Of a DNA stretch of 36,366 nucleotides, positions 1 to 36,366 are shown piece after piece. The DNA comes from a virus. Where the stretch lies: positions 1-36,366 of the IMG/VR virus record IMGVR_UViG_3300023172_000088; one strand, 5' to 3'. The notes under the pieces were generated by a model. The model searched no databases, was not told where the DNA came from, and saw only the letters and a list, made by a program, of their open reading frames with translations. A program made the position numbers and the translations under genes. How positions within the stretch are numbered: the first letter of the stretch is position 1; each line of letters begins with the position of its first letter.

Positions 1-47
1 ATGACTTTGGTGGTGGAATGATGCAACCAGTTTACAATCATCAATAA
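1..47 (+). CDS. 3' end of an unidentified gene (partial)
   Basis: Only the last 14 codons are in the window, read from position 3 and ending with TAA at 45-47. The visible C-terminus is DFGGGMMQPVYNHQ. It is too short to assign. The open frame up to the window edge and the late-promoter-like motif at its end are the reasons to call it a gene end rather than noise. Confidence 0.45.
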   Translation, partial: DFGGGMMQPVYNHQ

Positions 48-50
48 ATA
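43..50 (+). promoter_or_regulatory. Candidate T4-type late promoter (AATAAATA)
   Basis: AATAAATA matches the ATAAATA core of T4-type late promoters, which are read by host RNA polymerase with gp55 and gp33. It lies about 29 nt before the ATG at 79 and overlaps the upstream stop codon. The motif occurs by chance several times per strand in AT-rich DNA of this length, so position is the main support. Confidence 0.35.
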
Positions 51-78
51 ATGTACAATAGAAATTTGATATTTTGTT

Positions 79-243
79 ATGACCAACGAGAACGCTTTGT
101 GGGAAGACATGAGAAAACTCAATGCTCTCTATGAAGAACTTTGTTGGGGGCATGACGATGAATTAGTTTTCACACATGATGGTGAAGAGATCATCGTCTA
201 TAACAAAACAAAACAAGAAGCTCAAAACAAATCCGAGCTTTGA
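79..243 (+). CDS. Small acidic hypothetical protein, 54 aa
   Basis: This ORF runs from ATG at 79 to TGA at 241-243. The product starts MTNENALWEDMRKLNALYEE and is rich in Glu and Asp with no membrane segment. It looks soluble and partly helical. The stop codon is followed directly by a strong terminator, which supports it as the last gene of a transcription unit. It resembles the tiny conserved proteins common in cyanomyoviruses, but I do not recognise a family. Confidence 0.7.
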   Translation: MTNENALWEDMRKLNALYEELCWGHDDELVFTHDGEEIIVYNKTKQEAQNKSEL

Positions 244-282
244 TTCCTAAAATGGTCGGAAAAAATTTCCGGCCATTTTTTT
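238..282 (+). repeat. 45-bp repeat, copy 1 (other copy at 18511-18555)
   Basis: The two 45-bp blocks agree at 43 positions and differ only at two adjacent bases just before the stem. The identity includes about ten bases upstream of the hairpin (CTTTGATTCC), beyond what termination needs. In copy 1 this upstream part contains the stop codon of the 79-243 gene. Confidence 0.93.
249..282 (+). terminator. Rho-independent terminator, first copy of a 45-bp repeat
   Basis: A 14-bp stem (AAAATGGTCGGAAA pairing with TTTCCGGCCATTTT, one G-U wobble) closes a 3-nt loop, with a T-run reaching 282. It ends the 79-243 unit just before the halogenase. The 45 bp at 238-282 recur at 18511-18555 with only two differences. 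Confidence 0.9.
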
Positions 283-298
283 GTTGGCCAGGTTCACT

Positions 299-1564
299 AT
301 GAGAATTGCTGTCATTGGTGGGGGAACTGGAGGACTAGTCACTGCAATGGTGATGTGTTCCAGATCTCCAGAGAATTTAAAAGTAGATCTCATCCATGAT
401 CCCAACTCACCTATTATTGGTGTGGGAGAAACACTAGCGCATGATTTTGTTCAACTTTTAAGGGGAGCATTACAGTTTCAGTTTCCCTTTGATATGGAAC
501 AAATCAATGCAAGGACAAAATATGGACTCGCTCTGGTAGATTGGAGAGAGTCGCATGATTTTCCTGCGAGTCTTAATGGATATCTTTCTAATTCATGTCA
601 GGGCATACATGCTGACACTTATGCATGGAGAGGTTTTGTTTTACCTAGACTGAAACATTACTGGGGACATAAGTTTAAAGAAGTTCATGGTACTGTAGAT
701 AGGTTTTGGCAGGACTCTAGAAGGGCATACCTCTCTATGGATGGAGAGACGCACGAATATCATTATATTATTGACTGTAGAGGTATTCCGACTGAACTGG
801 ATGATACTTTTGATCAACCAGAGTCCATTACAGTCAATTCTGTTATTATTAATGTATGCGATAAACCTGGAGATTGGGATTGGACATATCACATTGCTCA
901 TCCTAACGGTTGGATGTTTGGTATTCCAGTAAGTTACAGGAGCACTTGGGGATATCTCTATAACAATAAGATCACTACAAAAGAAGAGGCCATTGAGGAC
1001 TCACATAGATTCCTTAGAGAACATAGGATTCCTAGACAACATATTGATTACGATAAACTTAGAGATAACGTAAAGTCTTTTAGTTGGCCTCATTATCACT
1101 CGAAGAAGTTTGCTGATAGAAGAATTCTGAGAAATGGAAATGCTCTCTATACATATGAACCTCTTCATGGATATGGAGTTCCTCTCTATACAACTCTTGC
1201 CACTTTAGCGATTGATTATTTTACATATGATATGTCAGAGAATGAATTGAATGATCAGTACACTGCATATCTAAGTTCATTCCGAGATCTTATCGCTTTC
1301 CATTATCACAAGGGTAGTATTCATGATACTTCTTTCTGGAGGTGGGCATCAGAAGTCTCCTCAAAACAAATCGAAAATTCCGAATGGATGAGAATATGCC
1401 TTGCAGATAACTTTACTCTGGAAGGTGCTGTTCAGATGGATGACACTTGGACCACCGCACCCATTGCCCATCCAATGTTTATCTGGGAACTTGATAGGGT
1501 TATGAACTTTGGATACTTTGAACATCTCCCAGAACTCGCTCATGTATGTCCTACCTGTAAGTAG
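299..1564 (+). CDS. Flavin-dependent tryptophan halogenase-like protein
   Basis: This 421-aa protein starts with MRIAVIGGGTGGLVTAMVM, a GxGxxG FAD-binding motif. An ARTKYG segment near residue 80 matches the region of the catalytic lysine of PrnA/RebH halogenases (FADH2-dependent Trp chlorination). GWMFGIP near residue 205 stands in for the family signature GWxWxIP, with the second Trp changed to Phe. GNALYTYEPLHGYG fits the second flavin-binding loop. Known family members are longer, about 510-540 aa, so this is a short, divergent branch whose substrate cannot be read from sequence. I chose the ATG at 299 because an in-frame TTG at 281 lies in the terminator T-run. Members of this family are known in cyanomyoviruses. 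Confidence 0.82.
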   Translation: MRIAVIGGGTGGLVTAMVMCSRSPENLKVDLIHDPNSPIIGVGETLAHDFVQLLRGALQFQFPFDMEQINARTKYGLALVDWRESHDFPASLNGYLSNSCQGIHADTYAWRGFVLPRLKHYWGHKFKEVHGTVDRFWQDSRRAYLSMDGETHEYHYIIDCRGIPTELDDTFDQPESITVNSVIINVCDKPGDWDWTYHIAHPNGWMFGIPVSYRSTWGYLYNNKITTKEEAIEDSHRFLREHRIPRQHIDYDKLRDNVKSFSWPHYHSKKFADRRILRNGNALYTYEPLHGYGVPLYTTLATLAIDYFTYDMSENELNDQYTAYLSSFRDLIAFHYHKGSIHDTSFWRWASEVSSKQIENSEWMRICLADNFTLEGAVQMDDTWTTAPIAHPMFIWELDRVMNFGYFEHLPELAHVCPTCK

Positions 1565-1584
1565 AAATACTCAAATTTTCCCCC

Positions 1585-1618
1585 TTGACAGGAAAACCGT
1601 ACCGTGTTAATATAAATA
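1585..1618 (+). promoter_or_regulatory. psbA promoter: sigma70-type with overlapping late-type motif
   Basis: TTGACA (1585-1590), a 17-bp spacer and TAATAT (1608-1613) form a housekeeping-type promoter. Its -10 overlaps TATAAATA (1611-1618), the exact T4 late-promoter octamer. The pair sits about 170 nt before the psbA ATG. Dual early and late use of psbA is my inference; start sites are not visible in sequence. Confidence 0.6.
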
Positions 1619-1628
1619 CATCAACAAG

Positions 1629-1750
1629 TTAAGGAATGTAAAGTTCCTTAAAAAAGTTGTTACATCCCTGCCGCTTGACGGAGGCTAGGCAGGGTTACCA
1701 ATCCGCCTCTCATATCCCAGTCTGAGGGTGACTGGGAAATAAGTACCTCC
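1629..1750 (+). ncRNA. Structured psbA 5' leader (PhotoRC-type candidate)
   Basis: Three perfect hairpins follow the promoter: TTAAGGAA/TTCCTTAA (1629-1651, 7-nt loop), CCCTGCC/GGCAGGG (1666-1694) and CCCAGTC/GACTGGG (1716-1736, 7-nt loop). The loop of the second holds GAGGC (1681-1685), complementary to GCCTC (1705-1709), so a pseudoknot is possible. Conserved structured RNAs named PhotoRC-I and PhotoRC-II are known upstream of psbA in cyanobacteria and cyanophage-like DNA. This leader fits by position and complexity, but no covariance model could be run. The 225-nt gap 1565-1790 holds only this leader and the promoter. Confidence 0.6.
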
Positions 1751-1790
1751 ACCATTTCCCTGATGGATCTACTTACTTTTTTTCAAAACA

Positions 1791-2870
1791 ATGACTGCTA
1801 CACTTTCACGTCAAAAACAATCGAATACTTGGGAACAGTTCTGCGAGTGGGTCACCAGCACCGACAACCGCCTCTATGTGGGTTGGTTCGGCGTTCTGAT
1901 GATTCCCTGCCTGCTGGCTGCTACGACTTGTTTCATTATCGCCTTCATCGGTGCTCCCCCTGTGGACATCGACGGCATCCGCGAACCAGTTGCTGGTTCT
2001 CTCATGTATGGTAATAACATCATCTCTGGTGCTGTTATCCCTTCTTCTAACGCCATTGGTCTTCACTTCTACCCCATCTGGGAAGCTGCTTCCCTTGATG
2101 AATGGCTTTACAACGGTGGTCCTTTCCAACTCGTTGTCTTCCACTTCCTGATCGGCATCTATGCCTATATGGGTCGTGAGTGGGAACTTTCTTACCGTCT
2201 TGGTATGCGTCCTTGGATCTGCGTTGCATACTCTGCTCCTGTCGCTGCAGCGAGTGCAGTGTTCCTGGTCTATCCTTTCGGTCAAGGTTCTTTCTCTGAT
2301 GCGATGCCCCTGGGTATCAGTGGTACTTTCAACTACATGCTTGTCTTCCAGGCAGAACACAACATCCTGATGCACCCCTTCCACATGCTGGGTGTCGCTG
2401 GTGTCTTCGGTGGTTCTCTGTTCAGTGCTATGCACGGTTCTCTGGTTACCTCTTCGCTGGTTCGTGAAACCACCGAAACTGAGTCCCAGAACTATGGATA
2501 CAAGTTCGGTCAAGAAGAAGAGACCTATAACATTGTTGCTGCACACGGTTACTTTGGTCGTCTGATCTTCCAGTATGCTTCTTTCAATAATAGCCGTTCT
2601 CTTCACTTCTTCCTTGCTGCTTGGCCAGTGGTCGGTATCTGGTTTACTGCTCTTGGTGTTAGCACTATGGCATTTAACCTGAATGGTTTCAACTTCAACC
2701 AGTCTATCGTTGATAGTCAGGGCAAAGTGATCAACACTTGGGCTGACGTTCTCAACCGTGCTGGTCTGGGTATGGAAGTGATGCACGAGAGGAACGCACA
2801 CAATTTCCCTCTGGATCTTGCTGCTGCTGAGTCCACTCCTGTTGCACTCACCGCACCTGCAATCGGTTGA
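1791..2870 (+). CDS. psbA: Photosystem II reaction-centre protein D1
   Basis: This is a full-length 359-aa D1 of cyanobacterial size. Visible hallmarks are Tyr161 (TyrZ), Asp170 and His190 of the water-oxidising side, His198 for P680, and a C-terminal tail with Ala344 at the CtpA cleavage site. Residue 130 is Glu (GREWELS), the form typical of high-light host D1. It would replace photodamaged host D1 in the thylakoid during infection. It has its own promoter, structured leader and terminator, so it is a separate transcription unit. No intron interrupts the gene. Its third codon positions are visibly richer in G and C than in neighbouring genes, consistent with host origin. A clear Shine-Dalgarno is missing before the ATG. 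Confidence 0.99.
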
Positions 2871-2914
2871 TACTAGGATTCCTAATAAACGACGTTTATT
2901 AAGAAAACAACTAA

Positions 2915-2938
2915 GGGGACTTCGGTCCCCTTTCTTTT
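2915..2938 (+). terminator. psbA terminator with UUCG tetraloop
   Basis: GGGGAC (2915-2920), TTCG (2921-2924) and GTCCCC (2925-2930) are followed by a T-rich tract. A second hairpin, AATAAAC/GTTTATT at 2884-2900, precedes it. Together they should separate psbA transcription from psbD. Confidence 0.92.
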
Positions 2939-2957
2939 TCTCTGCATATGTAAAGAT

Positions 2958-3089
2958 ATGATAACTTCAGAGACACCTTACAAACTTGCTGAGATCATTC
3001 AAGATACTTGGCCACAACTGTACTATTTAAAAGAGGAAACAAAAAATGGTAGCAAGCACACTGAGTCCTCCACAGAGGGGCTGGTTTGA
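2958..3089 (+). CDS. Possible small ORF overlapping the psbD start, 43 aa
   Basis: ATG at 2958 opens a frame that fills the psbA-psbD gap and runs 44 nt into psbD. The first part ([20 protein letters not shown]) looks protein-like and amphipathic; the end is simply psbD read in another frame. There is only a weak upstream AAAG as a ribosome site. It may be a leader ORF coupling translation to psbD, or chance. Confidence 0.3.
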
Positions 3090-4101
3090 TATTCTAGATG
3101 ATTGGCTAAAACGAGATCGTTTCGTTTTTGTTGGTTGGTCTGGACTTTTACTCTTTCCCACGGCATATCTAGCAATTGGTGGGTGGTTAACTGGTACTTC
3201 GTTTGTCACCTCCTGGTACACCCACGGCATTGCCTCTTCGTACCTGGAAGGTTGTAACTTCCTTACCGCAGCTGTGTCCACCCCTGCAGATGCAATGGGA
3301 CACTCTCTCCTCCTTCTGTGGGGTCCTGAGGCGCAAGGTGACTTTGTTCGGTGGTGTCAGTTAGGAGGACTCTGGACCTTCGTGGCACTTCACGGGGCCT
3401 TTGCCCTGATTGGTTTCATGTTGCGTCAGTTCGAGATTGCCCGTCTGGTCGGCATCCGTCCGTACAATGCAATCGCATTCTCGGGTCCTATTGCCGTATT
3501 TACTTCTGTATTTCTCATCTACCCACTTGGACAATCCAGTTGGTTCTTTGCTCCTTCCTTTGGAGTCGCTGCTATCTTCCGCTTCCTGCTCTTCCTACAG
3601 GGTTTCCACAACTGGACCCTGAACCCATTTCATATGATGGGTGTTGCAGGTATTCTTGGTGGAGCCTTGCTTTCTGCCATTCATGGTGTTACAGTAGAGA
3701 ATACCTTGTATCAGGATGGTGAAGAAGCAAACACTTTCAAAGCTTTTGATACAACTCAAGAAGAAGAAACCTATTCGATGGTTACTGCTAACCGTTTCTG
3801 GTCACAGATATTCGGCATTGCCTTTAGTAATAAGCGTTGGCTTCACTTCTTTATGCTTTTTGTACCCGTCATGGGTCTTTGGACTTCTTCTATTGGTATC
3901 ATTGGTCTCGCTCTTAATCTCCGTGCTTACGACTTCGTATCGCAAGAAATCAGAGCAGCAGAAGATCCTGAATTCGAGACGTTCTACACAAAGAATATCT
4001 TATTGAATGAAGGCCTTCGTAATTGGATGGCATCCGTTGACCAACCACATGAGAACTTCGTTTTCCCTGAAGAGGTATTACCCAGAGGTAACGCACTTTA
4101 A
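3046..4101 (+). CDS. psbD: Photosystem II reaction-centre protein D2
   Basis: This 351-aa protein matches cyanobacterial D2 in length. It has the membrane-protein pattern of the D1/D2 family, the Tyr segment [14 protein letters not shown], the P680 His region [10 protein letters not shown], and the conserved C-terminus [15 protein letters not shown] lies 8 nt before the ATG and is a good ribosome site. D2 pairs with D1 in the PSII core, so the phage carries both reaction-centre subunits. No promoter is evident between the psbA terminator and psbD, though the gap is only 100 nt. Its base composition is closer to the phage average than psbA. Confidence 0.99.
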
Positions 4102-4138
4102 TTTTATGCACGGAAATCTTGAACCAGAGGAACATGTT

Positions 4139-4429
4139 ATGGAAGAGGCTGTGAGATATCCTGGACCTATGCTTGGACAACTTGCCCTTGCTCTAGAAGA
4201 ACTTGGGTGGGATGCCAATGATGAAGTTGCTGTTGAGATTGGTGGTGTTGCTGTAACTGGCACCGCCACTAATCCCAATGGCAATCCCAAATGGTCTAAA
4301 CCTTTTGGTACGGTAACGTATCAAAACGATGCTTTTATTGTTATCAAAAACAAAACTCGCAGTCCTTTTGTGCCAAGTCAACCTAATCCTGACTTGAAAC
4401 AAAAACATTCAATAGATTCAAAAGAATAA
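4139..4429 (+). CDS. Conserved hypothetical protein, 96 aa
   Basis: The frame is open through the psbD end, but AGAGGA lies about 10 nt before the ATG at 4139, which I take as the start; the ATG at 4106 has no ribosome site. The product has a helical N-terminus (PGPMLGQLALALEELGWDAN), then beta-rich sequence with a VEIGGVAVTGTA segment and a hydrophilic tail. No signal peptide or catalytic motif is seen. It sits between psbD and petE and is probably co-transcribed with both, but no function can be assigned. Confidence 0.7.
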   Translation: MEEAVRYPGPMLGQLALALEELGWDANDEVAVEIGGVAVTGTATNPNGNPKWSKPFGTVTYQNDAFIVIKNKTRSPFVPSQPNPDLKQKHSIDSKE

Positions 4430-4461
4430 ACTGAATACATAAGAGTAGTTGCAAAGACTCA

Positions 4462-4785
4462 ATGAAATTCTTTTTTGCACTTTTAGCTACTCTTTTCCTT
4501 GCAGCACCTGCATGGGCAGTTGACATCACAATGGGTTCAAATGGAAACTTGATTTTTGAACCCGCAGATGTTACAATCAATGCAGGGGATACGGTTCACT
4601 TTGTGAACGGAATGCTTCCTCCACATAACGTAATTGTGGAGGATCATCCCGAACTCTCTCATGGCGATCTTGCATTTGCCCCTGGTGAGAGTTTTGATAT
4701 TACTTTTCCAGAGGCAGGAGACTACACTTTCTGGTGTGATCCACATAAAGGTGCTGGAATGATTGGAACTTTACATGTATCATGA
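4462..4785 (+). CDS. petE: Plastocyanin
   Basis: This is a 107-aa pre-protein. Residues 1-19 form a signal peptide ending AWA, with cleavage before Val20. The mature beta-barrel carries the type 1 copper ligands His55 (PPHN), Cys92 (FWCDPH), His95 and Met100 (GAGM), all in the expected order. Plastocyanin shuttles electrons from cytochrome b6f to photosystem I or cytochrome oxidase in the thylakoid lumen. With psbA and psbD it points to phage support of linear electron flow. The mature form, about 88 aa, is slightly shorter than host plastocyanin. Its stop overlaps the next start (ATGA). Confidence 0.96.
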   Translation: MKFFFALLATLFLAAPAWAVDITMGSNGNLIFEPADVTINAGDTVHFVNGMLPPHNVIVEDHPELSHGDLAFAPGESFDITFPEAGDYTFWCDPHKGAGMIGTLHVS

Positions 4786-4976
4786 CCAAATTGATTCCGA
4801 AAACGGACTCTCGTTATTTTTCACAGACATCTAACGAACCATATATCCGTCACAGATATAAAGTTGTCAAAGATGATGGCAACTTTGTAATCTTTGACAA
4901 CTGGGAAGACACCCAGAGACTATGGTGGAATACGCCATCACAATTTCTTTCTCATGTTGAGGTATTAGATGGGTGA
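4782..4976 (+). CDS. Small hypothetical protein, 64 aa
   Basis: The ATG overlaps the petE stop as ATGA, so translation is probably coupled. The basic, aromatic-rich product includes RHRYKVVKDDGNFVIFDNWE and QRLWWNTPSQF. It looks like a small beta-sheet domain. No known family is recognised, but the tight overlaps on both sides support it as a real gene. Confidence 0.72.
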   Translation: MTKLIPKTDSRYFSQTSNEPYIRHRYKVVKDDGNFVIFDNWEDTQRLWWNTPSQFLSHVEVLDG

Positions 4977-5583
4977 TATGTTAAAGAAAATAGAGTTGGA
5001 TTTGTTTCCAACTCCTGTTTCTCTATACAATTTAGAGAATGTTGACTTCTCTGCACTGTTAGATATTATTGATTCTGAACAATCTGATGCCAGAGAATTT
5101 CATTTGACTCCAAATGGAAAAACTACCTTTAGAGGTTCGGGGTCTAATGAAAGTAGTATTTTGGGTCGTCAAGAAACACGAGAGATTCGTAGAGAATTGA
5201 TGAAGTGTGTTCGAGACTACACTGAAAGGCTCGGTATTCATAATATCGATATCTGTGAGAGTTGGTTTAATATTACTGAACCAGGAGGAAGTTTAGGACT
5301 TCACCGACATGAAGGCAGTGTTGTGAGTGGAGCTCTTTATCCCCGTTTGATGGGAGATGTGTCTCCTCTACTCTTCAAGAGTCCTATTAGTATGTACAAG
5401 ATGAATGAATTGTACAGACCTGGAACAGAAGCTCAACATGCCTTTGGATTCAATACAGTATGGCCAGACACTGGTATTCTAGTATTATTCCCAAGTTGGC
5501 TGGAACACACAGTCGATAAAGAAGTAGGCCATAGGTTGGTCGTCAGTTTTAATACCTATTATACAAATGAACCACTCGAATAA
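4969..5583 (+). CDS. 2OG-Fe(II) oxygenase-like protein, 204 aa
   Basis: The C-terminal half carries the double-stranded beta-helix pattern of this superfamily: WFNITEPGGSLGLHRHEGS with an H-x-(D/E)-type pair (HRHE), then LFPSWLEHTVD with the distal His, and RLVVSFN with the Arg that would bind 2-oxoglutarate. The layout matches the phage and marine bacterial group in Pfam 2OG-FeII_Oxy_5. GAGG lies 6 nt before the ATG at 4969. These enzymes hydroxylate proteins or small molecules; the substrate here is unknown. It is one of three such genes in the window. Confidence 0.82.
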   Translation: MGDMLKKIELDLFPTPVSLYNLENVDFSALLDIIDSEQSDAREFHLTPNGKTTFRGSGSNESSILGRQETREIRRELMKCVRDYTERLGIHNIDICESWFNITEPGGSLGLHRHEGSVVSGALYPRLMGDVSPLLFKSPISMYKMNELYRPGTEAQHAFGFNTVWPDTGILVLFPSWLEHTVDKEVGHRLVVSFNTYYTNEPLE

Positions 5584-5908
5584 GTATGTTCCTCAGGAAT
5601 ACTTTTCTGTCATCTACAAGGCAACAGGAAAGAAGAAGTGTGATTGCGGTTGGGAAATGGATGCGATCAATATGGTTGCTAAGAATCCAAAAGAACTAAC
5701 TTACATTCGAAGCACTAATCATCTTATGGGGCAAGTCATTGATGTGACTCCGCCACCTGCACTTCCCACCAATGAGATTGTCGTGAATATGGATGGTGGT
5801 GTTGGTGGATCTTGGATGGAAGTACCAGAAGAAGAGTTTGATAAGATGTTCCCATCCCCCGATATTAAACAACTAAACCAGAGCACTGCTGAGGTATTCA
5901 ACCCATGA
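5567..5908 (+). CDS. Hypothetical protein, 113 aa
   Basis: The start overlaps the oxygenase end by 17 nt and the stop overlaps the glutaredoxin start by 4 nt. The protein contains KKCDCGWEMDA, a CxC pair that could bind metal, and a proline-rich linker followed by a Gly- and Asp-rich stretch. No family is recognised. Its packing between two redox-type genes suggests co-expression but not function. Confidence 0.72.
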   Translation: MNHSNKYVPQEYFSVIYKATGKKKCDCGWEMDAINMVAKNPKELTYIRSTNHLMGQVIDVTPPPALPTNEIVVNMDGGVGGSWMEVPEEEFDKMFPSPDIKQLNQSTAEVFNP

Positions 5909-6141
5909 GTTTTGTCATATACAGTAAGAGTGGATGTCCCTTCTGCACTAAAGTAGAAAGACTTATGAATCTTGCCGAACAACAACATGTTGTGTATAAA
6001 CTGAATCGAGATTTTACTCGTGAAGAATTTTATGAAAAGTTCGGAAACGGATCTACATTTCCTAGAGTTCTTGTAGATGAACAAATTATCGGCGGCTGCA
6101 CCGAAACTGTTAGTTACTTTAAGGAAAATAATATTATATGA
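5905..6141 (+). CDS. Glutaredoxin (dithiol, CPFC)
   Basis: The 78-aa protein has the thioredoxin-fold order of class I glutaredoxins: N-terminal strand, active site Cys11-Pro-Phe-Cys14, the TFPRV cis-proline loop, and GGCTET for glutathione binding. GAGGT before the ATG serves as ribosome site. T4-like phages use such proteins to reduce ribonucleotide reductase; here the neighbours are oxygenases, so the true partner is unknown. ATGA overlaps lie on both sides. Confidence 0.93.
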   Translation: MSFVIYSKSGCPFCTKVERLMNLAEQQHVVYKLNRDFTREEFYEKFGNGSTFPRVLVDEQIIGGCTETVSYFKENNII

Positions 6142-6698
6142 ATCTCAGTGAATTGGTGTTTGAGTATAATAATTTTTTGGATGATTGGTTCTGTGATAAC
6201 TTTATTCATTGGTTTTATTCTGATGACACCAAAAGAATTAGAGGGCAAGTATTACAGAATGGATCCTTAGAGACCAATAATGACAAGAAGTGTGCAGAAC
6301 AAGCATATTTCAATGGACATCCCATGGAAACTATGTTCATCTCCATGACTTCGGATCTCTTAGATGCCTATCAAACTCATACATCGATACCACTGGATCC
6401 TCTTTTTTTACAAGATCTTTCTATAAAAAGATATCCTAAAGATTCTGGATTTTTTGGAACACATACTGATGCTGGTCCTGGATATGCATCTACACGAGTA
6501 GTTTCTTTAGTTGTATATTTAAATGATGTTCAGGATGGAGGTGGAACTTATTTCCCCGATCTTGACTTAATGGTTAAAGCCGAAAAAGGAAAGGCACTAT
6601 TATTTCCATCTAACTATTTGTTCAGACACTCTGGAGAAATACCAAAATCAAATGAAAAGTATTCTATCACTGGATTCTGGCATTATTTGAACAATTAA
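6138..6698 (+). CDS. Prolyl 4-hydroxylase-like 2OG-Fe(II) oxygenase, 186 aa
   Basis: The iron ligands are visible as HTD (GTHTDAGPGY) and the distal His in NYLFRHSGE, with the Lys in NEKYSITGFWHY placed where P4Hc enzymes hold the 2-oxoglutarate carboxylate. GGGTYFP and GKALLFPS between them are classic P4Hc signatures. AAGGA lies upstream of the ATG, which overlaps the glutaredoxin stop. P4H-like enzymes are common in cyanomyoviruses and may modify virion or host proteins; no target can be inferred. Confidence 0.9.
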   Translation: MNLSELVFEYNNFLDDWFCDNFIHWFYSDDTKRIRGQVLQNGSLETNNDKKCAEQAYFNGHPMETMFISMTSDLLDAYQTHTSIPLDPLFLQDLSIKRYPKDSGFFGTHTDAGPGYASTRVVSLVVYLNDVQDGGGTYFPDLDLMVKAEKGKALLFPSNYLFRHSGEIPKSNEKYSITGFWHYLNN

Positions 6699-6728
6699 TC
6701 TAAATAATTAAGACCCTCGCAGAAATGC

Positions 6729-7142
6729 ATGGAAGTCTTTAGCTCACCTGAAGATTACCTTTTTAATCTTCATACTTGTTCACCAGGAGAAGCTAAGAGA
6801 ATATGGAAAGACTCCATTAAAGAATCATTTGGTTATAAGTGCGCCTACTGTGGATCTAGAGAGTCACTAACTCTAGACCACATTGTTCCTCGTTTTCATG
6901 GTGGCACAGACGAAACAAAGAATTTGGTTTGTGCATGTGCCGAATGTAATGCATCCAAATCACATGAAGATTGGCGTGGTTGGTACACTCGTCAAGATTT
7001 CTATGATCCTTACAAGGAAGAGCGCATTGTCGAGTGGCAAAAACAGAATATTGCAAATCTCAGCAACTACGTTGAGACAGGGCGGGCAGGAATGATCTTG
7101 ACCCGCAATAATTTTGTCTATAAAAAACTTAAGAAAAAATAA
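6729..7142 (+). CDS. HNH endonuclease
   Basis: The 137-aa protein has a complete HNH core: CAYC zinc pair, LDHIVPRFHGGTDE with the catalytic Asp-His, NLV, then CAEC, followed by N..K. HNH nucleases cut or nick DNA with one divalent metal. No DNA-binding module is obvious outside the core. No intron surrounds it, so it would be a free-standing homing-type or defensive nuclease. It ends the operon; the next gene has its own promoter. Confidence 0.93.
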   Translation: MEVFSSPEDYLFNLHTCSPGEAKRIWKDSIKESFGYKCAYCGSRESLTLDHIVPRFHGGTDETKNLVCACAECNASKSHEDWRGWYTRQDFYDPYKEERIVEWQKQNIANLSNYVETGRAGMILTRNNFVYKKLKKK

Positions 7143-7188
7143 AATGGTGTAGTATCGATACATAAAATTGTAACGAATTATACCATCA

Positions 7189-7218
7189 TTGACATAAATA
7201 TTACTGCTGGTATATAAT
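7189..7218 (+). promoter_or_regulatory. Consensus sigma70-type promoter
   Basis: TTGACA (7189-7194) and TATAAT (7213-7218) are both perfect, with an 18-bp spacer. This is the best match in the window. CATAAATA (7193-7200) overlaps the -35 and could be a late promoter, although chance is possible. It drives the leader and genes from 7296. Confidence 0.88.
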
Positions 7219-7225
7219 ACCAATA

Positions 7226-7295
7226 CGTTCATCCATTCGCTATTTGCGAATAGCGAATAGGACGCAAGTAAGTCGCGGAACGGAGCGTTCATCCT
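7226..7295 (+). promoter_or_regulatory. Structured leader with hairpin and flanking direct repeat
   Basis: A perfect 10-bp stem, ATTCGCTATT (7235-7244) with AATAGCGAAT (7249-7258) around the 4-nt loop TGCG, starts about 10 nt after the likely transcription start. The 9-nt CGTTCATCC flanks the element at 7226-7234 and 7286-7294. GGAG (7282-7285) may serve as the ribosome site of the 7296 gene. The ordered sequence is unlike the AT-rich filler elsewhere and may be a translational control element. Confidence 0.6.
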
Positions 7296-7490
7296 ATGTT
7301 ATCAATTTTGACTGTGTTTGCCCTTCATGTTCCACCTGAGATGTATCTTAGGTGTGAAGACTTTGACTGGTTGGCAAATCGTCTGGCGAGAACTGAAGTT
7401 TTTACCGTTAGTGAGAAATTAGATCTTCTTACTAACTGGATGAATCATACAGATCCTCATTGTTTTGATAGCAAGGACGCAAACGACTGA
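7296..7490 (+). CDS. Small conserved-looking protein, 64 aa
   Basis: The product starts MLSILTVFALHVPPEMYLRC and continues with an acidic helical part ending in DSKDAND. The N-terminus is moderately hydrophobic but too short and interrupted for a clear signal peptide. It is the first gene after the consensus promoter and structured leader. No family is known to me. Confidence 0.75.
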   Translation: MLSILTVFALHVPPEMYLRCEDFDWLANRLARTEVFTVSEKLDLLTNWMNHTDPHCFDSKDAND

Positions 7491-7533
7491 AGGAACGGGT
7501 TTTAACCAACCTTAGTATTTCAGGTACAAACAA

Positions 7534-7698
7534 ATGAACACACTTACTTTAATCAAAAAGCAAATCCAAAAGGCTAACGCACTTCACGATGCTCAGATTG
7601 CGATGACCACCTATCGTGGTGTTCGCTATGAGTGCCAACAAGGTGCTGAAGAAATTCATGGAACTTTTTGTTATAGAGGACACACTTACAACAAGTAG
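7534..7698 (+). CDS. YRG-motif (DUF4278-like) mini-protein, 54 aa
   Basis: It runs from ATG at 7534 to TAG at 7696-7698. The product contains TYRGVRYE and, near the end, CYRGHTYNK. The repeated YRG-x-x-Y pattern is the hallmark of the cyanobacterial DUF4278 family, whose function is unknown. A basic N-terminal helix precedes it. A second gene with the same pattern lies at 7799. The link to a cyanobacterial family suggests host origin. Confidence 0.75.
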   Translation: MNTLTLIKKQIQKANALHDAQIAMTTYRGVRYECQQGAEEIHGTFCYRGHTYNK

Positions 7699-7702
7699 AC
7701 CC

Positions 7703-7798
7703 ATGCAGGCACTTCAAATCGCTGGACTGGGTACACTATTTTGTGTAAGTTTTATTTGTCTTATCTACGGTGAAGTCCTTCTACTAACGAAAAAATAA
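7703..7798 (+). CDS. Tiny single-pass membrane protein, 31 aa
   Basis: ATG at 7703 follows the previous stop by 4 nt; the frame ends with TAA directly before the next ATG. The product begins MQALQIAGLGTLFCVSFICL, one hydrophobic helix, then GEVLLLTKK with a basic end. Size and shape resemble the 30-40-aa subunits of photosystems and cytochrome b6f, but it matches none I can recall, so I give no name. Confidence 0.55.
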   Translation: MQALQIAGLGTLFCVSFICLIYGEVLLLTKK

Positions 7799-7969
7799 AT
7801 GGAAAACTATGTCTATCATCGTGATGACATGGATAAAGCCAGCAGACCACCCAGTTGTTATCAACTCAAATACAGAGGAGTAACATACTGGTCCTGCTAT
7901 CGGATACATTTATCCGAATATTTCGAACAATTACTATCGGTTGAACCTGTGTTCAATCGCAAACACTAG
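7799..7969 (+). CDS. Second YRG-motif mini-protein, 56 aa
   Basis: The ATG abuts the preceding stop (TAAATG). The product contains LKYRGVTYWSCYR, the same YRG core as the 7534 gene, placed between a polar N-terminus and a C-terminal helix. It looks like a diverged DUF4278-type relative. Its stop lies in the terminator stem, so it is the last gene of the unit started at 7189. Confidence 0.65.
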   Translation: MENYVYHRDDMDKASRPPSCYQLKYRGVTYWSCYRIHLSEYFEQLLSVEPVFNRKH

Positions 7970-7993
7970 GGGTTGCCAACAACCCCTTTTTTT
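7968..7993 (+). terminator. Rho-independent terminator
   Basis: AGGGGTTG (7968-7975), loop CCAA and CAACCCCT (7980-7987) form a perfect stem followed by a run of T to 7993. It closes the 7296-7969 unit. Confidence 0.92.
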
Positions 7994-8000
7994 GTATAAT
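7973..8000 (+). promoter_or_regulatory. Sigma70-type promoter embedded in the terminator
   Basis: TTGCCA (7973-7978), a 16-bp spacer and TATAAT (7995-8000) give an 11 of 12 match. The -35 lies in the stem and loop of the terminator and the spacer includes its T-run. It would start the next run of small genes from 8027. Confidence 0.65.
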
Positions 8001-8026
8001 GAGGCTAAATATGTGAAAGCAGGTGG

Positions 8027-8290
8027 ATGACACACCGAATGGACCAGATTAAACCTGACCATTATGTTACACATGAAGAGTGTAACCGAATGATTGAAGA
8101 TGCTATTCGGCAACATAATAGGAATGCTTCTTTGATTAGTATGACTCTTGGTATTATTTTTCTTGCACTATTTGCTGAAGGATTCTTCAGGGTTATTGGA
8201 ATGATCCCCCCTTTCCTGGGCATTGATGTCAACATGGTGCAGGATATTGTTGACAAGGTAAAAGAACAACTTCTTTTAGCACTGCAATGA
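8027..8290 (+). CDS. Single-pass membrane protein, 87 aa
   Basis: A charged N-terminus (to about residue 34) is followed by a hydrophobic helix containing SLISMTLGIIFLALFAEGFF and an amphipathic C-terminus. AGGTGG lies very close to this ATG, so the in-frame ATG at 8039 may be the true start. It is the first gene after the embedded promoter. No family is recognised. Confidence 0.72.
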   Translation: MTHRMDQIKPDHYVTHEECNRMIEDAIRQHNRNASLISMTLGIIFLALFAEGFFRVIGMIPPFLGIDVNMVQDIVDKVKEQLLLALQ

Positions 8291-8634
8291 CAGAAATGCC
8301 TCACTACCTGGAAATAATTGCCTGGTTGGGTCTCATATTCTTTGCCGTTTCCTTTTTTCTTCAGGGATTGATGATTGCTTCGGAGAGAAATGGATACCAA
8401 CATACTCCAAAAATTAAATCTCATCCAGAAATAGAAGAGATTAAGGGCACTGGAGTTCTTTTGGGTGTTTCTTTTCCTAGACCCACTCCAGAATTACCAG
8501 AACTGGATGAAAATGATCCATATAAGGCCCTTCAAAAAAGAGCCTTCGAGAAAAAAATAGAAGAACTTTTCGAAGAACCATCCACTTATGAGGACGATGA
8601 CGATGACGACTTCGGAGTGGCTGGAATTCGTTGA
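8287..8634 (+). CDS. Membrane protein with acidic tail, 115 aa
   Basis: One N-terminal hydrophobic helix (IIAWLGLIFFAVSFFLQGL) is followed by a cytoplasmic-type region with SHPEIEEIKGTG and LLGVSF, then a Glu-rich helix and a run of Asp near the end. A similar helix-then-HPEM layout occurs in the protein at 11970. ATGA overlap with the previous gene implies coupling. Function unknown. Confidence 0.75.
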   Translation: MTEMPHYLEIIAWLGLIFFAVSFFLQGLMIASERNGYQHTPKIKSHPEIEEIKGTGVLLGVSFPRPTPELPELDENDPYKALQKRAFEKKIEELFEEPSTYEDDDDDDFGVAGIR

Positions 8635-8725
8635 ATTCACTAGTCAAATTTTATGGTTATTTGTCTCCTGGATGTCAGGAGTATTACTAGGTTACATGGT
8701 CGGCAGAATTCACGGAGGAGACTAA
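8597..8725 (+). CDS. Tiny membrane protein, 42 aa
   Basis: ATG at 8597 lies inside the Asp-rich end of the preceding gene, in another frame, with GAGG just upstream. The product has SEWLEFVEFTSQ, then the membrane helix ILWLFVSWMSGVLLGYMVG and the end RIHGGD. The long overlap and the small size make it easy to miss, but the clear membrane segment, the ribosome site and the TAATG junction with the next ORF support it. Confidence 0.6.
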   Translation: MTMTTSEWLEFVEFTSQILWLFVSWMSGVLLGYMVGRIHGGD

Positions 8726-8811
8726 TGTCAAGTCTAACATTTTATACAATTCTTGTTTTTGGATCCATTGGATTTTTTGTACTATGGGGATTGACACACG
8801 CCTACGGATAG
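8725..8811 (+). CDS. Tiny membrane protein, 28 aa
   Basis: The start shares TAATG with the previous stop, and GGAGGAG lies 5 nt upstream, one of the strongest ribosome sites in the window. The whole protein is one hydrophobic helix, starting MSSLTFYTILVFGSIGFFVL and ending WGLTHAYG. The shape recalls the 29-aa PetN subunit of cytochrome b6f (single helix, VWG near the end), but similarity is too weak for a call. Confidence 0.6.
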   Translation: MSSLTFYTILVFGSIGFFVLWGLTHAYG

Positions 8812-8841
8812 AAACGTAGTTCTCGCAGGGAATTATTACAC

Positions 8842-9054
8842 ATGAGACAAAATTTAATCTTATTGGCGTGTCTTTCGCCAGTCGCAATCATCTACATAGT
8901 AATGAAACTTGCAGTATGGTTAACTGCCGTTAATGCTGAATCGGATTATGTCAGAAAAGAACCATTTCGACAACGAGGACCCTTCGTGGCAAATCCATAT
9001 GAAGACGTTGATGAAGAGGAAGAGGAATATGGAAGTCGTACAGATTATCGATAA
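8842..9054 (+). CDS. Membrane-anchored acidic protein, 70 aa
   Basis: The N-terminal helix LILLACLSPVAIIYIVMKLA could be an anchor or signal. The rest is polar and ends in an Asp/Glu-rich stretch (DVDEEEEEYGSR). AGGGA precedes the ATG. No family is recognised. Confidence 0.7.
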   Translation: MRQNLILLACLSPVAIIYIVMKLAVWLTAVNAESDYVRKEPFRQRGPFVANPYEDVDEEEEEYGSRTDYR

Positions 9055-9175
9055 TGCTCTTTATGAGTGGTATTCTGAACGAGGATTAACTGTACCACAG
9101 TGGAAACAACAAAAAAATCCACAGTGGTGGATTGATTATTTAATTGACTTAGGCATCGACCCGACAAACCCATGA
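9029..9175 (+). CDS. Small soluble hypothetical protein, 48 aa
   Basis: I place the start at 9029 because AAGAGGA lies just upstream; the frame is open further back without a ribosome site. The protein has an aromatic-rich sequence with LYEWYSERGLTVPQW and WWIDYLIDLGID, likely a compact helical fold. It overlaps the previous gene by 26 nt and the next by 4 nt. Confidence 0.65.
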   Translation: MEVVQIIDNALYEWYSERGLTVPQWKQQKNPQWWIDYLIDLGIDPTNP

Positions 9176-9303
9176 TGTTAAAGACTGCATTACTTTGGAT
9201 CTCCATCCCATTTGTTATTACTACGTTGATAATGGGATTCTATAAAGGAGAGAATGATTACTACGATTCAGATGACTACGATGGTAATGGAACTGCCCAC
9301 TAA
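9172..9303 (+). CDS. Tiny membrane protein with acidic tail, 43 aa
   Basis: ATGA overlap with the upstream stop. A hydrophobic helix (ALLWISIPFVITTLIMGF) is followed by a Tyr/Asp-rich tail. It shares the helix-plus-acidic-tail layout of its neighbours at 8287 and 8842. Confidence 0.62.
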   Translation: MMLKTALLWISIPFVITTLIMGFYKGENDYYDSDDYDGNGTAH

Positions 9304-9326
9304 ATATTGATAACGTTTTGGTTATT

Positions 9327-9605
9327 ATGAAAAAGAGAATACTAAAGTTGATTGAAAAATCTCTTCGGTTTCACCATCAAGACATCCATAAAGAATTGGA
9401 TGAAATTAAACTCCATCTTGCTTCTATTATGGGCAAGTTGGAGTCTTTGAGTGTTGAAACAGATAATAAAGAGGCTTTAAAACAGGTTATCAAACACGAA
9501 TTGAATAACACCTCTTTCAAATGGAACAATGAATATAAATTTGTTCCTGCTGGACAAAACGGTGACTCTCTGTTATCATACGAAGGCACCACTGAAGGAC
9601 AATGA
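9327..9605 (+). CDS. Hypothetical helical protein, 92 aa
   Basis: ATG at 9327 is preferred over an in-frame TTG 9 nt upstream. The N-terminus is basic and helical (MKKRILKLIEKSLRFHHQD), followed by a likely coiled coil and a polar C-terminus. No membrane segment and no motif are seen. The stop overlaps the next start by 4 nt. Confidence 0.7.
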   Translation: MKKRILKLIEKSLRFHHQDIHKELDEIKLHLASIMGKLESLSVETDNKEALKQVIKHELNNTSFKWNNEYKFVPAGQNGDSLLSYEGTTEGQ

Positions 9606-9883
9606 CTTTTTTATTTCTGATCTTATTGAATTTTGTATTGTTTCTGTACATAAAAATTCGGTTGGAGAAAAAGTTTCAGAACTCTTACACTGTTTTCTTG
9701 ACGGATGGTGAAGGTAATCGGCAGAGGTTGTCTGATACAATCTCTTACCTTTTGGAACAAAGTCAAGTCCAAGAGAAGAGACTTCTCTATATTGTAGATG
9801 AGATGGCCCAACAGTGGGATTCCATTGAACTCATTAAAGATCAATTAGAACTGGAGGATCAAAATGGATCACAACAAACATGA
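9602..9883 (+). CDS. Membrane-anchored coiled-coil protein, 93 aa
   Basis: The first 20 residues (MTFLFLILLNFVLFLYIKIR) form a membrane anchor; the rest is a charged helix with coiled-coil character. GAAGGA precedes the ATG. Anchor and coil suggest a structural or spanin-like role, but no peptidase or lipobox motif supports a lysis call. Confidence 0.7.
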   Translation: MTFLFLILLNFVLFLYIKIRLEKKFQNSYTVFLTDGEGNRQRLSDTISYLLEQSQVQEKRLLYIVDEMAQQWDSIELIKDQLELEDQNGSQQT

Positions 9884-10049
9884 GAAACGCCGCGATGCTC
9901 TTGGATTGTTTTATGAGTCTGTGTTAAAGCCGGACTCTGAACTCCGACAGTGTGCTCATAACCAGGAATGTTATCATGAGTTGATGGAATGGCGCGAAGA
10001 AGTAATTAGGTATCTAGATGAAAGACGAAACCAAGAGTTTAATTCCTGA
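9864..10049 (+). CDS. Small charged protein, 61 aa
   Basis: GGAGGA lies 5 nt before the ATG, an excellent ribosome site inside the previous gene. The product is very rich in charged residues, helical, with two Cys (QCAHNQECYHEL) that could form a disulfide or bind metal with the nearby His. No family is known to me. Confidence 0.7.
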   Translation: MDHNKHEKRRDALGLFYESVLKPDSELRQCAHNQECYHELMEWREEVIRYLDERRNQEFNS

Positions 10050-10290
10050 ACATCCACATGCACATTTGATTGATTCTGGAAATTGGTATGATCATGGGAC
10101 AGGAAAATTTGAACTCCGCAAGAACAGATTTGGATTGTGGTCTAGCTATGGTGAGGATGGTGCGGAGTATGTCACCGCACTTAACAAGGAAAGTTGTTTC
10201 ACTGGAACTTTGTTCTTCCTACATGGCAAAAAATACGGATTTGCAGATGAAGCTAAATCGTATGCTGGAACTGTCGGTGGAAAACTGTAG
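10018..10290 (+). CDS. Hypothetical protein, 90 aa
   Basis: Overlaps the preceding gene by 32 nt in another frame, with AGG upstream. The product contains HPHAHLIDSGNWYDHG and a repeated aromatic-Gly beta pattern (FGLWSSYGEDGAEY, HGKKYGFADE), suggesting a small beta domain. It is the last gene before the talC-operon promoter. Confidence 0.7.
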   Translation: MKDETKSLIPEHPHAHLIDSGNWYDHGTGKFELRKNRFGLWSSYGEDGAEYVTALNKESCFTGTLFFLHGKKYGFADEAKSYAGTVGGKL

Positions 10291-10319
10291 TTGACTGATC
10301 CTATATAAGGAGATATAAT
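10291..10319 (+). promoter_or_regulatory. Sigma70-type promoter of the talC operon
   Basis: TTGACT (10291-10296), a 17-bp spacer and TATAAT (10314-10319) match 11 of 12 consensus positions. The -35 starts directly after the upstream stop codon. It would drive the genes from 10318 through talC and the glutaredoxin ending at 11769, and suggests early expression by host polymerase. Confidence 0.82.
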
Positions 10320-10383
10320 GCCAACATATTGGGAGATTCCAAATGGCTCAACAACACTTAATCCAACTCCGTTACTGTTTTAA
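10318..10383 (+). CDS. 21-codon leader ORF with strong ribosome site
   Basis: AAGGAG (10307-10312) lies 5 nt before this ATG, so the ORF looks translated. It encodes MPTYWEIPNGSTTLNPTPLL plus F and ends within the next gene, in a different frame. Its ATG overlaps the promoter -10, so a transcript from that promoter alone would omit it. It could be a leader peptide, or the front of a protein joined to the next ORF by a frameshift. Confidence 0.4.
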   Translation: MPTYWEIPNGSTTLNPTPLLF

Positions 10384-10495
10384 AGAGTTCCCCAAAACAA
10401 CTCTTTCTGTATATCTGAAGGATATGAAAGAGGTTGAGAAGTACAAACAGGAACACCCAAATTATATGTTCTTGGAGACTCTTCAAAATGTATGA
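10343..10495 (+). CDS. Small hypothetical protein, 50 aa
   Basis: GGGAG (10331-10335) lies 7 nt before the ATG. The product includes LKDMKEVEKYKQEHPN, a pattern like the C-terminal half of the short MPTY-type (FmdB-like, Cys-less) proteins common in T4-like cyanophages. The missing MPTY start is found in the overlapping ORF at 10318. The stop overlaps the next gene. Confidence 0.6.
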   Translation: MAQQHLIQLRYCFKEFPKTTLSVYLKDMKEVEKYKQEHPNYMFLETLQNV

Positions 10496-10685
10496 AGACT
10501 TAAATTGTTTTGAAAAGGCTCTTTCTCATTTTGGAACGAGAGTTGATATTATTGTTGCTCTTGAAGTCGGTGACAAAATTGATGGGGAAGTTGCCTATCA
10601 AATGATTAAAAAAGAACTTAAGGATCTGAAAAAGATTCGTAAACAATTTAAAATTGACTCCAATTGTGGAGATTGTGAACTATGA
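10488..10685 (+). CDS. Small hypothetical protein, 65 aa
   Basis: ATG at 10488 is preferred over an earlier in-frame TTG. The product is helical and charged (ALSHFGTRVDIIVALEVGDK) and ends in NCGDCEL, a CxxC pair. The CGDC end could bind metal or cycle as a disulfide. It overlaps talC by 4 nt and should be co-translated with it. Confidence 0.68.
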   Translation: MYEDLNCFEKALSHFGTRVDIIVALEVGDKIDGEVAYQMIKKELKDLKKIRKQFKIDSNCGDCEL

Positions 10686-11335
10686 AAATTTTTCTTGATA
10701 CAGCAAACATCGAAGAGATCCGTAAGGCGGATGCCACAGGTCTCATAGACGGTGTTACAACAAACCCAACTCTTATCCTTAAGTCGGGTAAAGACCCCGT
10801 AGAGACGATTAGGGAGATCTCTCAGGAGTTTCCTCACTTCGAATCTATTTCTGCAGAGGTTGTCGCTGACGATGCTCTGGAAATGCTCGAACAGGCCCAG
10901 GTCTTCAGAGACATGCCGAATGTTACTATCAAAGTACCATGTACAGTTGAGGGTCTCAAGGCATGTAAACTTCTCTGTGCAGCCGGATTTACTACCAATG
11001 TTACTTTGGTATTCTCTGTTGCACAGGCAATTCTTGCTGCAAAGGCTGGTGCAACTTATGTTTCTCCCTTTGTTGGAAGAGTATCCGATAACTCTTTTGG
11101 TGGTATCGAATTGATTCGTTCTATTTCCGAATGTTATCGTGAACATATGGTCCGCACTAATATCCTTTCCGCTTCACTTCGTGAAGTGAGTCAGGTTTCT
11201 CAATCCTTTACTTGTGGTGCAGAAGTCTGTACTATGCCTGTAAAGGTATTTGATAAAATGTACGATCATGTATTGACTGAGAAAGGTTTGGAACTTTTCC
11301 AAAAAGATTGGGATTCTATTAATGGCACTGTCTGA
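10682..11335 (+). CDS. talC: Transaldolase (TalC type)
   Basis: The 217-aa protein is of the short TalC/fructose-6-phosphate aldolase type, unlike the longer host TalB (about 330 aa). It starts MKIFLDTANIEEIRKADATG, has DGVTTNPTL, the catalytic Lys in VTIKVPCTVEGLKAC, and the phosphate-binding AGATYVSPFVGRVSD. Transaldolase moves a dihydroxyacetone unit between sugar phosphates in the pentose phosphate pathway. It is a common cyanophage gene and, with cp12 at 28941, would favour carbon flow to ribose-5-phosphate and NADPH. It sits mid-operon after a sigma70-type promoter. Confidence 0.97.
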   Translation: MKIFLDTANIEEIRKADATGLIDGVTTNPTLILKSGKDPVETIREISQEFPHFESISAEVVADDALEMLEQAQVFRDMPNVTIKVPCTVEGLKACKLLCAAGFTTNVTLVFSVAQAILAAKAGATYVSPFVGRVSDNSFGGIELIRSISECYREHMVRTNILSASLREVSQVSQSFTCGAEVCTMPVKVFDKMYDHVLTEKGLELFQKDWDSINGTV

Positions 11336-11531
11336 TTCCGTTATTGAATCCCTAAAAGAAGCGGATGCTTGTCTTCGTAATGCCCTTGCGTATGCTGCTC
11401 GTCAAGAGGAACCATATGTGGCATTAAACATCTCTAAGATGTTAGTAGATATCGATTCTCTTATTTGTACTGATCGACTTCTCGATGACATGCAAGACAT
11501 GCTTAACGATAAAAAACACGAAGACGATTAA
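11322..11531 (+). CDS. Small helical hypothetical protein, 69 aa
   Basis: Overlaps the talC end by 14 nt. The product (SDSVIESLKEADACLRNALA at the start) is almost wholly helical with an acidic end. It has no membrane segment or known motif. Tight packing between talC and a glutaredoxin suggests co-expression. Confidence 0.7.
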   Translation: MALSDSVIESLKEADACLRNALAYAARQEEPYVALNISKMLVDIDSLICTDRLLDDMQDMLNDKKHEDD

Positions 11532-11532
11532 C

Positions 11533-11769
11533 ATGTACACAATTTACGGTAAAAAAAACTGCGGTTTATGTAGAAAAATTATCATGGTTCTTGAGCTTCT
11601 TGGAAAGCCGTACAGCTATAAAGAACTCGAAGTTGATTTTACCGAGCAATATTTCATGGATAAATTTCCTGGAAAAAATCAGTTCCCGCAAGTAATGCTG
11701 GACGAAAAACACCTAGGAGATTGCAATGAAACTATTGCTTATCTCAAAGAACATCGCATCCTCAGTTGA
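11533..11769 (+). CDS. Glutaredoxin-like protein (CGLC)
   Basis: I start at the ATG at 11533 because this begins the N-terminal strand (MYTIYGKKNCGLCRK). The 78-aa protein has Cys10-Gly-Leu-Cys13, a cis-Pro loop (QFPQV) and GDCNET. It is a paralogue of the glutaredoxin at 5905 with a different active-site dipeptide. It follows the previous stop by 1 nt and is the last gene of the talC operon. Confidence 0.88.
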   Translation: MYTIYGKKNCGLCRKIIMVLELLGKPYSYKELEVDFTEQYFMDKFPGKNQFPQVMLDEKHLGDCNETIAYLKEHRILS

Positions 11770-11771
11770 TG

Positions 11772-11796
11772 GGAGATCGTGATCTCCACATAAATA
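11772..11796 (+). promoter_or_regulatory. Hairpin followed by a candidate late promoter
   Basis: A perfect stem GGAGATC/GATCTCC (11772-11787) around GT lies 2 nt after the glutaredoxin stop, and CATAAATA (11789-11796) follows at once. There is no T-run, so the hairpin is not a classic terminator. The pair sits at a gene boundary 14 nt before the ATG at 11811, which fits a late promoter for the next gene. Confidence 0.5.
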
Positions 11797-11810
11797 GAGG
11801 TGTGGACTTA

Positions 11811-11948
11811 ATGCTATCGGGAGGCGGCCCAAAAGAGATCAAGGAGTCTAGAAAGACCTGGGAAGTCTACTTCGGTAAGTTGATCAATATCTTCCACAGA
11901 GAGATTGACTTTCACCTACAGGTTTCCCTTGATATAAGAAAGAAGTAA
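11811..11948 (+). CDS. Small basic protein, 45 aa
   Basis: The frame is open from 11769, but the hairpin and late-type motif before 11811 and the AGAGGTG ribosome-like site favour the shorter form, starting MLSGGGPKEIKESRKTWEVY. The end, HREIDFHLQVSLDIRKK, is a beta-type strand with a basic tail. It looks like a conserved cyanophage mini-protein without known function. Confidence 0.6.
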   Translation: MLSGGGPKEIKESRKTWEVYFGKLINIFHREIDFHLQVSLDIRKK

Positions 11949-11969
11949 TGCCCGTGGGAGGTACAGAAC

Positions 11970-12194
11970 ATGGAAGTAACACTTGTTGCGATATTTGTTT
12001 TAATAAGTGTGATGTTTTTGCTGATTGGTGGTATAATTGGTTGGTTATATCAGCAGCATCAGTTCTACACTGCGACACCCGCCCTCCATCCAGAGATGTT
12101 TGATGTCAATGGTAATGTTATTCCTGATGAAATTTTAGCCGTGAGGTTTGAAAACAATTATGACGACTACGAAGAGATCGACGACGAGGACTAA
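11970..12194 (+). CDS. Single-pass membrane protein, 74 aa
   Basis: GGGAGGT lies upstream of the ATG. A long hydrophobic helix (VAIFVLISVMFLLIGGIIGW) precedes ALHPEMFDVNGNVIPDEI and an acidic end (DDYEEIDDED). The helix-then-HPEM layout is shared with the protein at 8287. Function unknown. The last 35 nt overlap the next gene. Confidence 0.78.
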   Translation: MEVTLVAIFVLISVMFLLIGGIIGWLYQQHQFYTATPALHPEMFDVNGNVIPDEILAVRFENNYDDYEEIDDED

Positions 12195-12726
12195 AAAAAC
12201 CACGTCTACTACTGCGAAAAAAACCACAACAGGACCAAAGAGTATCAAAGTTCAAAAGATTGAACTGCGACCAAACTCTTTGGTCCATGAAATTCTTGGA
12301 GCAGTTGTGCAAGAGAGAACAAAGGCAAAGAAAGTAGATATTCTTCGCAATTATGGTGGAGACTTCCTGAAAGCTTTGTTCATTTGGAACTATGATCCGT
12401 CAGTGATCTCAATGATTCCTGCGGGGGATGTTCCATACCAACCTCTGACTGAAGAGGCTGCCCCAGATCCTAAGAGAGGTATCCCTCAACGTTCTACTCT
12501 GAGAAACGAGTGGAAACGTCTTTATGTTTTTGTTAAGGGTGGAAATGATGCCCTCAATAAGATCAAGAGGGAGACCATGTTTATCAATATGCTTGAGTCC
12601 TTGCATCCAGAAGAGGCAAAGGTTCTTTGTTTGGTTAAAGATAAGAATCTCCAAAGTGCATATCCAATCACTCAAGAGATTATCTCCGAAGCATATCCCG
12701 ACATTCAATGGGGAGGTAGAAGTTAA
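12160..12726 (+). CDS. Conserved-looking cyanophage protein, 188 aa (DUF6433-like, tentative)
   Basis: ATG at 12160 is chosen over an in-frame TTG at 12148. The first 25 residues are a Thr/Lys-rich disordered region whose ACG and AAG codons come from the acidic tail of the overlapping gene. The body starts near ELRPNSLVHEILGAVVQER and is helical, with HPEEAKVLCLVKDKNL near the end. I associate such proteins with the phage family DUF6433, but only by pattern memory. It is co-transcribed with small genes leading to thyX. Confidence 0.75.
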   Translation: MTTTKRSTTRTKKTTSTTAKKTTTGPKSIKVQKIELRPNSLVHEILGAVVQERTKAKKVDILRNYGGDFLKALFIWNYDPSVISMIPAGDVPYQPLTEEAAPDPKRGIPQRSTLRNEWKRLYVFVKGGNDALNKIKRETMFINMLESLHPEEAKVLCLVKDKNLQSAYPITQEIISEAYPDIQWGGRS

Positions 12727-12986
12727 TGGGGAAGGGAGTGAATATCATTCACCAGGACTGTGATCCTTCTATGGCCGATGACAGATCTTTACCTTACACT
12801 GCATATCTTGTAGAGTATGAAGACAACGGACAACGAAAGTTTGATATTTCTGTCGCGCCAAAGAGAGTTGATATTTTCGATTATTACTGGGACAGATTTA
12901 GATCAGTAATTAATATGACTCAATCGGAAGGTAGAGTCAACCCTAAACTTTGGGGTGCTCAAGTTAAATCATCTAAGAAAAAATGA
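12726..12986 (+). CDS. Hypothetical protein, 86 aa
   Basis: The ATG shares one base with the upstream stop (TAATG). The product has YTAYLVEYEDNGQRKFDISV, a beta-strand-rich middle, then VDIFDYYWDRFRS and a basic tail. No motif is recognised. The stop overlaps the next start by 4 nt. Confidence 0.75.
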   Translation: MGKGVNIIHQDCDPSMADDRSLPYTAYLVEYEDNGQRKFDISVAPKRVDIFDYYWDRFRSVINMTQSEGRVNPKLWGAQVKSSKKK

Positions 12987-13198
12987 CTGAAGATGGGAAT
13001 GCCGAAGTCACCTATAACCTTGATGAAATTCAAAAGGTGACTCGGACTTATAAGAAATTGAAAAAGTACATGAAGTCAAACATCTATGAGATTCGTAGTC
13101 TCAGTGGTGTAGACGATACTATCACTAAATTATTGAGAGACTATGGCCCAGACGCAGAGAGTAAAGACAACACCACAGAACGTACAGGAGGCGAATGA
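12983..13198 (+). CDS. Small charged protein, 71 aa
   Basis: ATGA overlap with the previous gene. The product is helical and charged (LDEIQKVTRTYKKLKKYMKS), with a disordered acidic end. No family is recognised. The last 56 nt are shared with the next gene in another frame. Confidence 0.68.
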   Translation: MTEDGNAEVTYNLDEIQKVTRTYKKLKKYMKSNIYEIRSLSGVDDTITKLLRDYGPDAESKDNTTERTGGE

Positions 13199-13337
13199 AG
13201 CCCTCTTTTACGCTAAAATGAATCTTCCTGCTGCGGCGGATCATTGTGGTATGACCAATAAGGAAATGAAATTGACCTTTTGGGAATATTTAAAGTATCA
13301 TCCGCCCATTTATACCAATGAAGACTCAGGTACTTGA
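13143..13337 (+). CDS. Small hypothetical protein, 64 aa
   Basis: GAGAGA precedes the ATG. After a polar start the product has EALFYAKMNLPAAADHCGMT and KEMKLTFWEYLKYHPP, which looks like a small helix-turn-helix-type domain (MNLPAAADHCGM as a turn region). DNA binding is only a suggestion. It overlaps both neighbours. Confidence 0.65.
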   Translation: MAQTQRVKTTPQNVQEANEALFYAKMNLPAAADHCGMTNKEMKLTFWEYLKYHPPIYTNEDSGT

Positions 13338-13812
13338 CAATTTTCTTGATTACTCCGACTTTAAAAAGTTGGAAGATCAAGTGATGAGTTTTTTATTTCC
13401 ATGGAACTATTATGAGGGGATTGTATTGCCTGATGACGGCAAATATCAATTCACTCATTGTTTTTATAATGAGTATGAACCTAGGAGTCAGTATTGGCCA
13501 TTGGTTCAACCTGTGTTTAAATCTTTAGGCGCATCTTCTGTTCTTAGGTGTAAGGCAAATTTACTACATAGAACATCTGAGATTCAGGTCAATGATTTCC
13601 ACACGGATTATCCTAATTGTATTACTGCCATTTTGTATATGAGTACAAATAACGGCTATACAATTTTTCGTGATGGTACTAAAATAGATAGTGTATCTAA
13701 TCGATTGGTAGTATTTGATTCTAATCTAGAACATGCTGGTACTACTTGTACTGACCTCAATCGTAGAGTGGTTATTAATTTCAACTACAACATATTTGAA
13801 GGTGTACCATGA
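13318..13812 (+). CDS. 2OG-Fe(II) oxygenase-like protein, 164 aa
   Basis: The iron site is visible as HTD (NDFHTDYPNC) and a distal His (NLEHAGTTC), followed by an Arg in NRRVVINFNYN for 2-oxoglutarate. AILYMSTNNGYTIFRDG and NRLVVFDSNLEHAG are typical core strands. It is shorter than the members at 4969 and 6138 and belongs to a different branch. The stop overlaps the next start (ATGA). The substrate is unknown. Confidence 0.83.
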   Translation: MKTQVLDNFLDYSDFKKLEDQVMSFLFPWNYYEGIVLPDDGKYQFTHCFYNEYEPRSQYWPLVQPVFKSLGASSVLRCKANLLHRTSEIQVNDFHTDYPNCITAILYMSTNNGYTIFRDGTKIDSVSNRLVVFDSNLEHAGTTCTDLNRRVVINFNYNIFEGVP

Positions 13813-13973
13813 ATAAAGATAGACTTAAAATTCTCATAAAAAACTTGGAAGTATTACTTGAGAATTTAAAGACGGAAGTGTATGCTGATAAAGATGCATA
13901 CATGAGAAAAGAAGAGTCTGAATTCGGATTTAGGTTCGAAGGCAGAGATGATGATGACGGTTATCCAGACTAA
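13809..13973 (+). CDS. Small coiled-coil protein, 54 aa
   Basis: ATGA overlap with the oxygenase. The product has a Leu-rich amphipathic helix (RLKILIKNLEVLLENLKTEV) and an acidic Asp-run tail. It could dimerise as a coiled coil. No function can be assigned. The thyX start follows 2 nt after the stop. Confidence 0.7.
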   Translation: MNKDRLKILIKNLEVLLENLKTEVYADKDAYMRKEESEFGFRFEGRDDDDGYPD

Positions 13974-13975
13974 TT

Positions 13976-14608
13976 ATGAGTGCAAAACTAGTAAGTGTTA
14001 CCCCTGACGCAGAAAAAACCATGGCGTATATTGCCAGGGTTTCGAATCCTGCAAATCAAGAGAATGAAAACTATGCGGGTCTCTTGAAGTATTGTATCGT
14101 TCACAACCACTGGTCTGTGTTCGAACAATCCACTATGACTCTTGAAATTGAGACTACCCGTGCAATCGCGGCTCAAATTTTGAGGCACCGCTCGTTCACA
14201 TTTCAAGAGTTTTCCCAGCGGTATGCAGACAGTTCTCAGTTGGGTCAAATTCCTCTGCCTGAACTTCGCCGTCAGGACACAAAGAATCGTCAGAATTCTA
14301 TTGACGATCTTGATCCCGAAACTGTGGATAAACTGCAGAGACAAATGAAAACTCTGTTTAGTAGTGCAGAAGCCTTGTATCAACAGATGCTTGGACTTGG
14401 CGTTGCAAAAGAGTGTGCTCGTAATGTATTGCCTCTCTGCACGCCGACAAGAATCTACATGACAGGCTCATGCCGTTCATGGATTCATTATATTAATCTG
14501 CGTTCTGCACATGGTACTCAGAAAGAACACATGAATATTGCTGAATCTTGTAAGGCAGTGTTTATGGAACAGTTCCCTGTGGTATCTGAAGCATTGGAGT
14601 GGACCTGA
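13976..14608 (+). CDS. thyX: FAD-dependent thymidylate synthase
   Basis: The 210-aa protein carries the ThyX signature as RHRSFTFQEFSQRY (family RHRxxSxxxxSxRY), with HWSVFEQSTMTLEIET upstream and RSWIHYINLR downstream for FAD and dUMP. ThyX makes dTMP from dUMP using methylene-tetrahydrofolate and NADPH through FAD. It replaces the ThyA type found in T4 itself and is common in cyanophages. It sits upstream of replication genes, consistent with nucleotide supply. Confidence 0.97.
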   Translation: MSAKLVSVTPDAEKTMAYIARVSNPANQENENYAGLLKYCIVHNHWSVFEQSTMTLEIETTRAIAAQILRHRSFTFQEFSQRYADSSQLGQIPLPELRRQDTKNRQNSIDDLDPETVDKLQRQMKTLFSSAEALYQQMLGLGVAKECARNVLPLCTPTRIYMTGSCRSWIHYINLRSAHGTQKEHMNIAESCKAVFMEQFPVVSEALEWT

Positions 14609-14868
14609 TGGCAACGTACCCTGTAAAGAACACCGTAACTGGTGAAACTAAAGAGGTGGTCATGAGTGTTCATGATTGGGACCAGTGGAAACTAGATAAT
14701 CCCGAGTGGGTTAGAGATTTCTCTGACCCCAGTACCTGCCCTGGTGTTGGTGAAGTCGGTGAGTGGAGAGACAAAATGTCCAAGACTCATCCTGGTTGGA
14801 ACGAAGTTCTTAAAAAGTCGGAAAAATCTGCTGGTATTAGAGGCAGGTACAACAAACTATCTCGATAA
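14608..14868 (+). CDS. Conserved-looking hypothetical protein, 86 aa
   Basis: ATG at 14608 shares a base with the thyX stop; an in-frame GTG at 14599 is less likely. The start, MATYPVKNTVTGETKEVVMS, resembles the MPxYxFxNxxTGE opening of Cys-less FmdB-like phage proteins. It continues with VHDWDQWKLDNPEW and a basic end. Function unknown; it sits directly before phoH. Confidence 0.75.
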   Translation: MATYPVKNTVTGETKEVVMSVHDWDQWKLDNPEWVRDFSDPSTCPGVGEVGEWRDKMSKTHPGWNEVLKKSEKSAGIRGRYNKLSR

Positions 14869-14872
14869 AATT

Positions 14873-15631
14873 ATGGCAAGAAGAAAGAGGAAGACTGACG
14901 ATCCCATTGGAGTGGGAATGACAGCAAAACAAATGCGTCGCAAGAAACCAATCAACAGTGAGATGTTGGTTGATATTGAACCACTCACCGAGAATCAAGA
15001 GAAACTCTACTCTGCCTACGACGAGGGCAAGAACATCTTTGCATATGGTGCCGCAGGTACTGGTAAGACTTTTATTAGTCTCTATAAGGCACTCTGCGAT
15101 GTTCTGGATGAGAATACTCCATACGAGAAACTCTACATCGTTCGTTCTCTTGTATCTACCAGAGAGATTGGATTCCTCCCTGGAGATCATGATGATAAGG
15201 CTGCTCTGTATCAGATCCCATACAAGAACATGGTCAAGTACATGTTTGAGATGGCTACTGATGCCGATTTCGAAATGTTGTATGGTAACCTGAAGACTCA
15301 GGAGACTATTTCTTTCTGGTCTACCTCATTCATTCGTGGCACAACAATGGATAACTGCATTGTGCTGGTCGATGAAATGCAAAACTTGAATTTTCATGAA
15401 TTAGATAGTATAATTACACGAGTTGGAGACAACTGTAAGATTATTTTCTGTGGTGATGCTACTCAGACGGACCTTACAAAGTCCTATGAAAAAGATGGCA
15501 TCATCGACTTTAAGAGAATTATTGAAGTCATGGAAGAAGACTTCGGTGTAATTGAATTCGGACTTGATGACATTGTGCGTTCGGGTCTTGTGAGAAATTA
15601 CTTGGTTACTAAACTTGCCCTTGCTTTATAA
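14873..15631 (+). CDS. phoH: PhoH-like ATPase
   Basis: The start is set at the ATG at 14873, giving 252 aa. Walker A is GAAGTGKT near residue 60 and Walker B is IVLVDEMQN; IIFCGDATQTDL is the typical third PhoH motif. PhoH proteins are superfamily 1-like RNA-dependent ATPases named from the phosphate regulon. They are a marker of marine phages; their role in infection is not settled. A basic N-terminus (MARRKRKTDD) fits nucleic-acid binding. Confidence 0.96.
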   Translation: MARRKRKTDDPIGVGMTAKQMRRKKPINSEMLVDIEPLTENQEKLYSAYDEGKNIFAYGAAGTGKTFISLYKALCDVLDENTPYEKLYIVRSLVSTREIGFLPGDHDDKAALYQIPYKNMVKYMFEMATDADFEMLYGNLKTQETISFWSTSFIRGTTMDNCIVLVDEMQNLNFHELDSIITRVGDNCKIIFCGDATQTDLTKSYEKDGIIDFKRIIEVMEEDFGVIEFGLDDIVRSGLVRNYLVTKLALAL

Positions 15632-16314
15632 TGTTTATTCATCTCGACAAGCTAAAAGACTTTGATCTTGAAGCTAAAATGATTGATGGTGTACGATACT
15701 ATACAACTCCTGGAGGAAGGCCTATGCCTTCCATCACCTCAGTCACCAGTTTCTATAATAGAAAAGTCTTTGAAGATTGGAGAGCCCGTGTTGGACAAGA
15801 AGAGGCGAATCGTATTTCTCGTGTTTCAACAACCAGAGGTACTAAATTTCACGACTTAGTTGAGAAGTATCTTCTCAATTTGGATGTCAAATCTCAGAAC
15901 CCACTTCCTTCTACGATGGCATTGTTCCTCGCGGCAAAGGATTCTCTGGACAAGATAAATAATATACATGCACTTGAAAAGTCACTCTATAGTGACTATT
16001 TTGGCATTGCTGGGAGAGTCGATTGCATTGCGGAGTACGACGGAGAACTTTCGGTAATCGACTTTAAGACTTCCAAAAAAATTAAACCTGAAAAATGGAT
16101 TGAACAATATTTTGTTCAAGAAACTGCATATGCCTGTATGTACTATGAAATGACAGGCGAAATCGTGAAAAAACTTGTCACCATTATGGTGGCTGAAAAT
16201 GGAGACTGTGTTGTTTATGAAAAACGAAACAAAGGTGACTATATTAAACTTCTTACCAGGTATATTAAAGAATTCGTCACTTATAAACTCGGAGAGTATG
16301 GAGAAAGACGTTAA
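15631..16314 (+). CDS. PD-(D/E)XK exonuclease, MGME1/RecB-like
   Basis: The 227-aa protein has the nuclease core order: RGTKFHDLVEKYL (motif I), GRVDCIAEYDGELSVIDFKTSKK (Asp, then D-x-K) and QETAYACMYYE (QxxxY). This layout is found in RecB-type and mitochondrial MGME1-type ssDNA exonucleases and in cyanomyovirus exonucleases. A role in recombination or host DNA breakdown is likely. It starts at the phoH stop (TAATG) and overlaps gene 33 by 17 nt. Confidence 0.88.
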   Translation: MFIHLDKLKDFDLEAKMIDGVRYYTTPGGRPMPSITSVTSFYNRKVFEDWRARVGQEEANRISRVSTTRGTKFHDLVEKYLLNLDVKSQNPLPSTMALFLAAKDSLDKINNIHALEKSLYSDYFGIAGRVDCIAEYDGELSVIDFKTSKKIKPEKWIEQYFVQETAYACMYYEMTGEIVKKLVTIMVAENGDCVVYEKRNKGDYIKLLTRYIKEFVTYKLGEYGERR

Positions 16315-16552
16315 CGACCTACTCAAGGAGAAGTTCTTGTGCCAATCTAAGTTTAGTCAGGACATTGAAGTCCTTGTTCTGAACTCAGACTTGAATTATA
16401 TTGAGGCAATAGTAAGTTACTGCGAAGAAAACAATATTGAATTGGATTCTGTTTCTAAACTTATTTCTAAACCCCTCAAGGAAAAGTTAAAGAATGAGGC
16501 AATGGAACTTAATTTCTTGAAGAAAAGTTCTAGAGCAAAACTACCATTGTAA
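16298..16552 (+). CDS. g33: Late transcription co-activator gp33
   Basis: ATG at 16298, with GGAG just upstream, gives 84 aa starting MEKDVNDLLKEKFL. The short helical and acidic protein directly before gene 59 matches the position and character of T4 gp33 (112 aa), which bridges RNA polymerase and the sliding clamp at late promoters. The segment MELNFLKKSSRAKLPL is a plausible C-terminal clamp-binding end. The shorter length is usual for cyanophages. The call rests on synteny and general pattern more than on identity. Confidence 0.82.
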   Translation: MEKDVNDLLKEKFLCQSKFSQDIEVLVLNSDLNYIEAIVSYCEENNIELDSVSKLISKPLKEKLKNEAMELNFLKKSSRAKLPL

Positions 16553-16558
16553 TATGGA

Positions 16559-17149
16559 ATGACGCCCTTTGATGTATATAAAACCTATCTTTCGTTTAAG
16601 AATCACTTTACGAAAGATAGTTATGACTTTTTTAAGTATAAGGGAAAGACTCGGGCAAACGAGTCTACATTTAAGAAAAGAAAGGATCGATATTTTTTCG
16701 AGAGGATGTCTCGGAAGAAAACCGATCAAGAAATACATGATTACTTTGTAGCTAGTTTTAGTCAGGCAGAAGACCCAAGATCAGTCTGGATCGGTCAGAT
16801 TATAGACACTGGTGACCGCCGATATTCAGAGTGGTCCGATAAAATAAAGACACTTCAGTCAATGTTTGCTACTGAGGTGTCTGTTTTCATACAGAAGTCT
16901 AGGTTTGATGAACTCTTTGCTTGTAAAAACGGTAATCATTCAGACATTCTAAAGAAACATCTTCAGAATGCCATATCAATTGAAACCATGATATTATTGG
17001 ATAGTATTCTTGGTTATGCTAAAGACTACGATTCTCAACTTTTTGACCCAGTGTGGGAAACCGTAAGTTTTAAAATTAGAAAGTATAAATCCTTTCTAAA
17101 TATTGACATCCAAGAATACAAAAGGATTTTAAGGGAGAGTATAGTGTGA
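16559..17149 (+). CDS. g59: Replicative helicase loader gp59
   Basis: The 196-aa protein begins MTPFDVYKTYLSFKNHFT, the opening typical of T4 gp59 (217 aa), and is basic and helical throughout with the expected two-domain size. gp59 loads the gp41 helicase on forked DNA coated with gp32. Its place between gene 33 and gene 32 is the T4 order, here with one extra gene before 32. The stop overlaps the next GTG start. Confidence 0.93.
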   Translation: MTPFDVYKTYLSFKNHFTKDSYDFFKYKGKTRANESTFKKRKDRYFFERMSRKKTDQEIHDYFVASFSQAEDPRSVWIGQIIDTGDRRYSEWSDKIKTLQSMFATEVSVFIQKSRFDELFACKNGNHSDILKKHLQNAISIETMILLDSILGYAKDYDSQLFDPVWETVSFKIRKYKSFLNIDIQEYKRILRESIV

Positions 17150-17532
17150 CAGATTTTTTTGATTCCCCAGTGGTTCGTGCCGCTGTAACCGAATTAAATG
17201 AACTACAAGATGAGATGGCGAGATTGATGTTCAAACATCCAGCTTCTCTGACCCCAGAGGATAGAGAGGAACATCTTCGCCTCATGAAACAACTTTTGGA
17301 AAAACAAAAACTCTTCTACTTTCGTCTAAAAATGTCCGATGACCCTAGGGCAGTCAAGATGAAGGAAGGAATCATGGAATCTGCAAAGTTCTTGGGTCTT
17401 GAAGAGGGTCAACCAGTTGAGTCTTTCTTTGATAGCCTCACTCAGGTTCTTGTGGATCTGGAAAACAGGTTGGACCAGCCTGAAAGCTGGACCGAAGAGG
17501 TTGACGAGGACGAAGACTGGCGATATAATTAA
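17146..17532 (+). CDS. DUF1825-like cyanobacterial-type protein, 128 aa
   Basis: Translation starts at GTG (17146) with AGGGAG 8 nt upstream, overlapping the gene 59 stop. The helical protein has FFDSPVVRAAVTELNELQDE, MKQLLEKQKLFYFRLKMSDD and an acidic tail. This matches the pattern of DUF1825, a family of unknown function widespread in cyanobacteria. Insertion between 59 and 32 is absent in T4 itself. It may be a host-derived replication or photosynthesis-linked factor. Confidence 0.75.
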   Translation: MTDFFDSPVVRAAVTELNELQDEMARLMFKHPASLTPEDREEHLRLMKQLLEKQKLFYFRLKMSDDPRAVKMKEGIMESAKFLGLEEGQPVESFFDSLTQVLVDLENRLDQPESWTEEVDEDEDWRYN

Positions 17533-17573
17533 AAAGTTCAATACCACTCAATACGAACAAATACGGAGAACAC

Positions 17574-18497
17574 ATGTCATTTGCAAATCTGAAGAAACAA
17601 TCCCGCTCTGGATCTCTCACCGACAAACTGATGAAGAAGGTGGAGAAACTGAACGAAAAGGGTGGGTCATCTACGGATGATCGTTTCTGGAAACCTGCCG
17701 TTGATAAGGCAGGTAACGGTTATGCCGTTATTCGTTTCCTTCCCGCTGCTGAAGGATGCGATCTCCCCTGGGTGCAACTCTGGAGTCATGCATTCCAAGG
17801 CCCTGGTGGATGGTATATCGAAAACTCTCTGACCACTATTGGTAAACAGGATCCCGTTTCCGAGCACAATCGTGTTCTTTGGAACAGTGGTCTGGATTCT
17901 GATAAAGAAATCGCTCGGAAACAAAAGCGTAAACTGTCCTATTACGCCAACATTTATGTTGTCAAGGATTCTTCGAACCCCGAGAACGAAGGTAAAGTTT
18001 TCCTCTACAAGTTTGGCAAGAAGATCTTTGATAAGATCTCTGCAGCAATGCAACCTGAGTTTGAGGATGAAGATCCCATCAATCCTTTTGATTTCTGGAC
18101 TGGTGCTAACTTCAAACTGAAGATCAAGAATGTTGCTGGTTATTGGAACTATGATAGTTCCGAGTTCGCAAAACCCAGTGCTTTGCTGGAGGATGATGAT
18201 GAACTCGAACAGATCTATAACAACCTGCATGATCTGAATGCCTTCATTGCTCCTGATCAGTTCAAGGATTACGATGCACTGAAGAAGCGTCTTGATGCTG
18301 TCCTTGGCAACAAACAACAACTTCGTAAACCCGTTGACGAAGAGGTTGATGATGAGGACAACGATCGTGGTGATGTTGAGGAAGAACTCGCATCAATCGC
18401 TGCATCTGCGACTCGTAAAGCTCCTGTCGTTGAGGAGACCACCGATGAGGATGAAGATGATGCGATGAGTTACTTCCAGCGTCTCGCTGAAGACTGA
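17574..18497 (+). CDS. g32: Single-stranded DNA-binding protein gp32
   Basis: The 307-aa protein has the basic N-terminal LAST-like start (NLKKQSRSGSL), the core KRKLSYYANIYVVKD and FLYKFGKKIFDKI that align with T4 KRKTS-YWANILVVKD, and an acidic C-terminal tail (ETTDEDEDDAMSYF) for partner binding. It coats ssDNA in replication and recombination. Unlike T4 gp32, it has one Cys only: the CPVC zinc region of T4 reads DPVS here, so the structural zinc is lost. CGGAG lies upstream of the ATG. A strong terminator follows. Confidence 0.97.
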   Translation: MSFANLKKQSRSGSLTDKLMKKVEKLNEKGGSSTDDRFWKPAVDKAGNGYAVIRFLPAAEGCDLPWVQLWSHAFQGPGGWYIENSLTTIGKQDPVSEHNRVLWNSGLDSDKEIARKQKRKLSYYANIYVVKDSSNPENEGKVFLYKFGKKIFDKISAAMQPEFEDEDPINPFDFWTGANFKLKIKNVAGYWNYDSSEFAKPSALLEDDDELEQIYNNLHDLNAFIAPDQFKDYDALKKRLDAVLGNKQQLRKPVDEEVDDEDNDRGDVEEELASIAASATRKAPVVEETTDEDEDDAMSYFQRLAED

Positions 18498-18510
18498 TAC
18501 CAAAATCGAT

Positions 18511-18555
18511 CTTTGATTCCCTAAATGGTCGGAAAAAATTTCCGGCCATTTTTTT
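18511..18555 (+). repeat. 45-bp repeat, copy 2
   Basis: Second copy of the terminator block, 14 nt after the gene 32 stop. Unlike copy 1 it lies wholly outside the upstream gene and overlaps the stop of the convergent gene. Confidence 0.93.
18523..18555 (+). terminator. gp32 terminator, second copy of the 45-bp repeat
   Basis: The same stem as at 249-282 (AAATGGTCGGAAA with TTTCCGGCCATTT) and a seven-T run end gene 32. The stop codon of the convergent minus-strand gene lies in the T-run (18554-18556). On the minus strand the stem is followed by only three T, so it acts best for the plus strand. Confidence 0.92.
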
Positions 18556-18799
18556 ATGCCTGGGGTTCGTTGTCTTCTGACTCAGGCAACAACCCCTTTA
18601 CTTCTTCTATTTCCAAACACTTTTCGAATCTATCTCTCAATTCGTTCAATTTTGTCTGTTCTTGAAATTCTTGAATATAACCATTAATTTCTTTTTCGAG
18701 TGCATTTAGTGCCATACGATATTTCATCTTAATATCAATCAATCGCACCATATCCATGTAGAATTCGGTGCCCTTGTTGATAAATTCTTCGTAGGTCAT
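18554..18799 (-). CDS. Small helical protein at the baseplate locus, 81 aa
   Basis: The product starts MTYEEFINKGTEFYMDMVRL and is helical and charged, probably a coiled coil. Its start shares a base with the stop of gene 53 upstream. It is the last gene of the minus-strand unit and ends in the shared terminator. A chaperone or assembly role is possible by position only. Confidence 0.72.
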   Translation of the reverse strand: MTYEEFINKGTEFYMDMVRLIDIKMKYRMALNALEKEINGYIQEFQEQTKLNELRDRFEKCLEIEEVKGLLPESEDNEPQA

Positions 18800-19560
18800 T
18801 AGATACCAGTCAAACGTGGATTATATCCTTGTTTTAGAGAGTCAGTTACATATTGGGAAGATTCTTCATATCTCATGATCTTTTTCATATCATCAATAAA
18901 CACGCCTAGGTATTGATTCTTTAATATGATGATATTTTTCTTTTGTTCGTTCAGGTCAAATTCATATTTGTAGTTTGTGATTGGAGTAATTCCTGTTCCT
19001 AAAATTACTTCACCATTTTCATCAAATACGGTTCCATGAAGATCTACTGTGGCGGCAGGTGATTGTTCAACGGGAATGTTGTCGTTGAATTTTAATTCCT
19101 GATTGGTTTTTTGATCATATATTGAGATGTTGTAGTTTGAATCGACAACTAATCCGTCAGGAATTACAGTTCTCGTAAAACCATCTTCGAAAGCAGAGGT
19201 TTCGTAGTGGTGTACTTTATATAAGTTTTCTTCTTCTCCATACTTATCCAGAAGATACTTTCTGAACGTCAGATCATCCATGGGCCAATCTTGCTGGTAG
19301 TTCTGGATGTTATTCGTGATTAAAATTACCCAGTCAAGGTTTGGATCTCCATACTGACGATCTGCAATTTCATCTGGACGAAGATTGCCAGGAATGGTGA
19401 AGTATTCATAAACAGTTGCAACTGAGGCAATATCTTCCCTTAATCTAGGTCTTTTGAAGATATTTTTTACGGTTACATACTCATCATTAGAACTTCTGTC
19501 TAATTGCCTGGAGACGTAATCGAGATTTGGGAAATACCTGAAATAACTTCTTACTGCCAT
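18799..19560 (-). CDS. g53: Baseplate wedge protein gp53
   Basis: The 253-aa protein has the conserved gp53 opening: RSYFRYFPNLDYVSR, then YTIPGNLRPDEIADRQYGDP-like segments (here FTIPGNLRPDEIADRQYGDP) and LDWVILITNNIQNYQQDWP, as in T4 gp53 (196 aa). gp53 clamps adjacent wedges into the six-fold baseplate. An insertion near residues 130-190 makes it longer than T4. TAGGG lies upstream of the ATG. Confidence 0.93.
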   Translation of the reverse strand: MAVRSYFRYFPNLDYVSRQLDRSSNDEYVTVKNIFKRPRLREDIASVATVYEYFTIPGNLRPDEIADRQYGDPNLDWVILITNNIQNYQQDWPMDDLTFRKYLLDKYGEEENLYKVHHYETSAFEDGFTRTVIPDGLVVDSNYNISIYDQKTNQELKFNDNIPVEQSPAATVDLHGTVFDENGEVILGTGITPITNYKYEFDLNEQKKNIIILKNQYLGVFIDDMKKIMRYEESSQYVTDSLKQGYNPRLTGI

Positions 19561-19563
19561 TTT

Positions 19564-21114
19564 TTAGTACCCTACATAATCGTCGTTGATTTTTCTCAAA
19601 TCGCCTTTATTTGTCTGATTGCCAAAATCATCAAAAGTGGCAACTCGGTTTGCATTGACATTTTGGTTGTAATCTGTGTTGTAGATTGGTTCCAGTTCAG
19701 CAAAGTCCATTTGAACTTTGTATGATACTGGTTGACCTTTATCAAATGCCTGCCAACTACCTTGAGGTGTGTAGTCTGTTTCGAATCTTGTCAGAGCACA
19801 AGGTTTGATAATATTTACACCTGGAATGTCTCTGAAGTTTTCTGTCACATATCTAATAGTGAAAATATTTGGTGTTCCGAGGAAGAACGATGGATCTCCT
19901 GCTTCTGCACCACCAACTGCTCCAGCATCCTTCTTTGCCGCAGAAAATTCTTTAAAATAACGAATAATTTGTCTGATTCTATTCGCTTCTTGTGGACTTC
20001 TGCAGGTGAATTGGAATTGGTAATTGAACTGTCTCATTTGTGGACCACGGAACATGAGTTCCATGTTTGAGTTTGGTACAAGTCCTGCCCCTCTTGCGAG
20101 AAGGGTTTCTGGACTAATATCAAATCCATACTTGTTTAATACACCACTTAAAAGTCCCGCAGCCGCTGCACTTGCACCGCCTCCAGCACCACTTTCAGTC
20201 AATAGTTTGAGTTGCATTGCAAGATTACTTGTTCCTCCGATTAGACCTCCGATTAATGGAAGACCAGAAAGTGCATTACCCAGAGCGTACCCTACAAAGT
20301 TTTGAGATACTAAACCTGTTGCTGCAGCACTCAAATTGTTGAGTTTATCTGCTTCCCAACTTACGGACGAAGTGTCCTTTACTGTATTGGGCATGGGGAG
20401 AATTACTCCTCCACCAACTTTGTATTTTAGTGCGGTTCCTCTTTTCAATCCTTTGGTGAGGATATTTGATCTATCGTCTCTAGATTCAATGAAACCTTCT
20501 CTGGTGGGTGGTTGATATGAATAACACTGAATAACCATCCTATCCTGGAGGTTGGACATATCAATAGGATAGATTAATGGTACAATTGAGGCGTTTCTCT
20601 CATTTGCCGTTATGTAATTAGTAACGTCATATTGAGTGATAACAGCCATGGGATCAAAGGCACCTTTAATTAATGTTGCAATCGTTGTCCCTAAGTTAGA
20701 AGTGCCAGTTGGATTTGCATACGAAATTGGTTCTCCGTTGGAGGAGATTGGTGTCGTTGCTGGACTAGAGGCATAAAGTCCTTGTCTTGGTTGTGCTGCC
20801 CAGGGTGGTAGTGGAGGTTTTTTTCTTGATTGTCCTCCAGAGAAAGCGGAACCTCTTCTTGTATATTCTGCTCTGATTGCAGTTTGAATTGCTTCGTGAA
20901 AACGTTGTTTATCTCTAGCATTCAGAGCAAGAATGAGAGCATTTTTTGTCCAGTCACCGTCTGTGTAGATAACATCTGGGGTTGCCTTATTAGTCCCTGT
21001 TTCAATTACACGAACTTTTGCTTCCTGGAAGTCATACTCCAAGACATATTCAATCACAACTCCATTGAGAGTTTGAGTGATTGGTGGATCTAATTTGACG
21101 GTTTGAAATGCCAT
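19564..21114 (-). CDS. g48: Baseplate tail-tube cap protein gp48
   Basis: The 516-aa protein has a tail-tube-like C-terminal region with MELMFRGPQMRQFNYQFQF and RSPQEANRIRQIIRYFKEF, the motif shared by gp48, gp54 and tube proteins. It is longer than T4 gp48 (364 aa) because of a Gly/Ala-rich stretch near the middle (GALSG to GAGGGASAAAAG). gp48 caps the hub and starts the tube together with gp54, whose gene is the first on the opposite strand. GGAAG lies upstream of the ATG, which overlaps the previous stop. Confidence 0.83.
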   Translation of the reverse strand: MAFQTVKLDPPITQTLNGVVIEYVLEYDFQEAKVRVIETGTNKATPDVIYTDGDWTKNALILALNARDKQRFHEAIQTAIRAEYTRRGSAFSGGQSRKKPPLPPWAAQPRQGLYASSPATTPISSNGEPISYANPTGTSNLGTTIATLIKGAFDPMAVITQYDVTNYITANERNASIVPLIYPIDMSNLQDRMVIQCYSYQPPTREGFIESRDDRSNILTKGLKRGTALKYKVGGGVILPMPNTVKDTSSVSWEADKLNNLSAAATGLVSQNFVGYALGNALSGLPLIGGLIGGTSNLAMQLKLLTESGAGGGASAAAAGLLSGVLNKYGFDISPETLLARGAGLVPNSNMELMFRGPQMRQFNYQFQFTCRSPQEANRIRQIIRYFKEFSAAKKDAGAVGGAEAGDPSFFLGTPNIFTIRYVTENFRDIPGVNIIKPCALTRFETDYTPQGSWQAFDKGQPVSYKVQMDFAELEPIYNTDYNQNVNANRVATFDDFGNQTNKGDLRKINDDYVGY

Positions 21115-21599
21115 TACTTCCAGGCCCTGTATTTGGGATACTTTTTCCCACGTTTGTCAACAAATCTTTCTGTGGGTAATAACGAAATACTCGCCCAATC
21201 TTCATCGTCTGGAACTTTATATAGATTTCCAACACCAGAGTAAAAATATTTGTGCAAGGAATTTTTGGGTACACTTGCCCCTCTGGACTTATTTATTAGG
21301 CTTTTCGCAACGGCATCTCTATAATCTGGATTTATATAATGTAAGTTTGCACCAAGAAATCCATCTCTCAAAAATTCTAGGACAAATACTAGAGGTTGCA
21401 TGTCCCAAAAGTCATAGTTCTGTGGATATGCCGCACCATAAGAAAAGAAGACCAAACTCCCAACTTCAATCCAACCAGTATCACTTGTGCTGATGTCTGG
21501 ATCTTGCAGTCCAGAAAGGGACTCTTCTAGTTGAGCAATATACCAATCGGCACTCTTATTTTGTTTTCCTGCTTTTTGTTTGATTTCTTCTGCGATCAT
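21114..21599 (-). CDS. Tail-completion-like protein, possibly gp3
   Basis: The 161-aa product has WIEVGSLVFFSYGAAYPQ, MQPLVFVLEFLRDGFLG and NLHYINPDYRDAVAKSL. Its length is near that of T4 gp3 (176 aa, tail-tube terminator), and it sits next to gene 4 as gene 3 sits near 2 and 4 in T4. I cannot match residues to gp3 by eye, so the name is tentative. It is co-transcribed with gene 4 through an ATGA-type overlap. Confidence 0.6.
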   Translation of the reverse strand: MIAEEIKQKAGKQNKSADWYIAQLEESLSGLQDPDISTSDTGWIEVGSLVFFSYGAAYPQNYDFWDMQPLVFVLEFLRDGFLGANLHYINPDYRDAVAKSLINKSRGASVPKNSLHKYFYSGVGNLYKVPDDEDWASISLLPTERFVDKRGKKYPKYRAWK

Positions 21600-22042
21600 T
21601 TGATTCCTAGTTCGTCTTCGGTCATAATTTTGAATTCATAATTACGATCCGCACAAAACTCTTCCGCTGCCTTCCATTTTGCCTGATTTACTGCCCACAG
21701 TTCAACACTTCGAACCCAGGCCTTTGTTCTTTTCTTGGGATTTGTTGGGGGCATTTGAACTTCTTTCTTAGGTTTGATCTCAATGACCATAACCCTTCTT
21801 TTTCCCGTTGCGTCAATATACTTTACAAAAAAGTCAGGAAAATAACGATGATACCTATTATCTAGTGGAGATTTATACAGAATGCAGAATTCTTCAGATT
21901 GCCATTGGTATACACTCTCATTCAGATCACAGTACCTCATAAACTTTCGCTCCCAAAGTGACCTATAAATAATATTTGTAGGGTCGCCCTTGTATTTTTT
22001 GGGATACTCTGGTTTATATTTTCCTTTGTAGGACATATACAT
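21596..22042 (-). CDS. g4: Head completion protein gp4
   Basis: The 148-aa protein contains YKGDPTNIIYRSLWERKFM, HRYFPDFFVKYID and VMVIEIKPKKE, followed by VNQAKWKAAEEFCADRNYEF; the pattern follows T4 gp4 (150 aa) closely. The E..D..EIK residues form a PD-(D/E)XK nuclease-like site. gp4 acts at head completion after packaging, before tail joining. An in-frame ATG at 22036 is an alternative start. A minus-strand late-type promoter lies just upstream; no Shine-Dalgarno is seen. Confidence 0.93.
   Translation of the reverse strand: MYMSYKGKYKPEYPKKYKGDPTNIIYRSLWERKFMRYCDLNESVYQWQSEEFCILYKSPLDNRYHRYFPDFFVKYIDATGKRRVMVIEIKPKKEVQMPPTNPKKRTKAWVRSVELWAVNQAKWKAAEEFCADRNYEFKIMTEDELGIK
21963..21971 (+). 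promoter_or_regulatory. Late promoter CTATAAATA for the gene 54 operon
   Basis: CTATAAATA is a full T4 late-promoter match, lying within gene 4 on the opposite strand and about 98 nt before the gene 54 ATG. The gene 54-27 block needs a plus-strand promoter here, which supports it. The predicted start is near 21977. Confidence 0.6.
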
Positions 22043-22059
22043 AGTATAAAGGATCTTAG

Positions 22060-22067
22060 TATTTATC
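22060..22067 (-). promoter_or_regulatory. Late promoter GATAAATA for gene 4 (minus strand)
   Basis: Read on the minus strand, GATAAATA ends 17 nt before the gene 4 ATG, giving a leader of only about a dozen nt. It faces the plus-strand late promoter at 21963-21971, so the two transcripts would overlap at their 5' ends. Confidence 0.55.
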
Positions 22068-22068
22068 C

Positions 22069-23025
22069 ATGTCTAATAAAGGTCAAAGTGCTAATCATAG
22101 ACGTGTGGAGAACGGCAATTCTCCATATCTTGTAGATGTGGATGCGAATGGAGGAAATCAGAGAAGTTTTCAGAACTACTTGAGTTCTCCTTCTACTTCA
22201 AATCATTACAAAGTAAATTTAAATCTGGCTAAGGTCACCAGTGGTCAGAATATGGACCGACTGTCCGAATGGTTGACCAGTGCAGGTGTTTTTGGTGCTG
22301 ATGAACCACAAAGATTCGATTTCTTGTGTTCAGAGACTATGTTGCCTGGAACAAGTGTTGAGACATTTACGGAACTTGGAAGTAGGCAGGGACTTGAGGA
22401 ATTTTTTCCTACTAGAAAGATCTACAATGATCTGAGTATGACATTCTATGTCTCCTCCGATTACAGAATTTTGAAACTTTTTCAAGAGTGGATGAATTTT
22501 ATCAATCCACTTTATGATCCATCCATCGGCAAACTCAAATCAGCATCTCCTGGCGGATATCCATCTTTAAGAGATATTCAGAGTTTCCATAGACATCGTT
22601 ATCCCATAGAATATCGTAGAGAAATTTCTGTAACTAAATTTGAGAGAGACATTGGCAATCTCAAGGGAAGAAATTTTGGACCTGGTAATAAGTTGATGTA
22701 TGTCTTTATCAACGCATTCCCAATCAATATCAATTCCGTTCCCTTGTCCTACGATGAAGCACAAGTACTAAAAGTTACAGTTGACTTTAAGTATGATAGA
22801 TATACTCTCGTACATACTGGCCAACCAGTTGTTCCTGCAGAAAAAGCGGAACAACCAACTGATGTTGAGGGCAACAAACTTGCATCTTCTAGTGCAAATG
22901 TAAATGACGGAAGAGCCCCATGGGATGTTGGTTCCCCATCTCCATTCTTAGGAGAAAACCCAACATTTGGAGTAAGTCCAACACTTAAAGAGTTTAATTC
23001 ACCTCTGCTCAATAAGCCAACCTAA
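22069..23025 (+). CDS. g54: Baseplate tail-tube initiator gp54
   Basis: The 318-aa protein equals T4 gp54 (320 aa) in size. The body carries the tube-protein pattern FDFLCSETMLPGTSVETFTE and YNDLSMTFYVSSDYRILKLF-QEWMNFI, then a C-terminal Pro- and Ser-rich extension. gp54 sits on gp48 and templates tail-tube polymerisation. It is the first gene of the plus-strand baseplate operon, divergent from gene 4, which in turn follows gp48 on the minus strand. Confidence 0.87.
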   Translation: MSNKGQSANHRRVENGNSPYLVDVDANGGNQRSFQNYLSSPSTSNHYKVNLNLAKVTSGQNMDRLSEWLTSAGVFGADEPQRFDFLCSETMLPGTSVETFTELGSRQGLEEFFPTRKIYNDLSMTFYVSSDYRILKLFQEWMNFINPLYDPSIGKLKSASPGGYPSLRDIQSFHRHRYPIEYRREISVTKFERDIGNLKGRNFGPGNKLMYVFINAFPININSVPLSYDEAQVLKVTVDFKYDRYTLVHTGQPVVPAEKAEQPTDVEGNKLASSSANVNDGRAPWDVGSPSPFLGENPTFGVSPTLKEFNSPLLNKPT

Positions 23026-23048
23026 ATAAATCACTGATCTAAATTATT

Positions 23049-23774
23049 ATGCCCTTACCAAAGATCTCAACCCCAACTTATGAGTTGACTTTACCCTCTA
23101 CTGGAAAGACTGTAAAGTTTAGACCTTTTCTAGTTAAAGAAGAAAAAATTCTAATTCTGGCATTAGAGAGTCAAGATACAAAACAAATTACTGATGCCAT
23201 CAAACAAGTATTGAAAGATTGTGTTCTTACTAGAGGAATCAAAGTAGAACAACTTCCTACATTTGACATTGAATACTTGTTCCTAAACATTCGTGGTAAG
23301 TCTGTTTCTGAATCTGTAGATCTTATCATCACTTGCGGAGATGACGGGGTAACGCAAGTACCAGTGAGTGTCTTTATTGATGAGATCGAAGTCGTAAAAG
23401 ATCCAGAACATACGCCTGATATTCGAATTGATAATGACATCATGATTCGAATGAAATATCCTTCGATGGAGGAATTCGTTAAAAACAACTTCACCGTAGA
23501 AGGCGATGATGTCAACGAAGTCGAACAATCCTTTGAAATCATTGCGTCGTGCATTGAACAGATTTATACTGAAGAAGACGCCTGGGCTAGCGAGGATATT
23601 AGTAAGAAAGAAATGGTTTCTTGGATTGAAGGACTGACCTCCGAACAATTCAAGAAGATTGAAAGATTCTTTGAGACTATGCCCAAACTTTCTCATACAA
23701 TGAATGTGAGAAACCCAAATACTGGCGAAAACAATACTGTCGTTCTGGAGGGATTGACGAGTTTTTTCGCTTAG
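23049..23774 (+). CDS. g26: Baseplate hub assembly protein gp26
   Basis: The 241-aa protein starts MPLPKISTPTYELTLPSTGK and continues KFRPFLVKEEKILI, the signature of the Pfam T4_baseplate family (T4 gp26, 208 aa). gp26 helps assemble the hub. The last codons read AGT TTT TTC GCT TAG and form a slippery site, with a downstream ORF in the -1 frame that stays open. The gene therefore probably makes two products: gp26 and a 303-aa extended form. Confidence 0.9.
   Translation: MPLPKISTPTYELTLPSTGKTVKFRPFLVKEEKILILALESQDTKQITDAIKQVLKDCVLTRGIKVEQLPTFDIEYLFLNIRGKSVSESVDLIITCGDDGVTQVPVSVFIDEIEVVKDPEHTPDIRIDNDIMIRMKYPSMEEFVKNNFTVEGDDVNEVEQSFEIIASCIEQIYTEEDAWASEDISKKEMVSWIEGLTSEQFKKIERFFETMPKLSHTMNVRNPNTGENNTVVLEGLTSFFA
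23747..23768 (+). promoter_or_regulatory. Programmed -1 ribosomal frameshift signal
   Basis: The in-frame heptamer T TTT TTC (23762-23768) is a perfect X XXY YYZ slippery site. GGAGGG (23747-23752) lies 9 nt upstream, as with the stimulatory internal Shine-Dalgarno of dnaX. After a -1 shift, reading continues CGC TTA GTA ATG into the next ORF with no stop until 23959. Confidence 0.78.
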
Positions 23775-23776
23775 TA

Positions 23777-23959
23777 ATGTCTCAGATGAATCTTGAGGCA
23801 TACTTTAGAATTAATTTCGCTCTCATGCAGTTCCATAAATACAGCTTGACAGAGATCGAAAATATGATGCCCTGGGAACGGGACATTTATGTAGGGTTGC
23901 TGAAACAGCATATTGAAGAAGAGAATCTCAAAGCACAACAAAGAGCTGCTAATCAGTAA
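23777..23959 (+). CDS. Tail assembly chaperone extension ORF, 60 aa
   Basis: The product (MSQMNLEAYFRINFALMQFH, then LTEIENMMPWERDIYVGLL) is a small helical domain of the type found as the frameshift-made C-terminal part of tail assembly chaperones. It has no ribosome site at normal distance from its ATG; GGAGGG lies 24 nt upstream. It is most likely translated as a fusion to gp26, or by re-initiation at TAGTAATG. The next genes are large, as expected if the chaperone serves tape-measure proteins. Confidence 0.8.
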   Translation: MSQMNLEAYFRINFALMQFHKYSLTEIENMMPWERDIYVGLLKQHIEEENLKAQQRAANQ

Positions 23960-25701
23960 TGAAACTTACCTCCATTAGACCAAAAAGTATACTAAGAAGA
24001 GGTTCCAAGAAAATTGGAGCAAAGACTCTTCGTGGTGGTTCTCGGGCTGGTCTCTTTGGTGGTAAGTCTATTGGATCTGCACTTGGAAATGCATTTAAGG
24101 GCAAGGTAAAGGCTGCTCCTAATGGACTAGGTTCAGTCATTCAGAATATCTCCCAAACAGTTGGTGGTGGAGATCAGTCCAACGTAGTAAATATCAACAA
24201 GTTTATTCAGCAGAAGGTTTCTGACGCGCTGAGTAAGACAGGATCACTTTCCGCTCAGGTGCAGATGCCTCAGTTGGATGGTATCCTCAATGCCTTTGGA
24301 GGTATTGCAGATTATATGAGAAGTCTTGCTGATCCTTCAGCATTGAGTGACTTCTCTCGTGGAATAGATTCTATTAATGAATCTTTAGAGAAAACCACCG
24401 ATCTTGTAGTAAAGGTTAGATCCTTTATCAAGAAACTTGTCAAAGATCTTCGTAAAGTAAAAGGTAAAGGAGGAGATGGTGGTGGTGGCCTTCTGGGTGC
24501 CGCTGCTCTAGGATTGGGTGGTGCCGCTGCTGCTGGAGGTGCTAAGAAAGGGTTATTAAAGAAGGGTGGAGGTGCCCTTGCGAAATTCTTTGGTGGAAAG
24601 AAAGGTAAGTTGCTCCTTGGTCTTGGTGGACTGGGATTGATTGGTGCTGGTGCAGCGAGTGCATCAGAAGGTCCTACTGGGGAACCAATTGAAATTCCAC
24701 CTGCAATTCCAGAAGAAGATGTAAATATCTTTAATAAGACTGTAGATGATTTTAGTAAGTTCGTAAAGAAACTGCTTGAGGCTCCACCAAAACCTCCTGG
24801 AAAGGGATCTGAACAAAAACCAGCTCCAAGTTCTTCAACTCCCACCAGTTCTCCTATGAGTTCTGGTCCCAGTGGACCAGTTGCTGGTGTTACTACTCCA
24901 GAGGCAAAAGCCGCGATTCAAACTATCACTCAATTGGAAGGGACTTCTGGACCAGGTGGTTATAGTAGATGGTTCGGTGATCGTCAGGGTGAGATGAAGT
25001 ATGGTGATATTACTGGAAAGACACTTCAAGAAGTAGATGATCTCCAGACACGGTTCTTACAGGATCCACAGTCACAATTTACAGATAGGAGTGGAAAGAC
25101 TCAGAAATCTGCCGCAGTTGGTGCAGGACAGTTTACTTACCTCTTGGAACATGCTAGGAGGATGGATCCTAACGTAGATATTACCAAACAGACTTTTAGT
25201 GAAGAATATCAGAATAGACTTATGATGTTCCTTGCCAGAGAGAGGGGAGTCGATCTCAATAAACCTCTTACAGAGGCAGACATGACGAAGTTGGGTGGTG
25301 TATGGGCGAGTATGACACCACAATACAACCAGACATCTAGAACCGCAGCTCAAAGTTTGCAGGTTTACAATGAAAATCTTAAGAAGGTTAGGGCTCAAGG
25401 TGGAGTCTTACCACAGACTCCAGAGACTATGATTGACCCCGCAGGACCACAATCGAGTGCTGCAACTTCGCCCGAGACTATCGGTACGGTTGCTCAGGTT
25501 CCACAAACTCAGGTGGGTCAAAATAATGTTCAGGTAATCAATACAGGTATGGGAGATCAAGGTTCTGGTCAAATTGATCCCTCCAATGTTCCTGCACCAT
25601 CTGTTGCCGCTAATACAGTTCCATTCCATATGCCTTATGATGAGGATAATATGGAAAGACTGGGAACCATTAGTCTCTATAACCTAATCAGTGCAAGCTA
25701 G
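23959..25701 (+). CDS. Hub/tape-measure-like protein with lysozyme-like domain, 580 aa
   Basis: The N-terminal half is basic, Gly-rich and helical, with a hydrophobic GLLGAAALGLGGAAAAGG stretch near residue 180 and another near 215. A Pro/Ser linker near 275-305 leads to a domain at about 313-475: TQLEGTS with Glu327 as likely catalytic acid, RWFGDR, and SAAVGAGQF, LLEHARRMDP and FLARERGVDL, which follow the lambda-type transglycosylase/muramidase plan. The size equals T4 gp29 (590 aa). I infer a tail lysin joined to a tape-measure or hub protein. Confidence 0.72.
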   Translation: MKLTSIRPKSILRRGSKKIGAKTLRGGSRAGLFGGKSIGSALGNAFKGKVKAAPNGLGSVIQNISQTVGGGDQSNVVNINKFIQQKVSDALSKTGSLSAQVQMPQLDGILNAFGGIADYMRSLADPSALSDFSRGIDSINESLEKTTDLVVKVRSFIKKLVKDLRKVKGKGGDGGGGLLGAAALGLGGAAAAGGAKKGLLKKGGGALAKFFGGKKGKLLLGLGGLGLIGAGAASASEGPTGEPIEIPPAIPEEDVNIFNKTVDDFSKFVKKLLEAPPKPPGKGSEQKPAPSSSTPTSSPMSSGPSGPVAGVTTPEAKAAIQTITQLEGTSGPGGYSRWFGDRQGEMKYGDITGKTLQEVDDLQTRFLQDPQSQFTDRSGKTQKSAAVGAGQFTYLLEHARRMDPNVDITKQTFSEEYQNRLMMFLARERGVDLNKPLTEADMTKLGGVWASMTPQYNQTSRTAAQSLQVYNENLKKVRAQGGVLPQTPETMIDPAGPQSSAATSPETIGTVAQVPQTQVGQNNVQVINTGMGDQGSGQIDPSNVPAPSVAANTVPFHMPYDEDNMERLGTISLYNLISAS

Positions 25702-25705
25702 TGCC

Positions 25706-27634
25706 ATGATTGGAAATAACATCACCAGAAAACAGAAAGTTGTCGAGTCGATCTTTAAAAGATCTAAAAGGGAACTCGGTAGGGGTAAAGTTGAGTTTAG
25801 TCAATTAACAAATTTTCTGGAAAAAGCAAAGAATAAAGTTGACAGTGCGCCTACACTTACGGATAGAGAACTTTCTAAACTAAAGTCATTTGATATCTCT
25901 AAAGTCGGTGGCGATCAAAGTGGAGGTGGATTTGTTTCTAGTGCCTTAGGACTTCTTGGTTCTGTTGGACTTGGGATGGTTGGCGAGAATCTTGCAAAGA
26001 GATTCTTCGGCAAGAAACTTGCACAAAAGGGTGCAGAGACTGCAGCGAAAAAAGTAACTAAAGAAGTTGCACAAGAGGGTGTAGAGACCGCAGGAAAACT
26101 TGTCAGTAAAGAAGCTATTGAAGCTGGTGGAAAGGTTCTTGCGAAGGAAGGTACAGAGAAGGTAGCTAGTAAGGGTATTGGTAAATTACTAGGCAAAAAG
26201 ATTCCAGTTGTTGGCGCTGCATTGGGAGGAATCTTCGCTGTTGAGAGAGCTATGAAGGGTGATCTACTTGGTGCTGCTGGAGAACTTGCATCTGGTGTGG
26301 CATCAACAGTCCCTGGATTTGGTACTGCTGCTTCTCTTGCTATTGATGGTGCTCTTCTCGCAAGAGACGTTAAGAAAGCTTCGGATGATGCAGATAAAAC
26401 AAAGACAGATACAGATACAACTACAACCAAAGAGGGTTTAGAGGTTGTCCAGCCTCAAACATCGATGATGGACATGCCAAAGTTCCGCAAGGCTGTTGAT
26501 GATTTTGGAAAAATTGAAATTGATTTTGCAAGTAGAACTTTTGGTGGTGGTGATCCCGCAACTGGACAAGCAAGACCAGTATCTAATGTTATGGAAGGTA
26601 CTCCTGAGGCACCTGTCGCTCCTGGTGGTGGTCTTAAGTCTCTTGCAGACGCTGCAGAGAGTCTAAAGGGGATGAATAGTAATAGAAAGGAAACAGACTG
26701 GGGTAGGAATGGATGCGTTTGGTCAGTTAATCAGGTCTATAAGGCAGCAGGACTGACGCCACCCTGGGGGAATTCTTTGTGGGTTCCTACAGCTGAGAAG
26801 AAAATGATCGACGCTGGATATGTTGAGATTCCTCGTGATCAGAGACAACCTGGCGACATTATGATTAACTATAATACTCGTTACCCAGGGGATCCTGAAC
26901 CACAGGCTCATATTGGTGTCGTTATCAACAATGGAAATGTGTTATCGAACTCATCGAGTAGGGCGTCGTTCAGTACAGAATTGTCTCCAGAGGGGTATGA
27001 TAACATTTATGGAGGTGAAAGAGGTAAAATTTATCGAGCACCATCAACAATCACTAAACCTACAGTCTCAACAACACAGAATCCTGGCAATGTCAATGGT
27101 ACTACTGCACTTGCTGGTACAAACCAAGTTGCCACAATACAAACACAAAAACCAAAACCTGGTGATATAAGAAAGACGACGAAAAAGGTTCAACTTCGTG
27201 GTGCTAGGACCAAAAAAGAAACCGTATATCAAAGATATGATGAGAACAATGGATGGCAAACTGCTACTGGACAGACTGCAGCAGAATTGGAAAAACTAAT
27301 AAAACAACAAGAGTATGAGAGATCTCAACAGGGACGTGCAAACTTAACTTCACCTCCTGTTAATCGTGGTGTTCCCGATAGTATGGTTATGAGTAGAAAA
27401 ACTCCAGTAGAAGCCGAGAGTCAAATGGTCTCTACATATACTTCATATAACAATCCTACGAACATGGTAAATAGTACAACACTCATCAATATATCAACTG
27501 GCGGTGGCAGTTCCAAACCACCAATGGTTGTTCAGATGGGTAATGGACAGACGGCAACAATTGTACCTCCTTCTGATTCTGCTGTTGCCCTAAAACTCGC
27601 AAAAGCAGTTCTCTACAATAAGTTGGTCTCCTAA
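25706..27634 (+). CDS. Hub/tape-measure-like protein with CHAP-like domain, 642 aa
   Basis: ATG at 25706 is preferred over GTG at 25691. The N-terminal third has Lys/Ala repeats and hydrophobic helices (IPVVGAALGGIFAVERAMKG). A domain at about 325-440 has Cys337 in NGCVWSVNQVYKAAG and His402 in QAHIGVVINNG, the Cys-His pair and PGDIMINYN motif of CHAP/NlpC-type peptidases. The C-terminal end (MVVQMGNGQTATIVPPSDS, then LAKAVLYNKLVS) is similar in layout to the end of the 23959 protein, suggesting a shared docking tail. Confidence 0.72.
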   Translation: MIGNNITRKQKVVESIFKRSKRELGRGKVEFSQLTNFLEKAKNKVDSAPTLTDRELSKLKSFDISKVGGDQSGGGFVSSALGLLGSVGLGMVGENLAKRFFGKKLAQKGAETAAKKVTKEVAQEGVETAGKLVSKEAIEAGGKVLAKEGTEKVASKGIGKLLGKKIPVVGAALGGIFAVERAMKGDLLGAAGELASGVASTVPGFGTAASLAIDGALLARDVKKASDDADKTKTDTDTTTTKEGLEVVQPQTSMMDMPKFRKAVDDFGKIEIDFASRTFGGGDPATGQARPVSNVMEGTPEAPVAPGGGLKSLADAAESLKGMNSNRKETDWGRNGCVWSVNQVYKAAGLTPPWGNSLWVPTAEKKMIDAGYVEIPRDQRQPGDIMINYNTRYPGDPEPQAHIGVVINNGNVLSNSSSRASFSTELSPEGYDNIYGGERGKIYRAPSTITKPTVSTTQNPGNVNGTTALAGTNQVATIQTQKPKPGDIRKTTKKVQLRGARTKKETVYQRYDENNGWQTATGQTAAELEKLIKQQEYERSQQGRANLTSPPVNRGVPDSMVMSRKTPVEAESQMVSTYTSYNNPTNMVNSTTLINISTGGGSSKPPMVVQMGNGQTATIVPPSDSAVALKLAKAVLYNKLVS

Positions 27635-28929
27635 TGGCACAAGAGTTAGAAGCTATAACCTATAACGAAGCGACTCTGACATCTAATGATGGAAAGAGAG
27701 CGGAGGACATTTCGCAGTATATTAGTTCATTTGATTATTTTGAGGATATCCTTTCCTCTACAGTAACTGCAAGGGCTCATATCGTTAACACTACGGGATT
27801 ATACAATAGACTTCCTATTCGTAGTGGGGAGAGATTTGACGTTGAAATTGCCAATGTCAAAGGACTTTTCAGTAGAAATAAGAAGAAACCTTTGTATGTT
27901 ACTAGTGTTAGTAACTACATGTCAAAAGAAAATACGGAGAACTTTTATTTGCATTTTAGATCTCTGGAAGCCATTAGTAATGAAACTTCCAGATGTGTTA
28001 AAAAGTATGGGAAGGCATCTATTAGTGAACACGTTGAAGATATCTTGAAAAATGTATTGGAAACTGATAGAATAGGTACGATTGAGAGAACAGTAAATTC
28101 GTATGGTTTTTATGGCAATCAAAAGAAACCATTTTGGGTTTTGAAATGGTTGGGACCTAAAGGAATCCCTGCAGCAAAGAAACCATCTGGAACAAGTGGT
28201 GATGGAGAGACTGGAGAAGCAAAAGGAACATCAGGGTACTTTTTCTTTGAGAATGCCGATGGATTTAATTTTAGAAGTATCGAATCAATGGTTTCGAAAA
28301 CAACTCAACCTATTGGTGGACGAGAAAAATCAATTCAAACTTTCGTATACAGTTCTGAAATTAGTGGAGAAGTAAAGGCATCACTCTCTAATAAGATTAT
28401 TCAACATGTTTTAGAGAAAAATACAGAACTCTTGGGTTCTTTAAGAATTGGATTATATGGCAATAGAACGTTCTTCTTTAATCCATATAATCTCTCACTT
28501 GATAGATACGATTACACTCTTGATAACGAACTTGGAAACAAGTTAGGATCTGATAACTCAAACGGACTTCCTGAGTTTTTTACTCAAACTCCGAGTAGAA
28601 TACTCGTTAGATCTTCTGACCGAGGCATGTTTAGTGACTCGATTACAGAAGACTCTGGAAGAGACAATGCCGATATGGCGAAGTCATATGCCAGATATAA
28701 CCTGCTGTTCAGTCAGTCACTAAATATCAATGTGCCTCTAAATGCCAGTCTAAAAGCTGGTGACATTGTAAAAGTTATACTGCCCGACTCGGGTTCTCCC
28801 TCAAATAACAGAGTTGAAGTTGATGAACAGATGAGTGGTTACTACCTTATTAAGAACTTGAGGCATCATTTTGAAAAAGGAAGAGCAACCACATCTATCT
28901 CATTGATCAGAGACTCCTATGGTCTTTAG
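27634..28929 (+). CDS. g27: Baseplate central hub protein gp27
   Basis: The 431-aa protein has an N-terminal tube-like domain (EDISQYISSFDYFEDILSST) and the hub signature YFFFENADGFNFRSIESM, as in T4 gp27 (391 aa). gp27 forms the trimeric torus under the tube that holds the gp5 spike. Gene order gp27 - (cp12) - gp5 fits that partnership. The ATG shares a base with the previous stop (TAATG). Confidence 0.88.
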   Translation: MAQELEAITYNEATLTSNDGKRAEDISQYISSFDYFEDILSSTVTARAHIVNTTGLYNRLPIRSGERFDVEIANVKGLFSRNKKKPLYVTSVSNYMSKENTENFYLHFRSLEAISNETSRCVKKYGKASISEHVEDILKNVLETDRIGTIERTVNSYGFYGNQKKPFWVLKWLGPKGIPAAKKPSGTSGDGETGEAKGTSGYFFFENADGFNFRSIESMVSKTTQPIGGREKSIQTFVYSSEISGEVKASLSNKIIQHVLEKNTELLGSLRIGLYGNRTFFFNPYNLSLDRYDYTLDNELGNKLGSDNSNGLPEFFTQTPSRILVRSSDRGMFSDSITEDSGRDNADMAKSYARYNLLFSQSLNINVPLNASLKAGDIVKVILPDSGSPSNNRVEVDEQMSGYYLIKNLRHHFEKGRATTSISLIRDSYGL

Positions 28930-28940
28930 TAACAAAACAC

Positions 28941-29153
28941 ATGGAAAACATCGAAGCACACATCAAAGCTGATAAGGAAATTCTGGACAATCCCCAGACA
29001 TCTCCTCAAGCACGCAGACATACAGAACAGGAACTGGCTGATCTGCAAGCATACGCAGAGCGTCATCCAGAAGATCATCACGATCCCACTCCACTTGAGT
29101 TGTATTGTGACACTCACCCAGATGCGTCTGAGTGTAGGATTTACGAAGACTGA
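28941..29153 (+). CDS. cp12: CP12, Calvin-cycle inhibitor
   Basis: The 70-aa protein ends in the CP12 C-terminal signature: LELYCDTHPDASECRIYED with Cys56 and Cys65 forming the redox disulfide. The N-terminal Cys pair of land-plant CP12 is absent, as in many marine cyanobacteria. CP12 binds GAPDH and phosphoribulokinase when oxidised and stops the Calvin cycle. With talC and the photosynthesis genes it would push carbon to the pentose phosphate pathway. Its place between gp27 and gp5 is odd for a metabolic gene; the ribosome site is weak. Confidence 0.95.
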   Translation: MENIEAHIKADKEILDNPQTSPQARRHTEQELADLQAYAERHPEDHHDPTPLELYCDTHPDASECRIYED

Positions 29154-29164
29154 TATTCCTAATT

Positions 29165-31702
29165 ATGGATGATACCCTTTTAAAGTCTCAATTTATGGGC
29201 AGAGACCAATTCACTTGGTGGATTGGTCAAGTTGCTCATCCAAAATATTGGAGAGATGGTAAAACCGAATTAAAAACATCCAACAGTGATAAAGAACTGG
29301 GGATGAGTTGGGCTTATCGTTGTAAAGTCCGCATCATTGGGTATCATCCCTTTTCTGGCAATGAACTTCATGATAAAGATTTGCCTTGGGCACATGTGAT
29401 GGTTCCTGCTAGTCAGGGAACTGGTCATGGTGCTCTTGGTGAGTCTAGTCAAATGGTCGGTGGAGAAACTGTATTTGGGTTTTTCCTTGATGGGGATGAG
29501 GGACAACAACCAGTAGTTTTTGGTGCTCTTCATAGAAATCCAAATGCAGTAAGTAAGATCGGAACTAAAGAAGTAGAGAAAGAAGGTAGTTCTAGATTCA
29601 AAGCATATTCTGGCATCGGAGCACAAAAAGCATTGAACTCTGGAATTACCCAGAGACCTCCCAAAAATGACACTGATTTAAAAACTCCAACTGAGAATGC
29701 CAGTACAGAAAGAAAACCTACTGGTGGGGCATCTAAAAACCCAGATCAAATCTATCCAGAGAGTGATGCTGAAACTGCATTTGCTGGTGGTGGAACTCAG
29801 GCAACTATTCCCAATGGTTGTGAAAGTAACTTTTTAAGTGAAATTACTAATGCGATTAGAAGTTTTATCGCAACTACTAACAGTCTTACAGCATTCCTTG
29901 GGGTTTACGTTGATGCTGTGCAGAATTTCGTCCAAGATATTGGTAGACTGGTAAGTAAAACTGGCGCCATTATTTTGGGTATCATGAAGAAGGTTTTCAA
30001 TAACCTTCGTGATCGACTGATGAAGTGGTTGGGTAAGAGATTCAGAGATTTTATTGCACTTTTTGTGCCCGAACCTCAACAACAACCAATTGCTAATGCA
30101 ATTAAGAAAATCATGGATACAATTTTTTGTATCTTTGAGAAACTTGGTATCAATGCTCGTAAGTTTATTGAAAACTTCCTTAAAAGTATCATTAACAAGA
30201 CTATTGCTGGTCCTCTTTGTGCCGCTGAACAGGCAACTGCTGCGTTAGTTTCTGCACTCCTAAAGGCACTTGATGGTCTACTTGAACCGATTATGGAGGG
30301 TATCAGTTGGTTGACTGGTGCTCTTGGAAAAGTCAGTGGTGCCTTGAGACAAGTATCTGCTTACGCAAACCAGATTCTAAGTTTCCTGGATTGTGACAAG
30401 TTAAGTTGCAGAAAAGTTACCGACTGGACTTCTGGTTGGGGACTTTCTACTCAACCAGCAAACAATCTTTCTAGTATGTTGGATAAGGTTTCCATCATGG
30501 ATGGTCTTATCACAAATGGTCAGTCGATGACTCTCGATCAACTTGCTGCAGAAGGATCTAATTTCTCCTTCCTTACTATTGTTGGTGGAGAGTATGCTGG
30601 ATTTATCGAGTGTAACAATAAGAGAGATAATCCTACATCGCAAGATGATATTGGTATCACTCCACCAGGATTTATTTTCCCCAAATGTATTCCACCAAAA
30701 GTTGAATTCGTTGGAGATGCCACTGTTGCAGCAGAAGGAGTGCCCATTGTTGCTGTGGATGGATCTATTCTTGCAGTTGTAATTACTAATCCTGGATCTT
30801 CATATGATGAAGCTCCTACAGTTGCTGTCATTGATAAGACTAACCATGGTGGTGGTGCGGATCTAGAGGCAATCCTCGATTCAAATGGAAGAGTTGTTAA
30901 TGTTGTTATCAGAGATCCTGGATTTGGTTATTGTCAAACATCTCTTGGTGATGTTATTGGATTACCTGATCAATTGCCAGGTCCAACCACTGGCCAAACC
31001 GATCCTGATATAACTCCTCCAGTTATATCTGTTCTCACTCCACCAGATAATTCTGTTGGTGTTTCTACCTTAACTTGTTTCCAATTTGAGTTTAGTGAAC
31101 CAATTCAAAGAGGATCTGGTAAAGTCACCATCATTGAGACATTATCCAATCAAGTTCATGATTCTATTGACGTAGTTGATAGGGATAAAGTAGAATTTGT
31201 TAACAGCAATACTATTAAAGTTTGTCCAACAACTCCACTTTCTCCAGAAACTGAGTATCATATCAATATTACTCAAGGGGCATTCACAGATAACAGTGGA
31301 AATCTCTATGCTGGTATTGCTAATACAACAACATATAATGTCACAACAACTGTCATTGCTGGAGTAAGTAGTGTTCCTGTTGGCATTGTTACCGATGTAT
31401 ATGTTGATCGCCCTGGTCTTGGATATACTGATGGTGACTTTGGTCAATATGGAAATTGTACTTTCGATTTCGTTTTGAATCCTCAAGGATCTATCATTGG
31501 TATTAAGAATCTTACTTGTACCGATAGATTCGAGACCCGCCCAGATATCACAATAAATACGAATACTGGGACGGGAGCAGATCTGTTAGCCGTTACTTCT
31601 TACAAACCAAACACGACCGTTATCACTACTACTCTTGGACCTGATGAACTCAAGGCAAGAGGAATTGCTATCATTAACAAAGTTCAATGTCCTGGACGAT
31701 AA
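29165..31702 (+). CDS. g5: Baseplate hub OB-fold protein, gp5-like without lysozyme
   Basis: The 845-aa protein starts with the gp5-type OB-fold (KVRIIGYHPFSGNELHDKDL, PWAHVMVP, VFGFFLDGD, PVVFGALH). A long helical region follows (about 220-430), then beta modules at about 521-596 and 736-830 sharing PG(S/L)xY and GADL patterns, and an Ig-like domain at about 615-728 (PPVISVLTPPDNSVGV, LSPETEYHINI, FTDNSGN) of Big_5 type. T4 gp5 (575 aa) carries a lysozyme domain and a beta-helix; neither is visible here. Lysis functions appear moved to the 23959 and 25706 genes. Confidence 0.8.
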   Translation: MDDTLLKSQFMGRDQFTWWIGQVAHPKYWRDGKTELKTSNSDKELGMSWAYRCKVRIIGYHPFSGNELHDKDLPWAHVMVPASQGTGHGALGESSQMVGGETVFGFFLDGDEGQQPVVFGALHRNPNAVSKIGTKEVEKEGSSRFKAYSGIGAQKALNSGITQRPPKNDTDLKTPTENASTERKPTGGASKNPDQIYPESDAETAFAGGGTQATIPNGCESNFLSEITNAIRSFIATTNSLTAFLGVYVDAVQNFVQDIGRLVSKTGAIILGIMKKVFNNLRDRLMKWLGKRFRDFIALFVPEPQQQPIANAIKKIMDTIFCIFEKLGINARKFIENFLKSIINKTIAGPLCAAEQATAALVSALLKALDGLLEPIMEGISWLTGALGKVSGALRQVSAYANQILSFLDCDKLSCRKVTDWTSGWGLSTQPANNLSSMLDKVSIMDGLITNGQSMTLDQLAAEGSNFSFLTIVGGEYAGFIECNNKRDNPTSQDDIGITPPGFIFPKCIPPKVEFVGDATVAAEGVPIVAVDGSILAVVITNPGSSYDEAPTVAVIDKTNHGGGADLEAILDSNGRVVNVVIRDPGFGYCQTSLGDVIGLPDQLPGPTTGQTDPDITPPVISVLTPPDNSVGVSTLTCFQFEFSEPIQRGSGKVTIIETLSNQVHDSIDVVDRDKVEFVNSNTIKVCPTTPLSPETEYHINITQGAFTDNSGNLYAGIANTTTYNVTTTVIAGVSSVPVGIVTDVYVDRPGLGYTDGDFGQYGNCTFDFVLNPQGSIIGIKNLTCTDRFETRPDITINTNTGTGADLLAVTSYKPNTTVITTTLGPDELKARGIAIINKVQCPGR

Positions 31703-32263
31703 ATGGCTGATCAACCCAAATACTATTTTAGACAATTTCCTGGATTCAGAACAACTTCTGGTGTCAAAATCACCAAGGGTGCTGATAAAGGAAAGACTAC
31801 TGACTATGGAGTTATCACTGATAACGCCCAGGGTTATGTGTGGTATAAAGATGGAGTATCCAGACAAAGATGTCTCAAGACATCCATGGATCTTTGTGGT
31901 CAAAAATGTAAGAAAGATGAACCCGCAAAGATCATTCAAGCAGAGAACGGTGCAATCATTATTGAGGCACAGTATGGTGACGTTGTTATCAAAGGCAGAA
32001 ACGTCAGAATTGAATCAACAGCAGATGATGGAGAGGTAACGATCCTCTCTGGTAAACACATTTATCTCAAGGCTGCTGTTACAAACATCAAAGGAACCAC
32101 GGTCAATGTTCTTGCGTCTCATGATTTGAGAATGGGTGGTCAGTTTATCAATGCTAGTGCTGGTATTACTTTTGAAGCATCCACATTAACTGATTTCGTT
32201 AAGGCATCTTTCCTTGGAAAGTTGATGATCGGTATTCAGAGATTCACGGAGTTCTTAGAGTAA
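31703..32263 (+). CDS. Beta-helical spike protein (gp5 C-terminal-like), 186 aa
   Basis: The central part has repeating short strands with alternating Val/Ile: NGAIIIEAQYGDVVIKGRNV, RIESTADDGEVTILSGKHIY and TNIKGTTVNVLASHDLRM. This fits the intertwined beta-helix of gp5/VgrG needles. The gene begins right after the OB-fold protein stop, so the spike seems split from the hub into its own chain. The N-terminus (YYFRQFPGFRTTSGVKI) may dock to the hub. Confidence 0.72.
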   Translation: MADQPKYYFRQFPGFRTTSGVKITKGADKGKTTDYGVITDNAQGYVWYKDGVSRQRCLKTSMDLCGQKCKKDEPAKIIQAENGAIIIEAQYGDVVIKGRNVRIESTADDGEVTILSGKHIYLKAAVTNIKGTTVNVLASHDLRMGGQFINASAGITFEASTLTDFVKASFLGKLMIGIQRFTEFLE

Positions 32264-33117
32264 TGGGATTTGTTACTCCTATCGGAATGGTTGGCGATAA
32301 GTTAATCGTCGGAGCCATTGATACTTCTTTTCTAGCCAGTGTTACTGCAGTTACCCCAGGAACAACAGTCCTGAATGGTCCTGTCTATGCTGGTGCTGCT
32401 TTTGGTGTTGGTGTTGCTCGAGCAACAGTAATGATTGGTCCACCTTTATCGGTATCTCTTCCAGCCTCACTTGAAGTTACTGGTATTACAAATATATTTG
32501 GCGTCCTTAATGTAATCTCTGTCAGTACATTTACTGGACTGACAACTAAACTTGGAACAACTATTAAAAATGCGTTGAGTCTCAAGAATGGCATTGACAT
32601 TAAAAATGCTCTCAACCTTGGTAATGCAGCAGGTGTAGATAACGGTACACGAACTGTTAATGGTATCTTGGTCGTTAATGGTATTTTGAAAGCGAACGGA
32701 ACTATCTCTACTCCTGCAATTACTGCGGCATTTGGTGCTTTTTCTTCAGTTGCTGCGCCTTTCAAACAGTTTGATATTCCTCATCCAACCAAACCTGGAT
32801 ATAGACTTAGACATACATGCCTTGAAGGTCCTGAGATTGGTGTGTATTGTAGAGGTGTTCTTGAAGGGAAAGATGTAATTGAACTTCCCGATTATTGGAG
32901 AGGACTGGTAAGGCAAGAATCTATCACAGTCAATTTGACTCCTAAAGAAATATATCAAGAGTTATACTATGAGATTATCGACTGGGGAACAAAAATCAAA
33001 GTCAAAAACAATGCTTCTGCTCCAGTAAATTGTAGTTATACAGTATATGGAGAAAGAAAGGACATCGAAAGAATCCAAGTTGAATATGAAGGGGAGGAAA
33101 TAAACAATGGCGTATGA
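32263..33117 (+). CDS. Tail-tip or fibre-like structural protein, 284 aa
   Basis: The N-terminal part is Gly/Val/Thr-rich, with beta repeats (TTVLNGPVYAGAAFGVGVAR, LKNGIDIKNALNLGN). The C-terminal part has KQFDIPHPTKPGYRLRHTC, LEGPEIGVYCRG and VIELPDYWRGLV, a domain I recall from many marine phage virion proteins. A PAAR-like spike tip at the N-terminus is possible but not supported by a motif. It overlaps its neighbours by 1 and 11 nt. Confidence 0.68.
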   Translation: MGFVTPIGMVGDKLIVGAIDTSFLASVTAVTPGTTVLNGPVYAGAAFGVGVARATVMIGPPLSVSLPASLEVTGITNIFGVLNVISVSTFTGLTTKLGTTIKNALSLKNGIDIKNALNLGNAAGVDNGTRTVNGILVVNGILKANGTISTPAITAAFGAFSSVAAPFKQFDIPHPTKPGYRLRHTCLEGPEIGVYCRGVLEGKDVIELPDYWRGLVRQESITVNLTPKEIYQELYYEIIDWGTKIKVKNNASAPVNCSYTVYGERKDIERIQVEYEGEEINNGV

Positions 33118-34846
33118 TGATCTTACGGGGTTAGACGCTCCTAAACTTCTCGAAGACATGAACAATAAGGAGAAGGTTCCCCTTACTCCAAAAAAGATTG
33201 CTCAAGATTTGAGATCGGACTTTGGTAGTATCGAACGTCAAGTGGATCAGTTGACTGAACAATTGACAATTACTGATGCCATCCTCGACCAGTATGATGA
33301 TCTGATTATCAAAGTAGATAATAAGATATTCAGTCCACAAGATTTCACTGCAGAAATCAATGCTGCTATTGATGCAGTATCTAATGCATACAAGGCAAGG
33401 ATTGCTGCTGGATGTAGGAATGATCTTGCGTGGGTATTAGTAGAACAGGACAAGTTGTGGAATAAAGCATTTGGTGGTCAAGTAGATGTTTCTGTGTATG
33501 AGTGTAAGAAAGACCCTGCGACTAGAGTCCAACAGAATTACTATGGCGTAAAATACTATAAACGACCCAAAGATAGGGATTATGGTGCAAATGTCGTAGA
33601 TCAGATTAGGAATGGTACTATTGACGCACTCACAACTGTTTTGGTGTTGTTTGATGAAAATGCTGGAGACTTCGTTGGTCTTGCTAGTACTGATGGTGTT
33701 GTCTGGTCTGCCCCTCAGGGAAGAAATACTGGAGTTTCTTCCATAATTACTATTGGTGATTTCATCACTGATGATCTCGATGATCCAAAGATCTTTACCA
33801 CTGGCAATCTTCCCACAGTAGTTGGTTTAGGTACTACAAGTTACCCAGCAGAAAGAGTATCCGTCTCTGGATTTACTACTTCGGGTGAGTCTAGATTTTA
33901 TGGTGACAATCAAACAGGAATCTTGACAACATACTCTATCGGTGATTTTATCTATGCTGATGGTGTATTTCCTAATGGAACTACTATTACTGGATTCGGA
34001 ACTGCTTTATCCACTCAAACCATTATCGACGAGGTTGGAGTAACCACTTCAATTGAAATTGATATTGATTATGCAACAACCTCTCAGCCATCTATTGCTA
34101 CTACTTCGGGACATATCCTTCAGGTAGGTATTGTTTCTACATATCCAGCAGTATTTCTAAGCACATTCACTCAAGTTGGTGGTGCGAACACTGGATTTAC
34201 TATTGTTAGACCGCCAGAAATCGGTGGAATTACTTTCGATGAAAGCAAGAATCCTATTGATCCCGTTGAGATTGGTATGCTTGCATCGGGAAAGGTAGGT
34301 TTTGGGAATAAGATTGCCTTGGTAAACAATGGAGATTCACCTTCAACTAAATCTTGGCATGAAGTTAGAGAAGAACCTCAACCAGGTGTAGGTGCTGGAT
34401 ACATTGAACATTGGGAAGGTAATCTTCTTTGGCCTACTTTAGAGACAACTTCCATTTCTGGATATGCTGGATCTACTGCCATCTACTCTACTAGTATTAA
34501 TTATGCTACTGAAGGTCAAAGAGTGACCGTAAATAGTGGTTCTGGAAGTACGGCTTCGAGTAAGATTGGAACGACTGGTGTTTCTCCTTTGTCTCCATCC
34601 AATTGTGCGGAACTTGATGCCGCCATTGCGTCTGCGGAATCTAACAGAGATGCAATAATCAGTGCCAATACTCCAAAAATCAACTATTATTGTGGTGTAA
34701 CTCAAAGTCTGAGAGACCTCAGGGATGAGAAACAAACTCAAGCATGGTCATTCCTACAGGGGATTGGAAGTCTTAACGCCAAAAAGGCAGAGGACACTGC
34801 AAGAGCTGAACAAATGGAAAACATTGATTGGTCCGAATTTGAGTAA
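33107..34846 (+). CDS. Virion structural protein, 579 aa
   Basis: The N-terminus has a helical segment (LDAPKLLEDMNNKEKVPL, then a likely coiled coil to about residue 60). The middle is rich in Thr/Ser/Gly beta repeats, as in fibre or baseplate appendages, and the C-terminus is again helical (LRDLRDEKQTQAWSFLQG). No enzyme motif is seen. GGGGAGG lies upstream of the ATG. It ends the baseplate block; a wedge or fibre-connector role is inferred from position. Confidence 0.72.
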   Translation: MAYDDLTGLDAPKLLEDMNNKEKVPLTPKKIAQDLRSDFGSIERQVDQLTEQLTITDAILDQYDDLIIKVDNKIFSPQDFTAEINAAIDAVSNAYKARIAAGCRNDLAWVLVEQDKLWNKAFGGQVDVSVYECKKDPATRVQQNYYGVKYYKRPKDRDYGANVVDQIRNGTIDALTTVLVLFDENAGDFVGLASTDGVVWSAPQGRNTGVSSIITIGDFITDDLDDPKIFTTGNLPTVVGLGTTSYPAERVSVSGFTTSGESRFYGDNQTGILTTYSIGDFIYADGVFPNGTTITGFGTALSTQTIIDEVGVTTSIEIDIDYATTSQPSIATTSGHILQVGIVSTYPAVFLSTFTQVGGANTGFTIVRPPEIGGITFDESKNPIDPVEIGMLASGKVGFGNKIALVNNGDSPSTKSWHEVREEPQPGVGAGYIEHWEGNLLWPTLETTSISGYAGSTAIYSTSINYATEGQRVTVNSGSGSTASSKIGTTGVSPLSPSNCAELDAAIASAESNRDAIISANTPKINYYCGVTQSLRDLRDEKQTQAWSFLQGIGSLNAKKAEDTARAEQMENIDWSEFE

Positions 34847-35013
34847 TGGATGATCTGCAAAAATTGAAACTCTCCAAGCATCATGTTGAATGCTTGGAGA
34901 TTCTTTTATGTGACAATGAGTGGTCTCATTATTTGAATAGTAGCCTGATCTCAATTAAGTATGAACTAGATCGACAGATTAATCTTTTGGAGAATGCCAA
35001 TGGGAATGTATGA
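34846..35013 (+). CDS. Small helical protein, 55 aa
   Basis: TAATG junction with the large structural gene. The product (MDDLQKLKLSKHHVECLEIL at the start) is helical and charged. The stop overlaps the next gene by 14 nt. A small chaperone for the preceding protein is possible, without evidence beyond position. Confidence 0.65.
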   Translation: MDDLQKLKLSKHHVECLEILLCDNEWSHYLNSSLISIKYELDRQINLLENANGNV

Positions 35014-35347
35014 TACAATTCGTTCTTCTTACGATCTTGGAGAAGATTTTACTGATGTGACTTTACAAACTAAGGATTTAGATTGTATAATGTCAGAGTA
35101 CTGGTTGGATCCAGCTGGTAACTTATATGAAATTGATTTCACTGGTACTCAAACATTTGAGTGGAATGAAGATTCTGATACTTCTTTTCCTATTGTGCAT
35201 TGGAAACCTAATGGAACTAACGGAGTCGTAAGGGCAACATCAGTGACCGACTATATAAGAGTGATTCCCGAAAAACTGGGAGTAGATTATTACCTAACAC
35301 TTCATTTTGAAGATGGTAAATTGCAAAAACATTTTATAGAACATTGA
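35000..35347 (+). CDS. Hypothetical protein, 115 aa (MGMYDTIRSSY type)
   Basis: GGAG lies 7 nt before the ATG at 35000, so I prefer it over the ATG at 34994. The opening MGMYDTIRSSYDLGEDFTDV is a pattern I recall from many cyanophage and marine phage small proteins. The rest is beta-rich with FEWNEDSDTSF and DYYLTLHFEDGKLQ. Function unknown. Confidence 0.75.
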   Translation: MGMYDTIRSSYDLGEDFTDVTLQTKDLDCIMSEYWLDPAGNLYEIDFTGTQTFEWNEDSDTSFPIVHWKPNGTNGVVRATSVTDYIRVIPEKLGVDYYLTLHFEDGKLQKHFIEH

Positions 35348-35532
35348 TGGAACCACAGAATACTCAGGCATTTGGTACTGAACTTTTGATGCAGAATGCT
35401 AATCTGCTTGCAAAAGATTTGTACGAGGCCACAGAGAGAATCAAACAACTTGAGAGACTTGTTACAGATCTTCGACGTGATGTCGATTCTCAGAAGTTTT
35501 TCATGGATCGACTACTAGATGAACATGAATGA
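35347..35532 (+). CDS. Small coiled-coil protein, 61 aa
   Basis: ATG at 35347 shares a base with the previous stop. The product has a long amphipathic helix (LLAKDLYEATERIKQLERLV, then DLRRDVDSQKFFMD), typical of a dimeric coiled coil. The last 14 nt overlap the next gene. Confidence 0.68.
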   Translation: MEPQNTQAFGTELLMQNANLLAKDLYEATERIKQLERLVTDLRRDVDSQKFFMDRLLDEHE

Positions 35533-35767
35533 AACAGCAGTAATTTATTCTAACGGAAGTCAAGAATGTGAGCGCATGGCAATGCTGCTCCGATCTTTAG
35601 GGGGAGAGTTCCATGAATATCTCCTCGGAGTTGACTTTAGTGACAAACAATTTCGTATGGAATTTGGATCTGAAGCAACGTATCCACAATGTGCTATCGG
35701 TCACAAACATATCGGCAGCATGAAAGAGACACTACAGTATATGAATGAACAGGGAATGTTTTTATGA
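35519..35767 (+). CDS. Degenerate glutaredoxin-like protein, 82 aa
   Basis: The order of elements is that of glutaredoxin: strand TAVIYSNG, active-site position SQEC, helix, cis-Pro loop (TYPQC) and IGSMKETLQYM. The first catalytic Cys is replaced by Ser14, leaving Cys17, so normal dithiol or monothiol chemistry at the N-terminal Cys is not possible. It may bind glutathione or act as a scaffold. A start at 35525 is an alternative. It overlaps both neighbours. Confidence 0.75.
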   Translation: MNMNETAVIYSNGSQECERMAMLLRSLGGEFHEYLLGVDFSDKQFRMEFGSEATYPQCAIGHKHIGSMKETLQYMNEQGMFL

Positions 35768-35916
35768 CTAAGAGAGAATTTATTGACAGTAATGGTAACT
35801 CCTGGGAGTGGGAAGAAACCTCCGAGGTTACCAAGGCAGTTGCCCGTCTTCATGAAGATATTCGCACTCGTGAAGCACGATACAAAAAGGAAGGGGTGGA
35901 CACTTCAGAGAACTGA
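35764..35916 (+). CDS. Small charged protein, 50 aa
   Basis: ATGA overlap with the previous gene. The product (MTKREFIDSNGNSWEWEETS at the start) has a short beta start and a helical basic part. No family is known. The next promoter begins 5 nt after its stop. Confidence 0.65.
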   Translation: MTKREFIDSNGNSWEWEETSEVTKAVARLHEDIRTREARYKKEGVDTSEN

Positions 35917-35920
35917 CCCC

Positions 35921-35949
35921 TTGACGAATCCCGCCAGACACCGTATATT
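35921..35949 (+). promoter_or_regulatory. Sigma70-type promoter before the tRNA genes
   Basis: TTGACG (35921-35926), a 17-bp spacer and TATATT (35944-35949) match 10 of 12 positions. It would drive the ORF at 35974 and probably the tRNA genes, favouring early tRNA supply. Confidence 0.72.
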
Positions 35950-35973
35950 AGTATTGTTCAACACACAACCCCA

Positions 35974-36150
35974 ATGAACGAAGAGTTTCTCACCCGTATC
36001 GTTGCCGACATCGAACGCAAGACGTTCTATCTTTATTCCAACGAGGGTGATTCTAAAGTGATGGAGTGTGAAACCTCCGAACAATTCCTTTCTGTACTTG
36101 ATGTTTGCAAGAATCAGTGTCAAAATGGTGAGTTAGTATTTGCTCCTTGA
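35974..36150 (+). CDS. Small hypothetical protein, 58 aa
   Basis: It starts 25 nt after the promoter -10 and has no clear ribosome site. The product starts MNEEFLTRIVADIERKTFYL and contains VMECETSEQFLSVLDVC, with three Cys. Codon choice is more GC-rich than in the neighbours. It precedes tRNA-Leu by 6 nt, so both are likely on one transcript that is processed. Confidence 0.68.
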   Translation: MNEEFLTRIVADIERKTFYLYSNEGDSKVMECETSEQFLSVLDVCKNQCQNGELVFAP

Positions 36151-36156
36151 TAATAT

Positions 36157-36241
36157 GGGAGCGTGGCGGAATCGGTAGACGCACCAGACTTAAAATCTGT
36201 TGGGCATTGTGCTCGTGGGGGTTCAAGTCCCCCCGCTCCCA
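36157..36241 (+). tRNA. tRNA-Leu (anticodon UAA)
   Basis: The acceptor stem GGGAGCG/CGCTCCC is perfect, with discriminator A. The anticodon loop is CTTAAAA (36189-36195), anticodon TAA at 36191-36193. A long variable arm and the T-loop GTTCAAGTC confirm a class II tRNA. CCA is not encoded. It reads UUA and UUG codons, which are frequent in AT-rich phage genes. Confidence 0.97.
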
Positions 36242-36267
36242 TATTAACTACATAGTATACAATAATT

Positions 36268-36341
36268 GCCACTATAGCTCAGCTGGATAGAGCAACGGTT
36301 TTGTAAACCGTAGGTCGTCGGTTCAAGTCCGACTCGTGGCT
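36268..36341 (+). tRNA. tRNA-Thr (anticodon UGU)
   Basis: A 74-nt cloverleaf: D-arm AGCTCAGCTGGATAGAGC, anticodon stem ACGGT/ACCGT with loop TTTGTAA (anticodon TGT), T-stem GTCGG/CCGAC. The acceptor stem GCCACTA/TCGTGGC has one U-C mismatch at pair 6-67. CCA is not encoded. It reads ACA and other ACN codons. Confidence 0.95.
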
Positions 36342-36357
36342 TTCCTCTTCGGAGGAA
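36342..36357 (+). other. UUCG hairpin after tRNA-Thr
   Basis: TTCCTC, loop TTCG and GAGGAA form a 6-bp stem directly after the tRNA discriminator base. There is no T-run before the window edge, so it may help 3' processing rather than terminate. Confidence 0.55.
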
Positions 36358-36366
36358 TAGGTGGTG

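Follow-up and report, generated by a model that had tools for sequence, protein, structure and literature searches.

A probable −1 ribosomal frameshift between gene 26 and the gp51 frame in T4-like phages

A ribosome reading gene 26 in the window, the whole 36,366-nucleotide stretch of DNA from a cyanobacterial virus analysed here, very probably slips −1 near the end of the gene and thereby makes a longer tail chaperone. A stimulated −1 frameshift that yields a minor gp26-gp51 fusion beside the short gp26 is the best explanation of the locus, and one that is held with high confidence. The sequence elements are present and conserved among relatives, the −1 frame is coding, and the short and long products are homologous to T4 gp26 and T4 gp51, respectively. 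The assignment of gp26 and gp26-51 as a TAC-N and TAC-NC pair, comparable to lambda gpG/gpGT, is supported by the sequence comparisons described below.

Layout of the gene 26/gp51 locus

Gene 26 (23,049-23,774, plus strand) encodes 241 amino acids, the putative G-like short form TAC-N, and matches PF12322 (T4_baseplate; E=1.6e-73, 247.5 bits against a curated cut-off of 24.5) and PHROG 150 (E=2.7e-80). Its 3' end reads CTG GAG GGA TTG ACG AGT TTT TTC GCT TAG, with the zero-frame TAG stop at 23,772-23,774. The slippery heptamer T TTT TTC (23,762-23,768, plus strand), the candidate −1 frameshift site, is in the phase X XXY YYZ, its first T being the third base of AGT. A preliminary description of this DNA had placed the heptamer in frame near the gp26 stop, as is the case, and two codons before it; a single codon, GCT, intervenes. 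The GGAGGG motif, a candidate Shine-Dalgarno-like stimulator, was correctly located: 9 nt separate it (23,747-23,752, plus strand) from the heptamer.

After the slip the frame would continue as CGC TTA GTA ATG and stop at 23,957-23,959. This T-like extension (TAC-C; gp51; 23,768-23,959, plus strand) comprises 63 codons and a stop, and matches PHROG 634 (E=1.1e-26) and the C-terminus of PHROG 150. As had been proposed, the −1 frame runs openly into a 60-aa ORF, and the predicted fusion of 240 amino acids with a further 63 (RLVMSQ...) indeed totals 303. The 60-aa ORF (23,777-23,959, plus strand), which could be annotated as gp51, itself matches PHROG 634 (gp51) and the C-terminal part of PHROG 150. 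Its ATG, 2 nt past the gp26 stop, is base-paired within a predicted hairpin and is probably not the main start; the earlier claim that this ORF lacks a properly spaced ribosome site is borne out, no Shine-Dalgarno-like site being found near ATG 23,777 in the window. The predicted RNA stem-loop spans 23,773-23,804 on the plus strand (MFE −10.8 kcal/mol), with an aligned core that pairs 23,777-23,783 with 23,795-23,801.

The following account of whether and how often ribosomes shift, of what each stimulator contributes and of how the proteins interact is inferred from this arrangement. Most ribosomes would read gp26 to the TAG and produce the short chaperone TAC-N. A minority would be held up at T TTT TTC by the joint action of the stem-loop ahead and of GGAGGG paired to 16S rRNA, slip one base back, and read the gp51 frame to produce the 303-aa TAC-NC. 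The short form may coat the length-setting or hub protein of the tail and keep it soluble, and the C-terminal gp51 part may bring in subunits of the tail or hub, by analogy with the lambda gpG/gpGT pair.

The large gene directly 3' of the gp51 frame (23,959-25,701, plus strand, 580 aa; PHROG 90, an endolysin-like segment, E=9.4e-22) occupies a tape measure/hub position. The locus had been described as lying just before tape-measure-like genes. In HTVC008M and Cr30 a gene close by carries a tape measure annotation; in the window, sequence comparison did not bear the description out, the next ORF having no detectable similarity to T4 gp29.

Conservation of the heptamer and its putative stimulators

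At the DNA level, Megablast of the locus matched no phage record, and relatives came from protein searches. The 80 IMG/VR relatives read first comprise one protein identical to that of the window (L001) and others of 59-69% identity, and all except L035 carry TTTTTTC just 5' of the stop. The heptamer and an open −1 frame were also found in 17 of the 18 named phages first examined (S-RIM2, P-SSM7, P-SSM2, ACG-2014d, S-CAM1, Melnitz-3, S-H34, Cr30, Ochrobactrum OC, Stenotrophomonas BUCT608, Cronobacter LPCS28, Aeromonas 65, phiM9, OLIVR5, nt-1, HTVC008M and Milchi), and likewise in AS-yj, pf16, D480 and Aeh1, where gp26 ends in GAT TTT TTC GAC TGA. The heptamer in the named phages is T TTT TTC or T TTT TTT, and in phiM9 T TTT TTG. 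The full collection of 191 gp26 loci covers phages of Kyanoviridae, Pelagibacter, Caulobacter, Rhizobiales, Stenotrophomonas, Aeromonas and Vibrio. The heptamer noticed at the end of gene 26 proved to be kept as T6N, in phase and at the equivalent place, in 188 of the 191 (175 TTTTTTC, 12 TTTTTTT, 1 TTTTTTG), and the −1 frame that follows stays open for 56-68 codons. The zero-frame stop lies 0, 3 or 6 nt 3' of the heptamer in these 188 loci, and the −1 ORF is open in every complete locus that carries it. The three loci without a heptamer are L035, L184 and Vibrio D510. L184, an HTVC008M-like contig with 99% identity, is scored in this way because its gp26 frame has an early stop, which is probably a sequencing or assembly error.

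Codon statistics were calculated for 129 gp26 sequences dereplicated at <85% identity. The codon that precedes the Phe-Phe pair specifies Ser, Asp, Ala, Asn or Gly, and its third base is T in 129/129, where codon usage predicts 81 (log10P −26.8); of the two Phe codons, the first is TTT in 129/129 against a background of 0.69 (log10P −21). These P values assume independent genes and are overstated, as the genes are related. The other Phe-Phe pairs of the same genes provide an internal control, in which T TTT TTY occurs in 2 of 135. T6 runs are common in the AT-rich window, with dozens over its two strands, so the heptamer is weak evidence in a single sequence, and this abundance speaks for an accidental T run at the gp26 end, by chance or as a sequencing artefact. 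Across relatives we regard the heptamer as decisive: its conservation in 188 loci, recovered independently from isolates and from many metagenomes, together with the codon statistics, refutes chance or artefact, the probability of which is negligible.

The upstream spacing, which had been likened to that of dnaX, recurs: GGAGG or GAGGG ends 9-10 nt 5' of the heptamer in 98 of the 129 representatives. The Glu codon within GGAGGG is GAG in 98 of 118 Glu-Gly pairs at this site, compared to 13 of 44 elsewhere in gp26 and a background in which GAG makes up 29% of Glu codons. The synonymous-site constraint at the heptamer and at this GAG supports frameshifting.

Folding of the 50 nt starting 5 nt past the heptamer was compared to dinucleotide shuffles. 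The mean z-score over 127 loci is −2.19, and control segments of gp26 gave −0.11 and −0.44. In the clade of the window, alignment columns 12-23 pair with columns 33-44, forming standard pairs in 81.9% of cells (26-45% in slid controls), with 28 changes on both sides of the stem and a covariation of 0.177 compared to 0.094 ± 0.008 in shuffles (0/500). At pair 21-35, the second base of one codon changes the amino acid, and the synonymous third base of another codon changes with it. In a second clade the hairpin is a different one, of 5 bp, which shows covariation of its own and likewise exceeds controls. RNAalifold gave no consensus for a 60-sequence alignment, and the case for the hairpin accordingly rests on the z-scores of single sequences and on counted pairs. 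The hairpin of the window itself has a modest z of −1.35 on 53 nt; in view of this score and of the missing consensus, the downstream hairpin is graded as likely but unproven.

The upstream Shine-Dalgarno-like element, the heptamer and the covarying hairpin likely complete a dnaX-like cassette. The frameshift signal of E. coli dnaX likewise consists of a Shine-Dalgarno-like site, about 10 nt upstream, a heptamer with six identical bases, and a stem-loop a few nucleotides downstream. The two differ in that the dnaX heptamer is A AAA AAG and that of the window is of the U type; the dnaX shift yields a shorter protein. Slippage of RNA polymerase on the T6 tract, which could also produce the fused frame, would account for a homopolymer signal and for the T7 tract seen in 12 loci. 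Transcriptional slippage usually requires longer runs, however, and the mostly exact T6C, the fixed phase X XXY YYZ, the spaced Shine-Dalgarno-like site and the hairpin point to ribosomal slippage instead, so that a transcriptional origin is highly improbable.

Fusion versus a separate gp51

In 26 of 127 dereplicated loci, the first 12 or more codons past the heptamer include no ATG, GTG or TTG, although this start-less stretch is conserved in sequence (R[IL]AL.H..L..YY..NF...); the gp51 segment of these loci would therefore be explained only by frameshifting. In 87 of the 127 an ATG lies 2-4 codons past the heptamer, which, like the ATG 2 nt past the gp26 stop in the window, would permit coupled termination-reinitiation, with gp51 a separate 60-aa protein started at ATG 23,777 and the T run incidental. 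None of these 87 ATGs is preceded by a Shine-Dalgarno-like 4-mer, whereas such a 4-mer precedes gp26 in 35 of 128 cases and the next gene in 16 of 91. The ATG of the window is moreover buried in the predicted stem, the long form of T4 is covalent, and reinitiation leaves the invariance of the heptamer unaccounted for. Reinitiation at this locus is thus judged very unlikely, if less remote than polymerase slippage. The tail-chaperone frameshift fusion that was originally proposed gains support from the conserved heptamer, the open −1 frame, the start-less loci and the covarying hairpin; protein or ribosome-profiling evidence of the fusion was not found in the literature searched.

Two Vibrio phages do fit reinitiation. 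D510 (L093, 2190-2230) and K413 (L205) read TCA CTT TTC AAG TAATG, in which the gp26 stop overlaps an ATG of the gp51 frame; the heptamer is absent, both ORFs are intact, and the family is present as a single copy. In these phages gp51 may come from reinitiation or from a slip of a non-standard kind. A broken heptamer beside two intact ORFs, which the preliminary description had named as an observation that would count against frameshifting, does therefore exist, among the loci read only in this pair, and with TAATG in its place. A search of viral contigs with the D510 gp26 returned no relatives.

L035 (3700-3730) is 2 nt shorter at the slippery site (TCTTTTTGGTTAGG), which places gp26 and gp51 in one frame; its protein is 92% identical to that of L021 and reads straight into gp51. 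It is either an assembly error or a natural fusion, which would favour the fused product as the explanation of the locus. The +1 frame of L035 meets a TAG at once, and a short form could come from a slip in the opposite sense. A scan for a second fusion of this type returned L101 as its lone result, which was rejected as an unrelated contig.

T4 gp26 and gp51 and other known systems

Both T4 gp26 (215.6) and T4 gp51 (177.5) score against PF12322 over the full model. The match to PHROG 150 reaches position 235 in T4 gp26 and position 280 in T4 gp51, which also matches PHROG 634. The family is present in one copy in each frameshift phage searched (nt-1, Aeromonas 65, S-RIM2 and P-SSM2) and in two copies in T4, genes 26 and 51, the second weak by the profile used (E 0.02) and firm by Pfam. 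T4 gene 26 ends in GAG TTC TTT GAG TTA CTA TAA (protein ...GLKEFFELL) and has no T6 heptamer. Given the two family copies, their differing reach along PHROG 150 and this missing heptamer, sequence comparison indicates that T4 encodes its short and long forms in two genes, gp26 ending at the shift point and gp51 being full-length. They are homologous to the unshifted and shifted products of the window, and differ from them in being two separate divergent genes rather than one shifted gene. These paralogues support the suggestion that gp26 and gp51 are the T4-like counterpart of G/GT. Alignment of the fusion to T4 gp51 by hhalign gave 80% probability and was poor around the junction, the Pfam and PHROG profiles being clearer.

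T4 gp26 and gp51 appear among the hub assembly chaperones in PMC3004832. Compared with other gp51 proteins, cyanophage gp51 was described as only about 20% as long, without about 200 N-terminal residues (Sullivan et al. 2010, PMC3037559), and gp51 as 'missing' in Aeh1 (PMC3037559). Both observations would be explained because the N-terminus is gp26, joined by frameshifting, and Aeh1 has the heptamer and an open −1 frame.

Tentatively, and with somewhat less than even confidence, the sequences may be read as showing that the T4 superfamily inherited a stimulated −1 frameshift from its ancestor and replaced it in at least three separate ways, by duplication in T4, by TAATG in D510/K413 and by a 2-base deletion in L035, the cyanophage cassette being a dnaX-like three-part signal whose hairpin covaries while coding.

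AlphaFold2 models have a pLDDT of 84 for the gp26 of the window and 87 for the L035 fusion, the latter with a confident gp26 domain, a low-confidence linker and a helical C-terminal part. Foldseek against the PDB gave no significant match. The match of gp26 with the highest probability is the HK97 gp13 TAC (2ob9; probability 0.85, 61 columns, 2.5 Å) but with E=0.87, and the fused model reached a probability of at most 0.35; a likeness of the predicted gp26 fold to the HK97 TAC is a hint only. No solved relative was found by a sequence search of the PDB, and NCBIfam had no model.

The slippery site of lambda is G GGA AAG and thus differs from the T TTT TTC of the window. In other respects lambda gpG/gpGT and the long-tailed phage family (Xu, Hendrix & Duda 2004) resemble the window locus, with a −1 slippery site near the end of a short ORF, an overlapping second ORF and a long minor fusion. 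The frameshift products of long-tailed phages are absent from the virion, and G-T frameshifting was described in a 2016 review as widespread 'except T4' (PMC5009743). Searches of the window proteins against Pfam and PHROGs hit no lambda-type chaperone family.

Vladimirov and colleagues reportedly found frameshifting to be conserved in several T4-like groups, with T4 using genes 26 and 51. Their study of the TAC-N/TAC-NC of T4-like phages (Vladimirov, Gautam & Davidson 2022, Virology 566:9-15) is cited by both the Adele paper and PRFect, and is the source given for poly-T slippery sequences in T4-like TAC-N genes (PMC12846349) and for separate short and long genes in some T4-like phages (PMC10274946). 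As conveyed by such citing papers, it rests on the same short/long chaperone idea as the window locus, and chaperones made by frameshifting had thus been reported from T4-like phages by 2022; the locus is one more case, with good support, of a kind that is not new. A description of the Shine-Dalgarno-like element and covarying hairpin was not found in the literature searched, in which Vladimirov et al. 2022 was represented by the papers that cite it.

The gp51 segment is annotated from internal ATGs or unannotated in S-RIM2, P-SSM7, ACG-2014d, S-CAM1 and Aeh1 (L081, L082, L084, L085 and L210), and is probably truncated or missing in many more phage records. If frameshifting is confirmed, a joined CDS would be correct for the affected gp51 records. 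T4, the textbook exception, would become a case of two forms split into two genes, and the lambda G/GT stoichiometry model would therefore be testable by T4 genetics.

Two further features of the window lie outside the gene 26 locus. The product of 21,596-22,042 (minus strand) matches PHROG 218, 'head closure' (gp4-like), and the Pfam TnsA-like endonuclease N terminal domain (E=3.3e-22). Positions 29,165-31,702 encode a baseplate hub/tail lysozyme-like protein (PHROG 1922) with a bacterial Ig-like domain, Big_5 (E=1.9e-12).
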